The notes under the pieces: model-generated
Databases searched by the model: none
The model's input: the letters and a program-made list of their open reading frames with translations, nothing else
Told to the model about the DNA's origin: nothing
Program-made: the position numbers and the translations under genes
In this document: one piece after another, positions 1-64,000 of the stretch
Position numbering within the stretch: the first letter of the stretch is position 1
Layout of the letters: each line of letters begins with the position of its first letter
NCBI GenBank assembly: GCA_015063305.1
Contig: SVUJ01000009.1
Span: 1-64,000, forward strand
DNA from: Oscillospiraceae bacterium
Lineage (GTDB): Bacteria > Bacillota > Clostridia > Oscillospirales > CAG-272
Length of the DNA: 64,000 nucleotides
Direction of reading: 5' to 3'

Positions 1-189
1 AACCGATTCAAAGTAAAAGATCTCTTTTATTGGTATTAAAAACGTTTCTTCATCTTTTTTTCCTGCCACAGTCAATCCAACGGCAGATATCTTTGAAACA
101 ATATCATTAATCTCATTTGTCATTTTTTCGCAAGCGATAGATATTTCAGTTTCCTTTATATTGGGGTCTTCAATAATTGTAACCTTCAA
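1..189 (-). CDS. LytTR-family transcriptional regulator, N-terminal part (cut by window edge)
   Basis: Reads in one open frame from a TTG start to the window edge (63 residues visible). The start is preceded at good spacing by a GGGAG ribosome site. The visible sequence (MKVTIIEDPNIKETEISIAC, then an internal FLIPIKEIFYFESV stretch) has the look of the small stand-alone LytTR regulators of Firmicutes. In these a short N-terminal segment precedes the LytTR DNA-binding domain, and the gene often sits beside a DUF3021 membrane protein. The DNA-binding half lies outside the window, so the family call rests on the N-terminal pattern only. Confidence 0.6.
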   Translation of the reverse strand, partial: MKVTIIEDPNIKETEISIACEKMTNEINDIVSKISAVGLTVAGKKDEETFLIPIKEIFYFESV

Positions 190-220
190 AAAAACATCTC
201 CCTTCCTTTGTTGTAGCTTT

Positions 221-249
221 ATTATACAAGACTTAAAAATAAAAATCAA
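221..249 (-). promoter_or_regulatory. Sigma-A promoter for the LytTR regulator
   Basis: On the minus strand TTGATT and TATAAT are separated by exactly 17 bp, about 30 bp upstream of the LytTR start. Confidence 0.7.
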
Positions 250-310
250 GCGGTTTTTCTTGTCTTACAAATATACGAGGGTAAGATGCATTTTAAGAGC
301 TTTTTTGGTG

Positions 311-349
311 TAAAAAAGATTGGCGCACCTGCTTTATCGCAGGTACGCC
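311..349 (-). terminator. Rho-independent terminator
   Basis: Stem of about 11 bp (GGCGYACCTGC with its complement, 6-nt loop, one mismatch). On the minus strand it is followed by ATCTTTTTTA. It ends transcription of the small membrane-protein gene to its right. Confidence 0.75.
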
Positions 350-449
350 AAGGGTATCCTTTGCTTTGTAAAAGGGCTATAAAAAATATTTTTGCCGTTT
401 TGCTTACGGGATTTGAACCTAACGAGTTTTATATGATACAAACAACGTA

Positions 450-692
450 TTACTTCAGCTTATTGCGTATTATAAAAATCCAAACCGCCGAAAGAATCAA
501 GGATAAGATTAAATAGAGTATATACGGTAAGTCTATCACGCGTGTGAAAAACGAATCAAATCCATTAAAAATACAATCGATAGCGATGCAACAAACATTG
601 CAAAGACAAAAACCGAACAAGAGAACTATAAAAAATTGCAAAAACAATACAATGTAGTTTTCTCTTGTTTTACTGTTATTTTTCTTTTTCAT
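450..692 (-). CDS. Small two-TM membrane protein of unknown function
   Basis: 80 residues from the ATG that follows AAAGGTGGTGAG; a longer in-frame reading to 740 lacks a ribosome site. A basic Lys/Asn-rich N-terminus is followed by two hydrophobic segments (about 14-38 and 54-74) with several Cys between, and a basic end. This is typical of small Firmicutes integral membrane proteins. It has its own promoter and terminator and lies between the LytTR gene and the integration scar. I do not recognise the family. Confidence 0.65.
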   Translation of the reverse strand: MKKKNNSKTRENYIVLFLQFFIVLLFGFCLCNVCCIAIDCIFNGFDSFFTRVIDLPYILYLILSLILSAVWIFIIRNKLK

Positions 693-722
693 TTGCTCAC
701 CACCTTTCTCCTTGATGCATAA

Positions 723-751
723 ATTATACCATAAAACCAAGCGGTTTTCAA
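723..751 (-). promoter_or_regulatory. Sigma-A promoter for the small membrane protein
   Basis: Minus strand TTGAAA, 17-bp spacer, TATAAT, about 30 bp upstream of the ribosome site. Confidence 0.7.
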
Positions 752-766
752 CCTTAAAACAAAACT

Positions 767-794
767 TGTAGGGACAGGCGTTTTCGACTGTCCG
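767..794. repeat. Solo REP-like palindromic arm
   Basis: Starts TGTAGGGACAGGCG and contains the hairpin GGACAG...CTGTCC. The TGTAGGG head is shared with the REP palindromes at 57299-57415, but the body differs, so this is a third, degenerate family member. Confidence 0.4.
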
Positions 795-827
795 TTTACC
801 TCACAATATTGCTCGGTAGTCGCATAG

Positions 828-849
828 TCTTGACTAACTTTTGACTAAC
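828..849 (+). repeat. Tandem 11-bp repeats outside the element (arm-type integrase sites of a lost element?)
   Basis: TCTTGACTAAC followed directly by TTTTGACTAAC. The same 11-mer pair occurs at both ends of the integrated element (1284-1305 and 20890-20911). This third pair lies 350 bp outside the left attachment repeat, so it probably belongs to a previous or tandem copy that has decayed. Confidence 0.6.
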
Positions 850-916
850 TTCAGACCTACTTTTGACCCTCTTCCGGCTAACAATCGGTGAAATTTGAAA
901 GACCCGCCACCATAGC

Positions 917-944
917 GGTAGGGGAGGGGCTTGCTCCTCCCGCC
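917..944. repeat. Solo REP-like arm
   Basis: GGTAGGGGAGGGGCTTGC with complementary CCTCCC. It begins with the GGTAGGGG head that also starts the REP arm at 27764, but the rest differs. It lies in the scrambled flank of the element. Confidence 0.35.
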
Positions 945-1089
945 CTCACGACCTTCCGCAGCAGTCGCATAGTCGCGCTGTGTCGCTCGATACGCTCGCT
1001 TCTTGCGCTCCTTGCTTTGTGCCGTCAACTGTTGCCAAAACGATACTCAATCGTTTTGGCTTAGGTTGCAAGTTATTCGCCCGACATTC

Positions 1090-1164
1090 CGCTAAAAAGC
1101 GGAGGTCAAGCCTTCGTACCGAAGGCGGTGAGGTTCAAACCCCACCCGCCGTAGACGGCAACCA
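1090..1164 (+). pseudogene. tRNA-like remnant in the integration scar
   Basis: Contains a variable-arm-like hairpin (GCCTTCG/CGAAGGC), then GTGAGGTTCAAACCCCAC, a T-arm almost identical to that of the initiator tRNA at 21018-21095, and ends ACGGCAACCA. The upstream part folds CCGC/GCGG with a 6-nt loop and no proper anticodon arm, so it is not a functional tRNA. It could be a decayed attachment-site tRNA or a coincidental mosaic. Confidence 0.3.
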
Positions 1165-1207
1165 AAGCAAAAAGGATACCCGAATGGGTATCCTTTGCTT
1201 TGGTTGC
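1158..1207. repeat. Near-perfect inverted repeat abutting the left attachment site
   Basis: Arms of 24 and 22 nt (GCAACCAAAGC...GATACCC and its complement, differing by a 2-nt indel) around a GAAT loop. The outer end includes the tRNA 3' terminus (ggttgc). The right-arm core GGGTATCCTTTGCTTT also occurs at 352-367, which links the two halves of the left flank. Confidence 0.65.
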
Positions 1208-1246
1208 GGAGGTGGGATTTGAACCTCACGACCTCCGGGTTATGAG
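1201..1246. repeat. attL: displaced 3' end of tRNA-fMet
   Basis: 46 bp identical to the 3' half of tRNA-fMet, from the CCA end into the anticodon loop. Identity stops abruptly on both sides, marking the outer boundary of the element. Confidence 0.9.
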
Positions 1247-1283
1247 TGCATAGGAAATCTAATATTTATAAGGGTTGCGCGAG

Positions 1284-1305
1284 TTTTGACTAACTTATGA
1301 CAAAC
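1284..1305 (+). repeat. Integrase arm-type site pair near attL
   Basis: TTTTGACTAAC followed by the degenerate TTATGACAAAC. The pair overlaps the end of the integrase gene and mirrors the perfect tandem pair near attR. Confidence 0.55.
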
Positions 1306-2305
1306 TATTGAGCTTTTCAAAATCGCTTTTATTACGAGATTCACTTATATGGGTGTAGATCTCAAGAGTAGTTTTTATATCTGCGTGGCCGAGAAGTTTT
1401 TGAGCTGATTTGGCAGATATCTCGTTTTCGTATAGCATTGTGGCATAGGCATGTCTTAGTTGATGCGGTGTAATTGTTACTCCGCTTTCTTTGCAGTACC
1501 GTTCCCAAGCTCTCCGGTATGCCTGTTCGGTCATTGGTTCTTCGCCACCGAAGATATATCCTTGTTTGTCTTTTAAAATTGGTATCAGACAATCCAGGAG
1601 ATAAACGTTCCTGTTTCCGGCCCTGGTCTTTGTATCTTTAATTTCTGGTCTGTTGCTTTCAAAATAAATAGAGTTTTGAATATGTATTACCTTGTTTTCA
1701 AAGTCTATATTTTCGGATCTAAGCGCCAGAGCTTCTCCACGTCTTATCCCGGTGAAGAGGATCAGATAGGCGAAGTGTCCAAAATGACAGTCTATGCTGT
1801 CTTTTACTTTTTGGATCTCCGTTTCATTTGGCAGCTCTCGCTCGGTTCTTTTAAGACCGTTGGGGAGCTTGACATAGTCGCAAGGGTTTGATTTTATTTG
1901 CTTTTTTATTATAGCATAATCAAATATCATTGATACTACGTCCAGGGCGGTTTTTACTGTCTTATAGGCATAGCCTTTTTTGCATAGTTGGTTTATATAG
2001 AGCTGTACGTCTGATTGCTGGATTACGTTTATTTTTGTATCTCCAAATTCTTCTATAGCTCTATTGTAGTGCGCGTTGTAACCTTGCCACGTTTTGTATG
2101 CGATTTCTTCTCGGTGTTCTTCTTTCCATTCTTCTGCTATCTCTTTAAAAAAGCTGTTTCTTGCTAACCTTTCGGTATATTCAAGCATTTGTCTTTCAAT
2201 GTCTCTGATAGCAGCCTTTTGTGTTTTTGCTGTTGAATAGAAGCTTTTTTTAATTCCGTTTATACTTTTTACCTTTACCCATCTGCCGTCGCTCCTTTGT
2301 TTCAT
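1295..2305 (-). CDS. int: Tyrosine recombinase / phage integrase
   Basis: Catalyses site-specific integration and excision at the tRNA-fMet site. Numbering from an upstream in-frame ATG at 2311: an N-terminal arm-binding AP2-like region (1-45), a SAM-like core-binding domain (about 50-145) and a catalytic domain. Catalytic residues visible are R190 (TGIRRGE), H283 and R286 (PHQLRH), H309 (LLGH) and nucleophile Y319 (EIYTH). I chose the second Met because AAAGG lies 6 nt before it; the first ATG directly abuts that site. The gene is adjacent to attL, the displaced tRNA fragment, rather than to the intact tRNA. Full length for the family (336 residues), no sign of decay. Confidence 0.95.
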   Translation of the reverse strand: MKQRSDGRWVKVKSINGIKKSFYSTAKTQKAAIRDIERQMLEYTERLARNSFFKEIAEEWKEEHREEIAYKTWQGYNAHYNRAIEEFGDTKINVIQQSDVQLYINQLCKKGYAYKTVKTALDVVSMIFDYAIIKKQIKSNPCDYVKLPNGLKRTERELPNETEIQKVKDSIDCHFGHFAYLILFTGIRRGEALALRSENIDFENKVIHIQNSIYFESNRPEIKDTKTRAGNRNVYLLDCLIPILKDKQGYIFGGEEPMTEQAYRRAWERYCKESGVTITPHQLRHAYATMLYENEISAKSAQKLLGHADIKTTLEIYTHISESRNKSDFEKLNSLS

Positions 2306-2330
2306 AGGCATCCTTTCTTTTTTTATATTT

Positions 2331-2360
2331 CTCCCTCAAGCTGAGGGGATTTTTTATTTT
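2331..2360. terminator. Weak hairpin with T-run between integrase and nuclease-like gene
   Basis: CCCTC-aagct-GAGGG followed on the plus strand by GATTTTTTATTTT. Genes here run leftward, so its T-run faces the opposite way. It may stop antisense transcription from the left flank. Confidence 0.35.
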
Positions 2361-3265
2361 AGTGGAATATCGTGCTTTCTGCAGAGCTCGGTGAGCTTCT
2401 CGGTGATGTTGACGTCATCGGTATGCTCAAGGTATTCGAATTTTATATTCGGCTCTGAGCTGAAGGCTTCGATTTTCTTCTTTTTCTTCTCGATATATTC
2501 CTCGTCGGTTCTGCCGAAGTACTCTATGTATAGACCGTAATCGGGAAGATAAAAGTCCGGGTAGTACTTCTTTTTGTTGTGGCATACGTATTCGGGTTCG
2601 TATACGTGCCAGATACGGTTGGCATAAAGAAAATCGTCTATCTCTCGTTCAGACTTGGACCTTACGTAGTCGCCATCGTTGCATCGGTACGGCTTTTTGT
2701 TCTTCTGTCTGAAGTCGGTATTTGTAAATTGGTCTTGCTCGGAGCTGTTTTCGGGTTCTTCCGATTCGGATCCGCGCTGTGTACTTGCATATTTTTGGAT
2801 TATTTCTTCGTTTGGAGTATGATCTGATTCTGCAATTTTTTCTAAAAAAGTTTTAGCTTTATTACGTGCATCGCTTACAAAATATTTTTCTTTAAGTATT
2901 TCCGATACCGCTATAAGGCGAATAGAATTAAATTCTTGTTCGCTTTTGTTTTCGGAAAAGATGATATTATCTATTAATTCTTGATGGAAACTTGATACTG
3001 TTTCAAAATTTTTTATTTTTGCAAAAGGTAGCTCTTTTTTTAAAACAGGTATTCTGTTTAAGCAATCTTCGCAAAAATATTTACCGTATGAGTGTTTATC
3101 GCATATGCAGCATTTTGTACTATTTAGCCATTCTTCGTAGGCTTTCTTTTCTGCTAATAGTTGTTTTTCTTTTTCTTTTTCTTCTTTGTATTCTTTTATG
3201 GCGTGTACTGTTAGGAAAATGAGTATAGAAAAGAAGAAAAGTATGGTTAATATTGCTAATCCCAT
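2354..3265 (-). CDS. Membrane-anchored zinc-ribbon protein with PD-(D/E)XK-like nuclease domain
   Basis: 303 residues. Residues 3-21 form a TM helix, followed by a charged coiled stretch (24-45) and a four-Cys zinc knuckle (C52, C55, C65, C68). After a low-complexity linker (165-190) comes a C-terminal domain with VRSKSEREI (E206/E208), YYPDFYL (D237) and YIEYFG (E248). That spacing matches restriction-endonuclease-like folds found as tails on some helicases, although the usual Lys of the E-x-K signature is replaced by Phe, so activity is uncertain. The protein would sit at the inner membrane with the nuclease in the cytoplasm. It lies in the repressor-side arm next to a lipoprotein gene, where lysogeny-conversion genes usually are. 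Exclusion of competing phage or plasmid DNA is a reasonable guess, not shown. Confidence 0.6.
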   Translation of the reverse strand: MGLAILTILFFFSILIFLTVHAIKEYKEEKEKEKQLLAEKKAYEEWLNSTKCCICDKHSYGKYFCEDCLNRIPVLKKELPFAKIKNFETVSSFHQELIDNIIFSENKSEQEFNSIRLIAVSEILKEKYFVSDARNKAKTFLEKIAESDHTPNEEIIQKYASTQRGSESEEPENSSEQDQFTNTDFRQKNKKPYRCNDGDYVRSKSEREIDDFLYANRIWHVYEPEYVCHNKKKYYPDFYLPDYGLYIEYFGRTDEEYIEKKKKKIEAFSSEPNIKFEYLEHTDDVNITEKLTELCRKHDIPLK

Positions 3266-3274
3266 TTTAATTCC

Positions 3275-3298
3275 TATCTGACGTCGAGTTTAAACCGT
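3275..3298 (-). repeat. 24-bp leader motif, copy 1 (upstream of nuclease-like gene)
   Basis: Minus strand, contains CTCGACGTCAGATA, about 10 bp upstream of the start codon region. It matches 22 of 24 positions of the copy upstream of the lipoprotein gene. Confidence 0.7.
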
Positions 3299-3309
3299 TT
3301 AGTTCTTGA

Positions 3310-4086
3310 TTATTTATAACATTCATAACTTACCTTGATATTCTTGAAATGAATTATATTTTGAGTATTGTCTGTTACGAACGCAAGTCTTATTTGGTCG
3401 TTTTTTAGATCTGATATTGAAGACGAATATGTAATGGTTCTTGTGTCTGCTGTTTTGTTTGTTGTGTTGTCATTTAAAACTGTTCCATAGTTGTTGTTGT
3501 TTATTATTGCTATTTGGTATTTGGGAGCTCCCATATATCCGATGTCCCAAAGAACGTCATAATCTTTTTCGTATTTAACTTCATATGTAACTGTTATTTT
3601 CATTTTGTAGCCTAAGGTTTCAAGTTTTTGCATATCAAAACCGTTAGGGGTTATATAATAATATGCGCTGTAGTTTATGTCGGATAAAAATTTTATCGAG
3701 CAATCTTTGCATCCTGCGGTATTCTTTATTCTTAACCATTTTGCATAGAAAGTAGAATCTTTTTCTATTGATATTGGTAGTACTACAGCGTTTGTTAGAC
3801 TTTCGTCATAATACCAACCTTCAAATAGGTGATTTTCTTTTGTTATAGTTGGTATTGAATTTAGTTGAGATCCCTTTTTTGCAGTTACAGGAGATATATT
3901 TGAGCCACCGTTTGTTTGAAAATTAATAGTATGATATACTGTTTTTTTTACTTCCTCGGGTGAATTTATGTTTTTTGTAGTTTCTTTGGGGTTGCTTTTT
4001 GGATGTGGGACAGATACTTCGTCCTCGCATGAGATTATACTGAATACAAAAATTAATATTAACAGTAACGCTATAAATTTTTTCAT
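3310..4086 (-). CDS. Secreted lipoprotein with InlB-type (Flg_new) repeat
   Basis: 258 residues with a lipoprotein signal: Lys-rich start, hydrophobic core, and lipobox FSIISC with C20 as the acylation site. A linker (22-48) is followed by an InlB B-repeat/Listeria-Bacteroides repeat at about 50-117, with the typical TNGG...FEGWY...FYAKW pattern, then a beta-rich C-terminal domain (120-258) that I do not recognise. Exposed on the outer face of the membrane. It lies between repressor and nuclease-like genes and has the same upstream 24-bp leader as the latter. It may alter the host surface during lysogeny (inference). Confidence 0.75.
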   Translation of the reverse strand: MKKFIALLLILIFVFSIISCEDEVSVPHPKSNPKETTKNINSPEEVKKTVYHTINFQTNGGSNISPVTAKKGSQLNSIPTITKENHLFEGWYYDESLTNAVVLPISIEKDSTFYAKWLRIKNTAGCKDCSIKFLSDINYSAYYYITPNGFDMQKLETLGYKMKITVTYEVKYEKDYDVLWDIGYMGAPKYQIAIINNNNYGTVLNDNTTNKTADTRTITYSSSISDLKNDQIRLAFVTDNTQNIIHFKNIKVSYECYK

Positions 4087-4097
4087 GTCTTTTCCTT

Positions 4098-4121
4098 TAT
4101 CTGACGTGGAGCTTAAACCGT
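4098..4121 (-). repeat. 24-bp leader motif, copy 2 (upstream of lipoprotein gene)
   Basis: Contains CTCCACGTCAGATA on the minus strand, just upstream of the lipoprotein ribosome site. It differs from copy 1 at two positions. Confidence 0.7.
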
Positions 4122-4127
4122 CTTTTT

Positions 4128-4724
4128 TTAAAATTTCCTTCTTTGTTCTATTACCTTACCGATAATTTTGACCGGGAGCTGTTCTATCTGCTTGTTAGAA
4201 TAGAACGTTGGCTCGTATTCGGAGTTGAGCGGTATGAGCATGACACCTTCGGGTGTCTTTTTTATTTTCTTACAGGTTGCTTCTTCTCCGTTTACTAAGA
4301 TTATTGCGATATCTCCGTTGTCGATCGTGGATTGAGCTCTGACAATAACGATATCTCCGTTGGTGATGGTTGGTGCCATTGAATCGCCTTTGATTATGAG
4401 CCCAAAGAATTCACCGGTGTTTGCTAAGTCTTCGAATATTTCCTCGTAATCGAGAATGTCCTGTATTGCCGATATCGGTATCCCTGCTGCTACCGTTCCG
4501 AGTACAGGGATTTTTATACCTTTTTGTGTGTGGTTGTTGTCGAGTAACGTATCTGTTGAAACATTTAGTATATTTGCGATTTTAACTATTGTTTTGTTGT
4601 CGGGCTCGTTGCTGTTGTTTTCCCACATAGCAATTGTTGAGCGGGATACGTTTAATTCTTTTGCTAATTTTTCTTGGCTTATTTTATTTTTCTTTCTATA
4701 TGTAGCTAATAATTTGCCATTCAT
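4128..4724 (-). CDS. CI/LexA-type repressor (XRE HTH + S24 peptidase)
   Basis: 198 residues from the ATG behind GAGGTGAT; an upstream in-frame ATG has no ribosome site. The N-terminal XRE helix-turn-helix (about 4-58) contains SQEKLAKEL...SRSTIAMWE. The C-terminal S24/LexA-like domain shows cleavage site A80-G81 (TVAAG), catalytic S115 (GDSMAP) and K152 (TCKK). Such repressors hold prophage early promoters off and self-cleave on RecA-ssDNA, so SOS damage should induce the element. Divergent from the Cro-like gene across three 17-bp operators. Confidence 0.92.
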   Translation of the reverse strand: MNGKLLATYRKKNKISQEKLAKELNVSRSTIAMWENNSNEPDNKTIVKIANILNVSTDTLLDNNHTQKGIKIPVLGTVAAGIPISAIQDILDYEEIFEDLANTGEFFGLIIKGDSMAPTITNGDIVIVRAQSTIDNGDIAIILVNGEEATCKKIKKTPEGVMLIPLNSEYEPTFYSNKQIEQLPVKIIGKVIEQRRKF

Positions 4725-4743
4725 TTTTATCACCTCTGATTTC

Positions 4744-4772
4744 ATTATAACGTCATTTTAATTGACATTCAA
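4744..4772 (-). promoter_or_regulatory. Repressor promoter (PRM-like)
   Basis: Minus strand TTGAAT, 17 bp, TATAAT. The leftmost operator lies in the spacer, which implies autoregulation. Confidence 0.65.
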
Positions 4773-4847
4773 TATTTTTTAAAATATTTTTGTCATTTGT
4801 ATTGACAAACACGAAAGCGTGTGCTATTATTGTCATAGATAATGACA
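4751..4847. promoter_or_regulatory. Three repressor operators, TGTCA-N7-TGACA
   Basis: Three 17-bp dyads: CGTCATTTTAATTGACA (4751-4767), TGTCATTTGTATTGACA (4791-4807) and TGTCATAGATAATGACA (4831-4847). Their starts are exactly 40 bp apart. The first sits in the repressor promoter spacer, the second overlaps the -35 of the early promoter, and the third lies just after its -10. Confidence 0.85.
4802..4830 (+). promoter_or_regulatory. Early rightward promoter (PR-like)
   Basis: TTGACA, 17-bp spacer, TATTAT. Flanked and overlapped by operators, it drives the Cro-like and early genes. Confidence 0.85.
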
Positions 4848-4860
4848 GTTCGGAGGGTTT

Positions 4861-5079
4861 ATGGATATAAAAAGCAAAAGAATGTCAATCAATATGACAC
4901 AAAATGAGTTGTCTGCTCAGGTTGGTGTTTCCAGATCAGCTCTTGCTATGTGGGAAACCGGTAAGGCATACCCGCGGGCAGAGCTACTACCGAAATTAGC
5001 GCAAATATTAAACTGCACAGTAGACGAACTGCTTCAGGGGGAAGGAAAAGATGATGATGGAAAAAGCTGTATTACTTAG
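4861..5079 (+). CDS. Cro-like XRE-family DNA-binding protein
   Basis: 72 residues made almost wholly of one XRE helix-turn-helix (MTQNELSAQV...SRSALAMWETG). The recognition helix resembles that of the divergent repressor (SRSxxAMWE), so both probably bind the same TGTCA-N7-TGACA sites. Good GGAGG ribosome site. First gene of the rightward early operon; its 3' end overlaps the ASCH gene. Expected role: lysis/lysogeny or excision switch. Confidence 0.85.
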   Translation: MDIKSKRMSINMTQNELSAQVGVSRSALAMWETGKAYPRAELLPKLAQILNCTVDELLQGEGKDDDGKSCIT

Positions 5080-5593
5080 TATTCAACCAAAATGGTGTGA
5101 GCTTATAGCGAGTGGTGAAAAGACAATAGAGGTTCGGAAAACGATGCCTAAGATTCATACACCATTTAAAGTGTATATTTATTGTACAAAAGATGAGCCG
5201 CTTTATGATAGTGGCGAAAAGTTTTGGTGTAAAGTTGCAGGTGAATTTGGTAATGGCAAAGTTATAGGAGAATTTATTTGCCGGGGAATGATGGTTCCTC
5301 ATAATTCTCTTAAGCTTATGTCCGAGCAGAGCTGTGTGAGCGAATCGGAACTTCTTGAGTATAGTAAAGGTAAGACTTTATATGGTTGGCGTATTTCGGA
5401 TCTTGTTATTTATGATGCACCAAAGAAGCTCAGTCAATTTAAAAAATTCGGGTTTATGACGGAAGAAGATTGGCTTGCGGCGTTATACCCGAATACACAT
5501 TGTCATTATGAAGCATGGGCAAAAAAGTTTACTATTACAAGATCGCCTCAGAGTTGGTGTTATGTTGTAGAGTTGGAGGAGAAATATGATTAA
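5054..5593 (+). CDS. ASCH-domain protein
   Basis: About 179 residues. The first 30 (LSIQPKWCELIASGEKTIEV, then RKTMP) are the signature start of ASCH/PUA-like domains, which bind RNA or modified nucleotides and are frequent in phage early regions. It ends with a Trp/Tyr-rich segment (SPQSWCYVVELEE) typical of the last strand. Three consecutive ATGs occur; the middle one has the best spacing to AAGGA. Overlaps both neighbours, so it is translationally coupled. Exact role in the element unknown. Confidence 0.8.
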   Translation: MMEKAVLLSIQPKWCELIASGEKTIEVRKTMPKIHTPFKVYIYCTKDEPLYDSGEKFWCKVAGEFGNGKVIGEFICRGMMVPHNSLKLMSEQSCVSESELLEYSKGKTLYGWRISDLVIYDAPKKLSQFKKFGFMTEEDWLAALYPNTHCHYEAWAKKFTITRSPQSWCYVVELEEKYD

Positions 5594-5813
5594 TTTTCTT
5601 ATTGCTGATTCTTTAGCCTTTCGGATTAAAGATCTTCGTTATTGTTCCGACTACGTGCAAGAAGCTCTTGATATTCATGAATCTATTAAAGCGGCGCTTA
5701 ATGATGGAACTATCGGTTTAAAGACCGGTTGGGGTCTTATGAGCGCATTACGCGCCGAAGCTGAGGCTGTCAGAGAGTTTAGAGAGGAGAGAGAAAATGT
5801 TTTGCAGATTTGA
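5586..5813 (+). CDS. Small early protein, unknown
   Basis: 75 residues, mostly helical, with a charged end (AEAEAVREFREERENV). Ribosome site GGAGGAG inside the end of the previous gene, and overlap with the next gene by 17 nt. No recognised domain. Confidence 0.6.
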   Translation: MINFLIADSLAFRIKDLRYCSDYVQEALDIHESIKAALNDGTIGLKTGWGLMSALRAEAEAVREFREERENVLQI

Positions 5814-6126
5814 CGGATTTCATCACGATTGCGAGAGTGAGCTTTGCGCTGATTGTTCTGTATTCTTACAGTGGGAAGAATCAATGCGCAACGTGCGCGA
5901 GATAAAATGGTTTGACCCGAAAGAGGTTCTTCCTTCAGATCGTGATTCTTGTGTTCTTGCGATTGTAAGCGGAGATAAGAGCGGTGTACATCTGAGAAGA
6001 GCTTATGAGCTTGTTGTCTATTCTTCGGATGGCGAATGGTATTCCGACGCTTATCCTGAAATGGAAAATTTAGATGTGCATTGGTGGTGTGAGCTGCCTG
6101 ATGCGCCGGAGGAGAAAGGAAGTTAA
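5797..6126 (+). CDS. DUF551-like early phage protein
   Basis: 109 residues. The N-terminus has a Cys/His cluster (C3, H9-H10, C12, C17, C20) that could bind zinc. The remainder has the W-F-x-P-x-E-x-x-P...VHWWCELPDAPEE layout of DUF551-type proteins found in phages and mobile elements. Good GAGGAGAG ribosome site. Function unknown for the family. Confidence 0.65.
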   Translation: MFCRFDGFHHDCESELCADCSVFLQWEESMRNVREIKWFDPKEVLPSDRDSCVLAIVSGDKSGVHLRRAYELVVYSSDGEWYSDAYPEMENLDVHWWCELPDAPEEKGS

Positions 6127-6128
6127 TT

Positions 6129-6275
6129 ATGTTTTTGAGATTTTTAAAAAAAGTTGCTGATTTTTTTCAGCTGCTTATGCAGATCTTGTTTTTTATTGCT
6201 ATTATTATAGCTTTAATTTTGATTTTGATTATGTTTATTCTTTTGTTGATAAAAATGATTGGTCTTATGCTTTAG
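6129..6275 (+). CDS. 48-residue hydrophobic peptide, one long TM helix
   Basis: Starts at ATG after AGGAAG. A short amphipathic basic N-terminus (MFLRFLKKVADFF) precedes about 30 almost uninterrupted Ile/Leu/Phe/Met residues. It could be a holin-like, accessory assembly, or minor virion peptide; composition alone cannot decide. It is tightly packed between early genes in the same direction, which supports a real gene. Confidence 0.6.
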   Translation: MFLRFLKKVADFFQLLMQILFFIAIIIALILILIMFILLLIKMIGLML

Positions 6276-6293
6276 TTTTGAAGGAGTGTTGAT

Positions 6294-6527
6294 ATGAATA
6301 AATACGTTGTATCATACATAGCCGAGGTCCAGGAAGATCTGGAAGACGGTCTAATCTGCGCGGGAGAACGTATCGAAGCATCGATATTCGATCTTGATGC
6401 GGCAGAATACGTCTGCGCCGAGAGTTTTTTTGAAGCGTATCTTGGAGCTTTGAATAAGCTTGAGGAGCTTTTTGAAGGTAAAGCTGATATCACAATTACA
6501 GGAATTATGTTTGTTCGGAAGGAGTAA
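6294..6527 (+). CDS. Small acidic early protein, unknown
   Basis: 77 residues, acidic. Alternating beta/helix pattern (KYVVSYIAEV...DLDAAEYVCAESFFEAYLGAL) similar in feel to small phage sensor-type domains. Ribosome site AAGGAGTG. No family recognised. Confidence 0.6.
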   Translation: MNKYVVSYIAEVQEDLEDGLICAGERIEASIFDLDAAEYVCAESFFEAYLGALNKLEELFEGKADITITGIMFVRKE

Positions 6528-6532
6528 AAAAA

Positions 6533-6754
6533 ATGCGTGTAGAACGGTTTTATGTTGTATCAGTAACTAATAGTTCGGGTAAAACGAAAACATCTCAAGT
6601 AGGATATAAAACTCTCGAAGCAGCACAAGAATTTTGCCGTAACCGTGCGGATCATCCACAAGAGATATCGCCGCATGAATTTAAATCGATAGTTTACAAA
6701 TACGAGATATCGTATGTTTATGTACCGATAAGGAGTGATTGTAATGGTCTGTAA
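6533..6754 (+). CDS. Small early protein, unknown
   Basis: 73 residues, basic, with a beta-beta-helix-beta feel (ERFYVVSVTNSSGKTKTSQVG, then LEAAQEFCRNRADHP). Ribosome site GGAAGGAG. The length and the VVS...K...LE-A pattern resemble the preceding gene weakly, so the two may be distant paralogues. Confidence 0.55.
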   Translation: MRVERFYVVSVTNSSGKTKTSQVGYKTLEAAQEFCRNRADHPQEISPHEFKSIVYKYEISYVYVPIRSDCNGL

Positions 6755-6935
6755 AATATGTCCTGTGAGAAAGAGCTGTTTGGATAAAGGAACTTGCAAA
6801 AATTGCGATTTTGGGAAGGCTTTTTGTAAACTCAAGCGCAAGATCGAGAAGCTTGATAGAGAAAATGAAGCTTTGAAAAAGGAAAATAAGAACCTTTTGG
6901 ATGAGCTTGAGGCTTTTGAGATTCCCGGATTTTAA
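6744..6935 (+). CDS. Cys-rich zinc-knuckle/coiled-coil small protein
   Basis: 63 residues from the ATG behind AAGGAG. Seven Cys in the first 30 residues (CKICPVRKSC...CKNCDFGKAFC) suggest one or two bound zinc ions. A leucine-zipper-like coiled coil follows (KLKRKIEKLDRENEALKKEN). A small DNA- or RNA-binding dimer is plausible. Confidence 0.6.
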   Translation: MVCKICPVRKSCLDKGTCKNCDFGKAFCKLKRKIEKLDRENEALKKENKNLLDELEAFEIPGF

Positions 6936-6944
6936 GAGGTGGAT

Positions 6945-7220
6945 ATGTTTAAAAAGAAAATTAAAAAAGCTCCCTCGTCGCCTTCGGCTATGTACAGGCT
7001 GCACCTGAACCTCGAGGAATCGAGTGAGCTTCTCGGGCGTGTCCGGGAGCAGATACAAAAAGAGATAGACGGTAACCGTTTATCGAAGGGAACGGCTCAG
7101 AAGATGGAATGGTTCGTGTTTATTACGTCTGAGGTCGATAAGACGGTATGCGCTTATGATGCCATACTCCGGGGATATTTCAATATGGAGAAAAAGAACG
7201 ATGATCAGAGAGAGGATTGA
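6945..7220 (+). CDS. Small helical early protein, unknown
   Basis: 91 residues from the ATG after AGAGGTGG. Basic start (FKKKIKKAP), then two long helices. No known domain. Overlaps the next gene by about 20 nt. Confidence 0.55.
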   Translation: MFKKKIKKAPSSPSAMYRLHLNLEESSELLGRVREQIQKEIDGNRLSKGTAQKMEWFVFITSEVDKTVCAYDAILRGYFNMEKKNDDQRED

Positions 7221-7515
7221 GCTTTGGCGCGAGAGAAAACGTCGGCGCCAACGTATAGGCTGTCTTGTTGACACCTTTTATAATATATCCTTCAGACGTC
7301 CCCTGTGGAAGGGCGACGATAATAGATATAAGTGGATATCCAACGGCCTCGATTACGCGGCGCGGGATAATATCATCAGCAGAGAGGAACGTGATGCGCT
7401 GAAGGCTTATGCTATGCTGAGGATATTTAAGCGTGTCGATTCTGAGCTCGTTCTCAAGGCTGATTCCTCGATCGTTCGCCGTCTGATGAATGAAGTCGGA
7501 TTTACTTATTCTTAG
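7201..7515 (+). CDS. Basic early protein, unknown
   Basis: 104 residues starting inside the previous gene (ATG with GGAG 11 nt upstream; an in-frame start further upstream would lengthen the overlap). Arg-rich N-terminus (RERIELWRERKRRRQR) suggests nucleic-acid contact. Middle part has SREERDALKAYAMLR-type helices. Confidence 0.55.
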   Translation: MIRERIELWRERKRRRQRIGCLVDTFYNISFRRPLWKGDDNRYKWISNGLDYAARDNIISREERDALKAYAMLRIFKRVDSELVLKADSSIVRRLMNEVGFTYS

Positions 7516-7530
7516 AAAGGAGTGTTGAAG

Positions 7531-8184
7531 GTGATAAATTTTAAAGCAAGGAATAAGCTTTACGTTTCTAACGCTTATAGGCCCGAAACGAAGGAAGCGG
7601 CGCAGGGCTTTATTGAGGATATCAAGAAAAGCGCTGTGAAGAGCAGCGGCGAAAAATATGAGCTCGGCTGTAAGCTCCTTGAATTCTATAACAGTAAATC
7701 CTATGCTTCTCGTTCTCATGATAACGACGTGCGAATGGATTACGGTCACTATCTTTCTTGTAATGCTCATTCCGCTGTGTTCTTCGCTGTTTGCGAGATA
7801 GAATTTGGCCTCGATAAGAGCGAGGTTAGTCGTCTTATGAACGTCGTTGATGAATTCGGTAAGCGCGATAAGAGCAAGGGCCTTATTGAAAAATATAAGG
7901 CATATAAGTGGTCCGTGCTTGTGGAGCTGCTGTCTATGAGCCCCGAGGAACGTGAGCTCGTTACTCCCGATATGACGGTCAAGCAGGTGCGGGATCTAAA
8001 GAAAAAATTAGTTGCGACGTCGCAACAAAAGGACGACGAGGAAGAGGATCCTGTTCCTGTCAGAGAAGAGCCGGAGCGGTTCAAGAAGTGTACCAGGCTT
8101 CAGCTTATTGATTATATCGAGAGTCTTGAGGAGCGCATCAGAGCGCTGCATGGAGAGCTCCCGGACGAGAGTGAGGTGGCGTGA
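7531..8184 (+). CDS. ParB/replication-accessory-like HTH protein
   Basis: 217 residues from a GTG 8 nt after AAAGGAG (TTG and GTG codons slightly upstream are possible). The central part (GLDKSEVSRLMNVVDEFG, then a tyrosine-containing helix, then LSMSPEERELVTPDMTVKQV) has the layout of Firmicutes mobile-element HTH proteins that share a helical domain with ParB/RepB-like factors. The end is acidic and then coiled (LIDYIESLEERIRAL). Likely role: binding element DNA for replication control or partition (inference). Its stop overlaps the next start. Confidence 0.6.
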   Translation: MINFKARNKLYVSNAYRPETKEAAQGFIEDIKKSAVKSSGEKYELGCKLLEFYNSKSYASRSHDNDVRMDYGHYLSCNAHSAVFFAVCEIEFGLDKSEVSRLMNVVDEFGKRDKSKGLIEKYKAYKWSVLVELLSMSPEERELVTPDMTVKQVRDLKKKLVATSQQKDDEEEDPVPVREEPERFKKCTRLQLIDYIESLEERIRALHGELPDESEVA

Positions 8185-8411
8185 TGGAATTAGCGGGATA
8201 TAGAGAAACGTTGGCAACTCTTAATGAGCTCTTTCCCGATCGCGTTGCTATTGACGTTGAGGAATGCGCCAGGGCTCTCGGAGTGAACGTTAAGACGGTA
8301 TATACGTCGATAAATAGGGTACATAATCCGCTTCCCACAGTCAATATGGGTACTCGGAAGCTGATGATTCCCCTGGCACGTCTGGCACGTTGGATGTGTC
8401 TGCGAAAGTGA
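8184..8411 (+). CDS. Excisionase/AlpA-like HTH protein
   Basis: 75 residues, start overlapping the previous stop (GTGATG). One winged-helix HTH_17-type domain: IDVEECARALGVNVKTVYTS, then PLPTVNMGTRKLMIPLARLARWM, as in excisionases and AlpA regulators. It probably binds near the attachment sites and directs the integrase toward excision, or regulates transcription. Confidence 0.75.
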   Translation: MELAGYRETLATLNELFPDRVAIDVEECARALGVNVKTVYTSINRVHNPLPTVNMGTRKLMIPLARLARWMCLRK

Positions 8412-8420
8412 GGTGATTAT

Positions 8421-8792
8421 ATGGACCAGGAAGAGCTTTATAAGCGGCAAGAGCAGAGCTGCAAGAGGTATCTTGAGCTTTATGGTGATGATAGGATAGG
8501 CATTAACGTTCGGACAAAATACGGTGTTCTTGAGCCTTATCTCGTATATTGGGCCGAAAGTGTCAAACCAAATAACAAAATTCCGTATCATATTGCCCGG
8601 CAAGAGCTTGATAAGCTATCGGATAATAATGGTTGCGGTACGGTTTACGGTAGGACTCAATGGGGGCCGTATTGCAAATTGATATGCGCTTTCTATAAAG
8701 TGATATCTATCAGAATTCTTGAAGGTCAAGATTCCCGCGAATGTAAGCGTTATATGCACGAAATTCTTGAGGGAGGTAATAGCTATGTATGA
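8421..8792 (+). CDS. Hypothetical early protein
   Basis: 123 residues, good GAGGTGAT site. Mixed helices with several Trp/Tyr (YLVYWAESV, RTQWGPYCKLICAF). No recognised domain. Its last codons overlap the next gene. Confidence 0.6.
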   Translation: MDQEELYKRQEQSCKRYLELYGDDRIGINVRTKYGVLEPYLVYWAESVKPNNKIPYHIARQELDKLSDNNGCGTVYGRTQWGPYCKLICAFYKVISIRILEGQDSRECKRYMHEILEGGNSYV

Positions 8793-9015
8793 AGAGCTTT
8801 GCGAAGCTACAGGCGAAGAGCGTCTTGCCCTCATAAACGAGCTTGAGGATTATGAATTCGATCGTATATGCTTTTATGCCAAGAGCTGTAAGGTCTGTCC
8901 TCTGGCGTTGCATTACGGTAACGGAGATCTCCTCTGTCTTGACTATGCTTCTGTATTCAAAATTAAAGACATATTTAAAAAAGGCGGGTATTTTATACCT
9001 CTGAAAGGACTGTAA
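8785..9015 (+). CDS. Small Cys-containing early protein
   Basis: 76 residues from the ATG behind GGGAGGT. A CxxxxCxxC group (CFYAKSCKVCPLAL) and a further Cys (LLCL) could bind one metal ion. An acidic helix precedes it. A longer in-frame upstream extension lacks a ribosome site. Confidence 0.55.
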   Translation: MYEELCEATGEERLALINELEDYEFDRICFYAKSCKVCPLALHYGNGDLLCLDYASVFKIKDIFKKGGYFIPLKGL

Positions 9016-9016
9016 T

Positions 9017-9190
9017 ATGAAAGTACTTAATCTCTTTTGGTGTTTGATGTATACCTTTTTTGCTCCCGGCAGGGCTCTTTACGCGGTGAATAACGCGAAG
9101 GATCCCGAAGAATTTGACAGACTTTTATTTGGAAAGGGTGATAAAAATGAGGGCGATTCCGCAGAACGAATGTCTGATACCTTATCTTGA
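9017..9190 (+). CDS. 57-residue single-TM early peptide
   Basis: ATG immediately after the previous stop, with GAAAGGACTG as ribosome site. A hydrophobic start (VLNLFWCLMYTFFAPGRALY) is followed by a polar tail. Overlaps the next gene in another frame by 44 nt, so it is less certain than its neighbours. Confidence 0.45.
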   Translation: MKVLNLFWCLMYTFFAPGRALYAVNNAKDPEEFDRLLFGKGDKNEGDSAERMSDTLS

Positions 9191-9602
9191 TATGCACTGT
9201 ATCTGTGCTCATATGTGTCATATTTGCGAGATAGCGGATAGATACCGCGCGAATATGCGGGAGCGTGTGAAGTCCTGCTCGGAGCTCTTTGATTATTACG
9301 ATGTGCTTTTGAAGACACCGAAGGGCGGCGGTTCTGAATATCTCTATAAGCCCCTGGTGCTCAAGCCTGAGGTTATGCGCCAGAGGGGAATAGAGGTAGA
9401 TATGTATAATCAGATCTTTATTGCGACTGACGGCGCCGGTATGTTCTCCTGGAATCCCGGCTCTCAGATAGACGGTTACCTTCTGTCAGATCCGAAAGTG
9501 CAGTATACCTTCGGCAGACAGGATTTTTACGGTATACCGAACAAGAAGGCGGTGGAGAGATTCAATCAGCTCTTTCTTATCGACCTTAATAAATATATGT
9601 GA
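9147..9602 (+). CDS. Hypothetical protein with Cys-rich N-terminus
   Basis: 151 residues from the ATG after GGAAAGGGTG. CxCxxxCxxC near residues 18-27 (HCICAHMCHICE) looks metal-binding. The rest is globular, and I do not recognise it. Last gene before the intergenic leader of the SSB-like gene. Confidence 0.6.
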   Translation: MRAIPQNECLIPYLDMHCICAHMCHICEIADRYRANMRERVKSCSELFDYYDVLLKTPKGGGSEYLYKPLVLKPEVMRQRGIEVDMYNQIFIATDGAGMFSWNPGSQIDGYLLSDPKVQYTFGRQDFYGIPNKKAVERFNQLFLIDLNKYM

Positions 9603-9723
9603 GGTGGTGCTTATGATCTGCGCAAGTTAAAACGAGCTGCTAACGTGCAGCTGTGACGTGTAACGGAAAATTTAACGATAACGAAAAAACAAAATTTTTT
9701 AAAAACGAAAGGAAAAAAATAAA

Positions 9724-10290
9724 ATGGCAGAAAAAGAAATGAAAATTGATAAGGTTACCGGGGAAGTATTTAACGAGAAGAAGACGGCAGACGAGAAAAA
9801 GCAGAATTCGATGCTTGAAACATTAGACTTCGATCCTTATGCTGACAGACGTAATAACGACGATCTGAACGTTACGACCGAGGGCGAGAGTGTTGTATAC
9901 AAAGTCCCGGTTCTTGTAAGAAGATTCAGTAATGCTAAAAAAGAGGATAGAGCTTATTATAACTACGCTGTAGGTTATAAGACCGTTATTAACGGTAAGA
10001 CTATAGCTCAGACTATAGATCTTGAGCCCGCTGCTAAGAGAGCCGACATTTATGATCTGCTCGATGCAATCTTCGGCGAGTCCGAATCAGCTCCTCTTGA
10101 GATTGTAAGAACCGCTATGCATCGAACTCAGAACGGCAGAACCAAAACAACGTACATATATAGTTTCAGAGTCAGCGCGACCGATGAGGACAATGTTGAG
10201 GTGTCCTGCGGTCTTGAGCCTACCCGCGGAAATGCTGATAAGAAGCAGAATCTTATCGCGAAAATGAAGGCGGTGGGTGCTGTTGAATAA
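9724..10290 (+). CDS. Candidate ssDNA-binding protein of the element
   Basis: 188 residues. The acidic disordered start is followed by a beta-rich core (VVYKVPVLVRRFSNAKKEDR, then YYNYAVGYKTVINGK) that could form an OB-like barrel with aromatic and basic residues. No family signature is decisive. The call rests on this layout and on position: last of the early genes, just upstream of the surface-protein cassette, where filamentous phages carry their pV-type ssDNA-binding protein. A purine-rich leader ending in ACGAAAGGAAAAAAA suggests high expression; nearly the same leader precedes the gene at 10528. Confidence 0.45.
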   Translation: MAEKEMKIDKVTGEVFNEKKTADEKKQNSMLETLDFDPYADRRNNDDLNVTTEGESVVYKVPVLVRRFSNAKKEDRAYYNYAVGYKTVINGKTIAQTIDLEPAAKRADIYDLLDAIFGESESAPLEIVRTAMHRTQNGRTKTTYIYSFRVSATDEDNVEVSCGLEPTRGNADKKQNLIAKMKAVGAVE

Positions 10291-10453
10291 CAGCGAAAAC
10301 TGGGTAGACGTCAGATGTCCCCGGTGTCACAAATTATTGCTCTTATATGATGCAAACAGCCGTGGAAGCGTACGAATGAAGTGCCCCAGATGTCGGGCAG
10401 AAGTTGAGATCTTATTTGAAAAAGAAAATATGCGGCCGGAGCTTTCAAAATAA
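10277..10453 (+). CDS. Com-like zinc-ribbon regulator
   Basis: 58 residues starting at GTG (TTG 10283 possible) inside the end of the SSB-like gene. Two CPRC motifs (C14/C17 and C36/C39) around a short hydrophobic hairpin (KLLLLYDANSRG) match the Com family. The Mu member binds mRNA and controls translation of the following gene. Ends just before a terminator. Too short for routine gene finders. Confidence 0.7.
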   Translation: MLLNNSENWVDVRCPRCHKLLLLYDANSRGSVRMKCPRCRAEVEILFEKENMRPELSK

Positions 10454-10464
10454 GAGTCCCTCGA

Positions 10465-10503
10465 GGACCGAATATCTACGTGATGTTCGGTCCTTATATT
10501 TTT
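10465..10503 (+). terminator. Rho-independent terminator ending the early operon
   Basis: GGACCGAATATC with complementary GATGTTCGGTCC, 5-nt loop, then TTATATTTTT. Confidence 0.8.
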
Positions 10504-10527
10504 AAATAACGAAAGGAAAAAAAGAAA

Positions 10528-11091
10528 ATGAAAAAGAGAAAGAACAAAACTGAAAAGAATTTTAAGAAGAAAAGAACATTTAAGAAGTTCTTCGGTGTCA
10601 TAGCAACGGTGCTGCTTTGTACCTTGCTCGTATCGGTAGTAGGCTTTGCTACGTCGGGATTTACGAACGGAGATCCTCAGACCTGGTTCCAGAAGGAACG
10701 TAACCCTGATAACCTTATAGACGTCAAGAATTATCTTCTTGAGGACGGCCGTGACGACGGTAAGGGTATAAAGGTCAAGGTGGACGATGACGGTGTTATA
10801 AAGCTCAACGGTAAAGCGACGTCGGAGAATAATTTCCGTGTAGCTGAGGTCGTGCTCGAGCCCGGTGAATATACCATATCGGGTATCAAGAGCTGTGACG
10901 GTTACGGTATCGAAGTAATAGGCGCGAATAATCTTAACGCCAAGTCCGGTATAAGCAGCGCAACCTTTACTGTCGAGCAGGCAACGACTGTAACTGTAAG
11001 TATCTACGTTACTGAGGAAACTTACCTTTTCAACAAGACCTTCCAGCCTTGTCTTGTAAAGGGTGACGTTGCCGGTGAGATGCTCAAATAA
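10528..11091 (+). CDS. Secreted/membrane-anchored beta protein, first of surface cassette
   Basis: 187 residues. Very basic N-terminus (KKRKNKTEKNFKKKRTFKKF), one hydrophobic helix (22-42, IATVLLCTLLVSVVGFAT) and an external beta-sandwich-like domain. The pattern of that domain (IKLNGKA...VVLEPGEYTISG) resembles carbohydrate-binding-like modules in phage structural proteins. Strong ribosome site shared with the SSB-like gene. Could be the most abundant surface or virion protein; no direct proof. Confidence 0.6.
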   Translation: MKKRKNKTEKNFKKKRTFKKFFGVIATVLLCTLLVSVVGFATSGFTNGDPQTWFQKERNPDNLIDVKNYLLEDGRDDGKGIKVKVDDDGVIKLNGKATSENNFRVAEVVLEPGEYTISGIKSCDGYGIEVIGANNLNAKSGISSATFTVEQATTVTVSIYVTEETYLFNKTFQPCLVKGDVAGEMLK

Positions 11092-11147
11092 AGAAAATAA
11101 GATAATATCCGCCTCTGTAATATTGCAGGGGCGGGAAAGGAGAGAAT

Positions 11148-11831
11148 ATGGATAAACAAAACAAAGGTGACGGAATTAAGATAGTGATATCTTTTATTCT
11201 TATTTTGGCTTTGGGTGTTTCTATGTTTGCAATAATCAAATCCGGCGATAAGCTTCTCTCAAACCTCGATAGCTATTTGGGTATAACCACAGCTCCGGGT
11301 ACGTCTGTTGTTCCCGGTACGTCGGGAAATTCAGGTACAACGGCAACGCCACAGCAGACAACGGTGGCAAAAACGTATGCGACGTCGATAGGTTCTGCGG
11401 GTGGAGTTTATTTTTTGCCAGTCGGATATTTTTATAAAACTATAGACGACGTAACTTATTTTTACGCTGCTTATGAATGGTCACCTGCAACATCTTATGA
11501 TGATTATGAAGGTCCTTCTTCTGTTAAATATAGAGTAAGGGATTATGGAACTTATAGCGGTGTAATAAGGTTTTCTTATGACCTTGAGTCTTTTAATCTT
11601 CCTGAAGATATGTCTGGGTCTTTGTCTGTTCAAGATGGTTATTCAGAATATGGTTTCAGAAACCTTGAGGCTAAAGGCGGTTTTCTTTTTGTATCGTATT
11701 GTTCTATAACCAACTGTAGTAATCCTTTAGTTGTTTTGGATGATCTTGAAATGAATGTCTTCAGTGATAGTTATTATTTTTCTATTACTATAGGCCCTGC
11801 TGGTGACGAACCCGGAGAACTCCCAAGCTGA
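11148..11831 (+). CDS. Single-TM surface protein with Ser/Thr/Gly linker
   Basis: 227 residues: short cytoplasmic start, TM helix at 11-31, a low-complexity linker (about 48-75, TSVVPGTSGNSGTTATPQQT), then a beta-rich external domain with two Cys (YCSITNCSN). Codon use turns more AT-rich in the C-terminal domain, suggesting module exchange. Ribosome site GGAAAGGAG. Confidence 0.6.
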   Translation: MDKQNKGDGIKIVISFILILALGVSMFAIIKSGDKLLSNLDSYLGITTAPGTSVVPGTSGNSGTTATPQQTTVAKTYATSIGSAGGVYFLPVGYFYKTIDDVTYFYAAYEWSPATSYDDYEGPSSVKYRVRDYGTYSGVIRFSYDLESFNLPEDMSGSLSVQDGYSEYGFRNLEAKGGFLFVSYCSITNCSNPLVVLDDLEMNVFSDSYYFSITIGPAGDEPGELPS

Positions 11832-11842
11832 GGTGACCGTAT

Positions 11843-13981
11843 ATGAAAATTAAACGTATAATATGTTTTTTCTTTGCGGTTGTTTTTATCGTGATGGCGC
11901 TGCCATTGTCGGTCGGCGCTAAGACGTCTATGGATGCTACCGACGTATATTCAGACCTTCTCGGAATGAACGTTGATTTTTCCAAGTACAAAAAGAATAC
12001 CGAGGATAAGATTGCTAAGGTCCTTGAGCTGCTTGAGTACGCCTATGACGCAAACGGTAATCAGAACGATTATGGCCTATACGTTTACGTGTATAACCCT
12101 TCCTGTGAGAAGATAAATACGAACTCACAGTATAACACTATACAACTCGCAACCGAGACCAATTCGGGAACTACGGCGTATAAGAAGTATAGGCTTATAT
12201 TTCTTTCAAGGAACAACGGCAACGGCGGTTCTAACGATGCCGAAAATCTTTTTTATAAATTCAAAATAGATCTTCCTTCTTCCTTTGCTTCGGAGCTGAA
12301 TAAAGTTAAGCGCGTTTATCACGTGGTTGACCTTGAACTTCAGTATCCGAACGAGCTGAATCCTCGTAAAACGAATATGGCTATGACGTTTCGTTATACC
12401 GGGTATCAGGGATATCACGGAAGCAGCGGTGCAGCTTCTTCTGCATCTACTCTTTACTGTGCCAGAGATAATCTTGAAACTATCGAAGTAAACCTCAAGC
12501 CCGCGACCTGGAAGACGATAAGCTCGGATAAGGGCATGAATTACCGTTACGAGGTATCAAGTGTATACTTTTCGATTCCGGATTATTATTTCGAAAAGTA
12601 TGGAAATATGGCAGATCCGGAGTACAAAGGACTTGAAACGGTTCACGGTGAATGGTATGAGTATCGAGTGAACGGCTTGGTTACTAATAACGGTTCGCTT
12701 TTTAGTATGGCTGAGGATGTTGAAGGTAAACAAATCTCTTTAAATAAAAATTATTCTTTAGGAAATATTATGGGGACGTCTGTTACAAGTTATGTTTGGT
12801 ATGATGATTCTGTTTCTTTTGGTATTCCTGTATATGGTGGAGGGAAAACAGGTTATAACTATGTTATTTCTGAAAGTAGTAAAACCTGTGGATCAAAATC
12901 TATTGGAATGCTTATGAATTCTTTTTATTACTCTGGGATTTTTGAAAGTGTATCTACATCTGAATTGCAAGAAGAAATATTCGGTGTTTCTAATAACGGA
13001 TATAGTGAAAATGGTAATCAGAAACAGTCTTATTCTAAAGTTGATGAGGGTCGTATGTTTGGTTACAACGAGTATCATATATCGGTTGGTGATAGAAAGT
13101 TGAATGATCAGATATCGTCTTATTCTAAAACGCATAACAAACTTTGGAATTATCTTATTGGTAATGGTTATCTTTATGAAGATGAGATAGGATATGCTTC
13201 TATAAAGCCAATAAAAATGTTAACCGATAATGATTTTAATTCTTTTGAATCTTATGAAAAGCTGGGAAGAAAATTATTTGTTTCCGAGGGTGATGCGGAG
13301 GATATTAAGAGTTATTACGAAGAGGCCACGGCTGATGGCAAAACGACTTATCTTATGCGTTTTGCTGTAACTGATTATTATTGCGAAAAGGTTGGTGCTT
13401 ATGATAATTCAGGACAAAATATTGCCGGTGACCATTACTATTTTGAAAAAACTGTTTTTCAGAACTTCGATATCTTTGAATTTACCTTTAAGAACTCCGA
13501 GGGTAAGCTCACGACCGTTCCTGTTTCATCTAAGCCTATAACAATTACCGGTACAGTAGATAGACCTCTCGGTGAGGGCGGTATACTTGAGGATATTAAA
13601 GAAACTGCAGATAAGTTTGCTGATCTGAAGCCTATTATCAAGTGGTTCATATTGGCTCTTGGCGTTATTCTTCTGTTTGTAATACTCACTTTCTTCACAA
13701 CACCTATTACGACGTTATTTAAGATAATTGTCGCACCGTTTAAGCTTATCGGAAAAGGAATAGAAAAGGCCTCAGAGCATAAACGGTATAAGAAGGAAGA
13801 GGCTCGGAAGGATGCAGAGGAACGGCGAAAGGAAGCTGAAGAGAAGCGTAAGGAAGCTCGGGAAACTAAAGAACGCGATAAAAAGCGAGAGAGTGAAAAC
13901 GATAGACTTCGCAGATTGTTCAATAAGCAGCTTAAAAAAGAAGCTGCAGAGCGAGAGAAAAATAGGAAAGGAGAAAAATAA
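11843..13981 (+). CDS. Large exported protein with C-terminal TM and cytoplasmic coiled coil
   Basis: 712 residues. Signal peptide 1-26 (core IICFFFAVVFIVMALPLSV, then GA/K). A long external region of several beta-rich modules follows to about 570, then a TM at about 598-620 (IIKWFILALGVILLFVILTF), a second hydrophobic turn at 625-636, and a 70-residue Lys/Glu/Arg coiled coil (640-712) in the cytoplasm. A signal peptide, big ectodomain and C-terminal anchor are the known design of filamentous-phage adsorption protein pIII, although the coiled tail is not. The central ectodomain (about 290-480) is visibly more AT-rich than its flanks, as expected for a fast-evolving receptor-binding part. Confidence 0.6.
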   Translation: MKIKRIICFFFAVVFIVMALPLSVGAKTSMDATDVYSDLLGMNVDFSKYKKNTEDKIAKVLELLEYAYDANGNQNDYGLYVYVYNPSCEKINTNSQYNTIQLATETNSGTTAYKKYRLIFLSRNNGNGGSNDAENLFYKFKIDLPSSFASELNKVKRVYHVVDLELQYPNELNPRKTNMAMTFRYTGYQGYHGSSGAASSASTLYCARDNLETIEVNLKPATWKTISSDKGMNYRYEVSSVYFSIPDYYFEKYGNMADPEYKGLETVHGEWYEYRVNGLVTNNGSLFSMAEDVEGKQISLNKNYSLGNIMGTSVTSYVWYDDSVSFGIPVYGGGKTGYNYVISESSKTCGSKSIGMLMNSFYYSGIFESVSTSELQEEIFGVSNNGYSENGNQKQSYSKVDEGRMFGYNEYHISVGDRKLNDQISSYSKTHNKLWNYLIGNGYLYEDEIGYASIKPIKMLTDNDFNSFESYEKLGRKLFVSEGDAEDIKSYYEEATADGKTTYLMRFAVTDYYCEKVGAYDNSGQNIAGDHYYFEKTVFQNFDIFEFTFKNSEGKLTTVPVSSKPITITGTVDRPLGEGGILEDIKETADKFADLKPIIKWFILALGVILLFVILTFFTTPITTLFKIIVAPFKLIGKGIEKASEHKRYKKEEARKDAEERRKEAEEKRKEARETKERDKKRESENDRLRRLFNKQLKKEAAEREKNRKGEK

Positions 13982-13987
13982 GGATAA

Positions 13988-14905
13988 ATGAAAAAAACAA
14001 TTATAGTCATAGCGGTAGTGCTTGTATCGGCGCTGCTTCTTGGCGTATTTGCGACAGGTTCGAATCTGTTCGGTAATAAGGATTGGCTCTCAGGCTTTGG
14101 ATATCAATATGAGGTCGAGGGCAATAAGCTCTCCAATCCTGTTGAGTATTTTGGCAAGGCTGAAATAACTACTCGTGTCATGACGACTTTGGAAGAGGTA
14201 ACGGAGATCTGTAATGATGGACATGAGTTTGTTCTTTTTTACCGTCTTGATGAGCAGCATCCGTCTATCAAGCTATATGATGCCGATAATGGCAAAGTTT
14301 ACTTTGAACAGGCTATTGCCGACCTCGAGGGCGATTATTACGGCGTTTGCAAGACCAAAGGCGGTGAGTTTACAGCTGTAAGCGGTTGCGCCGAGATCCT
14401 GGGAGCTTTTGTGTATCGAAGTGAATACACGAATTTTTCTGATCATTTTGTGAAGGCAATAAAGAACTATAAGGATAGCGGTGATGAATCGCATCCTTAT
14501 TCGGCAGATATCAGACTTGATTCGGACAAGTATTATGTTGCATATCTTTTTACGCCAAGCGCTGAATTTAACGGTAATGATATTGATTTTGAGCTTGAGG
14601 GTATAGAATCTTATAGCTACACGACGACGTCTTATTCAACGTCTACCGGCTATTATAAGTACGTTATATTCAAGCCCGAGTCTTCTAAGGTTACCTTTAA
14701 GCTCTCTATGCTGAATGCTAAAATTCAGATCTATGAGATACCTCAGATAGAGAACAATAACTGGTCGCCCACCGAGAGTACTCCCGGTGAATTTGACGTT
14801 ACCGAGCCTCCTGCAGGAGCTGACGTCACTACAGCTGCAACAACTGTACCCGAAGGAGCTGATCTTCCTCAGATAGATCCCGGCGCTCCTGAAGGTCCGG
14901 CTTGA
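13988..14905 (+). CDS. Anchored surface protein A (paralogue of the protein at 15501)
   Basis: 305 residues. N-terminal hydrophobic helix (IIVIAVVLVSALLLGVFATG) that acts as signal or anchor, external domain (30-260), and Thr/Pro/Glu-rich end. Alignable with the 309-residue protein downstream (YKDSGDESHPYSADIRL with YGDSGYKKYPYVTQLDV; KVTFKLSMLNAKIQIYEI with KLTFVLNSYNCKIEVYRM). Same operon and same leader motif VSALLLGVFA. Function unknown. Confidence 0.6.
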   Translation: MKKTIIVIAVVLVSALLLGVFATGSNLFGNKDWLSGFGYQYEVEGNKLSNPVEYFGKAEITTRVMTTLEEVTEICNDGHEFVLFYRLDEQHPSIKLYDADNGKVYFEQAIADLEGDYYGVCKTKGGEFTAVSGCAEILGAFVYRSEYTNFSDHFVKAIKNYKDSGDESHPYSADIRLDSDKYYVAYLFTPSAEFNGNDIDFELEGIESYSYTTTSYSTSTGYYKYVIFKPESSKVTFKLSMLNAKIQIYEIPQIENNNWSPTESTPGEFDVTEPPAGADVTTAATTVPEGADLPQIDPGAPEGPA

Positions 14906-14917
14906 TAGGAGGACGAT

Positions 14918-15481
14918 ATGAAGAAAAAAAGAAAAGGTTTGAAGATAGCTGTTGCACTTGTGGCTACTTGTGTTGTATCAGCTTTTATGCTTGGAGTTCT
15001 TTCCGGCGGCTCGGGCTCGCTGAAGGTTGTTGATAAAGGTACGTCTTCGACGACTACAGCTGACACTACAGATCCTACGGAATCTACCGAGCCAACCGAG
15101 TCTACCGAAGTAACGGAGGCGACCGAACCAACTGAATCTACCGAAGCGACAGAAGTGACAGAACCAACCGAAACGCCCGATCTTTCGCTTATATCTTTTA
15201 CCGTTGACGGAACGGAATACCAAGCAGAGGAAGGTATGACTTGGGAAGAGTGGTGCGCGAGCGAGTATAATACCGACGGGTATAGCGCTCAATATAATAG
15301 TGGCGTTTATTGCGTTGGGCTCAATAATAACTTTATTATGTATTCCACAAATACATGGGTAAACCCAATCGAAGCAATTACTGAACCTCACTATGAACTG
15401 TGTGGGGGTGCTGAAACGCCTGAAGAAACGTTACCTTCCGACGTACCGATAGATCCCGATGCTTCTGAAGATCCTGTTTGA
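14918..15481 (+). CDS. Anchored surface protein with TE[PSVA] repeat stalk
   Basis: 187 residues: basic start, hydrophobic anchor (8-33) ending SAFMLGVLSGG, about 15 Thr-Glu-x units (45-90) forming an extended stalk, then a small globular head (SLISFTVDGTEYQAEEGMTW, then EEWCASEYN). I have seen similar heads in Clostridia lipoproteins and phage-associated proteins but cannot name the family. Acidic Asp/Pro end. Confidence 0.6.
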   Translation: MKKKRKGLKIAVALVATCVVSAFMLGVLSGGSGSLKVVDKGTSSTTTADTTDPTESTEPTESTEVTEATEPTESTEATEVTEPTETPDLSLISFTVDGTEYQAEEGMTWEEWCASEYNTDGYSAQYNSGVYCVGLNNNFIMYSTNTWVNPIEAITEPHYELCGGAETPEETLPSDVPIDPDASEDPV

Positions 15482-15500
15482 TAAGAAATGAGGTGTTAAT

Positions 15501-16430
15501 ATGAAAAAAATATTGATAATTTTTGCGCTCCTTGCTGTATCTGCGCTTTTGCTTGGCGTTTTTGCCGGTGGCGCAGGATTTCTGCAAGGTGTCACGGGAA
15601 TGAAAGTGCCCGAAAAGGTAGTGTATAGGTATACTGCATCGGGCGACATAAATGCTACGGAAAAGTGTTTTGGCACGTTTCCTGTTCGATATAACGAAGC
15701 GAAAGGTTTTTGGGAGGTATCTAATCTTAATACTTCAATTATTGTTTTGTGTGAGCTCGATCCTACACATAATTCAATAAAGGTTTTTGATGCCGATACT
15801 TCTAATGACAATACTGCAGATGTTTGTTATGAAGAGAGCTTTGAGGTTAAGGATAAAACCTATAAAGCTGTAAAGGTCAGCGGTCATTATGTCTCCGGAA
15901 TAAAAGGCCCGGCAAACGTTATCGGAGTTGTTGCAGAATGGTCTGATACAACGAAGCTTGAGGAATTTTACGTTACAGGTACGGATATATACGGCGATAG
16001 CGGTTATAAAAAGTATCCTTACGTTACTCAGCTTGACGTTACGGCGGAAACTTATTATGCGGTATTCTTCCATTCTACCGACGGTAAGGATATAGACCTT
16101 GAGGGCCTCGGTCTTAACGGCGCTTATTACATATCTCCTAAGGGTACGGATAGATATGCTATAGTTGCTTCGGATACGGACAAGCTTACCTTTGTACTTA
16201 ATTCGTACAACTGTAAGATAGAGGTTTATCGTATGGAAAATATATCGATGGCAGAAACTCCTCCTGAGGTTATTGAACCTTCCGGTGAGGAAGAAACTAC
16301 GTCGACAACAGAAGAAACTGCAGAACAGTCTTATATGTGCTCTGAATGCGAATATGAGTCTTCGGAGATGTTGAACAGATGTCCTTACTGCAGTCTGAAT
16401 GGTACTTTTGTTCCTAAAGAAGCTGATTAA
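15501..16430 (+). CDS. Anchored surface protein B with C-terminal zinc ribbon
   Basis: 309 residues, paralogue of the 305-residue protein upstream. Leader IFALLAVSALLLGVFAGG, external domain to about 250, Glu/Thr linker, then a four-Cys rubredoxin-like ribbon (C280, C283, C294, C297; MCSECEYES...RCPYC). A zinc ribbon is odd for a protein predicted to be outside the cell, so it may instead stay inside with the helix as an internal anchor. Confidence 0.6.
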   Translation: MKKILIIFALLAVSALLLGVFAGGAGFLQGVTGMKVPEKVVYRYTASGDINATEKCFGTFPVRYNEAKGFWEVSNLNTSIIVLCELDPTHNSIKVFDADTSNDNTADVCYEESFEVKDKTYKAVKVSGHYVSGIKGPANVIGVVAEWSDTTKLEEFYVTGTDIYGDSGYKKYPYVTQLDVTAETYYAVFFHSTDGKDIDLEGLGLNGAYYISPKGTDRYAIVASDTDKLTFVLNSYNCKIEVYRMENISMAETPPEVIEPSGEEETTSTTEETAEQSYMCSECEYESSEMLNRCPYCSLNGTFVPKEAD

Positions 16431-16440
16431 AACAAAAAAC

Positions 16441-16472
16441 ATCCCCTCCTTGCTTTAATGCCGGGAGGGGAT
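16441..16472. terminator. Stem-loop between surface cassette and assembly/replication genes
   Basis: Nine-bp stem ATCCCCTCC/GGAGGGGAT with 14-nt loop. No T-run follows, so it may be an mRNA-stabilising or attenuating hairpin rather than a true terminator. Confidence 0.4.
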
Positions 16473-16483
16473 AGGGTGAGAAT

Positions 16484-16567
16484 ATGAAAAAGTTTTTTAT
16501 ATTTTTGACGGTCGTGACCGCGGCGTATTTTTGCGGTTACATAGTGTATACTTTTTACTTTTTGTGA
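16484..16567 (+). CDS. 27-residue hydrophobic peptide upstream of ATPase
   Basis: MKKFFIFLTVVTAAYFCGYI plus seven residues. One TM helix, ribosome site AGGGTGAG, and next start 10 nt away. Size and hydrophobicity are like the minor tip proteins pVII/pIX of filamentous phages (about 32 residues), which is suggestive only. Confidence 0.5.
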   Translation: MKKFFIFLTVVTAAYFCGYIVYTFYFL

Positions 16568-16576
16568 GGTTAAGTT

Positions 16577-18841
16577 ATGATAGCAAGGATAAGGGAGAAA
16601 TATGATGCTTTACAGACACGAGATTTAGTTATCCTGTGCCTTTTCTTGCTGTCCCTTAACCTTACCTTTGCCAAGTACAATATCAGCCTTATACGGCTTA
16701 TTTCTGCCTTTGGAGACTTCGGAAGATCTATCGCGTATTGGTTCGTGTTTGTCTTTGAAAATGGATTTATAAAATTTTTCGGACAAGCTCCCCAAATAGA
16801 TGTCAGCGTAACGGATATGCCTGCGGTGGCTCTGAGTGATATACTTCCGTTTTTAGGCGAAGAAGCACTGTATAAGTTTACTAACGTTGGATATGCTCTG
16901 TTTGACGGAGATAATTTTGCGAATTATAATATATGGCTCTTTCTCAAGCTGTATAATATAACTCTTTACGGCTCGACGTTGCTTCCGTTCTGTTTTTTGC
17001 TCTTTTATCTCTGCCGGGAGCTTATTCTCTCTGAGAATGATAAAGAGCTCGGATATAATTCACGCGGTGTAGAACTTTTAGATGCCTTTATCACGCGCGT
17101 AAAGCCCTATTTCAGCGCTGTTATAAACTTTTTCAGGTATTTAGCCGGGAAGAGAGGCTTGTGCTATCTGATGGCGTTTATTTGGGCCGTAAACCTTAAC
17201 GTTTTTACAATAGTGGTAGAAGTATTTGCTTTTTACTATTATTTCGTATCGAGCTTTGACCTTCTATCCTTGCCGGTGCAGATATTGAAGCTCGGCGTTG
17301 ACGGTATGATAATGTTCTTCGGCGCGCCGCTTATCTTCTGGATCATCTTTTCTTACATACTCTTTGATTATCTGAGAAAAAGAAAGGGTTACGACGTGCT
17401 GCAGCATAATGAGTCAAAGAATTGCGGGTTCGCGCAGCTGCTCAATATCTGCTCTCTTGTCGTCGGACCTATGGGCCTCGGTAAGACGTCTTTTGTAACG
17501 GATCTCGTTCTTTGCTTTGTCAATATCTTCAAGAAGAAAACACATGATATCATTTATTCTCATGATATGCTGTTTCCGATGTTCCCTTGGGAGCTCTTTG
17601 AGAAGGATATAAAGGAAATGACGGAAATGGGAGTTATATATAATCTCCCATCGATAGATCTTTACATAGACACGCTTCAGAGCTGCTATGAGAACGCTCC
17701 AATACCTTCATATATTTACAATTACGATGCTGATACATATCCTATGAAAAAGAACGTGGGCCACAAAATAGTAACTCTTTTTGATACTATGAGGACCTAC
17801 GGCAAGGCTTATTTTGTCTACATAAATGAAAATCCCTCGCTGTCTAATTATCCTATCCGCTTTGACGGTAAATTTGACGGCAGCGAATTTTTCCCGCGCT
17901 GGAGTGGTGAGTTCTTTACGACCGTTCCCGGAGAGCGCGAGAGCAGATTCAGCCATATCCTTGATCAGGATATGCTCAGACTTGGTAAACCTGTAGATCC
18001 TGATAATCCTCTCGCCGGTACGTTCTCTTGGGGAATATACTCGGTCATGGAGTTCGGTAAGAGCCAAAAGAACCAGGTCGAAGCTGAGGGCATTAAGAAG
18101 GATGATGAGGAGTCGAATCAGAAGAATGACCTTTACGATTATGCGCTGAAGGTCTGCCGACATGCTAACGTAATGATAGATAATTACGTGTTCTTCAGAT
18201 TCATAGCAGACGATCAGCGGCCGCAGTCGATACCTGCAAAGATAAGGGATTGTTTCTCGATCGTGACGATCGTGGACAAGTCTGAGATAAAGCTGGCGCT
18301 GCCTTTCTTCGGCGTTGAAAAGTGGATATATGACCACGTATATGAGCCTTTTAAGGACTTTTATTATGAGTACCGTGACGTGCGCGGCGACCGCACTTTG
18401 ATACTTATGGTGTCGAAGCTGCTTGTCAGCCTGATGTCGAATTATTATAAGAAGATCTATAACATTTTCGGCTATTTTGAGCTTGACGTCGCTATCGAGG
18501 CGGGTACTGCATACGGTGAAGGCTCTCCCGGAGATAAGGCCCCGGAAACACATAAATATTATCTTGCGATAAAGAAAATATACGGAGATAGATATTCTAC
18601 CGATGCGCTCAGCGAATTCTTCTCCAAGAAGCAGCTTGAATGTGATTTTGGTATGAATCAGTACGATACGTATGCCGGACTGCGCATGAGTAATGAAGAA
18701 ATGCAGAAACAGCGTGAGCGTTACATAATGGAGCTTATGGAGATAATGATAGGCGAACGTGAGCCTGTCAGATCCGCTCCTAAGAAAAACAGCTATCAGA
18801 AACGCGAAAAACCTACCTTTGATTGGGATTATATAAAGTGA
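16577..18841 (+). CDS. Polytopic membrane P-loop ATPase, Zot/pI-like assembly motor candidate
   Basis: 754 residues. The first 270 carry four to six hydrophobic segments (about 15-32, 52-66, 120-148, 195-225, 240-265). Then comes a cytoplasmic ATPase domain with Walker A GPMGLGKTS at 297-305, a Walker-B-like strand AYFVYINE at 411-418, and a later RHANVMIDNYVFF...DDQRPQSIP stretch (528-553). That stretch resembles the Arg/Gln sensor region of Zot- and FtsK/HerA-type motors. Filamentous phages use a pI/Zot ATPase to extrude ssDNA, but there the TM usually follows the ATPase. Here the order is reversed, as in TraG/FtsK-type pumps. Directly precedes the Rep gene. Confidence 0.65.
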   Translation: MIARIREKYDALQTRDLVILCLFLLSLNLTFAKYNISLIRLISAFGDFGRSIAYWFVFVFENGFIKFFGQAPQIDVSVTDMPAVALSDILPFLGEEALYKFTNVGYALFDGDNFANYNIWLFLKLYNITLYGSTLLPFCFLLFYLCRELILSENDKELGYNSRGVELLDAFITRVKPYFSAVINFFRYLAGKRGLCYLMAFIWAVNLNVFTIVVEVFAFYYYFVSSFDLLSLPVQILKLGVDGMIMFFGAPLIFWIIFSYILFDYLRKRKGYDVLQHNESKNCGFAQLLNICSLVVGPMGLGKTSFVTDLVLCFVNIFKKKTHDIIYSHDMLFPMFPWELFEKDIKEMTEMGVIYNLPSIDLYIDTLQSCYENAPIPSYIYNYDADTYPMKKNVGHKIVTLFDTMRTYGKAYFVYINENPSLSNYPIRFDGKFDGSEFFPRWSGEFFTTVPGERESRFSHILDQDMLRLGKPVDPDNPLAGTFSWGIYSVMEFGKSQKNQVEAEGIKKDDEESNQKNDLYDYALKVCRHANVMIDNYVFFRFIADDQRPQSIPAKIRDCFSIVTIVDKSEIKLALPFFGVEKWIYDHVYEPFKDFYYEYRDVRGDRTLILMVSKLLVSLMSNYYKKIYNIFGYFELDVAIEAGTAYGEGSPGDKAPETHKYYLAIKKIYGDRYSTDALSEFFSKKQLECDFGMNQYDTYAGLRMSNEEMQKQRERYIMELMEIMIGEREPVRSAPKKNSYQKREKPTFDWDYIK

Positions 18842-18848
18842 GGTATAT

Positions 18849-19814
18849 ATGGAAACTACAAACGAAAAATTAAAGCTGAAGGTCTATTTTGAGGGCAATA
18901 ACTATATAGGTGTTGTTCCGAAAAAAGGTGTCAGGGCTCGTCGAGGACATAACGATGATCCTATGCTCAAGGTATTCAAAAAGTATTACGCTGAAGCTAA
19001 AAAAGAGAATATATCAAAAAGAGATCTCTCTGAGTATCTTTTTGAAAAAATGCTCAATCATCCGGAGCAGTCCTATCTTCTCGATAAAGAGGAGATAGGT
19101 GAGCTCATCAAGAAGGAAGCTACTCGAATACATAATAAAAAGAAACGCTACAGACGTAAGCTCGGCTGGTTCAGACCGAACTGGTTTGTAACGTTTACAT
19201 ATGATGATAAGCTCACAGATCCTGAGAGCTTTGAACGTAAGTTGCGCCGTTGCCTTGCTAATTTGGCTTATAGGAATAATTGGCGCTATATCGGAGCTAG
19301 GGAGTACGGAGAAGAAAAAGGCAGATTGCACTTTCATTTTCTGATGTTTATACCTGAAGGCTCTATGGTGGGCCAGCTTTTTACGGATTACCATTGGAAC
19401 GGCTTTAAGAGGGAGTTTTTTACTAATAATACCTTCTTCCATGAACGCTTCGGAGATACAGAATTTAAGCCTGTACAGGGCTCTGATCTGGTGTCGGGAA
19501 GACTGTCTGATTATCTTGTTAAGTATATAGAGAAGCAGGATCAGCGCCTGATATACAGCCGAGGACTTGCTACAGAGGTTGAAATGGAGGTAGATCCTAA
19601 AAGTGATGTCTTTTATACCTTCTATGATTTTTCATATAAGTGCTATTTATCAATGGATCTGTTTTATAGTGAAGACGAGCTCAAGAAGTTCAAAGTAGAT
19701 GAATATTATGAAATAGATTCTGAAGGAATGGGTCTTGACTATTTTGGAGCTCAAGAGAGGTTCTATCAGAGCTACAGGGAGAAGCTCGAACGTAAAAAAC
19801 GACGGTCGGCATAG
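18849..19814 (+). CDS. rep: HUH-endonuclease rolling-circle replication initiator
   Basis: 321 residues. Motif I FVTFTYDD (113-120), motif II with the metal-binding HUH pair H161 and H163 (GRLHFHFLMF), and motif III DYLVKYIEK with nucleophile candidates Y222 and Y226 and K225. The layout matches Rep of small ssDNA phages and rolling-circle plasmids. It would nick the element's origin and start ssDNA synthesis. Overlap-free, 7 nt after the ATPase gene, and followed by a terminator and a hairpin-rich region that probably holds the origin. The first 100 residues are extra and basic. Confidence 0.88.
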   Translation: METTNEKLKLKVYFEGNNYIGVVPKKGVRARRGHNDDPMLKVFKKYYAEAKKENISKRDLSEYLFEKMLNHPEQSYLLDKEEIGELIKKEATRIHNKKKRYRRKLGWFRPNWFVTFTYDDKLTDPESFERKLRRCLANLAYRNNWRYIGAREYGEEKGRLHFHFLMFIPEGSMVGQLFTDYHWNGFKREFFTNNTFFHERFGDTEFKPVQGSDLVSGRLSDYLVKYIEKQDQRLIYSRGLATEVEMEVDPKSDVFYTFYDFSYKCYLSMDLFYSEDELKKFKVDEYYEIDSEGMGLDYFGAQERFYQSYREKLERKKRRSA

Positions 19815-19875
19815 TCTGAAGCGCTCTGCCTGGAAACGTATATAAGGGCAGATACAAATTTAATATGAGCGAAAA

Positions 19876-19901
19876 AAGCCGGGGGACAGTACCGGTCTTT
19901 T
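19876..19901 (+). terminator. Terminator after rep
   Basis: AAGCCGG...CCGGTCTTTT short stem with T-rich 3' side (CTTTTCG). Confidence 0.5.
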
Positions 19902-19980
19902 CGTGTTTCTAAAGGACAGTGAAAAAAACGATAAAAGTGGCGGCAAATTGGAGCGGGTTAGCAAAAAGAAGGCGCTTATC

Positions 19981-20025
19981 GGTGAGCTGTGCTCACATCA
20001 CCGCCCGGCGCGCTCCGCGCGCCGG
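19981..20025. other. Hairpin cluster, candidate rolling-circle origin or packaging signal
   Basis: GTGAGC-TGT-GCTCAC is followed 8 bp later by a perfect 9-bp GC stem (CCGGCGCGC, loop TCC, GCGCGCCGG) at 20005-20025, standing out in AT-rich noncoding DNA downstream of rep. Rep nick sites, single-strand origins and inovirus packaging signals are all hairpins of this kind. Which one this is cannot be told from sequence. Confidence 0.45.
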
Positions 20026-20132
20026 CTTGTTTAAATACAAGGTGATGTGTAATTCTCATAGTGATTTGGAGTACTCAAAAAACTGTTTAAAAGATTTTAA
20101 TTGCTATTCTATAATTAACCGTATGGCGAGGA

Positions 20133-20161
20133 TTGACAAATTCGGGCCGATATGATATAAT
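20133..20161 (+). promoter_or_regulatory. Perfect consensus sigma-A promoter for antisense RNA
   Basis: TTGACA, 17-bp spacer, TATAAT, with no ribosome site or sizeable reading frame downstream on this strand. Confidence 0.85.
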
Positions 20162-20167
20162 CAAATC

Positions 20168-20297
20168 AGCCCGAATGGTGGTTACGCTATGCTGCGCAAC
20201 ATGAGGATTATGTCAATAATGTAGGTCGAATACATATTAACAAAACTCATAATTTTTATGTAAGTAAGCATTGTGTCACCTCCTTTCGGGCTTTTCC
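20168..20297 (+). ncRNA. Candidate antisense RNA (type I antitoxin)
   Basis: Predicted RNA of about 130 nt starting 7 bp after the TATAAT box. Its 5' AGCCCGAA can pair with 3' TTCGGGCT, which is followed by TTTCC, so the ends close on each other and terminate. It is fully antisense to the 29-residue reading frame and covers that frame's ribosome site. Confidence 0.5.
20182..20271 (-). CDS. 29-residue hydrophobic peptide, candidate type I toxin
   Basis: MLTYIKIMSFVNMYSTYIID plus nine residues, a single membrane-spanning stretch. It is preceded by AAAGGAGGTGA, a perfect 11-nt match to the 16S rRNA tail, at optimal spacing. A mirror TTGACA lies upstream on the minus strand, but its -10 is weak. 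The opposing consensus promoter makes an antisense RNA over the whole frame, the known design of Firmicutes type I toxin-antitoxin pairs (TxpA/RatA type). Peptide sequence does not match a family I can name. Confidence 0.5.
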   Translation of the reverse strand: MLTYIKIMSFVNMYSTYIIDIILMLRSIA

Positions 20298-20333
20298 TTA
20301 AAAAAGAAGCATATCGGGCCGGATTTGTCAATC

Positions 20334-20867
20334 TTCGGGGGAGGCGTATCGAAGAGGAGTGGGTAGCAAAGCTTTGGGGTTATAATGAATAGAAAAAGAT
20401 AGAGCGTTGAGAATATCGGCGCTATTTTTTATGCCTGGTCGGATGCTGACTAAAGCTAGTCATAAACAACTGATAAAATTTGAGCATAATTATATAACAA
20501 AAATTAAAAGAAGATTTGAAAAATCTCTTTCTCTGAAAAGAAACAGCGCCTGCGGCTGCGGGGGTGAATTTTTGATTGTGGTAAAGCTCAAGCTTTCCAT
20601 AGGAATTTTCAATAGGTTGTGGTAAACTCTAAACAAACGTATGGAGCGATGCAGAACGAGTGTAACGGAGAGATAAAGAGGGTAAGTAGAGCGTTAAGAG
20701 TTTTCCATAGCCTGTTGGAAAACCTGTGGGAAGGTAGCTTTTCCACATTCAAAAAGAGGGGGAGAGTGACCCTGTGCTTGACGTAAACTAATATTTTCAG
20801 AGTTTTATCGTTCAGACGTGCTCACGGTATCAGCTGTATTTTAATAAAGACCGGGCATAAAAAAGAA
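20334..20867. other. Gene-free stretch at the right end of the element
   Basis: No convincing gene. A 72-residue frame at 20407-20625 lacks a ribosome site. Noted inside are the perfect hairpin GTTTTCCA/TGGAAAAC (20700-20723) and one DnaA-box-like TTTTCCACA (20739-20747). These may belong to the element's replication region. Confidence 0.5.
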
Positions 20868-20893
20868 GCGTCTTATAAAAGACGCTCTTTTTT
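20868..20893 (+). terminator. Terminator near right end of element
   Basis: GCGTCTT-ATAA-AAGACGC followed by TCTTTTTT. Confidence 0.75.
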
Positions 20894-20911
20894 GACTAAC
20901 TTTTGACTAAC
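20890..20911 (+). repeat. Integrase arm-type sites near attR
   Basis: Two perfect tandem copies of TTTTGACTAAC, partly inside the terminator T-run. They match the sites at 1284-1305 and 828-849. Confidence 0.65.
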
Positions 20912-20975
20912 TTTTGTAGGGTGAAAAACGGTATAAAACGGAATAAAAGTAAAAAATGAAAAGAAAAACAAAAAC

Positions 20976-21008
20976 GCTTGAAAGCCTTATAAATCAAGAC
21001 TTTCAAGC
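20976..21008 (-). terminator. Terminator of the tRNA transcript, supplied by the element
   Basis: GCTTGAAAG/CTTTCAAGC, 15-nt loop, then GTTTTTGTTTTTC on the minus strand. It lies inside the element, just past the tRNA 3' end. Confidence 0.75.
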
Positions 21009-21017
21009 ATTTTTCAA

Positions 21018-21095
<78 letters not shown>

Positions 21096-21155
21096 ATATT
21101 GATTTCTTACGGCAATCTTTACACCGCTTCGTTATGCCCCCTCGGCACTCACGAT

Positions 21156-21244
21156 TGGTGCCGGTGACCGGGGTCGAACCGGTACGATACTTGCGTATCA
21201 CGGGATTTTAAGTCCCGGGCGTCTGCCTGTTCCGCCACACCGGC
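21156..21244 (-). tRNA. tRNA-Leu (TAA)
   Basis: GCCGGTG/CACCGGC acceptor, anticodon loop ACTTAAAAT, long variable arm and encoded CCA. Upstream of tRNA-fMet in the same transcript. Confidence 0.95.
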
Positions 21245-21276
21245 TTATATACCGATGATTTCCGTTAGCATCTGCT

Positions 21277-21305
21277 ATTATATCATATTCTTCTCTCTGT
21301 GTCAA
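21277..21305 (-). promoter_or_regulatory. Promoter of the tRNA-Leu/tRNA-fMet operon
   Basis: Minus strand TTGACA, 17-bp spacer, TATAAT, 30 bp before tRNA-Leu. Confidence 0.85.
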
Positions 21306-21490
21306 TACCTTTTTTGCTTTATTTCAAATATTTTTATATCTATGTATTTTTTATCACGCTTTCTATATATTTATCTTATCTTCTTTTAGCTCCAGATATT
21401 CCCGATCACACATAAAATTTTTAAAATCTATTCGTTCTTATTCGACCTTTTGTGCATTATGTAAAACACCTCGTTTTGTAATTTTTTTAC

Positions 21491-21625
21491 TTTTCCACAA
21501 TCCCCAAAAGTTTTCCACAGCCCCCACCCCCAGACAACCCCAATGAATTCAACATTTGTGGAGTTTTCCACAGTTTCCACAGCTTTTTCCACAGGCAAAT
21601 TATCCCCCTGTGGAATTTTTCCACA
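21491..21625. other. Cluster of DnaA boxes (TTTTCCACA)
   Basis: Five identical TTTTCCACA boxes on the plus strand at 21491, 21511, 21564, 21585 and 21617, plus GTTTCCACA at 21573. Box consensus is TTATNCACA. The stretch before it (21300-21490) is very AT-rich. No dnaA, rpmH or gyrB is nearby, and genes to the right mostly run leftward, so a DnaA-titrating or regulatory locus fits better than oriC. Confidence 0.65.
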
Positions 21626-21794
21626 ACTGTCCTTTTTACCAAATCAATAGTATTTTTCATTAAAATGGCACTAAATATACCATTTTTTGCCTCTAATTAA
21701 CTAAATGTGGGGAATTGAGGACGAAATGGTTAAAAATTCACTTTGATGAATTTTTATAGATCTCTCTCCGAAGAGCTTTTTCTTGAACCTTTCA

Positions 21795-21837
21795 CCGAGT
21801 TTTCAACAAAAACGCCCAAGACCTGTTGAAAACTCGG
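21795..21837. repeat. Perfect 14-bp inverted repeat
   Basis: CCGAGTTTTCAACA and its exact complement around a 15-nt spacer. TTTTCAACA is one base from the nearby DnaA boxes. Confidence 0.75.
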
Positions 21838-21853
21838 AAAAATATATAAAAAA

Positions 21854-21881
21854 GCTACCTCATTGGGCTTAATGAGGTAGC
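21854..21881 (-). terminator. Terminator of transketolase operon
   Basis: GCTACCTCATT/AATGAGGTAGC followed by TTTTTTATATATT on the minus strand. Confidence 0.85.
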
Positions 21882-21892
21882 CTTGCTTTTAT

Positions 21893-22831
21893 TTACTTAA
21901 GCGCGATTGCCGCCTTTGCCTTTGCTACGATGTTAGCAACAGTAAGACCGTACATCTCGAGCAGGGGAGCGACCTTTCCTGAACGTCCGAAGGTATCCTC
22001 AGTACCAACCTTGAGTACGGGAACGGGGCAAGCCTCGCATACAGCCTCGGATACTGCCGAGCCAAGACCGCCGATAACGTTATGCTCTTCAGCCGTAACG
22101 ATAGCGCCCGTTGACTTAGCCGCCTCAACGATAAGCTCCTTATCAAGAGGCTTGATGGTATGTATGTTGATAACTCTTGCCGAAATACCTTCCTCTGCGA
22201 GCGCCTTGGAAGCCTCGATAGCCATATTTACCATAATTCCCGTTGCAACGATGGTAACATCCTTTCCGTCTACCATATTAACGCCCTTGCCGACCTCGAA
22301 CTTGTAGTCGGGGGTGTCGTTTATTACCGGAACTGCCATACGACCGAATCTCATATAAACGGGGCCGTTTATATTCAGCGCTGCCTCTACTGCCGCTTTT
22401 GCCTCAACAGCGTCCGCGGGGTTGATGATCACCATACCGGGGATAGTGCGCATAAGACCGATATCCTCAAGGCACTGGTGTGTTGCGCCGTCCTCACCAA
22501 CGGTTATACCCGCGTGTGTAGCGCCGATCTTTACGTTGAGGTGGGGGTAGCCTACAGAGTTTCTTATCTGCTCAAATGCTCTGCCCGCCGCAAACATTGC
22601 GAAAGAGGAAGCGAAAACAGGCTTACCTGTTGTTGCTATTCCCGCCGCAACGCTTATCATGTTGCCCTCTGCTATACCGCAGTCAAAAAATCTTTCGGGG
22701 AATTTCTTTTTGAATATACTTGTCTTTGTTGCTGCCGCAAGGTCAGCATCAAGAACAACGAAATCATATTTATCGCCAAGCTCTGCAAGCGCGTTGCCGT
22801 AGGCTTCTCTTGTTGCTATCTTTTCTGCCAT
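21893..22831 (-). CDS. Transketolase, C-terminal subunit
   Basis: 312 residues, the pyrimidine-binding and C-terminal domains of a split transketolase. It includes DADLAAATKT near the start, the PYR-domain stretch GIAEGNMISVAAGIA (catalytic Glu in IAEGN), and the C-domain VTAEEHNVIGGLG. With the N-terminal subunit it forms the thiamine-diphosphate enzyme that moves two-carbon units in the pentose phosphate pathway. Good AAGGAGG site, 14 nt after the partner gene. Fits with rpe and rpiB elsewhere in the window. Confidence 0.93.
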   Translation of the reverse strand: MAEKIATREAYGNALAELGDKYDFVVLDADLAAATKTSIFKKKFPERFFDCGIAEGNMISVAAGIATTGKPVFASSFAMFAAGRAFEQIRNSVGYPHLNVKIGATHAGITVGEDGATHQCLEDIGLMRTIPGMVIINPADAVEAKAAVEAALNINGPVYMRFGRMAVPVINDTPDYKFEVGKGVNMVDGKDVTIVATGIMVNMAIEASKALAEEGISARVINIHTIKPLDKELIVEAAKSTGAIVTAEEHNVIGGLGSAVSEAVCEACPVPVLKVGTEDTFGRSGKVAPLLEMYGLTVANIVAKAKAAIALK

Positions 22832-22845
22832 ATCTTATTTCCTCC

Positions 22846-23673
22846 TTAAAGCGATGCCTTGATCTCAGCAACCGCAGCGGCATACTGCTCTGCGTTGGGA
22901 GCTGAGCCGTGCCAGCCGACCTGATTTTCCATAAAGGATACGCCCTTACCCTTGGCGGTGCGCGCGATTATCGCGGTGGGCTTGCCCTTGACTGTCTTTG
23001 CCTCGGCAAACGCAGCCTCTATCTGTTCAAAGTCGTGACCGTCTATAACTATAACGTGGAAGCCGAAAGCCTCAAGCTTCTTGTCATGGGGAGTGGGGTT
23101 CATGACCTCTGTGATAGGACCGTCTATCTGGAGACCGTTAAGGTCTACTACGATACAGAGGTTATCGAGCTTATAGTGAGCGGCAAACATAGCTGCCTCC
23201 CAAACCTGACCCTCCTGAGTTTCTCCGTCGCCAAGGAGTGCGTAGGTTCTGTAATCCTTTCCGTCGAGCTTAGCCGCGAGAGCCATTCCGCAAGCGGCGG
23301 ATATACCAAGACCGAGAGATCCCGTGGACATATCAACACCGGGAGTACCCTTCATATCGGGGTGACCCTGAAGGTAGGAATCTGCCTGACGGAGAGTTTT
23401 TATATCAGCCTTGTCGAAATATCCCTTTTCTGCGAGTGCCGCGTAGAGGGCAGGGGCAGTGTGTCCCTTGGAGAGAACGAGTCTGTCTCTGTCGGGCATT
23501 TTGGGGTTCTTGGGGTCGATATTCATTTCTTCGAAATACAGATATGTGATTATATCCGCAATAGAGAGCGATCCGCCCGGATGTCCTGAGCTTGCGCTAT
23601 GGACGCCCTCGAGAATACTGAGGCGGATATTGGCAGCGATCTTTTTTAAACTGTTAAGCTTTGCCTGTTCCAT
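22846..23673 (-). CDS. Transketolase, N-terminal (TPP-binding) subunit
   Basis: 275 residues. The ThDP motif GDGETQEGQVWEA...DLNG is complete, and the N-terminal SGHPGGSLS motif is present. First gene of the two-gene operon, with its own sigma-A promoter. Confidence 0.93.
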   Translation of the reverse strand: MEQAKLNSLKKIAANIRLSILEGVHSASSGHPGGSLSIADIITYLYFEEMNIDPKNPKMPDRDRLVLSKGHTAPALYAALAEKGYFDKADIKTLRQADSYLQGHPDMKGTPGVDMSTGSLGLGISAACGMALAAKLDGKDYRTYALLGDGETQEGQVWEAAMFAAHYKLDNLCIVVDLNGLQIDGPITEVMNPTPHDKKLEAFGFHVIVIDGHDFEQIEAAFAEAKTVKGKPTAIIARTAKGKGVSFMENQVGWHGSAPNAEQYAAAVAEIKASL

Positions 23674-23711
23674 TGTTTACACCTTTCGTTGCAATAAATT
23701 TTCGTACTTAA

Positions 23712-23740
23712 ATTATAATACATTTTTTCCCTAAAGTCAA
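23712..23740 (-). promoter_or_regulatory. Promoter of the transketolase operon
   Basis: TTGACT, 17-bp spacer, TATAAT on the minus strand. Confidence 0.8.
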
Positions 23741-23758
23741 GGGGGCGCCATATTATGC

Positions 23759-25192
23759 TTAATTAATTTTATACTTAGTGCCCTCTGCCGTGTCTATGAG
23801 GGTAACTCCCTTGTCAGCCAGCTCCTTGCGGATAGCATCGGCGGTGGCGTAATCCTTTGCCTTCTTTGCTTCCTTTCGCTTCTGGATCATAGCCTCTATC
23901 TCGGCGATAAAGGGATCGTCCGAGGGAGTGGCTTCCTCTTGCTTTTGCGAAAGCTGCTTTTCTGCCGCCTTAATGAGGTCAAGTCCGAGAACTGTGTCAA
24001 ACTCGGATATCAAAGAGAGCTTTGTTGCCGCGTTGGTCTTTGCCTTGAGAAGGTCATAGAGCGCGGTGATGGCAAGAGACGTGTTGAGGTCGTTGTCAAG
24101 CGCGTCTGTAAATCTCTTGCGGAGCGCGGCAGCGCTTTCGGTGTCTATCGCCGAGCTGTCCTTCTCGGAGAGCAGGGAAGCGGTCTTTGCCACGAGCTTA
24201 TTGTATGCCGTTACCGTGTTGTCAAGGTTCTCGTAAGAGAAAACGAGCGACTTGCGGTAGTGCGACTGCAAGCAGAACATACGGTACACCAGCGGATCGT
24301 ATCCCTTTTGCTCAAGCAGAGATACGGTCAGAAATTCTCCGCTCGATTTGCTCATCTTTCCCGAATTCGTGTTGAGGTGATGAACGTGGAACCAGTAATT
24401 GCACCACTTGTGCCCGATATAAGCCTCGCTCTGCGCGATCTCGTTTGTGTGGTGGGGGAAAGCGTTGTCTATACCGCCGCAGTGTATATCGAGGTACTCG
24501 CCGAGGTTTTTCATACTGATGCAGGAGCACTCGATATGCCAACCGGGATATCCTATACCCCAGGGGCTATCCCACTTGAGCTCCTGATCGTCGAACTTGG
24601 ACTTTGTGAACCAGAGCACGAAGTCTGCCTTGTTTCTCTTGTTGGTGTCGGCTTCAACGCCTTCTCTCACGCCTACCTCAAGATCCTCCTCGCGGAAATC
24701 GTTGAAAACGTAATACTGATTGAGCTTCGAGGTGTCAAAGTAGATATTTCCGCCTGCCTCGTAAGCGTATCCCTTTTCGATAAGACTTGTTATGACCTCG
24801 ATAAAGCTGTCGATACAGCCTGTTGCGGGGGCAACAACGTCGGGAGTCTTGATGTTGAGCTTCTCGCAGTCGGCAAAGAAAGCATCGGTATAAAACTTTG
24901 CTATCTCCATTACCGTTTTGCGCTCACGCTTAGCGCCCTTGAGCATCTTGTCTTCTCCCTCGTCGGCGTCACTTGTGAGGTGTCCTACGTCGGTGATGTT
25001 CATAACGCGCTTGACGTCGTATCCCGAAAAACGCAGATACTTTTCAAGAACGTCCTCCATTATATAGCTGCGAAGATTTCCTATGTGAGCATAGTGATAT
25101 ACCGTCGGACCGCAGGTATACATATTTACCTTTCCGGGTACGTTAGGTACGAATTCTTCTCTTTTTCTTGAAAGTGAATTGTAAAGCAGCAT
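23759..25192 (-). CDS. cysS: Cysteinyl-tRNA synthetase
   Basis: 477 residues, full length. Charges tRNA-Cys. Zinc ligands C27, C222 and H247 region (CTCGPTV, ECSCIS, PHHTNE), HIGH-type HIGN at 36-39, KMSKS at 279-283, and a C-terminal anticodon-binding domain. ATG directly follows the cysE stop, so the two are one operon downstream of the T-box leader and both should respond to uncharged tRNA-Cys. Confidence 0.97.
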   Translation of the reverse strand: MLLYNSLSRKREEFVPNVPGKVNMYTCGPTVYHYAHIGNLRSYIMEDVLEKYLRFSGYDVKRVMNITDVGHLTSDADEGEDKMLKGAKRERKTVMEIAKFYTDAFFADCEKLNIKTPDVVAPATGCIDSFIEVITSLIEKGYAYEAGGNIYFDTSKLNQYYVFNDFREEDLEVGVREGVEADTNKRNKADFVLWFTKSKFDDQELKWDSPWGIGYPGWHIECSCISMKNLGEYLDIHCGGIDNAFPHHTNEIAQSEAYIGHKWCNYWFHVHHLNTNSGKMSKSSGEFLTVSLLEQKGYDPLVYRMFCLQSHYRKSLVFSYENLDNTVTAYNKLVAKTASLLSEKDSSAIDTESAAALRKRFTDALDNDLNTSLAITALYDLLKAKTNAATKLSLISEFDTVLGLDLIKAAEKQLSQKQEEATPSDDPFIAEIEAMIQKRKEAKKAKDYATADAIRKELADKGVTLIDTAEGTKYKIN

Positions 25193-25936
25193 TTATCTTT
25201 TCTCCTTTTTGTTCTTTTTGAGGTCTGTTATCTGCGCCTCAAGCTCCGAGAGCTTTGCCTCAAGCGCCTTTATCTGTTGAGCAACAGGGTCGGGAATGTG
25301 TACTTGATCGAGCTCGTCAACCCTCTGACCCTCTCTCTTTACTATCTTTGCCGGTATTCCGACCGCCGTGCAGTTCTCGGGTATCTCCTCAAGCACCACT
25401 GCGTTTGCGGCTATTTTGGAATTATCTCCTATATTGAACGGACCCAGCACCTTTGCTCCCGCGCCAACCATAACGCCGTCGCCGAGGGTGGGGTGACGTT
25501 TTCCAACGTCCTTTCCCGTTCCTCCGAGGGTCACTCCCTGATATATCGTGCAGTTATCTCCGATCTCAGCGGTTTCTCCTATGACCACTCCCATTCCGTG
25601 GTCTATAACGAGTCCCTTGCCTATCTTAGCGCCCGGGTGTATCTCTATTCCCGTACAATGTCTTGCTATCTGGCTTATCGCTCTCGCCGCGAAAAAGTGC
25701 TTCTGCTCGTAAAGCTTGTGCGACACGCGGTAAGCGAGAAGGGCGTGCATTCCCGAATAGAGGAGAAGCACCTCGGCATCACTCCTCGCCGCGGGATCGC
25801 GCTCTCTTACAGCCTTTACGTCGTATTTTACAGTCTGTACGGCGCTGTTCACTCCCTTTTTTAGGGTAATTATTTTTTTCTTTATATCCTTGATATCGGG
25901 AAGGGATCTCTTTTGAGATCTGATAAGTCTATCCAT
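25193..25936 (-). CDS. cysE: Serine O-acetyltransferase
   Basis: 247 residues from the ATG behind CAGGAGG; a longer frame would run back into the T-box terminator. N-terminal helical part, then left-handed beta-helix hexapeptide repeats with HPGAKIGKGLVIDHGMGVVI and the GVTLGGTGK loop. Makes O-acetylserine, the cysteine precursor. The C-terminal tail is longer than usual and ends in a coiled Lys/Glu stretch. Paired with cysS under a T-box. Confidence 0.95.
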   Translation of the reverse strand: MDRLIRSQKRSLPDIKDIKKKIITLKKGVNSAVQTVKYDVKAVRERDPAARSDAEVLLLYSGMHALLAYRVSHKLYEQKHFFAARAISQIARHCTGIEIHPGAKIGKGLVIDHGMGVVIGETAEIGDNCTIYQGVTLGGTGKDVGKRHPTLGDGVMVGAGAKVLGPFNIGDNSKIAANAVVLEEIPENCTAVGIPAKIVKREGQRVDELDQVHIPDPVAQQIKALEAKLSELEAQITDLKKNKKEKR

Positions 25937-25949
25937 AAAAACCTCCTGA

Positions 25950-26175
25950 ATATGATAAAAGCCTCTGCGCCAACGGCGCAGAGGCATAAATAACGCGGTT
26001 CCACTCTGCTTCAAAGACTGTGTCTTTGATCTCTTGCGCCCTTAACGCGGACAAACGCTGCCATTACGCAGGACCTTCGGGGCGCACACGCCGCGGCTCG
26101 CTTATGCCGTTTTCAGCCAATGACGGCAACTCTCTGAAAGCGATAAACACGGTTTTTTCCCGTTCAACGGTCTTA
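25950..26175 (-). promoter_or_regulatory. T-box riboswitch controlling cysE-cysS
   Basis: Contains the conserved T-box GAGTGGAACCGCG (25994-26006 on the minus strand) and, near the 5' end, the AGAGAG motif before a stem TGCCGT/ACGGCA. The terminator (GCCTCTGCGCC with its complement, then TTTTAT) at 25957-25985 lies 10 nt before the cysE ribosome site. Stem I is short. A UGC triplet after the first hairpin (in GTGTGCGCC) is a plausible Cys specifier. Uncharged tRNA-Cys would promote antitermination. Confidence 0.88.
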
Positions 26176-26179
26176 TAAC

Positions 26180-26208
26180 ATTATACAATATCAAAACAGA
26201 TTTGTAAA
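26180..26208 (-). promoter_or_regulatory. Promoter of the T-box operon
   Basis: TTTACA, 17-bp spacer, TATAAT on the minus strand. Confidence 0.8.
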
Positions 26209-26224
26209 CAGTTTTTTGAAATTT

Positions 26225-26440
26225 TTAATTCTCAGTTTTCTCGGCATACTCGGAAATATCTATATCCTTGAGCTTGGCATCGGGTATTCTGCCCTTTGTT
26301 CGCTCAAAATAGGCGATATTATTTCTGAGCATAAAATTGAACTGATTTGAAGGCGTGCGGTTTTCCGCTTCCGAGATATAAAGCAGCTTTTTGAGCATAT
26401 CTTCGGAAAGCCTTATGTTTATACTGTAATTATTTTTCAT
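26225..26440 (-). CDS. Ribbon-helix-helix (CopG/Arc-like) protein
   Basis: 71 residues. SINIRLSEDMLKKLLYISEA followed by TPSNQFNFMLRNNIAYFE is the beta-helix-helix pattern of small dimeric DNA-binding proteins. Follows the LRR lipoprotein gene by 3 nt, so it is probably co-transcribed with it. Could be an orphan antitoxin-like regulator; no toxin is adjacent. Confidence 0.7.
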   Translation of the reverse strand: MKNNYSINIRLSEDMLKKLLYISEAENRTPSNQFNFMLRNNIAYFERTKGRIPDAKLKDIDISEYAEKTEN

Positions 26441-26443
26441 ATA

Positions 26444-27532
26444 TCATTTACGCTTCTTATCGTTAGTGTTGTTCTTTCTTACAGTCTGAGTTTTAGCTGC
26501 GTTTTTCTTTTCCATACGGATAAATACAAATGCCGCAACAGCTATTCCCACGAGCACAACGCCAAGTATCACTACGGCGATAATTGTGGACGCGGTGTTC
26601 TTTTCCTTTACGGGCTCGGTGACCTCGGGCGCGGTCGTTTCAGCGGGAGCATTGGGGGTGTAGGTAACGGTCTCCACAACGTCTACTCCATATACAGTTC
26701 CGCTTACCGTGAGCTTATCGGCGGTGTATCCATCTTTTGAAGGGGAAGGAATGCTGTAGGCTGCGCCGTAGGGCTTATCTGCCTCAACTACGCTTTCTGC
26801 AAGCTGATTGCCCTGAGCGTCTACATATTTTACCGTCACAGTTGCCAGAGTGTTCGGAGAATCGGTGCGAGCTGCCTCTGCAAAGGACTTTGAAGCGCCC
26901 TTGAAGGCATTCTCGTGAACCTTGTCAGCGGTTATGCCGCTGAATATAGTGAGGTTTTCGATAGAACGGCAGTTGTAGAACGCGCCGTCGGGTATAGCTA
27001 CGTTTGCGAAGACGGCGGCATTTTTAACAGAAGAGCAGTAAGCGAAAGCGTTTGCTCCGAGAGTTGTAACACCTGCGGGTACGACAGCAACGGTGAGCGC
27101 CGAGCAGCCCTCAAACGCCGAGTCCTTTATTACCTCAAGGGTGGTGGGTAGATTTATCGTGGTGAGCGCCGAGTTGTACGCGAAAGCAGACTTTCCTATG
27201 CTCTTTACAGATGCGGGAAGATTTACGCTTTCAAGCGCTGTAAAGCCGTAGAAGGCATAGTCACCGATGTTGGCAACGCCCTCGGATACGGTCAGGGTCT
27301 TAGCGTGAGCGAGCATAGCCAACCAGGGAAGCTCGGTCTGAGCGGAGTAATCATTCATAGTTCCGTTGCCCGATATGCTAAGAGCCTTTGTGTCTGCGTC
27401 ATACGACCAGGTAACACCCGATCCGCAAGCACCGCTGTCGCTCGCAGGCGCGGACGAGCCGCAGGACACCATAGATATTATAAGCAATAAAGTCAAAAGC
27501 ATTAAAGCTGTTATTTTCAATATTCTCTTCAT
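26444..27532 (-). CDS. Lipoprotein with BspA-type leucine-rich repeats and MucBP domain
   Basis: 362 residues from the ATG 11 nt after AAAGGAA. Signal with lipobox ISMVSC, LRR_5/BspA repeats (about 70-210, units like IGDYAFYGFTALESVNLPAS), a MucBP-like module (about 228-285, VTVKYVDAQGNQL...PSKDGYTAD), Thr/Pro/Glu linker, and a second TM near the C-terminus (TIIAVVILGVVLVGIAVAAF) with a basic tail. Having both lipidation and a C-terminal TM is unusual. Probable surface adhesion or sensing role. Confidence 0.8.
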   Translation of the reverse strand: MKRILKITALMLLTLLLIISMVSCGSSAPASDSGACGSGVTWSYDADTKALSISGNGTMNDYSAQTELPWLAMLAHAKTLTVSEGVANIGDYAFYGFTALESVNLPASVKSIGKSAFAYNSALTTINLPTTLEVIKDSAFEGCSALTVAVVPAGVTTLGANAFAYCSSVKNAAVFANVAIPDGAFYNCRSIENLTIFSGITADKVHENAFKGASKSFAEAARTDSPNTLATVTVKYVDAQGNQLAESVVEADKPYGAAYSIPSPSKDGYTADKLTVSGTVYGVDVVETVTYTPNAPAETTAPEVTEPVKEKNTASTIIAVVILGVVLVGIAVAAFVFIRMEKKNAAKTQTVRKNNTNDKKRK

Positions 27533-27673
27533 TTTTACAAAAATTCCTTTCAGCAAACTTCTAACCATTACATTATACAATATATACCAGGTGGTGTCAA
27601 TGTATTTTTTGTTAAATAATACGTGGATACCTTGTGGTGACGTTTGGTTTTCTAATTTATGTTTTACTTATCT

Positions 27674-27801
27674 GTTTGTTTTTAGGGTCGTCGAGGGAGC
27701 CGACCCCTACCGATTGTAAATATCGTTTTCTAAATCTCAGTGAAATCAAATTTTAATGCTTGTGGTAGGGGTCGGCGCCCTCGACGACCCTAAAAACAAA
27801 C
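27674..27801. repeat. REP-type palindromic element, family 1
   Basis: 38-bp terminal arms (one starts GTTTGTTTTTAGGGTCGTCG) match at 37 of 38 positions in opposite orientation around a 52-bp AT-rich centre. The last 27 bases before the A/T tail of the right arm recur exactly inside the REP-associated transposase gene at 60573-60599. Confidence 0.9.
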
Positions 27802-27906
27802 ATTACAATTTAAACCTCATCACTGTGGCTAAAAACAGTGTGAAAATTTTTGAGGGGGGGCGAGGGGGAACTTTTTATAAAAAGTTCCCCCTTGCCCGCA
27901 TCCCCA

Positions 27907-29349
27907 TCAAAATCTAAAATACAAAAATGGGTTGTAGCCTGAGTTCACGAGGTAGGCGGTACACAATATAAGAGTAAGAAAAGACAATAGGTTGAGCGCC
28001 CACAGGGTGGGTGTTCCGTATTTTTTTGATGAGAGCAGGGATAGGGTTTTTCTTTTGAATAAGGGCAGAGAAGCCAAGGTCATTATTGCTAAGGGTATGA
28101 TGTTTCTTGTCAGCTCATATTTTGAAAGCTCGGATATAAGCGGCGCGCCGCCCGCTCCAAACATTATTTTTATACAAGAGAGAGCTTGTACGAGCGTGAG
28201 CGAGCTATCCGCGCCGTCGGACGCGAATATCAGCCAACCGAAGAGGATAAGGAGCAGAGCGTATACGTGCCGCAATACCCTCGGTGCTTTTTTCAGATAT
28301 TTCAGAAGAAATGCCTTTTCTATGCTCAGTATGAGGAAGTAGTAAAGTCCCCACAAAAGAAAATTTCCGCCCGCGCCATGCCATACGCCCGTGAGCGACC
28401 AGACCACAAATAAATTCAGATACATACGCGCCTTGCCGCGTCTGTTTCCGCCGAGGGGGATATAGACGTATTCTCTGAACCAAGTTGAAAGGGTGATATG
28501 CCAGCGTCTCCAAAAATCGCTTATGCTTTCGGACACGTAGGGGTAGTTGAAATTTTCGGGAAAGGAAAACCCAAAAATCTTTCCAAGACCTACCGCCATA
28601 TCCGAGTATCCCGAAAAATCAAAATATATCTGAAAGGCGTAGAAAATCACGCCGAGCCACACCCCGAGCGTGTCGGCGTTACCGACCTCAAAGCTTTTGG
28701 AAAAGCTCTGCCACATCTCGCCTGCGGTGTTCGCAAGAAGCACCTTTTTCGCAAGACCCGCGCTAAATCTTCTTATCCCATCTGCCGCCAAGGTGAGCGA
28801 ATGAGAGCGCTTTCTTATCTGTCCCTCGATGTCGCTGTATCTTATTATAGGCCCTGCCACGAGCTGTGGGAAAAGCGCCACGTAGGTGGCGGGGGTGAGC
28901 GGGTCTTTTGCGGCGGCGGTCTCCTTGCGGTATACGTCTATCACGTAGGAGAGCGCCTGAAAGGTGTAAAATGATATCCCCACGGGCAGGGGAATATTCA
29001 GCGGTCTTAGCTTGATACCCAACGGTAGTGAGGAAATGAGCGTTACAGCAAAATCATAGTATTTGAAAAAGGCGAGGATAGCGAGGTTGAATATTATGGC
29101 GGCTATCAATATCAGCCTTGCTCCCCTTTTGTTTTCTCGGTCGATGCTCTTTTGCACACCCAGCGCGAAGATGTAGTCGCCAAGGACGGTGAATACCATC
29201 AAAAAAACGTACACAGGCTCGCCAAACCCATAAAAAATAAGGCTGAAGAAGAGAAGTACGGCGTTGCGCCACCCAAGCGGTACACAGAAATATATACCTA
29301 TACACAATGGCAGAAAAAGAAATATGAATTCAAGCGAAGAGAAGAGCAT
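27907..29349 (-). CDS. MBOAT O-acyltransferase (AlgI/DltB-like)
   Basis: 480 residues from MLFSSLEFIFLFLPL, the standard AlgI start; an upstream in-frame TTG would add 16 residues, and no clear ribosome site separates the choices. About 10-12 TM helices. Conserved signatures: PVGISFYTFQALSYVIDVYR, DFWRRWHITLSTWFREYVYI, PLGGNR, and the catalytic His in LTGVWHGAG. Transfers acyl groups, usually acetyl, across the membrane to an extracellular polymer. No AlgJ/AlgX/DltD partner is adjacent. Confidence 0.9.
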   Translation of the reverse strand: MLFSSLEFIFLFLPLCIGIYFCVPLGWRNAVLLFFSLIFYGFGEPVYVFLMVFTVLGDYIFALGVQKSIDRENKRGARLILIAAIIFNLAILAFFKYYDFAVTLISSLPLGIKLRPLNIPLPVGISFYTFQALSYVIDVYRKETAAAKDPLTPATYVALFPQLVAGPIIRYSDIEGQIRKRSHSLTLAADGIRRFSAGLAKKVLLANTAGEMWQSFSKSFEVGNADTLGVWLGVIFYAFQIYFDFSGYSDMAVGLGKIFGFSFPENFNYPYVSESISDFWRRWHITLSTWFREYVYIPLGGNRRGKARMYLNLFVVWSLTGVWHGAGGNFLLWGLYYFLILSIEKAFLLKYLKKAPRVLRHVYALLLILFGWLIFASDGADSSLTLVQALSCIKIMFGAGGAPLISELSKYELTRNIIPLAIMTLASLPLFKRKTLSLLSSKKYGTPTLWALNLLSFLTLILCTAYLVNSGYNPFLYFRF

Positions 29350-29442
29350 AAGGACAAAAGAGAGGGAGACACAAAAATATCTCCCTCTTTCCCCCAATCT
29401 TTAAAATTATGTAAAATATTTGGGGTGTGTTATGTGTATATT

Positions 29443-30702
29443 TTATTTCTCTATATCTATCATTGCCTGAGCCGCCGACATTATTCCTATCCTTCCGCTC
29501 TCGTAGGTAAGTCCGCCCTGGAAGAAGGCGGTGTAGGGGGGACGGAGAGGTCCGTCTGCCGAGAGCTCGATGGACGAGCCCTGTGTGAACGCGCCCGCCG
29601 CCATTATTACGTTGTCCGAGTATCCCGGCATTGCCCAGGGCTCGGGAACAACGAAGGAATCTATCGGAGATCCCGCCTGAATTCCTCGGCAGAAAGCGCA
29701 GAGCTTTTCGGGGGCGCGGGTTATGACCGTCTGGATTATGTCGTATCTGGGCTCGTTCCAAGCGGGTTCGACCTCATATCCGAGCGCGTCAAAGATGTAA
29801 GCCGCAAGGTGCGCGGTCTTGAGCGCCTGCGCGGTGGTGTGGGGAGCATAGAACAGACCCTTGAACATATTCTTGTTCTGACCGAGTGTAGCTCCTACCT
29901 CACAGCCAACGCCTACCGAGGTAAGTCTGTAGGACGCAAGCTCGACCGCTCTCGGAGTTCCCGCGATATATCCGCCGCTCTCAGCCATTCCGCCGCCCGG
30001 GTTCTTTATCAGAGAGCCGATTATCATATCAGCTCCGAATGCGGTGGGCTCGTTTTCCTCGGTGAACTCGCCGTAGCAGTTGTCTACCACAACGTAGCTT
30101 GCGGGGGATATTGACTTGACGAACTCGGTTGCCTTTGCTATCTGTGCGACGCTCAGGGTCTTTCTGTTAAGATACCCCTTGGAGCGCTGTATAAATACCA
30201 CCTTAACGCGGCTTCCGTGCTCGGTGAGCACCGAGCGGATATGCTCAAAATCAAAGCTTCCGTCGGCATTCAGGTCGGACTGCATATAATCCACCCCGAA
30301 ATCCTTCAGAGAGCCGTCGCCGCGGCTTCCCGTGTTTCCTATAACCTCGTCAAGCGTGTCGTAGGGCTTGCCCGCGATAGAAAATATAATGTCGCCGGGG
30401 CGGAGAAGTCCGAAAAGACCTATGGTCAGCGCCTGAGTTCCGTTCACTATGCTGTGCCTTACAAACGCCGCCTCAGCGCCCATAACGTCAGCCCATATTC
30501 TGTCCAGCACATCTCTTCCGCGGTCGTCGTAGCCGTATCCGCTGGTGGGGTTGAACATAGCCTCGCTCACGCGGTGCTCCTTGAAGGAGTTCATTATCTT
30601 TTGGGTGTTTTTAAAGGATATCTCGTCTATCCTCGCAAAGGTATCCACAAGCTTTTGCTCTGCTTCAAAGGTAAGATCTATTATCTTCTGTGAAAAGTTC
30701 AT
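29443..30702 (-). CDS. Methionine gamma-lyase family PLP enzyme (aluminium-resistance type)
   Basis: 419 residues, full length for the family. PLP fold type I with NPTSGYGYDDRGRD, the cofactor region SIVNGTQALTIGLFG, VVDNCYGEF, and the Schiff-base Lys in GSLIKNPGGG. Family members are usually annotated as methionine gamma-lyase-like/YnbB; the true substrate is not established. Stands alone between MBOAT and peptidase genes. Confidence 0.88.
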   Translation of the reverse strand: MNFSQKIIDLTFEAEQKLVDTFARIDEISFKNTQKIMNSFKEHRVSEAMFNPTSGYGYDDRGRDVLDRIWADVMGAEAAFVRHSIVNGTQALTIGLFGLLRPGDIIFSIAGKPYDTLDEVIGNTGSRGDGSLKDFGVDYMQSDLNADGSFDFEHIRSVLTEHGSRVKVVFIQRSKGYLNRKTLSVAQIAKATEFVKSISPASYVVVDNCYGEFTEENEPTAFGADMIIGSLIKNPGGGMAESGGYIAGTPRAVELASYRLTSVGVGCEVGATLGQNKNMFKGLFYAPHTTAQALKTAHLAAYIFDALGYEVEPAWNEPRYDIIQTVITRAPEKLCAFCRGIQAGSPIDSFVVPEPWAMPGYSDNVIMAAGAFTQGSSIELSADGPLRPPYTAFFQGGLTYESGRIGIMSAAQAMIDIEK

Positions 30703-30729
30703 TTTTTTATTCCTTGCTTTCTTAATTAA

Positions 30730-31731
30730 TTACGCCAAGCTCTCTATAAAGGCGGTGCTCAGCTCGACACACGCCGCAGCATCTCCAAGGTCAAGCATCT
30801 CAACACCCGAATGGATATATCTTGTGGGAATTGAAAGGGCAGTTGCTCTGCAACCAAGTCCCGACATCTGTATCGAGCTCGTATCCGTGCCGCCGTATGT
30901 CAGTACCTCAAACTGGTGAGCTATATTTTTCTCTTTTGCTATTCTTGCAAGCTCGGCTACCGTTTCGGCGTGGCATATGACCGAATTGTCCTTTATCTTG
31001 ATAGCCGCTCCTTTTCCAAGCGCACACTCCATAGGCTTTGCCCCAAGTGTGTCGCCCGTTCCCGTTACGTCGTAAACTATGGCGTAGTCGGGGGATATCG
31101 CGTATGCGGCGGTCTTAGCGCCGCGGCAACCGACCTCCTCCTGCGCCGAGAATACGAAGTAGATATCGTGCTTCGGGGGAGCTTTTTCAAAGCTTTGTGC
31201 AAGCTTTATCATAACGGCACAGCCTATCCTATCGTCAAGCGGTCTGCCGCAGACACGGCTTGAGGTCAGCCTTGTAAGCGAGGGGCGCACAACGAAGAAG
31301 TCGCCTATCTTCACGCGCCTTTCGGCGTCCTTTTTGCTCTTCGCTCCAATATCTATTATGAGCTTGTCGTTTGCGATATCCGCCGTCTTCACGCTCGACT
31401 CGCAAACGATAACTCCGCGCACTCCCCGCTCGGACACAACCTCGGACGAAGCCGCCGCCACAGGGTCGATACCGCCGATGGGAGCTATGCGTACAAATCC
31501 TTTTTCCTCGATGTAGGTCACAATAAAGCCTATCTCGTCCATGTGGGCGCAGAGCATTATTTTCTTGGGCTCTGCCGCGCTGCCCTTTTTGAGGGCTATA
31601 AGGTTTCCAAGGCTGTCGGTATAGCACTCGTCGCAAAGGGGAGTTATTATCTCACTTATTTTATTTCTTATCGCGTCCTCTCTGCCCGATACCGAGGGTA
31701 TCATACAGAGGGTCTTCAAGGTGTTATACAT
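30730..31731 (-). CDS. M42 family metallopeptidase 1
   Basis: 333 residues from ATG after AAGGAGATAGAT. Dinuclear metal ligands and catalytic residues visible: CAHMDEIGF, LDDRIGCAVM, QEEVGCRGA, YDVTGTGD and RYIHSGVE. M42 (TET/CelM/FrvX) aminopeptidases form 12-subunit tetrahedra that trim peptides from the proteasome-like pathway. Last of a three-gene tandem. Confidence 0.92.
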   Translation of the reverse strand: MYNTLKTLCMIPSVSGREDAIRNKISEIITPLCDECYTDSLGNLIALKKGSAAEPKKIMLCAHMDEIGFIVTYIEEKGFVRIAPIGGIDPVAAASSEVVSERGVRGVIVCESSVKTADIANDKLIIDIGAKSKKDAERRVKIGDFFVVRPSLTRLTSSRVCGRPLDDRIGCAVMIKLAQSFEKAPPKHDIYFVFSAQEEVGCRGAKTAAYAISPDYAIVYDVTGTGDTLGAKPMECALGKGAAIKIKDNSVICHAETVAELARIAKEKNIAHQFEVLTYGGTDTSSIQMSGLGCRATALSIPTRYIHSGVEMLDLGDAAACVELSTAFIESLA

Positions 31732-31735
31732 ATAT

Positions 31736-32818
31736 CTATCTCCTTGTAAGCGTTTTGTCGTCCCAGCATCTGAGCATAGCCAGGATATGCGAGAGCATCG
31801 AAGAATAGTCGTCGATATCCGCAACACAGGCGGCTGAGTGAAGGTAACGTGTGGGGGCAGAGAGCGCAAGCGTGCGGACTCCCTTGCCGCTTTTGTGTAT
31901 GTGAGAGGCGTCGTTAGCGCCCGACAGATACTTCTTTATCTGCGTCTTGATGCCGTTTTTCTCTGCCGTTTGGAGCGCAAAGTCCACAAACGCGCGGTCG
32001 TATATCGTTGAGCGGTCGATAAGCGAGATAACTCCGCCCTCTCCCTGTGTAGCCACGCGCTCACTCTCGCGCACTCCCGCAACGTCGGCGACTGCCGTTG
32101 TTTCAAGGACTATCGAATAGTCGGGAGCTATCGTCTGCGCGGCAACCTGCGCACCCGAAATACCAAGCTCCTCGCGCACGGTAAAGCAGAAATATAGGTC
32201 TATAGGAAGTCTGTCCTTCTCGGGGTATATATCTCTCATTACCTCTATCATAAGCGCGCATCCAAGCCTGTCGTCAAGCGCCTTGCATTTCAGCTTTTTG
32301 CCGTCCTTTCCGAAGCGGACGAACTCAGAGTCAAACGTACCGTAAGAGCCGATGTCAAGATATTTGAGTACCTCGTCGCGCCCCTTAGCTCCGATGTCTA
32401 TATACATCGACTCAACAGGGGTTATATTAAGTCTTTCTTCTTTTTTCTTATGGTGTATAGCCTTTGAGGAGATAACTCCGCTTATCTTTTTGCACTCATC
32501 ACCAAGAGTGACTTTCTTGCCGCAGAGCACACGCGGGTCTATACCGCCAAGCGTGTCGAACTTGAGATAGCCGTCATCGGTTATCTCATTTACCATAAAT
32601 CCGACCTCATCCGTATGGGCACTTATCATAAGGCGCTCTTTTTCGCCCGCTCCGCTTTCCATAACGGCGATGAGATTTCCCGCGCGGTCGGTGTAGAGCT
32701 TATCGCATACGTCACATATCTGCTCAGCTATAAAATCTCTCACGTTATCCTCACAGCCCGATGGGCCGAAGAGCAGACAAAGGCGCTCTAAAAGCTCAGC
32801 TCCATTGTACTTTATCAT
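31736..32818 (-). CDS. M42 family metallopeptidase 2
   Basis: 360 residues. Ligands SAHTDEVGF, LDDRLGCAL, REELGISGA, VLETTAVAD and TRYLHSAA. The fourth ligand position reads E-T-T where copy 1 has D-V-T, a difference known between M42 subtypes. Start overlaps the upstream peptidase stop (ATGA). Confidence 0.92.
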   Translation of the reverse strand: MIKYNGAELLERLCLLFGPSGCEDNVRDFIAEQICDVCDKLYTDRAGNLIAVMESGAGEKERLMISAHTDEVGFMVNEITDDGYLKFDTLGGIDPRVLCGKKVTLGDECKKISGVISSKAIHHKKKEERLNITPVESMYIDIGAKGRDEVLKYLDIGSYGTFDSEFVRFGKDGKKLKCKALDDRLGCALMIEVMRDIYPEKDRLPIDLYFCFTVREELGISGAQVAAQTIAPDYSIVLETTAVADVAGVRESERVATQGEGGVISLIDRSTIYDRAFVDFALQTAEKNGIKTQIKKYLSGANDASHIHKSGKGVRTLALSAPTRYLHSAACVADIDDYSSMLSHILAMLRCWDDKTLTRR

Positions 32819-33861
32819 ACTACGAACGCCTCCTTTATCTTCTCAGAGCACACAAAGTGCCGTACGAGCGCCGAGAGAGCCTCGGCATCGTCAAGAGATA
32901 TCGTTTCGTTATAGGTGTGCATACTCTTAAGGGGAAGTCCCACGTCGACCGTGGGAACGCCGCGGCCGACAAGGCAGAGCGCCGCGGCGTTCGTGCCTGT
33001 GCTTGAGGGAGCGGCAACGCGGTAAAAGCCTATTTCGTTATCGCGGCATAGCTCCTCGGTCATTTTTGTAAGGCGTCTGTCGGTGATAGCCGACACAGAT
33101 ATCGAGATGCCCTTGCCGTATTCCACGGTTTCACTCTTGGGAACGTCGGGAACGGCGGCGAGATTTACGTCTATTACCATAGCGTAATCGGGGTCTATCC
33201 CAAACGCCGCGGGGGCAACTCCGCCCGTGCGGACACTTTCCTCGTGCGCCGAGAGAAGCAGATATACGTCTGCGGCAAGCTCACTCTTTGGTATATCAGA
33301 TAGCGCGAATATTGCCGCGGCGGTACACGCCTTGTTGTCAAAGCTCTTGCCGCAGATGCTGCGGTTCAGAAGCTCGGTATATACGGGCGCAAATCCAACG
33401 GGAGTGCCGATAGATATAAGCTCCAGAAGTTCTTCCTTGGGGTATCCCGTATCGATAAACAGCTCGGATATCTCGGATAGCTTTTTGGAGTCAGAGTCCC
33501 GTCTGAGGTGCGGGGGGACAGAGGAAAGCACACCCCTGATATCCCTCTTGCCGTATATAGTTACGTCGCTTGAGGGAAGTATCGCGGAGTCGATGCCGCC
33601 TATGGGCGCAACACTCACAAAGCCGCCCTCGCTGATGCCTGTCACTATCATACCTATCTCGTCAAAGTGCGTGTCGATAAGCACTTTTGCGGGGCTCTGC
33701 TTTTCGCATCTGCGGATAAGAAGTATATTTCCAACGCCGTCCTGCTCGATCTCATCAAAGCTGTCGCCGACGAGTGAGCGCAAGCGCTCAAAACTTCGGT
33801 ATTCGTATCCCGATACCGAGAGCATAGAGCAAAGCGAAATTATAAGTTCCTTTAATTCCAT
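32815..33861 (-). CDS. M42 family metallopeptidase 3
   Basis: 348 residues from ATG 7 nt after GGAG. More diverged: DTHFDEIGM, FDNKACTAA, HEESVRTGG, VIDVNLA and SMHTYNE keep the metal-binding positions, but the usual DDR is DNK. First gene of the peptidase tandem, 2 nt after yifB. Confidence 0.88.
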   Translation of the reverse strand: MELKELIISLCSMLSVSGYEYRSFERLRSLVGDSFDEIEQDGVGNILLIRRCEKQSPAKVLIDTHFDEIGMIVTGISEGGFVSVAPIGGIDSAILPSSDVTIYGKRDIRGVLSSVPPHLRRDSDSKKLSEISELFIDTGYPKEELLELISIGTPVGFAPVYTELLNRSICGKSFDNKACTAAAIFALSDIPKSELAADVYLLLSAHEESVRTGGVAPAAFGIDPDYAMVIDVNLAAVPDVPKSETVEYGKGISISVSAITDRRLTKMTEELCRDNEIGFYRVAAPSSTGTNAAALCLVGRGVPTVDVGLPLKSMHTYNETISLDDAEALSALVRHFVCSEKIKEAFVV

Positions 33862-33863
33862 AT

Positions 33864-35405
33864 TCAGCTCCAATATTTTTTATCAAGAGAGCGGTACTGA
33901 ATAGCCTCGGCTACGTGCGCCGCCTCGATGCTTTGGCTTCCCGCAAGGTCGGCTATCGTTCTTGCCACTCTCATTATTCGGTCATATCCTCTTGCCGACA
34001 TTCCCATTCTGTCGTACGCCGCTCTGAGAAGGGCGCTCGCGCCTGCCGATATCTCGCAGTATTTCTTTATCTGCGCAGAATTGAGTTGGGCGTTGCAGAA
34101 TATTCCCGCCTCGCTCTCAAATCTCTTTGAGGCAAACTCTCTTGCGCGGCAGACGCGCTCGCGTACCTCTGCCGAGCTCTCGGTCGCTGCATCCTTCTGG
34201 TTCAGCTCGTCGTATGAGAGAGAAGGGAGCTCTATCTGTATATCTATTCGGTCGAGCATAGGACCGCTTATCTTCGAGAGATATCTCTTTACGTCACTCT
34301 CACTACAAGTACATTTTTGCGTGGGGTGGCCGAAATATCCGCATCTGCAAGGGTTCATAGCCGCAACCAGCATAAACGAGCAGGGATATGTAACTCTTCC
34401 GTTAGCGCGGGTTATAGTTACGCGCCTGTCCTCAACGGGCTGTCTGAGCGCGTCGGTGACAGCCTTCGGAAATTCGGGAAATTCGTCAAGAAAGAGCACT
34501 CCGTTATGCGAGAGCGACACCTCGCCCGGCATAGGATTTATACCGCCGCCCACAAGGCTGACCGAGCTCATGGTGTGGTGGGGCGAGCGGAAGGGACGCG
34601 CCGAGAGAAGAGATATATCCTCGGGCAGAGTTCCCGCCACCGAGTGTATCTTGGTGGTCTCTATCGCCTCGTTAAAGGTCATGGGCGGAAGTATTGTGGG
34701 AAGTCTTTTTGCAAGCATGGATTTTCCCGTACCGGGAGGACCTATGAGAAGTATATTATGTCCGCCCGCGGCGGCTATCTCCATAGCTCTCTTTGCCATC
34801 GACTGACCGCGAACGTCGGAAAAATCTATATCATAAGAGTAGGTCTTTGTATCGGATGAGTTGCCCTCGGGCACAACGGGGGAAAGAGGTGCTATGCCGT
34901 TGAGGTGGTCTACAAGCTGCTTTACGTTGTCTACCGCGTATACCGTGATACCCTCGACTGCGGCAGCTTCCTTGGCGTTCTCCACGGGCGCGTAAAACTC
35001 CTTAAAGCCCGCGTCCTTGGCGGAGGCGCACATACACAGAACTCCGCGCACAGCTCTGAGCTTTCCCGAAAGAGAGAGCTCTCCCGTAAAGCATTTGTCA
35101 GAGAAATCGACCTCGTGTCTTACGATGCCGCCGCAACGCAAGATAGAGAGAAGTATCGGCGTATCGAGCGCCGAGCCCTCCTTGCGGCGGTCTGCGGGTG
35201 CGAGATTTATAGTGAGAGAAAGAGATGGAAAACGGAAGCCGCTGTTCTCACAAGCTGTCCGTACACGCTCCTTAGCCTCCTTCACGGCAAGGTCGGGAAG
35301 TCCGACAAGCTCAAATGAGGGGATACGCGATTGAGAATTACACTCGACGGTGACGATATATCCATCTATTCCAAAAAGTCCTGCGCTGAAAACGGTTGAA
35401 AGCAT
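33864..35405 (-). CDS. yifB: YifB/ComM-family Mg-chelatase-like AAA+ ATPase
   Basis: 513 residues from the ATG after GGAAGGGTC. N-terminal Lon-like ChlI domain, AAA+ core with Walker A GPPGTGKSMLAK and Walker B VLFLDEF, the Cys-containing NPCRCGYFGHP insert, and a C-terminal domain (ARGYDRIMRVARTIADLAG). In ComM this hexamer drives branch migration of recombination intermediates. Confidence 0.95.
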   Translation of the reverse strand: MLSTVFSAGLFGIDGYIVTVECNSQSRIPSFELVGLPDLAVKEAKERVRTACENSGFRFPSLSLTINLAPADRRKEGSALDTPILLSILRCGGIVRHEVDFSDKCFTGELSLSGKLRAVRGVLCMCASAKDAGFKEFYAPVENAKEAAAVEGITVYAVDNVKQLVDHLNGIAPLSPVVPEGNSSDTKTYSYDIDFSDVRGQSMAKRAMEIAAAGGHNILLIGPPGTGKSMLAKRLPTILPPMTFNEAIETTKIHSVAGTLPEDISLLSARPFRSPHHTMSSVSLVGGGINPMPGEVSLSHNGVLFLDEFPEFPKAVTDALRQPVEDRRVTITRANGRVTYPCSFMLVAAMNPCRCGYFGHPTQKCTCSESDVKRYLSKISGPMLDRIDIQIELPSLSYDELNQKDAATESSAEVRERVCRAREFASKRFESEAGIFCNAQLNSAQIKKYCEISAGASALLRAAYDRMGMSARGYDRIMRVARTIADLAGSQSIEAAHVAEAIQYRSLDKKYWS

Positions 35406-35511
35406 TTTTTGACCCTTCCACAAATAATAATTATATATATTTTACCATAATCCCCGCGCTTTTACAACAGATATGAAAAAATAAGCTCTGAAAAAATTGT
35501 CGTTTCCCCTC

Positions 35512-35540
35512 TTGACAGGGGCGGGGGAAGATGTTATAAT
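35512..35540 (+). promoter_or_regulatory. Promoter of the pfl operon
   Basis: TTGACA, 17-bp spacer, TATAAT, 12 bp before the riboswitch. Confidence 0.85.
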
Positions 35541-35551
35541 TGTAGTGTAAT

Positions 35552-35660
35552 AGTTCCCGAGTGACTGACGGAGAAATGGGGTGACCCATGGGGAGCCGGG
35601 AATGTTTGAGCCGACCGTCTGGGCAGTTTTGCGGAGAACAAAACTGCCTTTTTGTTTTTC
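35552..35660 (+). promoter_or_regulatory. ZTP (pfl motif) riboswitch with intrinsic terminator
   Basis: Has the conserved halves of the aptamer: the 5' part TTCCCGAGTGACTGACGG..., the hairpin GGGTGACCC, GGGAGCCGGGAA, and the hallmark CCGACCGTCTGGGCA. The last GGGCA is also the start of a terminator (GGCAGTTTTG/CAAAACTGCC, then TTTTTGTTTTT), so ligand binding and termination are mutually exclusive. ZTP/ZMP signals lack of 10-formyl-tetrahydrofolate. Turning on formate production by Pfl would refill that pool. Confidence 0.93.
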
Positions 35661-35686
35661 GCTATATTCAGCAAAGAGAGGTATAG

Positions 35687-37927
35687 ATGATGAAAGATTT
35701 TGCAAAAGAATGGGAGAACTTCAGAGAAGGCGCTTGGTGCGAGGGCATCAACGTGCGCGACTTTATCCAGAAGAACTACAGACCGTATATAAGCGGAGCT
35801 GAATTCCTCTGTGGCCCTACAGACCGCACTAAAAGACTTATGGGCGCGCTTGAGGAAAAGCTCAGAGAGGAGAGAGAAAAGGGAGGAGTTGTCAGTGTGG
35901 ACACTCGCACCGTATCCTCGCTCACAAGCTATCCCGCGGCGTATCTCAAGAGAGAGGACGAGCTTATAGTCGGACTTCAGACAGGCGCGCCCCTCGAGAG
36001 GGGAGTAAACCCCTTTGGCGGAATAAGAATGGCAAGAAGCGCTTGTCGTGCTTACGGATACGAGCTCTCCGAGGAGATAGAGAGAGAATTTTTCTACCGC
36101 ACCACACATAACGACGGCGTTTTCAGAGTATATACAGACAGTATGCGCGCTATGCGACACACGGGTATCCTCACAGGACTTCCCGACGCTTACGGACGCG
36201 GAAGAATAATAGGTGACTACCGCAGGGTTGCGCTCTACGGCGTGGACTATCTTATAGAGCAGAAGAAGCAGGATAAGGTAAACCTTGGCAAGCAGAGAAT
36301 GACCGAGGAGAATATCCGTCTTTCCGAGGAGCTTTATAAGCAGATATCCTTCCTTGAAAAGCTCAAGGAGATGGCAGCACTTTACGGTATAGATATATCC
36401 CGCCCCGCAAACAACGCAAAAGAGGCTATCCAGTGGCTCTATTTCGCATATCTTGCGGCTAACAAGGAGCAGAACGGAGCGGCTATGTCGCTTGGAAGAG
36501 TGGGCACGTTTATAGACATATACCTTGAGAGAGATATCCGCAGAGGTATACTTGACGAGCAGGGCGCTCAGGAGCTTATCGACCAGTTCGTTATCAAGCT
36601 CAGAATGATAAGACATCTCCGTACTCCCGAGTATAACGAGCTCTTCGGCGGCGACCCGATGTGGATAACCGAGGCAGTCGGCGGTATGGGCAAGGACGGA
36701 AGAACGCTGGTTACAAAGACGGCGTACAGATTCCTTAACACGCTTTACAACCTCAGCCCCGCTCCCGAACCCAACCTCACGGTCCTCTGGTCGAACGACC
36801 TGCCTGAGCCCTTCAAGCGTTTTTGCGCGAAGGTGTCTATAGACACAGACTCTATACAGTACGAAAACGATGACCTTATGCGCCGTAGCTACGGCGACGA
36901 CTATGCTATCGCTTGCTGTGTGAGCGCTATGAAGATAGGAAAGCAGATGCAGTTCTTCGGCGCGCGCTGCAATCTTCCCAAGGTATTGCTTCTTGCCCTC
37001 AACGGAGGACGAGAAGAGAAATACGATATGCAGATAGGCCCTGCTATGCCCGTTATGGACGACGATGTGCTTGACTATGACGAGGTCCGCCGCCGTCTTG
37101 ATTACTATATGAGCTGGCTTGCGGGTGAGTACGTTGACACTATGAACGTTATCCACTTTATGCACGACAAGTATGCATATGAGAAGACCCAGCTCGCGCT
37201 TCACGACACCGACGTTGAGCGTCTTATGGCGTTTGGCGCGGCAGGACTTTCTGTAATCGCTGACAGCCTTTCGGCTATCAAGTATGCAAGTGTTCACCCG
37301 ATACGCGACGAAAGAGGACTTATCAGCGGATTTGATGTTGAGGGAGATTTCCCGAAATTCGGAAACGACGACGACCGAGTTGACAGCATAGCAAAGGAGA
37401 TACTCGACAGATTTATCACCGAGCTCAGAAAGAACCCGACCTACAGAGGAGCTATCCACACGTTATCTGTTCTCACTATCACAAGTAACGTTGTTTACGG
37501 TAAGAAGACAGGCTCAACTCCCGACGGAAGAGCCGCAGGCGAGCCCTTCGCTCCCGGAGCTAACCCGATGCACAACAGAGAAAAGTGCGGAGCGCTTGCT
37601 TCTCTCAACTCTGTGGCAAAGCTCTCTTACGATTCTTGCCGTGACGGTATATCCAACACCTTCTCGATAGTTCCCGCCGCACTCGGCAAGAACGACGAGG
37701 AAAGACAGGAAAATCTCGTAACCATCCTTGACGGATATTTCGCGCAGGACGCGCATCACATAAATGTAAACGTGCTTGACAGACAGAAGCTCGTTGACGC
37801 TATGGAAAATCCCGAGCTTTATCCTAACCTCACTATCCGTGTTTCGGGATACGCCGTAAACTTCCACAAGCTCTCCAAGGAGCAGCAGAGGGAGGTTATC
37901 AGCCGTACCTTCCACGAAACGGTATAA
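35687..37927 (+). CDS. pflB: Pyruvate formate-lyase (formate acetyltransferase)
   Basis: 746 residues. Glycyl-radical enzyme converting pyruvate and CoA to acetyl-CoA and formate. Adjacent catalytic Cys pair in IACCVSAM, and the glycyl-radical loop RVSGYAVNF near the C-terminus (about 720). AGAGAGG site; the second ATG (35690) is equally possible. Followed by its activase after 3 nt. Controlled by the ZTP riboswitch. Confidence 0.97.
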
Positions 37928-37930
37928 GCT

Positions 37931-38644
37931 ATGAAAGGACATATACACAGCCTGCAATCTCTCGGAACGGTAGACGGGCCGGGGGTTCGGGCGGTGGTAT
38001 TCACCGAGGGGTGTCCGCTCAGATGCGTTTACTGTCATAATCCGGACACGTGGCAACGCTCGGAGAACGACCTTGCCGAGCACACCGAGCTTGCCGAGAA
38101 GATACTCAGGCTCTATCCTTACATAAAGGACGGAGGAGTTACCTTTTCGGGCGGCGAGCCCTGCCTTGAAGCAGATTTTATCCTTGAGGTAGTTAAGATA
38201 CTAAAGAATAGAGGGCTTCACATCGCCATCGACACCTGCGGAGAGGTATATAACGCCTCGGTGGAGCGGCTTCTCGCAGAGATAGACCTCGTTCTGCTTG
38301 ACATAAAGATGACAGACGAGGAGAGCTATAAGAAATATACGGGGGGCTCTTTGCAAAGAGCGACCGAATTTCTCGGAAGGCTTGATGAGATGGGGAAGGA
38401 CACATGGGTACGCCACGTTGTAGTTCCCGGTATAAACGACACCGCCGAGGATATAGAAAGACTTGCCGAGCTTGTGCGCCCATACAGGTGCGTCAAGCGT
38501 GCCGAGCTTTTGCCCTTTAAAACCTTGTGCAGAGAAAAGTACAAGACGCTCGGCATACCCTTTGCGCTTGAGGACACACCGCCGATGAGCGAGAGCATTT
38601 TGCACGAGCTTCAGGCGATGCTTGATGAAAAATTGAGCTTATAA
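37931..38644 (+). CDS. pflA: Pyruvate formate-lyase activating enzyme
   Basis: 237 residues. Radical-SAM CxxxCxxC in EGCPLRCVYCHNPDTW, the GGEP motif in TFSGGEPCL, and DTCGEV. Installs the glycyl radical on PflB with S-adenosylmethionine and one 4Fe-4S cluster. Co-transcribed with pflB. Confidence 0.96.
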   Translation: MKGHIHSLQSLGTVDGPGVRAVVFTEGCPLRCVYCHNPDTWQRSENDLAEHTELAEKILRLYPYIKDGGVTFSGGEPCLEADFILEVVKILKNRGLHIAIDTCGEVYNASVERLLAEIDLVLLDIKMTDEESYKKYTGGSLQRATEFLGRLDEMGKDTWVRHVVVPGINDTAEDIERLAELVRPYRCVKRAELLPFKTLCREKYKTLGIPFALEDTPPMSESILHELQAMLDEKLSL

Positions 38645-38651
38645 TAAAAAT

Positions 38652-38680
38652 ATCGCGGACGTGAAAATCACGTCCGCGAT
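38652..38680. terminator. Bidirectional terminator between pflA and thiN
   Basis: 12-bp perfect stem ATCGCGGACGTG/CACGTCCGCGAT, 5-nt loop, A-rich on the left and GCTTTTATT on the right. Confidence 0.88.
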
Positions 38681-38684
38681 GCTT

Positions 38685-39320
38685 TTATTGCTTATCTATA
38701 CTCTCTACCACGAATATACCGCCGCGCTTTACCGATACGAGCGCGCAGTTTCCCTCTATCTCGTTTGATACCGCGTACTGGAATTTGCGCGAGAGCTTGG
38801 CGTTCTGCAAGGGGTATTTACAGCCCTCAACGCTTACTCCCTTTACATTTTCGTCTGCCGCGATCAAAGAGAGATATTTGTATCCGCTTCTTGCCACAAG
38901 TATGCTGCTTGAATTTATGTATCTTATGCGGTTCTGTCCGTTACTTATCAGACAATGAACCTTCATATCCCACATAGCTTCAAGGATAGCCATATTCGAG
39001 AGGGTGTGGTCAAGTCTGCCGTCAAGTCCGCCGATTATAACTATCTCGTCAGCGCCCTTTGATAGGGCAAGGTTTACCGCGAGCTGTGTGTCGGTTTCGT
39101 CCTTTTCGGCGGGGACGGTCACCTTTTCCACATCATCAGGGAGAGTTTTAACGCCGCCGCATAGCGAATCAAAATCTCCGAGCGCTATGTCCACTCGCTC
39201 TCCGAGCAGTAGGGCATTTTCAAAGCCCTGATCCGCCGCTATGCGTATGTCACCCGACTTGGGGCGCTCGGTTATGTTTTCGGGGAATATCGCCCCGCCC
39301 GTGTAAATAAAAGCCTTCAT
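38685..39320 (-). CDS. thiN: Thiamine pyrophosphokinase
   Basis: 211 residues. Motifs AADQGFENAL, LGDFDSL, EKDETDTQLA and GGLDGRLDHTLSNM are those of the family. Turns thiamine into TPP, the cofactor of the transketolase in this window. Last gene of the rsgA block, 6 nt after rsgA. Confidence 0.93.
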   Translation of the reverse strand: MKAFIYTGGAIFPENITERPKSGDIRIAADQGFENALLLGERVDIALGDFDSLCGGVKTLPDDVEKVTVPAEKDETDTQLAVNLALSKGADEIVIIGGLDGRLDHTLSNMAILEAMWDMKVHCLISNGQNRIRYINSSSILVARSGYKYLSLIAADENVKGVSVEGCKYPLQNAKLSRKFQYAVSNEIEGNCALVSVKRGGIFVVESIDKQ

Positions 39321-39326
39321 TCTATC

Positions 39327-40289
39327 TCACCATTTCTTTTTTAGCTTAAGAGTTTCGTGCATTTCAAGGAAGCTTGCGTGTCTTGACGCGGGTATCTCGC
39401 CCGACCTTACCGCCTCAACTATCGCGCACCCCTCTTCCTTTGTGTGTGAGCATTTGGTGTATTTACAGCTACCGATGTAGGGAACAAACTCGCGCATTGT
39501 TAGGGGAAGATCTTCCTTCTCGAAGAAATCAAATCTTTCAAAGTCGAGCATAGAGAAGCCGGGGGTGTCGGCAAGATATCCGCAGTCGCGGTCTGCTGTG
39601 AGGGGGAAGAGCTCCACGCTTCTGGTGGTGTGGCGTCCTCTCTCTATCTTTCGGCTTATCTCCGAGGTCGAGAGTTCAAGCTCGGGGAAGAGCGCGTTCA
39701 TAAGCGTGGACTTGCCAATTCCCGATGCCCCCGCAAAGGCGGCGGTCTTTCCGCGCAGATTTTGCGCTATAAACTCGCGAATGTCCTCAACTCCCTGTCC
39801 GCTTACCGAGCTTATCATGAAAACGGTAAAGCCCGAGCGGGTGTATATATCGGCTATCCTTTTAGCCTCGGTAGCGTCGATATCCTCCTTGGTTATCACC
39901 ACTACGGGCTCTATCTTGTTGAATTCGGCGATAGATATGAGCTTGTCTACTGTGGAGAGGATAGGAGAGGGGTGGGATGCCGCCATAGTTACGAATATGT
40001 AATCAAGATTTGCCAGAGGCGGACGGATAAGCGAGTTCTTCCTCTCGCAAATTTCCGAGATGACAAAGCCACCCTCGGCGGCTTTGTCATTTTTCTTGTT
40101 ATTGTTATCCGAGTCGGCGCCAAGTATAACTCTGTCACCCGCGAGCGGAGTGATGCCAGAATGTCTGAAAGCGCCCTTTGCGCGACAGCTCACAATAGTG
40201 CCGTCAAGCTCCGAGTCGGGCTCACAGACCCTGACAGAGTAAAGTCCGCCAACTCCCTTTATTATCAATCCCCTAAGAGTTATTTCCAT
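39327..40289 (-). CDS. rsgA: Ribosome small-subunit GTPase RsgA
   Basis: 320 residues. N-terminal OB domain, circularly permuted GTPase with TKED (G4), GASGIGKSTLMN (G1), DTPGF (G3), and a C-terminal zinc site CKYTKCSHTKEEGC. Assists 30S maturation. In many Firmicutes it follows the PrkC kinase gene; here it follows a PASTA-only protein. Confidence 0.96.
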   Translation of the reverse strand: MEITLRGLIIKGVGGLYSVRVCEPDSELDGTIVSCRAKGAFRHSGITPLAGDRVILGADSDNNNKKNDKAAEGGFVISEICERKNSLIRPPLANLDYIFVTMAASHPSPILSTVDKLISIAEFNKIEPVVVITKEDIDATEAKRIADIYTRSGFTVFMISSVSGQGVEDIREFIAQNLRGKTAAFAGASGIGKSTLMNALFPELELSTSEISRKIERGRHTTRSVELFPLTADRDCGYLADTPGFSMLDFERFDFFEKEDLPLTMREFVPYIGSCKYTKCSHTKEEGCAIVEAVRSGEIPASRHASFLEMHETLKLKKKW

Positions 40290-40302
40290 AGTTGCATCTC
40301 CC

Positions 40303-41598
40303 TCAAGAACTTACGTATATATCAACTGAAACTATACTTGAATTTATAGGTGTCCCCGGCAGCGGCGATTGAGCTACCACCGTTCCCGTGGGCGCGCCGT
40401 TGCCAACGGCGTATATTCTTCCGCACACAAGGCCGTATTCCGCAAGCTTGGCTTTTGCCTCGGCTATCGTAAGACCGAACAGGTCGGGGACGGTCTTCTG
40501 GCTGTATCTGTTTCCCACGCTGACAGAGAAGGAAACCGCCGTACCCTCTTTCTCCGTAGAATATGCAGAGGCGCTCTGCGATATCACCGTGCCCTCGGGC
40601 AGGTCTGAGGAAATATAGGTTATACTTCCAACCGTCAGGCCCGACGAGATAAGCGTGGCTTCTGCTCTTTGCTCGGTAAGACCGAATATATTAGGAACGG
40701 TAACGTACACTACCTTTGCCCCAAGGCTCACGTTGAGCGTGACCGTGTCCTCTGCCGAGAATATCTCTCCGACTGCGGGCGAGGTGGATATTATCCTTCC
40801 CGCCTCAACTGTGTCGGAATAGCTTTCGATAACAGAAAATTTAACAGATTCGTTCTTCAGTTCAAGCACGGCATCGCGCAAGGAGCTTTCCGAATAGTCG
40901 TTCATGGTAAAGGTCCGCTCCCCAAGGCTTACAACGATAGATACGTTGCAAAGGCTCTTGTCGGGATATACTCTGCGGCCCACACCCGCGCTCGGCGTTT
41001 GTGATATCACCTGTCCCTCGGGCGCGGTGTCGCTGTACTCGTAGCTTATACTGAGATTGCAGTACTCACTTGCCGAGAAGACCTCGGAATCGGGATAGCT
41101 GCTGCCGATAAAATCGGGAACGTAGCGAAGCTCGTAGCGCCCGAAATAGTCACGCAGAAAAAGCTTATACAGTACCGCCCCCGCCGACAGAGCCGCCACG
41201 GCTATCACAGCGCAAAGCGCGCCGCATATAGCGGGGAGCAGAGAGGGAAGGCGCGGTCTGAGAGCGCGCCGCCGTCTGATGTCCTCAAGCTTTCTTGAAA
41301 CGGTGTCGGCAAAAGTACCCGTTTTTGCCGATATCCACCTTGCAGAGAGCGCGGCAGAGGCGCGAAGAGTACTGAAAAAACGGTTTTCTTTACGCACTCG
41401 TTTGACCTTTTTTGGTTCTGTATCGCCCATATAAGGGTCGTACATATGTCCGAACTCAAAAAGACGGGGGATATCTATCGGAGAGTTCACGCTTATTCGT
41501 CTTAGTCGGGGGGCGTTATAGCCCCTCAGTCTGAAGGTGCGTTTTCTTATAAGTGCGGGAGTGTCGGCTTTTCTTGCCGAAGTAATTCTGTATTTCAA
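40303..41598 (-). CDS. PASTA-domain membrane protein lacking a kinase domain
   Basis: 431 residues. Residues 1-120 are a basic, Arg-rich cytoplasmic region with no protein-kinase motifs (no GxGxxG, no HRD, no DFG). A TM follows at about 122-146 (AICGALCAVIAVAALSAGAV), then four extracellular PASTA-like repeats (about 160-430, with VPDFIG..., VPNIFGLT..., VPDLFGLT... and GTVVAQSPLPGT). PASTA repeats bind muropeptides or lipid II. It occupies the slot between rlmN and rsgA where prpC-prkC normally lie, so it looks like a PrkC that lost or exchanged its kinase domain. Confidence 0.85.
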   Translation of the reverse strand: MKYRITSARKADTPALIRKRTFRLRGYNAPRLRRISVNSPIDIPRLFEFGHMYDPYMGDTEPKKVKRVRKENRFFSTLRASAALSARWISAKTGTFADTVSRKLEDIRRRRALRPRLPSLLPAICGALCAVIAVAALSAGAVLYKLFLRDYFGRYELRYVPDFIGSSYPDSEVFSASEYCNLSISYEYSDTAPEGQVISQTPSAGVGRRVYPDKSLCNVSIVVSLGERTFTMNDYSESSLRDAVLELKNESVKFSVIESYSDTVEAGRIISTSPAVGEIFSAEDTVTLNVSLGAKVVYVTVPNIFGLTEQRAEATLISSGLTVGSITYISSDLPEGTVISQSASAYSTEKEGTAVSFSVSVGNRYSQKTVPDLFGLTIAEAKAKLAEYGLVCGRIYAVGNGAPTGTVVAQSPLPGTPINSSIVSVDIYVSS

Positions 41599-41639
41599 AT
41601 CGTTGCCCCTTTTTGTTTATATGTAAAGGGCAGAGAGCT

Positions 41640-42713
41640 TTAATTCGACGTTTTATTTTCCTGCTCGTGGGCGCGGCGGAGCTGACCGCAGGACGCGTTT
41701 ATGTCTGCGCCGAGCTTTCGACGCACGGTTGCTCTGAGGCCGAGCTTATTGAGCGTTGCGGCAAACCTGTCCACCGCTTCCTTGGCGGAGCGTTCAAATC
41801 CGCTTTCCTTGACCTCGTTCACGGGAATGAGATTTACGTGTATCGGCATAGTTTCGGTGCGGCTTCTCAGCTTTGAGTTGAGCAGCGCTGCAAGCTTCTT
41901 TGCCGCCTCGACCGAGTCGTTCTTACCCGCAATAAGCGTGTATTCAAAGGATATCCTTCTGCCTGTTTTTAGGAAATAATCCTTGCAGGCATCAAGCAGG
42001 GCGTCTATATTCCACTTTTTGTTTATCGGCATTATTGACGAGCGCGTTGCGTCATCCGATGCGTGAAGCGAGATAGAGAGGGTTATGGGCAGATCCTCTT
42101 TAGCCAGCATTGCTATCTTATCAACAAGACCGCAGGTCGAAAGAGAGATGTGTCTGTAGCCTATATTCAGTCCCTTTTCGTTTCCCACAAGACGAAGGAA
42201 TTTTATCACGTTGTCGTAGTTGTCAAGCGGCTCGCCGATACCCATCATTACTATGTTTGATATCCTCTCGCCGCCATCGCGCTCGGCGGCTATTATCTGT
42301 CCGAGAAGCTCGGACGGCGCGAGATCGCGCACCTTTCCGCCTATGGTAGAAGCGCAAAACGCGCACCCCATAAGACAGCCTACCTGCGAGGATATGCAGA
42401 TGGTGTTTCCGTGCTTATATTTCATTACCACGCTCTCAACGCAGTTTCCGTCAGAGAGGGCGAAAAGGTATTTCACCGTTCCGTCTATAGCCGACACCAG
42501 CTTTTTCTCTATCGTGGGCAGATAAAAATACGCCACCTCGGAAAGCTTCTGCTTGAAGCTTTTGGATATGTTAGTCATCTGCTCGGGGGATACTCCCTTA
42601 TGCATCTGAGAAAATAACTGTTCGGCTCTGTATTTAGGCTCACCCAATGACAGAACAAGCTCTGTCAGCTCCTTTTCGTCTAAGGAGAGCAGGTCTTTTT
42701 TTGTTGTTTCCAT
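41640..42713 (-). CDS. rlmN: 23S rRNA (adenine-2503-C2)-methyltransferase
   Basis: 357 residues. Radical SAM cluster motif GCLMGCAFCASTIGG, GMGEPL, SLHASDD, and the catalytic Cys near the C-terminus (GADINASCGQLR). The ATG is chosen over an upstream TTG; ribosome site weak. May also modify tRNA. Confidence 0.96.
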   Translation of the reverse strand: METTKKDLLSLDEKELTELVLSLGEPKYRAEQLFSQMHKGVSPEQMTNISKSFKQKLSEVAYFYLPTIEKKLVSAIDGTVKYLFALSDGNCVESVVMKYKHGNTICISSQVGCLMGCAFCASTIGGKVRDLAPSELLGQIIAAERDGGERISNIVMMGIGEPLDNYDNVIKFLRLVGNEKGLNIGYRHISLSTCGLVDKIAMLAKEDLPITLSISLHASDDATRSSIMPINKKWNIDALLDACKDYFLKTGRRISFEYTLIAGKNDSVEAAKKLAALLNSKLRSRTETMPIHVNLIPVNEVKESGFERSAKEAVDRFAATLNKLGLRATVRRKLGADINASCGQLRRAHEQENKTSN

Positions 42714-42738
42714 ATTATTACCCAAATTGATTATAACC

Positions 42739-44031
42739 TTATTTTTTCTTTATCATTCGCGCTACGAAAAATCCGTCGGTGCGGTGTGTATCGGGATATA
42801 GCGAGAGCGCTCCGCCCTCACAGGATATTCCGCCAAAGCTGAAGCCGTCAAGCTCGAACTCGGGTGCTGATGCTAAAAATCTGCGTATATTCTCCTCGTT
42901 TTCCTCGGGGAAGATGGTGCAGGTGGAGTATACGAGCACACCGCCCGCCTTTACGTATCTCGAGCAATTTTTAAGTATCGCAAGCTGTATATCGGGCAGG
43001 GCGCTTGAGGTCTCGGGATCTTTGTAGCGAAGCTCGGGCTTTTTCGCGATAACGCCAAAGCCTGAGCAGGGAACGTCGCAAAGCACCTTGTCGGCAGTTG
43101 CCTCAAGCTCGGGGATAAATTTTCGCCCGTCGCAAACGTCAGCCTTTATTATGCTTATTCCAAGGCGCTGCGCTCCCTTGCTTATAAGCGAGAGCTTGTT
43201 TTTATGCAGGTCAAAGGAGAATATCTGCCCCTCGTTTTCCATATCTATAGCCGCGCCAAAGCTTTTTGAGCCGGGGCAGGAGCAGGCGTCAACGAGGATA
43301 TCTCCACTCTTCGCTCCAAGCGCGCCAACGCATATCTGCGACGCCTCGTCCTGAACGAAAAACAGTCCCTCGTCAAAGCCGTAGAGCCCACGTACCGCGC
43401 CGCCGACCTTGACGGCGTGCGGCGAGAGCTGAGAAAGTTCGGCATCAGGTATATTCTTGTATAATTCCTCGCGTGTGGTCTTAAGCGTATTCACGCGCAG
43501 AGTGGTCTTCGGAGTGTCGAATGAAGCGCCCAGAATACTCTCGGCACGCTCCAAGCCAAAGATCGCTATAAGCTTTTCGGCAAGCGGCAGACATACCGAG
43601 TACGCCGCCGAGAGGTATTCTGTGGGAGAGCCCTCGCGAGAGGGAAGGGCTATCGGCTCACTAAGGCGCATATAAGAGCGCAAAAGGGCGTTAACAAACC
43701 CCGCAAAGCTCTTTTTGCATAGAGCCACGGTTTCGTTTACCGCGGCGTGCGCGGGTATCTTGTCCATATATATGAGCTGATAAAGTCCCATACGAAGGGC
43801 ATAGATAGCCTCTTTGTCTATCTTCTCAAGGGGTCTTGACGAAAGCTTTGATATATAATAGTCAAGCGTCAGCCGTCTTTCGGTCACACCGTAGACTATC
43901 GCCGAGGCGAGCGCCTTGTCAAGAGGACAGAGTCCGCTCGCCTCAAGGGCGTTATCAAGCGCGATATTTGAATATTGATCCGAGCGCTCACAATCAAGGA
44001 GCACTTTTAAGGCTATCCGCCGTGCGTTCAT
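42739..44031 (-). CDS. rsmB: 16S rRNA (cytosine-967-C5)-methyltransferase
   Basis: 430 residues. N-terminal NusB-like domain, then a Rossmann methyltransferase with DACSCPGSKSFGAA, DVPCSGFGV (catalytic Cys) and VYSTCTIFPEENE. Confidence 0.95.
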   Translation of the reverse strand: MNARRIALKVLLDCERSDQYSNIALDNALEASGLCPLDKALASAIVYGVTERRLTLDYYISKLSSRPLEKIDKEAIYALRMGLYQLIYMDKIPAHAAVNETVALCKKSFAGFVNALLRSYMRLSEPIALPSREGSPTEYLSAAYSVCLPLAEKLIAIFGLERAESILGASFDTPKTTLRVNTLKTTREELYKNIPDAELSQLSPHAVKVGGAVRGLYGFDEGLFFVQDEASQICVGALGAKSGDILVDACSCPGSKSFGAAIDMENEGQIFSFDLHKNKLSLISKGAQRLGISIIKADVCDGRKFIPELEATADKVLCDVPCSGFGVIAKKPELRYKDPETSSALPDIQLAILKNCSRYVKAGGVLVYSTCTIFPEENEENIRRFLASAPEFELDGFSFGGISCEGGALSLYPDTHRTDGFFVARMIKKK

Positions 44032-44063
44032 ATTTCTATACCTTTACTTTAGTGATATCGTTG

Positions 44064-44756
44064 TTATCTTCTTCTGCCGTTGGCAAGTGTCAACAATCTG
44101 AGCAGGGTGAGCAGAGAGGTTGCAAGTGCCGCAACGTAGGTGAGTGCCGCCGCGCGGAGCACCTGAGCCGAAGCAGATGCCTCATTGGGGTCGAGCATAC
44201 CCGAGTGCTCTATCGCTTCCATCGCTCTTGACGATGCGTTGAACTCAACGGGGAGAGTGACGAGCTGGAAGAAGGTTACCGCCGAATAGAGGATTATTCC
44301 CGCAAGGAGCAGGGGCTCAAACGCCAGTATAAGTCCAAAAAGGAAGATTGGCATAGAGAGCATAGAACCGAATTTTGTTATCGGGATTATAGCCGAGCGT
44401 ATCTTTATGGGGAAATAGTGCTTCGCGTACTGTACCGCGTGTCCAGCCTCGTGACAGGCAACGCCCACCGCCGCCGCAGAGCTTGAATCGTAGACCGAGT
44501 CGGAAAGACGGATCACGTTATCTCTGGGGTCATAGTGGTCGGTAAGGTGACCGCGCACTCTCTCTATGCGGACCTCGCGAAGGCCGTTTGCGTCAAGGAC
44601 GCGGCGAGCCGCGTCAGCTCCCGTGATCCCTCTTTTGTTCTTTATCTTTGAATATTTATCGAATGTTGAATTTACGTTCATCTGCGCCCATATCGAAAAG
44701 ATAAGTGCGGGAAGAACTATAAGCAGCGTCCAGTCAAAATAAAATAAACCGAACAT
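44064..44756 (-). CDS. YugP-type neutral zinc metallopeptidase, membrane
   Basis: 230 residues with an N-terminal TM, zinc motif HEAGH followed by AVQYA, then three more TM helices. Usual member of the fmt-rsmB neighbourhood in Clostridia. Substrate unknown. Confidence 0.9.
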   Translation of the reverse strand: MFGLFYFDWTLLIVLPALIFSIWAQMNVNSTFDKYSKIKNKRGITGADAARRVLDANGLREVRIERVRGHLTDHYDPRDNVIRLSDSVYDSSSAAAVGVACHEAGHAVQYAKHYFPIKIRSAIIPITKFGSMLSMPIFLFGLILAFEPLLLAGIILYSAVTFFQLVTLPVEFNASSRAMEAIEHSGMLDPNEASASAQVLRAAALTYVAALATSLLTLLRLLTLANGRRR

Positions 44757-44776
44757 ATATCATTTTCCTTTCAAAA

Positions 44777-45712
44777 TCATTTCAGGATATCTCCGAGCGC
44801 TATTTTTCTGCCGCGTATGAAGTCAGCCGCGCTCATTCGTCCCTTGCCCTCGGGCAACACGCCCAAAAGGTTTACCGAGCCGCGTCCGCAGGCAACGGTA
44901 ATATTTCCGCCCTCAAGCGACACGACCTTTCCTGTGACTTCGTTTTCCGAGCTTCTCTCACATATCTCTGATCTGAATATTTTCAGCAGCTTACCGTCGG
45001 GCGTGTGAGTGAATGCGAGCGGTATCGGAGAAAGACCTCTTATGAGGTCGTGGACTGTTTTGGCATCTGCCGAGAAATCTATGAGGCAATCGCTTTTTTC
45101 TATTTTCGAGGCGTAGGTCGAAAGAGAATCGTCCTGAGGGATAGAGGGCGCGTTGCCCTCTTTTATACGCTCCACCGTGTCGAGCAGAACGCGAGCTCCG
45201 CAAGCTCCGAGCCTGTCGTGTATATCCTCAAAATTGTCGTTCTCGGCTATCTTAATTTCCTCTTTGAGTATCATATTTCCCGTATCAAGCCCCACGTCCA
45301 TATACATAGTGGTTATTCCCGTTACGGTGCGTCCGTCGATTATCGCCCTTTGCATAGGCGCAGCTCCACGGTATTCGGGGAGCAGAGAGCCGTGCACGTT
45401 GATACAGCCGTATTTGGGATATTTTATCACGTTTTCGGGCAGTATCTTGCCGTAAGCGACTACAACTATAAGCTCGGGGTCCAGCTCACTCAGAAGATTG
45501 GAAAACTCCTCGCCCCTGAGGGTATTCGGCTGATATACCTTTATTCCTCTCTCCTCGGCGTAGACCTTAACGGGCGGCGGAGTCATAGTATATCCGCGCC
45601 CCTTGGGTTTATCGGGCTGAGTTATTACCCCTATTATATTTTCCCCCGAGGTGCAGAGCGCATCAAGGGAAAATACGGCAAAATCGGGCGTACCCATAAA
45701 AAGAGTTCTCAT
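44777..45712 (-). CDS. fmt: Methionyl-tRNA formyltransferase
   Basis: 311 residues. FMGTPDFAV start, CINVHGSLLPEYRGAAPMQR with the catalytic SLLP motif, and a C-terminal OB domain. Uses 10-formyl-THF to formylate the initiator tRNA; the product is later cleaved by Def next door. Confidence 0.97.
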   Translation of the reverse strand: MRTLFMGTPDFAVFSLDALCTSGENIIGVITQPDKPKGRGYTMTPPPVKVYAEERGIKVYQPNTLRGEEFSNLLSELDPELIVVVAYGKILPENVIKYPKYGCINVHGSLLPEYRGAAPMQRAIIDGRTVTGITTMYMDVGLDTGNMILKEEIKIAENDNFEDIHDRLGACGARVLLDTVERIKEGNAPSIPQDDSLSTYASKIEKSDCLIDFSADAKTVHDLIRGLSPIPLAFTHTPDGKLLKIFRSEICERSSENEVTGKVVSLEGGNITVACGRGSVNLLGVLPEGKGRMSAADFIRGRKIALGDILK

Positions 45713-45724
45713 ATATGACCTCCG

Positions 45725-46180
45725 TCAGCGGCTTTCAATGTCTGTTGCGATATCGATATAGAGCTTTCCGTCAAGGTGGTCGAGCTCGTGACAGAGCGCT
45801 CTCGCCAGAAGCTCAGAGCCTGTTATATCAAATATCTCACCGTGTCTGTTCATAGCTCTCACCGTCACGTGCATAGGGCGCGTGACGTTTCCGAATTTAC
45901 CCGGCACGGAAAGACAGCCCTCGCTTCCGCTCTGTGTTCCCGAATATGCTATTATCTTGGGGTTTATCAGCTCTATGAGCTGTCCCTCTTCTACCTCTAT
46001 AACTACTATTCTGCGCAGCACTCCAACCTGAGGTGCGGCAAGACCAACGCCGTCTGCGGCGTGCATCGTTTCTGCCATATCGTCAAGCAGAGTCAGAATT
46101 CTTGGTGTTATCTTATCAACGGGACGGCAGGTCTTGCGAAGAACGTCGTCGCCAAGCTTTACTATTTTTAATTTTGCCAT
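45725..46180 (-). CDS. def: Peptide deformylase
   Basis: 151 residues. Three motifs: GVGLAAPQVG, EGCLSVPG, and HELDHLDG (metal ligands Cys, His, His; catalytic Glu). Confidence 0.97.
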   Translation of the reverse strand: MAKLKIVKLGDDVLRKTCRPVDKITPRILTLLDDMAETMHAADGVGLAAPQVGVLRRIVVIEVEEGQLIELINPKIIAYSGTQSGSEGCLSVPGKFGNVTRPMHVTVRAMNRHGEIFDITGSELLARALCHELDHLDGKLYIDIATDIESR

Positions 46181-46203
46181 AATACTATTCCTTTATAACT
46201 TAA

Positions 46204-48690
46204 TCATATATTTGAGGGATTAAAGTCTATCGAGAGTGACAGCCTTCTGCCCGAGCCCTTGGAAAACAGGGTAAGAATATCGCTGAACAGCGCTCTTGAG
46301 CGCTTGTTAAGACGGCATTTTATTATTATCCGCATACGGTATTTGTTGTCCACCTTGTATACGGGCGCTTCAAACGGTCCGAATATTATCATAGGAACGT
46401 CGCGGTATTCGCCCTCCGAGCGCTCTTTGAGCTCCTTTGCTATCACGGTCGCGCCCTTCACCAGCTCACTTTCCTCGGTGCAGCTGAGTGTCAGCATCGC
46501 GATATCGCAAAAGGGCGGGAAGACCAAAAGACGGCGCAGACGTATCTCGCTCTTATAAAATGCCTCGTAGTCCTGAGCGCAGGCGAGCTTTATACACTCG
46601 TTGTCGGGATTGTTGGTCTGTATTACCGCCTCTCCGTGCCTGTCGGCTCTGCCCGCTCTGCCTATGACTTGTGTTATCATAGCGAATGTGCGCTCTGCCG
46701 CTCTGTAGTCGTCAAGATACAGAGATGAGTCGGCAAGCAGAACTCCAACCATCGTCACGTCGGGAAAATCGTGTCCCTTGGTAACCATCTGTGTTCCAAG
46801 CATAACGTCCGCCTCGTGGCGTCTGAATTTTCCAAGCATATCTTCGTATGCGTATTTTGTCGATGCGCTGTCGGTATCCATACGGAGCACCGACGCGTTT
46901 GGAATAAGCTTTTGCAGCTCCTGCTCAACTCGCTGTGTGCCGTAGCCTATCCTTGCAAGATGCGGGCTGTGGCAGGACGGACATTCCTCGGGAAGAGCTG
47001 TCCTTCTTCCGCACCAATGACAGCGCAGCTCGCCCCTCTCATAATCTCTGCCTACCGTGTGATAGGTCATAGACACACTGCAAACAGGACATTTGACCGC
47101 CTCTCCGCAGCTTCTGCAACTCAAAAAATTATTATATCCTCGTCTGTTGAGAAAGAGCACCGACTGTCCGCCCGCCTTGTGCGCGTCAACAAGCTTTTGG
47201 CAGAGCAGAGAAGACAGGGGGGAAAGATTTCCTTCCTCGCCCTCACGCCTCATATCGTAGACCGTAACGTCGGGAAGCACCGCTTCGCCAAAACGCTTGG
47301 TGAGCTTGACAAGAGTATATTTTCCTTCCTCTGCCTTTCTGTAGCTCTCTATCGAGGGTGTCGCGGACGCGAGCAGCATCAGCGCTTTGTTGTGTGCGCA
47401 ACGGTAGCGCGCTATATCTCTGGCGTGGTATTTCGGGTTCATATCCGATTTGTAGGTGTGCTCCTGTTCCTCGTCTATGATGATAAGTCCGAGGTCTTTT
47501 ACGGGGGCGAAAACGGCAGAGCGAGTGCCTATGACTACGTCAGCCTTGCCCTCTTTTATCTTGTTGTAGGTGTCAAATCTCTCACCCGCAGAGAGCGCCG
47601 AATGTATCACCGCCACGCGCTCTCCGTAGCGAGAGCAGAAAAGTCCAAGCGTTTGCGGCGTGAGCGATATCTCGGGCAAAAGCAGTATAACTCCCTTGCC
47701 GTCGCCCAGCACTCGGTCTATGAGCTTCATCATAACGCAGGTCTTTCCGCTTCCTGTTATTCCGTGAAGCAGGGCCGCCTTCGCCTCTTTGGTATCTATG
47801 AGAGCGTTCAGCGTATCGAGCGCGCTTTGCTGTTCGTCGTTAAGCTCTATAGCTTTAGCCTCACCGATATATTCCCCAAGGTCACTGCGGTCTATCTTAA
47901 GCTCGGTCTTTTGCAGTATCCCCTTGGTCACCAGCGCCTTTATCTGCGCCTTTGAAGCACCTGTGAGGGATATAAGCTCATCCTCGTGTGTAGGTTCGTC
48001 CTTGTCCACAAGAGAACGAACTATCTCTATATGCATCTCGGAGCGCAAGCGGAACTCCTTGTCGCTTCCGTCGCATATTGCTTTTGCTTGTTCGCCTGAT
48101 ATAGCCAAAGAGTAAAGTCTTTCGCTTTTTTCTGCTTTATCCCTGACCTCAAAGCTCCTCGTTACCGCTCCGCAGTCGCGCAGCTTTTTCAAAAGGCCAA
48201 CGGTTAGCGAACCAAACCTTTTTTCGAGTAAATCAAAGCTGACGCTTCCTCGTTTGCGGATATAATCGCAAATAAGAAGCGTCGTCGCGTCGAGTTTTTT
48301 GAGTATTTCGTCAGAGCAGGGAGCGGCAGAATAGATCTCTACCATACGCGAGATTATCGATGCGGGTACGATAGCCCTTACCGCCTCGCCAAAGGTGCAG
48401 AGCGTCTGCTCCTTCATAAAGGCGCAAAGTGACAAAAGCTCCTCCGAAAGAGAGAGCTTTACGTCGCATACCGAAAAGATGGGCTTATAGTCGAGCGCCT
48501 TGTTCGGGGACTCCGTGCGGAGCTCGGTTACTATAGCGAAGACCTTTCTGTTTGACGCGCCAAAGGGGACGGTAACGAACATTCCGCGCTTTATCTGTGC
48601 GCGTAGCTCTGACGGTATATAATAACCGTAGTTATTGTCAAGGAAAAACGGATTGTCAAGCAGGTAAACGCCGGCGTATTCGTATTCCAT
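46204..48690 (-). CDS. priA: Primosomal protein N' (PriA helicase)
   Basis: 828 residues. N-terminal 3'-DNA-binding domain, Walker A HGITGSGKT, DEEQ box, paired Cys zinc-binding region (CRSCGEAVKCPVC, then CHWC and CPSC) and helicase C-terminal motifs (GTQMVTKGHDFP, QVIGRAGRADR). Restarts stalled forks. Confidence 0.97.
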   Translation of the reverse strand: MEYEYAGVYLLDNPFFLDNNYGYYIPSELRAQIKRGMFVTVPFGASNRKVFAIVTELRTESPNKALDYKPIFSVCDVKLSLSEELLSLCAFMKEQTLCTFGEAVRAIVPASIISRMVEIYSAAPCSDEILKKLDATTLLICDYIRKRGSVSFDLLEKRFGSLTVGLLKKLRDCGAVTRSFEVRDKAEKSERLYSLAISGEQAKAICDGSDKEFRLRSEMHIEIVRSLVDKDEPTHEDELISLTGASKAQIKALVTKGILQKTELKIDRSDLGEYIGEAKAIELNDEQQSALDTLNALIDTKEAKAALLHGITGSGKTCVMMKLIDRVLGDGKGVILLLPEISLTPQTLGLFCSRYGERVAVIHSALSAGERFDTYNKIKEGKADVVIGTRSAVFAPVKDLGLIIIDEEQEHTYKSDMNPKYHARDIARYRCAHNKALMLLASATPSIESYRKAEEGKYTLVKLTKRFGEAVLPDVTVYDMRREGEEGNLSPLSSLLCQKLVDAHKAGGQSVLFLNRRGYNNFLSCRSCGEAVKCPVCSVSMTYHTVGRDYERGELRCHWCGRRTALPEECPSCHSPHLARIGYGTQRVEQELQKLIPNASVLRMDTDSASTKYAYEDMLGKFRRHEADVMLGTQMVTKGHDFPDVTMVGVLLADSSLYLDDYRAAERTFAMITQVIGRAGRADRHGEAVIQTNNPDNECIKLACAQDYEAFYKSEIRLRRLLVFPPFCDIAMLTLSCTEESELVKGATVIAKELKERSEGEYRDVPMIIFGPFEAPVYKVDNKYRMRIIIKCRLNKRSRALFSDILTLFSKGSGRRLSLSIDFNPSNI

Positions 48691-48728
48691 AGCCGTCCTC
48701 CTCTCAAAATTCGTTTTTCGACAGGGGC

Positions 48729-49031
48729 TTATTCAGCCGCTTCCTCCACCACGGGAGTTTCTTCCTCGTTCTCTATTCTCACAAGGGTATATTCACCGTT
48801 GTGTATGCGGTTGATGGCATTCTTTACCGCCTTTTCGTCACGGTATTCCTTGTTGATCGAGTTGATGAGGTTTCTGTCGGTCTCCTTGTTTCCTGTCGAA
48901 GCCTTTTCGGCAGCCTCGCGCTGCTGAACGTACTCATCGGTGATCTTTCTTGCGCACTTTGCGGTAGCAAGGGCAAGCTCGTAACGGTTGAATTCATTTT
49001 TTGTAAGTTCGCTTATAGTAGGGTAAAGCAT
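48729..49031 (-). CDS. rpoZ: RNA polymerase omega subunit
   Basis: 100 residues. YPTISELTKNEFNRYELALA and AKCARKITDEY are the RpoZ core. Extended acidic tail. Normally followed by coaBC, which is missing here; priA follows directly. Confidence 0.88.
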   Translation of the reverse strand: MLYPTISELTKNEFNRYELALATAKCARKITDEYVQQREAAEKASTGNKETDRNLINSINKEYRDEKAVKNAINRIHNGEYTLVRIENEEETPVVEEAAE

Positions 49032-49106
49032 AATGTATCTCCTTGGAATTTATTATTGTGGGTATTGTTAGTATTGTAAAATTTTTCGGTGAATAGTCAC
49101 GCGGTC

Positions 49107-49715
49107 TCAGTCTTCAAAATATCTGTCGCGGACGTTGGGATTTCTCCTTATCGAGCTCTTTTCGGCATCAACTATCGCCCTTATGCGGTCTGCCGCCTCG
49201 GTATCCTTGCCATCGTAGTTGTAAACTATGTAGTCGTAAGAGCTGACGTCGGCAAGCTCCTCGCGAGTCCGCTCAAGACGGGCAAGTACCTTATCCTCGC
49301 TCTCAGTTCCTCTTCCTCTGAGCCTCTGCTCTTGAGTTTTGAACGAGGGGGGAAGGAGCATTATAAGTACCGCGTCGGGATACTTTTCTTTTATCTGGTT
49401 CGCTCCGTCAACCTCTATCTCAAGTATCAGGTTTTTGCCGCTCTCAAGCACCGCTATCGCCTCTTTTTTCGGCGTTCCGTAAAAGTTGCCGCAATATTCG
49501 GTGTATTCAAGCATATCGCCGTTTTCAATGCGCGATATAAAATCCTCTTTTGTGATGAAATGGTAGTTCACTCCGTCAACCTCTCCGGGGCGGGGCATAC
49601 GCGTGGTAGCCGACACCGAGTAAACGAAATCTCCGCTTCCTATCAGGTGGGCGTTTACAGTACCCTTTCCGCTTCCCGCAGGGCCTGAGATTATAAGCAT
49701 TAATCCTTTTGACAT
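49107..49715 (-). CDS. gmk: Guanylate kinase
   Basis: 202 residues. P-loop GPAGSGKGT, TTRMPRPGEVDGVNYHFI (GMP binding) and ILEIEVDGANQIKEKYP. Confidence 0.96.
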   Translation of the reverse strand: MSKGLMLIISGPAGSGKGTVNAHLIGSGDFVYSVSATTRMPRPGEVDGVNYHFITKEDFISRIENGDMLEYTEYCGNFYGTPKKEAIAVLESGKNLILEIEVDGANQIKEKYPDAVLIMLLPPSFKTQEQRLRGRGTESEDKVLARLERTREELADVSSYDYIVYNYDGKDTEAADRIRAIVDAEKSSIRRNPNVRDRYFED

Positions 49716-49735
49716 ATCCTTTTTGTCCTTTGTCC

Positions 49736-50002
49736 TTATTCTTCCTCGTCGTCTTCCGCGCTGTCCGTGCCGTCGCCGAGTCTGTTTGATATGCGCTCGG
49801 GGGTGAGGGCGGAGAGAAGAACGTGCTCACTGTCGGTGATTATCACCGCGCGTGTGCGGCGGCCGCAGGAAACGTCTATAACGCGTCCGCTGTCCTTCGC
49901 GTCCTGAACCAGACGCTTTATCGGTGCGGAATCGGGGCTGACGATAGTAACTATCCGCTCAGACGCCGCCATATTTCCAAATCCAATATTTATGAGCTTC
50001 AT
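49736..50002 (-). CDS. remA: RemA-family regulator (DUF370)
   Basis: 88 residues. [20 protein letters not shown] and [12 protein letters not shown] are diagnostic. DNA-binding matrix regulator in Bacillus; typically between yicC and gmk, as here. Confidence 0.93.
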
Positions 50003-50014
50003 TTTTTGCGCCTC

Positions 50015-50902
50015 TTATTCGATATTTTGTATCTGCTCGCGTATCTTTTCTATCTCGCACTTTACGTCAACCACCTTGCGGGTGATGGCCGAGTTCGAGG
50101 ATTTCGAGCCTATCGTGTTTATCTCGCGGTTGAGCTCCTGGGTGAGGAAGTCAAGCTTTCTTCCAACGGGCTCATGAGAGTTCAGTATATCGCGAAAACC
50201 GTCAAAATGGGAGCGAAGGCGTACCAGCTCCTCGTCTATCGCTATCTTATCCGCGAATATAGCACATTCGGTGAGTATCCTGTTCTCGTCGAAAACTATT
50301 CTGTTGTCCGAGAGCATATCGCGCAGTCTTTCCTCAAGCTTCTGACGGTAGGTGCGCGTGTCCTCGGCGGAAAGCGCGTCTATCTCGTCGACCGAGCGGC
50401 TGATAGAGGATATCTTTCCAAGCAGGTCTTTTTCGATATTTTCTCCCTCTCGGCGTCTTGCCTCGATAAATCGCTCTATCGCGATATCAAGGACAGCCGA
50501 CACATCTTGCCAATCTTTTTCCTCGTCATCGGCGGCTTTTGTTTGAATGAAAACATCGCGGTTCTGAGCCACCGTCATCACCGAGATATCGTCACGAAGA
50601 CTAAACCTCTCGCCGAGCGCGCGGAGCGCGGCTATATAGCTTGAAGCGTACGCTTCATCGGGGATTATATTTATCTGCGGTGTGTCGAGCAGGTCGATGC
50701 CGATATAAACGTCGACCTTTCCTCTTGCGACCGAGTGGGATTGCAGATAGGGTTTTATCTTTTCCTCAAGATAGGAAAAGGCTCTGGGGAGCTTTACCGA
50801 GCAATCGAAAAAACGGTTGTTCACCGATTTTATCTCAACGGTTATATCCTTTCCGCCAACAGTTTCTCTGGCTCTGCCGAAAGCGGTCATACTTCTTATC
50901 AT
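50015..50902 (-). CDS. yicC: YicC-family endoribonuclease
   Basis: 295 residues from the ATG after GTGAAAGGAAC. Starts MIRSMTAFGRA, contains EIKSVNNRFFD, and ends with the DUF1732 region VGRKLDFLTQELNREINTIG. First gene of the minus-strand operon running to priA and beyond. Confidence 0.94.
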   Translation of the reverse strand: MIRSMTAFGRARETVGGKDITVEIKSVNNRFFDCSVKLPRAFSYLEEKIKPYLQSHSVARGKVDVYIGIDLLDTPQINIIPDEAYASSYIAALRALGERFSLRDDISVMTVAQNRDVFIQTKAADDEEKDWQDVSAVLDIAIERFIEARRREGENIEKDLLGKISSISRSVDEIDALSAEDTRTYRQKLEERLRDMLSDNRIVFDENRILTECAIFADKIAIDEELVRLRSHFDGFRDILNSHEPVGRKLDFLTQELNREINTIGSKSSNSAITRKVVDVKCEIEKIREQIQNIE

Positions 50903-50947
50903 TTCGTCTGTTCCTTTCACTATAAAGCCAATTATACATACATAATT

Positions 50948-50976
50948 ATTATAATACACCCTCAAAAATTTGTCAA
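50948..50976 (-). promoter_or_regulatory. Promoter of the yicC operon
   Basis: TTGACA, 17-bp spacer, TATAAT on the minus strand. Confidence 0.85.
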
Positions 50977-51044
50977 GGATTTTTACATTTTACTTCCATT
51001 TTTAGCTTTTTTGTAAATGATGAGATGTTTTTTTGAAAAAGTAC

Positions 51045-51073
51045 TTGAAATTGTGGGGAAAATGTAGTAAAAT
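51045..51073 (+). promoter_or_regulatory. Promoter of efp
   Basis: TTGAAA, 17-bp spacer, TAAAAT. Confidence 0.65.
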
Positions 51074-51147
51074 AAACTGTATTTTAATGCGTACCACAGA
51101 GTTGAAGTATGCAAAATCTAAATTTAATTTTCGGAGGTAAATAGAAA

Positions 51148-51705
51148 ATGGTAGTAGCCGGCGATTTTAAAAACGGTATAACCTTTGATATGGACGGAAG
51201 TGTATTTCAGGTTATCGAGTTCCAGCACGTAAAGCCCGGAAAGGGAGCAGCTTTCGTTCGTACAAAAATAAAGAACGTTATCACAGGTTCTGTTATTGAA
51301 AGAACTTTTAGCCCTACGGACAAGTTCGAGAACGCTTACATCGAGAGAAAGGAAATGCAGTACTCCTACAACGACGGAGATCTGTACTACTTCATGGACA
51401 TGGAGACATTCGACATGATCCCTCTCAACAGCGACAAGCTTCCCGAGAACTTCAAGTTCGTTAAGGAAGAGATGCTCTGTAAGATAGTTTCCTACAAGGG
51501 TAACGTATTTGACGTAGAGCCCCCCACGTTCGTTGAGCTCGTTGTTACCGCAACCGATCCCGGATTTGCAGGAAACACCGCAACCAACACACTTAAGCCC
51601 GCAACTCTTGAAACAGGCGCGGTCATCAAGGTTCCGCTCTTCGTTAACGAGGGTGACACACTTAAGATAGATACCAGAACAGGCGAGTATCTTTCCAGAG
51701 TTTAA
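51148..51705 (+). CDS. efp: Translation elongation factor P
   Basis: 185 residues. KOW-like N-domain with [16 protein letters not shown] (the tip loop has Lys replaced by GKGA-A), two OB domains, ends [16 protein letters not shown]. Relieves ribosome stalling at polyproline. GGAGGT site. Confidence 0.97.
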
Positions 51706-51726
51706 TTAAATTACGGAGGTGTTATT

Positions 51727-52188
51727 ATGACACTCAATGAAAAGGCAGCTTACATCAAGGGCCTCGCAGAGGGACTTGAGATAGATAACGGCTCTAAGGA
51801 GGGAAAGGTCATCGCGGCTCTGCTTGACCTCGTTTCCGATATGGCTATCACTATTTCCGATATGGAAGAGGACATCGAGTATCTCAACGATTATATCGAG
51901 GAGATAGACGAGGACCTCGGAGAGGCGGAGGAGTGCTTGCTTGACTGCGGCTGTTACGACGATGAGGACGAGTGCGACGGAGATTGCGATTGCTGCGATC
52001 TTGATTGCGACTGCGAGTTTGACGATGAGGACGAGGAGTTCTTTGAGATAGACTGTCCTTCCTGCGGCGAGACCGTATGCTTTGACGACAGCATCGATCC
52101 CGAGGATCTCATCTGCCCCGCTTGCGGCGAGAAATTCGAGTGCATCGTGTCTGAGGACGACCTCAAGGCGATAGACGGCGCTGAATAA
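51727..52188 (+). CDS. CD1247-N-domain, Cys/Asp-rich zinc-ribbon protein
   Basis: 153 residues. Helical N-domain (EKAAYIKGLAEGLEID), a coiled acidic stretch, then a run of Cys/Asp-rich pairs (about 75-97; 10 Cys) and a C-terminal zinc ribbon CPSCGE...CPACGEKF. Clostridia-specific family often next to efp. Probably binds zinc or other metals; role unknown. Confidence 0.85.
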   Translation: MTLNEKAAYIKGLAEGLEIDNGSKEGKVIAALLDLVSDMAITISDMEEDIEYLNDYIEEIDEDLGEAEECLLDCGCYDDEDECDGDCDCCDLDCDCEFDDEDEEFFEIDCPSCGETVCFDDSIDPEDLICPACGEKFECIVSEDDLKAIDGAE

Positions 52189-52206
52189 TAAGTTTGAATA
52201 AAGCTA

Positions 52207-52240
52207 AAAAGGATACCACCTTTGCAGGTGGTATCCTTTT
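52207..52240 (+). terminator. Terminator of efp operon
   Basis: AAAAGGATACCACC/GGTGGTATCCTTTT, 6-nt loop. Bidirectional appearance, also near the 3' end of the P-type ATPase gene. Confidence 0.88.
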
Positions 52241-52248
52241 TATATTGT

Positions 52249-52271
52249 TCGGACGACCAATGGTCGCCCCT
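52249..52271. repeat. Solo REP-like arm
   Basis: GGACGACCAATGGTCGCCCCTA type sequence, resembling one arm of the REP palindromes; hairpin GACC-AAT-GGTC. Confidence 0.4.
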
Positions 52272-52286
52272 AGCCATATGATTGCC

Positions 52287-54938
52287 CTAAAATCCGTTTT
52301 TGTTTCCTCTGAGCCGCCAGAATATCTTTCTCATAAGCTCGATGGGGAAGACCAGAAGGGCGACCGAGAGGGTAAAGCCAAGCTCGGAGGGGGTCAGCGG
52401 CGCGCTGCGAAGCACGCTTCCGCCAAGATAGACGAAGACTATCTGTATCACACATACCATCGACATTATAGTGCAGAACGCCTTGTTTTTTGATATCCCA
52501 GCGAAAAGGCGTAGTCTGTCTGTCCGAGAATTGAAGCAGTTGAATACCGAGGAGAAGATAAAGAGGGCGAAAAAGGCGGTCAGCAGATACAGATTATCCG
52601 AGGCGGGACGAAAATGAGATGTAAAGAACGGAAGCTTCAGAAATGCTATGTAGAGCGCCACGGTAGAGCCGCCAAGAAAAATTATCTGGTCTATCATATA
52701 TTTGTTTAGGATAGGCTCGTCGCGCCGTTTCGGCTTTTCTCTCATATAAGAGGGCAGAGCCCGCTCACCCGCAAAGGCAAGACCGCCGAGCGTATCCATT
52801 ATGATGTTTATCCAGAGCATCTGGACTACCGTTACGGGGGCGTCTATGCCGAGGAAGGGGCATATCATCGACACCCCCACCGCGCAGAAATTCATAGTCA
52901 GCTGGAGGACTATAAATTTTCTGATGCTCTTGAAAATATTTCTGCCGTAAAGGACGGCTTTGCATATAGATGCGAGGTTGTTGTCGGTTATGATTATATC
53001 CCCCGCGTCCTTTGCCACCTGTGTGCCGCCGCCCATAGCGAAGCCGATATCGGCGCGCTTGAGGGCGGGGGCATCGTTTATTCCGTCTCCCGTCATTCCC
53101 GTTACAAGACCAATCTCCTGAGCCGCCTTTACAAGTCGGCTCTTGTCGGTGGGGAGCGCCCTTGCGATAACGGCGAGTGAGGGGAGTATTTTCTTCAGCT
53201 CTCGGTCGGATATTTTCCCAAGCTCGTCGCTTGTCAGTATGATTCGGTGCTTTTGGTCTATGATGCCGCAACTCTGCGCGATAGACTCTGCGGTATCTCG
53301 GTTGTCGCCGGTTATCATCACCACCTGTATCCCCGCACTCTTAAGCTCCTCAACAGCCGTTTTAGCTTCGGCGCGGATACTGTCATTCAGCAGCACGGCG
53401 CATATGAGAGTTATCTCGCCAAAGGAATTTTGGGATATATTGTCGTGTGTGTAGCCTAAGATCATAACTCTGCCGCCCGAGCTTGTAAGCTCGGTTATTT
53501 TGCGGCGAAACTCGTATGAGTGCGGAGCGAAGCTTATCTCTCTGCCGCTCCCGTCAAGGGCGTATTTTACGTAGGGGAGCAGTTTTTCGGGCGCGCCCTT
53601 TATAAAGGTTCGGCGGTCTGAGAGGGTGACCGAGGAATATTTTGCGGCGCTGTCAAATGGACGGGAAGCGATAACGCGCACTCCTTTTGGGAGAGAATAG
53701 CGCTTCACGCTCTCAAGGAGCGCTCTGTCGGTGGCGTTCCCGCCTGTTGCCCCCGTGTCGGCAAGACTTGATGAGGTGTTGAGCTGTGAGGATATCAGAT
53801 ATTCCTCGAAAACACGCGGGGACACCCTTTTCATAGCATCGGCAGACGGGAAGGTGCTGCAGTTTGCCAAAAAGAGAGCGCCAACGCCAAGGCGGCCCTC
53901 GGTCAGCGTTCCGGTCTTGTCGGTAAAAAGGATATTCATACTGCCCGCTGCCTCGATACCAACGGGCTTTCTCACAAGCACGTTGTCGCGTATCATTCGC
54001 CGAATGTTAGAGGAGAGCACCACGGCTATCATCATCGGAAGTCCCTCGGGAACTGCCACTATCACCACGGTAAGACCGAGCATAAAGGCGTCGAGCAGGT
54101 TTTCGAGCAGATAGGGGATATTTGAAAGCTTCATCGACACGAGCTGCATATTAAATCCGCTGTCGATAAAAAATACGTTGAAGAGATACGCTATGGCAAC
54201 GAGTATCGCCGCAAGATATCCAAGTCGGCTTATCTGCTTCGCAAGCTTGCGAAGGCGCACCTTTAGGGGGCTTTCGCGAGTGTCCATCTGCACCTCTCCC
54301 GATATCTCACCGAGAAAGGTCTTGTCACCAACTCGGAGCACAGTCATCTCTGCCTCTCCCGAAAGTATTGTGCACCCCCTGAATAGGGCAGAGGGGGAGT
54401 TTGGGTCTATAGTGTCCTTTGAAGTCTTATACTTTTCAATCTCTCGGCTCTCACCCGTCATTGAGGATTGGTCTACAGATATACGCCCCGAAACTATAAC
54501 TCCGTCGGCGGGTATCTGTTCTCCCGCTCCGATAAGCACGAGGTCGCCTACCACGATATCGGCAATAGGCACGGAGCATATCCTGCCATCGCGCCGAACT
54601 CGGAAATCCGCCCTTGAGCATTCCTCCGAAAGGCGCTTGAATGCCGACTCTCCGCCGCGCTCGGAAAGCGTGGAGATAAAGGCGGCGAGAAATATGGATA
54701 TAGCTATCCCCACCGTTTCAAGTATATCGCCGCCCCTGAATACGAAAAAAAGATTCACTCCCAGCGCGCACAAAAGTATTTTTATCACGGGGTCACCGAG
54801 ATTTGATATAAAGTGAGCAATAAAGCTTTTCGAGGGGCGGGAGCTCATAACGTTAGCTCCGTGCTCGGTGCGCGAGGCTGTCACCTCTGCCGAGGTGAGC
54901 CCCCCAAGTCCTCTCGTTTTAGATGTTGATATATTCAT
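52287..54938 (-). CDS. Calcium-type P-type ATPase (P2 family)
   Basis: 883 residues. TGES at 161-164, PEGLP at 297-301 (M4), phosphorylation motif DKTGTLT with D340, TGDGINDAPAL hinge, and M6 WINIIMDTLGGLAFA with Ca2+-coordinating N and D. Ten TM helices. Pumps Ca2+ out of the cytoplasm, most like PMCA/LMCA1-type pumps. No obvious regulator nearby. Confidence 0.92.
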   Translation of the reverse strand: MNISTSKTRGLGGLTSAEVTASRTEHGANVMSSRPSKSFIAHFISNLGDPVIKILLCALGVNLFFVFRGGDILETVGIAISIFLAAFISTLSERGGESAFKRLSEECSRADFRVRRDGRICSVPIADIVVGDLVLIGAGEQIPADGVIVSGRISVDQSSMTGESREIEKYKTSKDTIDPNSPSALFRGCTILSGEAEMTVLRVGDKTFLGEISGEVQMDTRESPLKVRLRKLAKQISRLGYLAAILVAIAYLFNVFFIDSGFNMQLVSMKLSNIPYLLENLLDAFMLGLTVVIVAVPEGLPMMIAVVLSSNIRRMIRDNVLVRKPVGIEAAGSMNILFTDKTGTLTEGRLGVGALFLANCSTFPSADAMKRVSPRVFEEYLISSQLNTSSSLADTGATGGNATDRALLESVKRYSLPKGVRVIASRPFDSAAKYSSVTLSDRRTFIKGAPEKLLPYVKYALDGSGREISFAPHSYEFRRKITELTSSGGRVMILGYTHDNISQNSFGEITLICAVLLNDSIRAEAKTAVEELKSAGIQVVMITGDNRDTAESIAQSCGIIDQKHRIILTSDELGKISDRELKKILPSLAVIARALPTDKSRLVKAAQEIGLVTGMTGDGINDAPALKRADIGFAMGGGTQVAKDAGDIIITDNNLASICKAVLYGRNIFKSIRKFIVLQLTMNFCAVGVSMICPFLGIDAPVTVVQMLWINIIMDTLGGLAFAGERALPSYMREKPKRRDEPILNKYMIDQIIFLGGSTVALYIAFLKLPFFTSHFRPASDNLYLLTAFFALFIFSSVFNCFNSRTDRLRLFAGISKNKAFCTIMSMVCVIQIVFVYLGGSVLRSAPLTPSELGFTLSVALLVFPIELMRKIFWRLRGNKNGF

Positions 54939-55049
54939 ACTTCCTCCATTTGACGTTTTACTTTAAAATATATGAGGAATGTCGCGCTTAAATGATTGAG
55001 GTAAGCTGTTTTAAGATTATGTAAATTTATTGTTAAGTCGGGAGCACCA

Positions 55050-55078
55050 TTGACAAAAGTGAATAAAAAAGATATAAT
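55050..55078 (+). promoter_or_regulatory. Promoter of the LRR lipoprotein / DUF1385 operon
   Basis: TTGACA, 17-bp spacer, TATAAT. Confidence 0.85.
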
Positions 55079-55115
55079 AAATTGAGGCTGTATAAGCCCC
55101 AAGGAGATATTGCAG

Positions 55116-56096
55116 ATGAAAAATATGAAAATATTGCTTTTTGTGGCGGTGGCGGCACTTGCTCTGTGTTGCTTTTCGGCGTGTAATGACCCCGATATGC
55201 CCGAGGTGACAGAGGAATATTGCACCGTAAGCTTTAACACAAACGGAGGGGGCGCGGTAGAGAGTGTCAAGGTCAAGTCGGGCTCGCTTTTGAGCCAACC
55301 CACGAGCCCCGAAAAAGAGGGCTATGTTTTTAACGGCTGGAGCTATGAGGGCAAGGAATGGCTCTTTTCTACTCAGACGGTAAACACGGATATAACCTTG
55401 TCCGCCCGTTGGCTGAGCGCCGAGTCGCTGTTTGATTATGAGATAGTGGACGGCGAGGTAGTAATAAAGGGATATAAGGGTGGGCTTTCAAGCCTTTCGA
55501 TAAGTATCCCCTCCATCATTCGCGGTCTGCCTGTAACGGGTATTGCCGATGAGGCGTTCAAAAATACAGACAGTACCGTTATAGGACGTATAATTCTTGG
55601 TGAGAATATAGTTTCGGTTGGAAAGTCTGCGTTTAAAGACTCTTCCGAGCTCGTGATACTTATTGAGGGTAAGCTTCAGAGTATAGGCGAGAGCGCGTTT
55701 TACGGCTGTGCCAAGCTTGAGAGCATAGAGCTTGGTGAGGGGCTTGTAAGCGTTCCTTATCAGGCGTTTTACGGCTGTAGCGCTCTGAAGAGCGTTGTTT
55801 TGCCAAAGAGCGCCGAGCTTATCGACGAAAATGCTTTTGAGGGGTGCGGTGAGCTTAAAACGGTCATTATGCACGAAACACTTACAAAGATAAACGACGG
55901 GGCATTCTCCGAGTGTCCTTCGCTTGCCGCGGTATATTATTACGGCACGGCGGAAGCTTGGGAGAGCGTTGATATGACCGCGGGCAACGAAAAGCTTCGG
56001 GGCGCGAAGCTCTATATCTATTCCGAAGGAGCGCCGACAGATGATACGGCGGAATATTGGCATTTTGATAAAAATGGGAAAGTCAGGGTGTGGTGA
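55116..56096 (+). CDS. Lipoprotein with InlB repeat and BspA-type leucine-rich repeats
   Basis: 326 residues from the ATG 8 nt after AAGGAG. Lipobox LCCFSAC, InlB B-repeat at about 38-103 (SFNTNGGGAVESV...FNGWSYEG...LSARWL), then LRR_5 units (150-285) and a C-terminal GTAEAWESV tail. Its repeat resembles that of the element-borne lipoprotein at 3310. Surface protein, ligand unknown. Confidence 0.85.
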   Translation: MKNMKILLFVAVAALALCCFSACNDPDMPEVTEEYCTVSFNTNGGGAVESVKVKSGSLLSQPTSPEKEGYVFNGWSYEGKEWLFSTQTVNTDITLSARWLSAESLFDYEIVDGEVVIKGYKGGLSSLSISIPSIIRGLPVTGIADEAFKNTDSTVIGRIILGENIVSVGKSAFKDSSELVILIEGKLQSIGESAFYGCAKLESIELGEGLVSVPYQAFYGCSALKSVVLPKSAELIDENAFEGCGELKTVIMHETLTKINDGAFSECPSLAAVYYYGTAEAWESVDMTAGNEKLRGAKLYIYSEGAPTDDTAEYWHFDKNGKVRVW

Positions 56097-57187
56097 AATT
56101 GAGTAATAAGGATTGCTGTGAAAGAAAAAAGACCTCGATAGGCGGTCAGGCTCTTATCGAGGGAATTATGATGAGAGGGCCCAAGATGTCGGCTATGGCT
56201 GTCAGAAATCCCGAGGGGGAGATAGTCCTTGAAAAATGGGAAACAAAAAGCCCTTCCAAGGCTAAATTCTTTAAGCTGCCTATCGTGCGCGGACTCTTTA
56301 ATTTTATAGATGCGATGAAGTCGGGCTATAAGTGCCTTATGCGCTCGGCTGAGATATCGGGACTTGACGCGCTCGAAGAGGAAGAGAAGCGCAAAAAGCA
56401 GGAGAAGAAAGAGAAAAAAGCGCTTAAGAAGGCGGCTCGAAAGGGAATTGCCCCCGAGGAGATACAGAAAGACGAAGAAGCCAAGTCGGAAGAGGAAGCA
56501 AAAAAGGAAAACGGTGTTCTTATGGGCGCTATTATGGTGATATCCTCTGTATTGGCGGTGGTGATATCGGTCACTCTCTTCTTTATGCTTCCCACTTATA
56601 TATACAAATGGACATCGACCCTGTTGCCCTTCCTTCGCCCCGAGAACGAGGCGCTCGCCTCTTTGGTGAAGTCGGTATTTGAGGGAGTGCTCAAGATAAT
56701 CATACTTGTGGCGTATATGGCGCTCGTGTCATTGATGAAGGATATCCGCAGAACATTTATGTATCACGGAGCGGAGCACAAGACGATATTCTGCTATGAG
56801 AGCGGACTTGAGCTGACTGTGGAGAACGTCAGAGCGCAAAGGCGCTTCCACCCCAGATGCGGAACATCGTTTTTGATATTGATGCTGATCGTGGGAATAT
56901 TTATAGCATTCTTCATAGACCCCATCTCGATACTCATAACGGGCGCAGTTCCGCCCGCTTGGTTGAGAACTATAATAAGAATTATCCTGCTTCCCTTGAC
57001 TATGGGAATAGGCTACGAGCTTATAAAGCTTGCGGGAAGAAAGAACAATCTCTTCACTCGTATAATATCAGCGCCCGGTGTGTGGCTTCAGCACCTTACT
57101 GTGTTCGAGCCCGACGACGATATGATAGAGTGCGCTATCGTGGCGTTCAAGGAAGTTATACCCGAGGACGGAAGCGACAATTATTGA
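56090..57187 (+). CDS. DUF1385 family membrane protein
   Basis: About 365 residues; start uncertain among GTG 56090, GTG 56093 and TTG 56099, all overlapping the upstream stop. SIGGQALIEGIMMRGPK and HPRCGTSFLIL are family signatures. Long Lys/Glu coiled insert (about 100-140), three to four TM helices. Widespread Clostridia protein of unknown role, often near prmC/prfA. Confidence 0.88.
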   Translation: MVKLSNKDCCERKKTSIGGQALIEGIMMRGPKMSAMAVRNPEGEIVLEKWETKSPSKAKFFKLPIVRGLFNFIDAMKSGYKCLMRSAEISGLDALEEEEKRKKQEKKEKKALKKAARKGIAPEEIQKDEEAKSEEEAKKENGVLMGAIMVISSVLAVVISVTLFFMLPTYIYKWTSTLLPFLRPENEALASLVKSVFEGVLKIIILVAYMALVSLMKDIRRTFMYHGAEHKTIFCYESGLELTVENVRAQRRFHPRCGTSFLILMLIVGIFIAFFIDPISILITGAVPPAWLRTIIRIILLPLTMGIGYELIKLAGRKNNLFTRIISAPGVWLQHLTVFEPDDDMIECAIVAFKEVIPEDGSDNY

Positions 57188-57196
57188 ATATGATAA

Positions 57197-57232
57197 AACC
57201 GCGGAAGCGCATACAAAAGCGCCTCCGCGGTT
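57197..57232 (+). terminator. Terminator after DUF1385 gene
   Basis: AACCGCGGA/TCCGCGGTT stem, then GTTTTTATTT. Confidence 0.85.
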
Positions 57233-57298
57233 GTTTTTATTTGAGATATATGATGTTTTCTGCATCGCATTGAGGTCAAATTGCAATGTTCGTTTTGC

Positions 57299-57415
57299 GG
57301 GGCGTCGAGGACGTCGCCCCCTACAATTTGGAATGTCCGTTGCGGTGAATTACACTATAGCAGATTGTACGTTAAATGTTAGTTAACCTGTAGGGGGCGA
57401 CGTCCTCGACGCCCC
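57299..57415. repeat. REP-type palindromic element, family 2
   Basis: Perfect 27-bp inverted arms (one starts GGGGCGTCGAGGACGTCG) around a 63-bp AT-rich centre. The left arm recurs exactly in the REP-associated transposase gene at 60742-60768. Confidence 0.92.
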
Positions 57416-57453
57416 GTATTATAAACAAAACAAACAAAACCTAAAATAGGAAT

Positions 57454-58170
57454 TTATTGTTTTGTTTTCACCTCAGCTACAAGACAGGTATCCCCCGCGG
57501 TGTTTACCGTTTTGAAGTAATAGCCGTCCTCAAGTGTTGCTCTGTTGAAGGTAAGCGTGTCGCCAAACGCCGACTCGTGCACGAATTCAAGTGTCATCTG
57601 TGTGATGCTTCCCACCTCGTCAAGCGGCATAAAATCGCAGAGCATATTCGGGTATTTTGTGTTGTTCATATGCATATTGTAATCTATATCCGAATAGCGG
57701 ATATCGCGCTTTCCAATGACCTCAAGCTCGGTCTGCGGCGGCTTTATTCTTCTCGGAACGTCAAGCTCAAGCGGCGCGTCGGGCTCTACTCCAAGCGAGA
57801 GCTTATCGCATCTGACAAGCTTTCGCTCCTTTATATCAAGCAACGCCCAAAAGGATATCGCCTCGGCTATAAGCTCGTCTTTGCGGTATATATCAAAGCA
57901 TCTGCTGAATGTATAGCCTCGGCTCTCACAGGTCCAGGTGCGAACGCTTATCTCGTCATACGCATAGAGCGGCGCGTGAAAAACAAGCTTTATCTTGCTG
58001 AGAATAAAGGCAAGTCCTCGCTCATCTCTGAGCGTGTCAAGCGACAGTCCCGCCCTCTCAAGCTGAAGATTTGCCGTTTCCTGCATATAAACAAGTATCT
58101 CCGAGGGACGGACTTTTCTTGTGGCATCGGTGTCGTGCCATCTTATCTTAAAATTTTCTGTATGCTTCAT
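57454..58170 (-). CDS. Acyl-ACP thioesterase (FatA/FatB-like)
   Basis: 238 residues, two hot-dog domains. N-terminal FKIRWHDTDATRKVRPSEIL and second-domain SDIDYNMHMNNTKYPNMLCD with catalytic Asn/His. Releases fatty acids from acyl carrier protein. Own transcription unit. Confidence 0.9.
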   Translation of the reverse strand: MKHTENFKIRWHDTDATRKVRPSEILVYMQETANLQLERAGLSLDTLRDERGLAFILSKIKLVFHAPLYAYDEISVRTWTCESRGYTFSRCFDIYRKDELIAEAISFWALLDIKERKLVRCDKLSLGVEPDAPLELDVPRRIKPPQTELEVIGKRDIRYSDIDYNMHMNNTKYPNMLCDFMPLDEVGSITQMTLEFVHESAFGDTLTFNRATLEDGYYFKTVNTAGDTCLVAEVKTKQ

Positions 58171-58234
58171 ATTATCCCCTCCGTTATCTTATTTTACCAC
58201 TAAGCAAAGACAAAATCAAGGGGATAGCCTAACT

Positions 58235-58657
58235 TCAAGCCGTAACGATACCCGGCTGTGCGCCTGCGGCGGGCGCTTCGGGCACTTCGCTGACTATAGG
58301 CGTAGCCGTAGCCTCGCCAAGCCCGAAGCTTACGGCGATGGCGTTGTTCACCTCTGTCATAAGACGGTCGTCAAGGTGTCCCATCTTTTCCTTGAGTCTG
58401 CGTTTGTCAAGCGTTCTTATCTGCTCGAGCAGGACGACCGAATCCTTTGCAAGTCCCACCTTGTCGGCATAGATGTCGATGTGAGTGGGCAGACGGGTCT
58501 TGTCAAGGCGAGAGGTTATCGCCGCCGCGATAACGGTGGGACTGTATTTATTTCCTATATCATTCTGTATAATGAGAACAGGACGCAATCCGCCCTGCTC
58601 AGAGCCAACCACAGGACTCAGATCGGCGTAATAGATATCTCCTCGTTTAACACTCAT
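58235..58657 (-). CDS. mazF: MazF/PemK-family endoribonuclease
   Basis: 140 residues. Core 1-115: [38 protein letters not shown], and [12 protein letters not shown], as in Bacillus NdoA. Residues 116-140 are an extra Ala/Pro/Glu-rich tail. Cuts mRNA at short motifs in known members. No MazE-type antitoxin gene is adjacent on either side. Confidence 0.9.
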
Positions 58658-58897
58658 TGTTATTTACCAAACCTTTCGAGCTTTAAAGCTTCCAAATATC
58701 TTACAGGTATATTTTTACCGTATATGCCCCATCTTTAAACACGCAAACAAATATTTGGCGTAGGAATTTTTATCCTGAATAACGGGGGTCGACACAAAAT
58801 CATTTCAAACGACCCCGCTATCAGTTTATTAAAGAAGCGATCGAGTGGTTACAGCGCAAAAAAGGATAAAATATTAGATTTAATTTTGCGAAAGATA

Positions 58898-58926
58898 TTG
58901 AATTTGGGATAAAAAAGTGCTAAAAT
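58898..58926 (+). promoter_or_regulatory. Promoter of the ECF S-component gene
   Basis: TTGAAT, 17-bp spacer, TAAAAT. The 150 bp before it contain a GGGGTCG/CGACCCC hairpin but no riboswitch I can recognise. Confidence 0.55.
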
Positions 58927-58960
58927 GTATGTCAAATATTTTTGCAAAGAGGAAAAATCT

Positions 58961-59488
58961 ATGTTAAATTCAAAGTTAAGTGCATCAAAAAAGATAGCCT
59001 TTTCGGCAATATTCGCATCACTATGCTGTGTGGCGACCTTTATTCAAGTGCCGTTGCCTTTTGGATATTTTAATCTTGGTGATATTTTCGTGCTTGTTGG
59101 CGCGTGGTCGCTCGGACCTGTGCTCGGCGCGCTTGCGGCGGGGATAGGAAGTGCCCTTGCCGACCTGCTCTTGGGATACAGCGCCTATATTCCCGCCACG
59201 TTTGTTATAAAGGCCGCGATGGCGGTCTGCGCTTATTTTCTTTACGAGCTTTTCAAAAAAATTGCGAAGGGCAAAAAGCTTGATGTCTTATTCCATGTCA
59301 CCTCTGCCGTCGTGGCTGAGTGTGTAATGGTTGGCGGATATCTTCTTTACGAAGCGTTTATTCTCGGCTATGGTGCGGGAGCGCTTGCGAGCGTGAGCGG
59401 AAACTGCTTGCAGGGCGCGGCGGCGATCATCGGCGCATCGATACTTATCTCGGTGCTTCCTAAAATAGAAAAATTGCTTAGAAACTAA
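58961..59488 (+). CDS. ECF transporter substrate-binding (S) component
   Basis: 175 residues from the ATG 8 nt after AGAGG. Six TM helices; ASKKIAFSAIFASLCCVATF and the GDIFVLVGAWSLGPVLGALA...GSALADLL region are typical of group II S components for vitamins. Vitamin identity cannot be told. The shared EcfA/A'/T module is not in the window. Confidence 0.88.
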   Translation: MLNSKLSASKKIAFSAIFASLCCVATFIQVPLPFGYFNLGDIFVLVGAWSLGPVLGALAAGIGSALADLLLGYSAYIPATFVIKAAMAVCAYFLYELFKKIAKGKKLDVLFHVTSAVVAECVMVGGYLLYEAFILGYGAGALASVSGNCLQGAAAIIGASILISVLPKIEKLLRN

Positions 59489-59503
59489 AGATACATAAAT
59501 AAA

Positions 59504-59530
59504 AAGACGAAGATGTGAAATCTTCGTCTT
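59504..59530. terminator. Bidirectional terminator
   Basis: AAGACGAAGAT/ATCTTCGTCTT flanked by A-run and T-run. Confidence 0.88.
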
Positions 59531-59551
59531 TTTTTAGTTATATATTTTATA

Positions 59552-59755
59552 TTATTTCCCGTAATACTCAACGAACAGATCGTTGGGGGTACATTCCAAG
59601 ATATCGCAGATAGCCTTGAGGTTTTCAAATTTTATAGAGCTTGTTTCATTTTCAAGTATTCTTTTAAAATTCTGATAGCTAAGCCCCAACTGCATATAAA
59701 GCCAATATCTTGTTTTTCCTTTTTCTTTTAGTATCTCGTCAATACGAAAATGCAA
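59552..59755 (-). CDS. Small XRE-family regulator (Cro/C1-type)
   Basis: 67 residues from a TTG preceded by GGGGTG (an ATG at 59773 is possible but has no ribosome site). FRIDEILKEKGKTRYWLYMQ, LSYQNFKRILENE and CTPNDLF are the Cro/C1-type HTH of stand-alone Clostridia regulators. Divergent from the SLOG-like gene, with palindromic sites between. Confidence 0.85.
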   Translation of the reverse strand: MHFRIDEILKEKGKTRYWLYMQLGLSYQNFKRILENETSSIKFENLKAICDILECTPNDLFVEYYGK

Positions 59756-59779
59756 TATTATCACCCCACACATTATATG

Positions 59780-59845
59780 ATGTATACATTATATAGCAAA
59801 AAATCTGTTGACAAATAGACTTATACGTTATATAATGTGTACATT
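59780..59845. promoter_or_regulatory. Paired operators of the XRE regulator
   Basis: ATGTATACAT (59780-59789) and ATGTGTACAT (59835-59844), each in a TATAATG...ACATTA context. Their starts are 55 bp apart. The second overlaps the -10 of the rightward promoter. Confidence 0.65.
59808..59836 (+). promoter_or_regulatory. Promoter of the SLOG-like gene
   Basis: TTGACA, 17-bp spacer, TATAAT; overlapped by an operator. Confidence 0.85.
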
Positions 59846-59890
59846 AGATATGTTCGTTTTGTTTAAAATAATACGTTTTGTGAGGTTAAT

Positions 59891-60331
59891 ATGATAATTG
59901 CATTTTGCGGACACTCGGAATATGAAAGAAGTCCTGAGGATGAAGCAAAGGTACTTAACTTGTTAGAAGAAAGGGTTAAAGGTAAGTCTGTTGAGTTCTT
60001 TTTAGGGGAATATGGGAATTTTGATGATTTTGCTTATAACTGTGCAAAAAAATTCAAAAAAGCTCACCCCGATACTAAACTTATATTTGTAACCCCCTAT
60101 ATGTATGCAAAGGAATATCAGAAAAATCGTTTTGATATTATACTGTATCCCGTTCTTAAAAATGTGCCTGATAGATATGCAATTCCATATCGCAACAAAT
60201 GGATGGCAGAGCAAGCAGACATTGTTATATCATACATAACCCATGCGTACGGTGGTGCATACGCGATGTACAAGCATGCAAGAAAAAAGGGTAAGGAGAT
60301 ATACAATGTTGCATTAAGGGATCTTTGTTAA
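59891..60331 (+). CDS. SLOG/DUF1273-like Rossmann protein
   Basis: 146 residues. N-terminal strand and turn MIIAFCGHSEYERSPEDE (compare GxGH starts of YpsA-type proteins), central LIFVTPYMY, and the C-terminal nucleotide-loop region RNKWMAEQADIVISYITHA, GGAYAMYKHARKKGK, NVAL. SLOG proteins bind nucleotide- or NAD-derived ligands and occur in several bacterial immunity systems; others are housekeeping. Repressed by the divergent XRE protein (inferred from operators). Confidence 0.75.
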   Translation: MIIAFCGHSEYERSPEDEAKVLNLLEERVKGKSVEFFLGEYGNFDDFAYNCAKKFKKAHPDTKLIFVTPYMYAKEYQKNRFDIILYPVLKNVPDRYAIPYRNKWMAEQADIVISYITHAYGGAYAMYKHARKKGKEIYNVALRDLC

Positions 60332-60350
60332 AGTAGATTTATATATAAAT

Positions 60351-60379
60351 CCCCGACAGATATTCAAGCTCTGTCGGGG
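60351..60379 (+). terminator. Terminator after SLOG-like gene
   Basis: CCCCGACAGA/TCTGTCGGGG stem, then TGTTTTATT. Confidence 0.88.
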
Positions 60380-60383
60380 TGTT

Positions 60384-60794
60384 TTATTCTTCCGTATATA
60401 ATTCATCATAATACCAGCGCATAGGATTTTCGTAGATGTATTTGGTTCTTGTTTCGTAATCCTCGCGATCACGAATGATGTGTTCTATATACCCACGTTG
60501 AAAAATGTTGTTTCCAATTTCTTTATTGCAAAAACGTTTGAACGTGGAAACAATATGCGGTAACATTTCGTTGGTAGGGGTCGGCGCCCTCGACGACCCG
60601 TTCCCGAACATAAACAACATAATATGAATATGGTTCGGCATAATTACATATCTGTCAACCTTGACATCATCATAAAAATCATTTAATTGAGCGATATATT
60701 TCTCTGCTGTTTTTCCGTATGGCGATAATTCTACGTTCTTCGGGGCGTCGAGGACGTCGCCCCCTACAATGTAAGATAAAATTTGACATTTCAT
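60384..60794 (-). CDS. REP-associated tyrosine transposase (Y1/HUH), N-terminally short
   Basis: 136 residues from the ATG after GGGTGATG. HUH motif MPNHIHIM; Tyr candidate region REDYETRTKYIYENPMRW. Relatives I know start about 35-40 residues earlier with a KRK...YFVTICT strand that forms part of the fold; here the frame begins after that strand, next to a terminator, so it is probably truncated. Two stretches of the coding DNA (60573-60599 and 60742-60768, encoding SSRAPTPT and VGGDVLDAP) are identical to the arms of both REP families in this window. Confidence 0.8.
   Translation of the reverse strand: MKCQILSYIVGGDVLDAPKNVELSPYGKTAEKYIAQLNDFYDDVKVDRYVIMPNHIHIMLFMFGNGSSRAPTPTNEMLPHIVSTFKRFCNKEIGNNIFQRGYIEHIIRDREDYETRTKYIYENPMRWYYDELYTEE
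60573..60599 (+). repeat. REP family 1 arm inside the transposase gene
   Basis: 27 bp starting GGTAGGGGTCGGCGCC, identical to the right arm of 27674-27801. Confidence 0.9.
60742..60768 (+). repeat. REP family 2 arm inside the transposase gene
   Basis: 27 bp starting GGGGCGTCGAGGACG, identical to the left arm of 57299-57415. Confidence 0.9.
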
Positions 60795-60817
60795 CACCCA
60801 ATCTATTATACCACAAA

Positions 60818-60845
60818 ATCGGCAGAGGCGCAAGCCTCTGCCGAT
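60818..60845 (-). terminator. Terminator of rpe
   Basis: Perfect 12-bp stem ATCGGCAGAGGC/GCCTCTGCCGAT followed by TTTGTGG on the minus strand. Confidence 0.8.
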
Positions 60846-60859
60846 GCTATTGTAGACAA

Positions 60860-61576
60860 TTAACCTCTCTTGCGAACCTTGCCCACGTCAACTCGCTCGC
60901 CGAGTCCGCTTCCGAAGGGATAAAGCTCGCTTGCGCGCTTCATCTGGTCGATAACTACCTTTGCCTTGGGCGCGTTGAATACCGCAGAACCCGCAACGAT
61001 AACGTTAGCTCCTGCCTCGGTCGCCATCTTGGTGTTGTCGGGGGTAAGACCGCCGTCTACCTGAATGTCGATGTCGATGCCGTTTTCGTTAGCGTATGTG
61101 CGGATAGCTCTTACCTTTTCAAGACACTCGGGCTTCATCTTCTGTCCGCCAAAGCCGGGCTCTACTGTCATAACGAGGACCATATCGAGCTCTTTCAGCA
61201 TAGGATATACTACCTCGGGGGGAGTAGCCGGCTTTATTGCTATCGCCGCGCGGCACTCCTTGGATCTTATGTAACGGATAACCGAAAGCGGATCCTCACA
61301 GCTCTCATAATGTATGGTGATTATGTCTGCTCCCGCCTTGAGAAAGTCGTCAATGTATCGCTGAGGCTCGGTTATCATAAGGTGAACGTCAAAGATTATC
61401 GACGAGGTCTTTCTGACAGATGCGATGACAGGTGCGCCAAAGCTCATATTAGGCACGAACATTCCGTCCATAACGTCAAGGTGTATGTACTTTGCGCCTG
61501 CCTTTTCAACTTTTTTTATTTCCGCGCCCATCACAGAGAAGTCGGCGGCAAGAATAGAAGGGGAAACGATAAACAT
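60860..61576 (-). CDS. rpe: Ribulose-phosphate 3-epimerase
   Basis: 238 residues. SPSILAADFSVMG, HLDVMDGMFVPNMSFG, VMTVEPGFGGQ, DGGLTPDN and VAGSAVF are the TIM-barrel signatures. In many relatives it lies between rsgA and thiN; here it is displaced. The 290 bp upstream hold only a hairpin. Confidence 0.97.
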   Translation of the reverse strand: MFIVSPSILAADFSVMGAEIKKVEKAGAKYIHLDVMDGMFVPNMSFGAPVIASVRKTSSIIFDVHLMITEPQRYIDDFLKAGADIITIHYESCEDPLSVIRYIRSKECRAAIAIKPATPPEVVYPMLKELDMVLVMTVEPGFGGQKMKPECLEKVRAIRTYANENGIDIDIQVDGGLTPDNTKMATEAGANVIVAGSAVFNAPKAKVVIDQMKRASELYPFGSGLGERVDVGKVRKRG

Positions 61577-61817
61577 AATTCATATGTCCTTTCTTGGGTG
61601 ATTTGATATTAAAATTTTAAAATAATTTCAAGATTAGTGAGCCGCGTTTCGCTACGGCGCTCCGAAAAAACGGGGCGGTCACAGCGCGGCGGCTATGGCG
61701 AATTTTGGCGAAATTCATATTATGATAGTGAATACAAGTACGCCCATCTCGGCAAGGAATTTTAGGGCTAAAGGAAGTGTGGGACACGCAGCCGAGGGAA
61801 GCATACTGTACGGAATA

Positions 61818-61854
61818 CGGCAGATGGGAATATTTTATTCAATATCTGCCGTGT
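61818..61854 (-). terminator. Hairpin downstream of ispF
   Basis: ACGGCAGAT...ATCTGCCGT with inner GAATAT/ATATTG pairing. T-run weak. The rest of 61577-61817 holds no gene I can support. Confidence 0.5.
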
Positions 61855-61867
61855 TTCGGTTTAGACC

Positions 61868-62350
61868 TTATCTGAGCTGTTTTTTCTCAATAAGACAGAC
61901 GGCGTGAGCCGCTATCGCCTGCTTCTGACCCGAAACGCCAAGACCCTCCTCGGTAGTTGCCTTAACACTGACCTCGGATACGTTTATACCCAGAGCGAAG
62001 GCGATATTCTGCCTCATCTTCTGGATATGCGGAGCTAACTTGGGAGTTTGCGCTACGACAGTTGTGTCAACGTTTACCACGCGATATCCTGCCTGTGAGA
62101 GACGGGATGCCACGTTCCTGAGCAACACCATACTGTCGGCATCCTTGTATTTTTCATCGGTGTCTGGGAAAAGCTTTCCGATATCTCCCAGCGCCGCAGC
62201 GCCAAGGAGCGCGTCACATACCGCGTGCAAAAGGACGTCGGCATCCGAGTGCCCAAACAGTCCAAGCCTGTAGGGTATCTCCACTCCTCCGATAACAAGT
62301 CTTCTGCCTCCGCAGAGTCTATGAACGTCATATCCGTGTCCTATTCTCAT
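61868..62350 (-). CDS. ispF: 2-C-methyl-D-erythritol 2,4-cyclodiphosphate synthase
   Basis: 160 residues. GYDVHRL, the metal-binding [28 protein letters not shown], and TTEEGLG. MEP isoprenoid pathway. Overlaps ispD by 4 nt. Confidence 0.97.
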
Positions 62351-63120
62351 ATTTCGTCCTCAAGTCTTTCTATCTCTCTTTTTTTAAGCAACGCCTCGGC
62401 AAATACCATATCGTCACGTGTGGTTATCTTGATATTCTGCGTTCCGCATTCAACGAGTCTTATAGGATGGTTTATATTTTCAACTAACATATTGTCGTCC
62501 GTGCCGTCAAATCCCTTTTTGAGCGCGGTATATGCCGCCGCTCTGTAAAGCTTGGTCTTGAAGACCTGCGGTGTCTGCGCCAGCCAGACGGTCTTTCTGT
62601 CGGCGGTGGACTCTATAAATCCTTTACTGTCGGCTATCTTGACGGTGTCTGTAGAATTATGCGCCGCGGTAGCCGCACTGTATTTGTAAGCCGCGCGGCA
62701 AACGAGCTCTATCTGGTGCGGTGTTATAAGACATCTTGCCGCGTCGGATATAGCGATAAATTTTGACTTTTTAGATACGGCGTCAAGCCCCTTGAGCACC
62801 GAGTCCTGACGGGTAAATCCGCCTGTAATTACGGCAGACACCTTGGTTATACCGTACTCCTCGCAAAGGCGCTCGTACTCTCCCACCTCTTCTTTTTTAG
62901 CTACTATTATTATTTCGTGGATACAGTCGCACTTCTGGTGGGCGAGAAGTGTGTGAACGACGATAGGAGCTCCGCAGAGCTCGGTCATTTGCTTAGTAAG
63001 CTCACCGCCGAAGCGCACCGAGCTTCCCGCCGCCGCTATAACGGCGGAGGTGAAATTTTTAGGGTGGGGCGAGCCTGAAATGGCGCGGAATACCCCCGCG
63101 ATCTTTTTAAGCATACACAA
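62347..63120 (-). CDS. ispD: 2-C-methyl-D-erythritol 4-phosphate cytidylyltransferase
   Basis: 257 residues (second Met two codons later is possible). [15 protein letters not shown] nucleotide loop, [34 protein letters not shown], and TQTPQVF-like [10 protein letters not shown]-terminal extension of about 25 residues with a proline bend compared with usual starts. Confidence 0.96.
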
Positions 63121-63145
63121 AATAATTTTCCTCCGAATTTATAAT

Positions 63146-63604
63146 TCAGTTTGCCGCGAAGCAATTCTTCTCGATCTCGGATATCATTTCGACACGTGTT
63201 ACGTGATTTCCCGAATTCAGATACTCAGCTCCGAGAAAAGCGTCTACAAGGTCGAGTGCAAGTCCAACTCCGACAACGCGCTCACCGAAGCAAAGAATGT
63301 TCGCGTCATTGTGCTCACGTGTAAGTCTTGCCGAAAAAGTGTCCGAGCAGCACGCCGCACGGATGCCGTCGTGCTTGTTTGCGGCGATAGACATTCCTAT
63401 TCCCGTGCCGCAGATGAGTATACCGAGCTGACACTCACCCGATAATATCTTTTCACAAGCGGCGTGAGCATATACGGGATAATGACAGCTATCCTCGGAA
63501 TTTGTTCCTACGTCGATGCAGTTATAGCCCTTTTCTTTTATATGTTCTATAACAGCGGTTTTAATAGCGAAGCCTGCGTGGTCGCAGCCTATAACGATGT
63601 TCAT
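63146..63604 (-). CDS. rpiB: Ribose-5-phosphate isomerase B
   Basis: 152 residues. GCDHAGFAIK, YPVYAHAAC, CGTGIGMSIAANKHDGIRAA, CCSDTFSARLTREHNDANI with catalytic Cys. Supplies the pentose phosphate route together with rpe and transketolase. Confidence 0.96.
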   Translation of the reverse strand: MNIVIGCDHAGFAIKTAVIEHIKEKGYNCIDVGTNSEDSCHYPVYAHAACEKILSGECQLGILICGTGIGMSIAANKHDGIRAACCSDTFSARLTREHNDANILCFGERVVGVGLALDLVDAFLGAEYLNSGNHVTRVEMISEIEKNCFAAN

Positions 63605-63641
63605 ATCAGTGTTCCTTTCAGGGGTTATGCTTTTATGTTTT

Positions 63642-64000
63642 TTACGCGTTTTTCATTTTCTCGGCAAGCTCGCGCTCGGCTTGTGAGGGACGGAGATATG
63701 TGGCTACAAGCTCTGTATCGCTCAAAAATTCTCCGTTTGCAAATTTTTCTGCCGCTATCACAGCTACCGAGTACGCCGACTGATGGCGCAGCCTCTCGGG
63801 AGTTTCGATGTAGCCGCATTTTTTAAGCTCGGGTATCGTTATATCATACCCATCTCCGCAAAATCTCACGCTTTCGCCGTACTCCGCAAGGATAGTATCA
63901 AGCTCGGATATCGGAAGAGCCGAATCCTCCATAAGTCTTGTGAGTGTCTTTCCGTCGGAGCGGAAGAGCGCGGTGTATACCTGAGAACGTCTTGCGTTCA
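63642..64000 (-). CDS. tsaB: tRNA threonylcarbamoyladenosine biosynthesis protein TsaB, C-terminal part
   Basis: Open frame continues to the window edge (about 119 residues visible). DARR-like NARRSQVYTALF and the C-terminal TYLRPSQAERELAEK are TsaB signatures. It partners TsaD in making t6A37 in ANN-decoding tRNAs. N-terminal half outside the window. Confidence 0.9.
   Translation of the reverse strand, partial: NARRSQVYTALFRSDGKTLTRLMEDSALPISELDTILAEYGESVRFCGDGYDITIPELKKCGYIETPERLRHQSAYSVAVIAAEKFANGEFLSDTELVATYLRPSQAERELAEKMKNA

Follow-up and report, generated by a model that had tools for sequence, protein, structure and literature searches.

The link between a RAYT enzyme and its REP family, like the origin of new REP families, is an open question, and the link is normally inferred from REPs that flank the gene. 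The locus described here raises the question from the inside: why should the coding sequence of a RAYT gene carry REP arms in frame? The gene lies in the window, by which we mean the whole 64,000-nt stretch of contig SVUJ01000009.1 (Oscillospiraceae bacterium, GCA_015063305.1) that was analyzed. In-frame REPs in RAYT genes are already known, as the main text of Quentin 2018 (PMC6006769) describes such insertions in TnpA_REP subclass 2.4, generally between the HuH and Y motifs and unique to that subclass, and assigns them to a variable segment after the HUH strand (beta3-alphaC) that is placed away from the DNA. The reading that we find rather probable is that the window gene is a decayed mosaic from a clostridial RAYT lineage that holds an inverted pair of cognate REPs inside the gene, likely a cis substrate of its own enzyme.

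The original prediction, made from the letters of the window, proposed that the gene contains REP arms in frame, is truncated at its N-terminus, and may be a relic of a RAYT. The arms lie where it placed them, and over no fewer than 26 bp they have exactly the sequence of arms in the dispersed palindromes at 27685-27790 and 57299-57415 (Table 1). The open frame runs from 60384 to 60833 on the minus strand, with a probable ATG start at 60794, and DNA alignment with intact paralogues shows that about 35 of their N-terminal codons are missing. The encoded protein, being truncated, matches NCBIfam NF047646 with an E-value of 6e-13 and 48.8 bits, which is below the curated cut-off of 80 bits, while its match to Pfam Y1_Tnp is marginal (E 0.13). 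Relic status is supported by the NF047646 match, the truncation, and the mosaic structure described below. The copy also has F in place of a GTAG-contacting W and does not look active, whereas the intact enzymes of the lineage do.

Table 1. Features of the RAYT locus and of the dispersed elements that share its arms (window coordinates).
Feature	Position	Strand	Basis or remark
RAYT-like HUH/Y1 transposase gene, relic	60384..60794	-	Open reading frame and translation, NF047646, paralogue alignment, mosaic test
Site 1, in-frame REP arm B GTAGGGGGCGACGTCCTCGACGCCCC, encodes VGGDVLDAP	60742..60767	-	Same arm dispersed in genome
Site 2, inverted REP arm A GTAGGGGTCGGCGCCCTCGACGACCC on plus strand	60574..60599	+	Gene reads complement, (G)SSRAPTPT
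HUH motif (H-I-H), between both arms of the gene	60624..60632	-	Translation; HUH columns invariant in 53 relatives
Upstream palindrome CGGCAGAGGCTTGCGCCTCTGCCG, then TATAAT box	60805..60843	-	Common to paralogues with other arms
Dispersed REPIN, family A	27685..27790	.	Two inverted arms, GTAG inward, 54-nt spacer
Dispersed REPIN, family B	57299..57415	.	Two inverted arms, GTAG inward; spacer of 65 nt, conserved across copies

Different parts of the window gene resemble different types of paralogue. Between the arms, its identity to paralogue C10a is 93.6%, with the next best at 85%, while 3' of site 2 the nearest genes are the A-type L069 and L161 (82%) and identity to C10a drops to about 0.57-0.83 in 30-nt windows. 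These alignments mark the gene as a mosaic of a B-type core and an A-type 3' part, and the mixed arms therefore reflect B-type by A-type recombination near site 2, as segment similarity shows. This event gave site 1 its B and site 2 its A, and the first beta strand was lost by deletion. The original prediction took the presence of both REP families to be characteristic of the gene; this is true of the window copy, which is mixed because it is a mosaic, but it is no rule, as intact genes carry one family twice. Upstream, RAYT genes with differing arms share a palindrome (CGGCAGAG..CTCTGCCG) that leads into a TATAAT box and then the start codon; a strict pattern finds it at 16 of 106 loci, and three of the four own-genome copies have it as well. 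This shared element may be the 5' end of a mobile unit or a common promoter.

The genome that supplied the window contains four RAYT genes, the window copy and the intact paralogues C10a, C7, and C10b. Each intact paralogue has an identical REP at both sites in inverted orientation (B/B in C10a, C/C in C7, E/E in C10b), and each of these families is dispersed as well. C10b was at one point taken for an armless paralogue, wrongly, since the matched pair GTAGGGGCGATTCACGAATCGTCC is found at both its sites; this family, E, has about a dozen dispersed copies. Exact counts over 790 kb of the 1.58-Mb genome, in-gene copies included, gave 27 for arm B, 20 for arm A, and 6 for the third variant, C (GTAGGGGTCGACGTCCTCGGCGACCC). 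There is no intact A-type RAYT in the assembly despite the A-type REPs there. The spacers of the dispersed elements are conserved, at 54-55 nt for A and 64-66 nt for B, and the in-gene pair shares the arms alone with them. Orientation differs too: GTAG faces inward in the dispersed A, B, and C elements of this genome and outward in the in-gene pairs, which are separated by about 142 nt of coding sequence. Among 88 arms in the genome, those within open frames of at least 149 aa are all in RAYT genes except for two frames, one of 313 aa, apparently spurious, and one that runs antisense to the window RAYT gene. A pair of T-type arms at C2:53169-53336 was considered as a further RAYT relic and rejected, as it encodes nothing RAYT-like.

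A much wider set of relatives shows how general this arrangement is. Homologues were found in 47 of 98 related genomes, and the addition of 80 loci, picked by similarity from named genomes that are nearly all clostridial, brought the total to 111 distinct genes. Most of the data come from metagenome-assembled genomes, and the frequency of matched pairs given here holds for this lineage rather than for all RAYTs. In 95 of the 111 genes, the top-scoring pair of inverted 22-mers on either side of the HUH motif matches at 20 or more of 22 positions, while 333 synonymous-codon shuffles of the same genes reached 19 at best. Canonical long RAYTs of the phylum, used as a negative control (16 of 30 parsed), gave only 14-17 of 22. 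The suggestion that homologues in other Clostridia have similar segments was correct, on a scale much larger than envisaged. The arms could be anchored at GTAG in 108 genes, where they occupy the same two positions of the coding sequence, one on each side of the HUH motif; 63 distinct sequences occur at site 1. The GTAG of site 1 is in frame 0 in 106 of the 108, and the end of site 2 falls in one frame in 99 genes and in a second frame in the remaining 9.

Site 1 matches site 2 of its own gene at a mean of 16.8 of 18 positions and site 2 of other genes at 9.3 (108 genes), whereas 2000 permutations gave a mean of 9.40 (sd 0.32) and a maximum of 10.4; kinship among the genes cannot produce this match, as the two sites are not mutually homologous, but it does lower the effective sample. 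The two arms also change together. Across gene pairs, similarity of arm 1 correlates with that of arm 2 at 0.92, compared with 0.19-0.25 between arms and core or tail, and both arms fall in the same cluster in 94 of 108 genes. In a phylogeny that left the arms out, arm 1 changed at least 24 times and arm 2 23 times, with 28 changes in the joint state, against 47 expected from independent change. A search for mosaicism at the arms among the 108 genes found none besides the window copy. Genomes with several RAYTs (G025, G022) have arms that differ between genes and are matched within most of them and nearly matched in the rest. Exceptions consist of degraded arms in L139, L155, and L159 and a Leptolinea homologue (L151) without arms. 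A pair of the gene's own REP family at two fixed sites is the normal state of intact genes in this gut-Clostridia RAYT lineage, although it is not strictly universal.

The conservation of the arms is that of DNA. Over 36 pairs of close genes, divergence at third codon positions is 0.9% within the arms and 28.7% in the sequence between the arms. In a set of 36 different arms of 26 nt, covariation through G-C, C-G, A-T, and T-A is seen at stem pairs 7-24, 8-23, and 9-22, and positions 11 and 20 form an unpaired purine-purine mismatch in 35. When folded as single-stranded DNA, this 26-nt class has an unpaired GTAG foot, a 6-bp stem, the purine mismatch, 2 bp, and a tetraloop. The in-gene arms consequently have the unpaired GTAG foot and imperfect palindrome by which GTAG-REPs are defined. 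GTAG together with a stem irregularity or loop determines the recognition of REPs by TnpA_REP (PMC8266576), and the GTAG-REPs recognized in that system have the same layout as the arms here. Because the third positions are frozen in the arms, it is evidently the DNA (hairpin, GTAG foot, and match between arms) that is maintained, with the peptide merely tolerated. Homologues that encode the same peptides with unrelated DNA in genomes without such REPs, which the original prediction had named as the observation that would overturn it, were sought and none was found; the arm DNA is kept even at third codon positions.

Structurally, the family conforms to the IS200-like Y1 fold, with H86 and H88 invariant and Y152 present in at least 90% of 53 relatives. 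An AlphaFold2 model of L080, a close relative, was made from a 53-row alignment and has a pLDDT of 84.7. Its best solved match in Foldseek is the E. coli RAYT bound to a REP hairpin (PDB 4er8, E 2.5e-7), and the GTAG-contacting residues W, Q, E/D, H, and R are kept, the stretch IWQR..DHIIR aligning to IWQPRFWEHAIR of 4er8. Site 1 is located in a loop between two strands of the model, while site 2 is a disordered loop (94-109, pLDDT under 50) between the HUH strand and the next helix. Both are in segments that are shorter or absent in 4er8, and the REP sequence would accordingly occupy tolerant loops of the predicted enzyme. The REP at site 2 is inserted in frame between the HUH and Tyr motifs, which is the trait of subclass 2.4 (group 4).

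Cognate REPs accompany the gene usually, though not always. At least three REP copies matching the A/B/C/D, T/U, or R patterns were found in 34 of 47 genomes with a homologue and in 3 of 51 without one (Fisher p 2e-12), and reversed control patterns had no matches. The arm of L143 is present in 38 copies in its own genome and in none of 18 others. The L142 arm occurs as three exact copies, all in its own genome, and two of these are the probable in-gene pair. The genome of L116 contains the in-gene pair alone, with six copies of that arm in another genome. G035 and the L116 genome are the cases where arms occur without dispersed copies, and the existence of such gene-only genomes means that seeding of dispersed copies need not follow. 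A cognate REP lies within 1 kb outside the gene for only 8 of 62 genes; the flanking REPs of a REPtron are mostly missing here, and the REPs are inside instead. As a separate observation, G019 (C14, C16, C85), in which no RAYT homologue was detected, repeatedly has U-type arms in pairs that face outward at a distance of 126 nt and may be a RAYT-less derivative of the in-gene arrangement.

How the two arms are kept alike is illustrated by L072, a gene of the 98% complete genome G035. Its 27-nt arm unit is repeated in tandem at both sites, with two extra units at site 1 and one at site 2, such that 55 nt are identical from GTAG, while its near twin L064 (97.6% identity elsewhere) has single arms. 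A search of G035 that allowed up to three mismatches found no copy of this arm outside the gene. Because the same new joint is present at both sites in a genome without dispersed copies, one arm has, at the level of sequence, been copied directly onto the other in L072; similar copying may be supposed for other genes.

Several explanations for the matched pair need to be weighed. One is that the pair arose by chance or that two loop peptides are conserved as any coding sequence would be. Nothing speaks for it except the regular GTA-GGG and CCC-TAC codons, the synonymous shuffles never equal the observed match, and frozen third positions are confined to the arms. It was rejected as a source of the match and retains a negligible probability. 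A second view, in which the arm-encoded loops aid REP recognition so that arm and specificity change together, draws on the fact that arm and peptide necessarily change in step and that both loops are insertions relative to the E. coli RAYT. It is very improbable given that the site 2 loop is disordered in the model, that the arm reading frame differs between genes so that the peptide is not conserved, and that Quentin et al., in their main text, put this region away from the DNA (PMC6006769). Under control at the level of RNA, translation or stability of the RAYT message would be limited by mRNA hairpins formed by the arms, or by a long inter-arm duplex. The arms are indeed perfect inverted repeats about 142 nt apart that form strong hairpins, and hairpin control of IS200-type transposases is established (cited in PMC3733652). 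We nevertheless think it improbable, as such control would work without a GTAG foot on each strand and without arms identical to dispersed DNA repeats, and only the site 1 arm has GUAG-hairpin polarity on the mRNA.

The main rival is that mobile REPs land on or convert two tolerated sites with no gain for the gene, the low divergence of the arms reflecting homogenization by dispersed copies. REPs within coding genes are known elsewhere (PMC3733652), site 2 is in the model a disordered loop that would tolerate inserts, and gene and genome share arm families. Matched arms do persist, however, without dispersed copies in G035 and in the L116 genome, no other coding gene of the window's own genome clearly bears an arm (88 arms), and the same two positions are held across 63 arm sequences. 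The gene-only genomes and the lack of clear arms in other coding genes weaken this explanation, and we regard it as possible but doubtful. In the cis-substrate reading that we favor, the in-gene pair would most likely work as a REPIN-like single-stranded substrate, and the encoded protein would bind or cut the arms in cis. Enzyme and REP specificity would then be inherited and transferred as one unit, in-gene arms could seed or re-tune a dispersed REP family, and purifying constraint together with direct arm-to-arm copying would uphold the match. The outward GTAG of the in-gene pair, compared with inward in dispersed A, B, and C, speaks against simple identity with a REPIN. A bolder extension, which we put forward tentatively as a rather unlikely proposal, treats these genes as self-templating elements: the coding sequence would be the master copy of the substrate, a change in one arm would be copied across, redefine the REP family, and move horizontally with the gene, and new families would be born in RAYT genes and spread from there.

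It had been left open whether the REP arms derive from the gene or a REP became coding sequence. Because the arm regions are shorter or absent in 4er8 and many unrelated REPs occupy the same two sites, the evidence favors entry of REP sequence into the gene, which may since serve as a source; the alternative of a gene-derived REP is disfavored, with polarity short of proof.

Compared with known systems, the closest is TnpA_REP/RAYT subclass 2.4 (group 4), which likewise is an HUH/Y1 enzyme with GTAG-REPs in frame in its own gene. As described in the main text of PMC6006769, it differs from the genes here in their two fixed sites around the HUH motif, the matched inverted pair of one family, concerted switching, and the infrequency of adjacent REPs. 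In the literature searched, which takes in the text of PMC6006769, we found no statement of a matched two-site pair, of its concerted turnover, or of third-position conservation. The E. coli RAYT/REPtron (4er8) shares the fold, a GTAG-hairpin with a stem mismatch, and the GTAG-contacting residues, but its gene is flanked by REPs and its loop insertions are shorter or absent. REPINs and BIMEs (Bertels and Rainey 2011, PMC3116915) resemble the dispersed elements in having two inverted GTAG-REPs with a conserved spacer, unlike the in-gene pair with its coding spacer and outward GTAG. Di Nocera 2013 (PMC3733652) reported REPs that lie in a variety of genes, and also RAYTs with REPs or TIRs at their flanks; the Rickettsia palindromic elements and the REPs inside genes are read as protein, as here, although they occur in many unrelated host genes, whereas the clear coding hosts here are RAYT genes only, at the same two sites. 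Since each gene of this lineage would spell its own substrate twice in coding sequence, enzyme/REP pairs become readable directly (63 arm sequences in the sample). The lineage also offers a clear natural case of a DNA stretch constrained far more as DNA than as protein inside an active-looking gene, with two inverted copies under concerted evolution.

Several minor observations were made alongside. Some REP families are orphans, as the assembly has no cognate RAYT for them (G000; C1, C2, C6, C8, C16, C17): GTAGGGACAGGCGTCCTCGACTGTCC, with 10 exact copies, and, in half of the window's own genome, GTAGGGGAGGGGCTTGCTCC (10 copies) and GTAGGGGCGACCATCGGTCG (6 copies). At L014:10484-10771 a nested composite palindrome holds a B-type REPIN within E-type arms in mirror order (E-, B-, B+, E+). 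A REPIN at L031:9045-9161 has both arms C-type, and one at L032:12636-12751 has arms one letter off C around a B-like spacer, which suggests that both arms of dispersed elements switch together as well. Finally, a terminator-like hairpin, CCCCGACAG..CTGTCGGGG (window 60320-60400), lies between the RAYT relic and its convergent neighbor and has a relative at C6:8349 with 89% identity over 64 bp.
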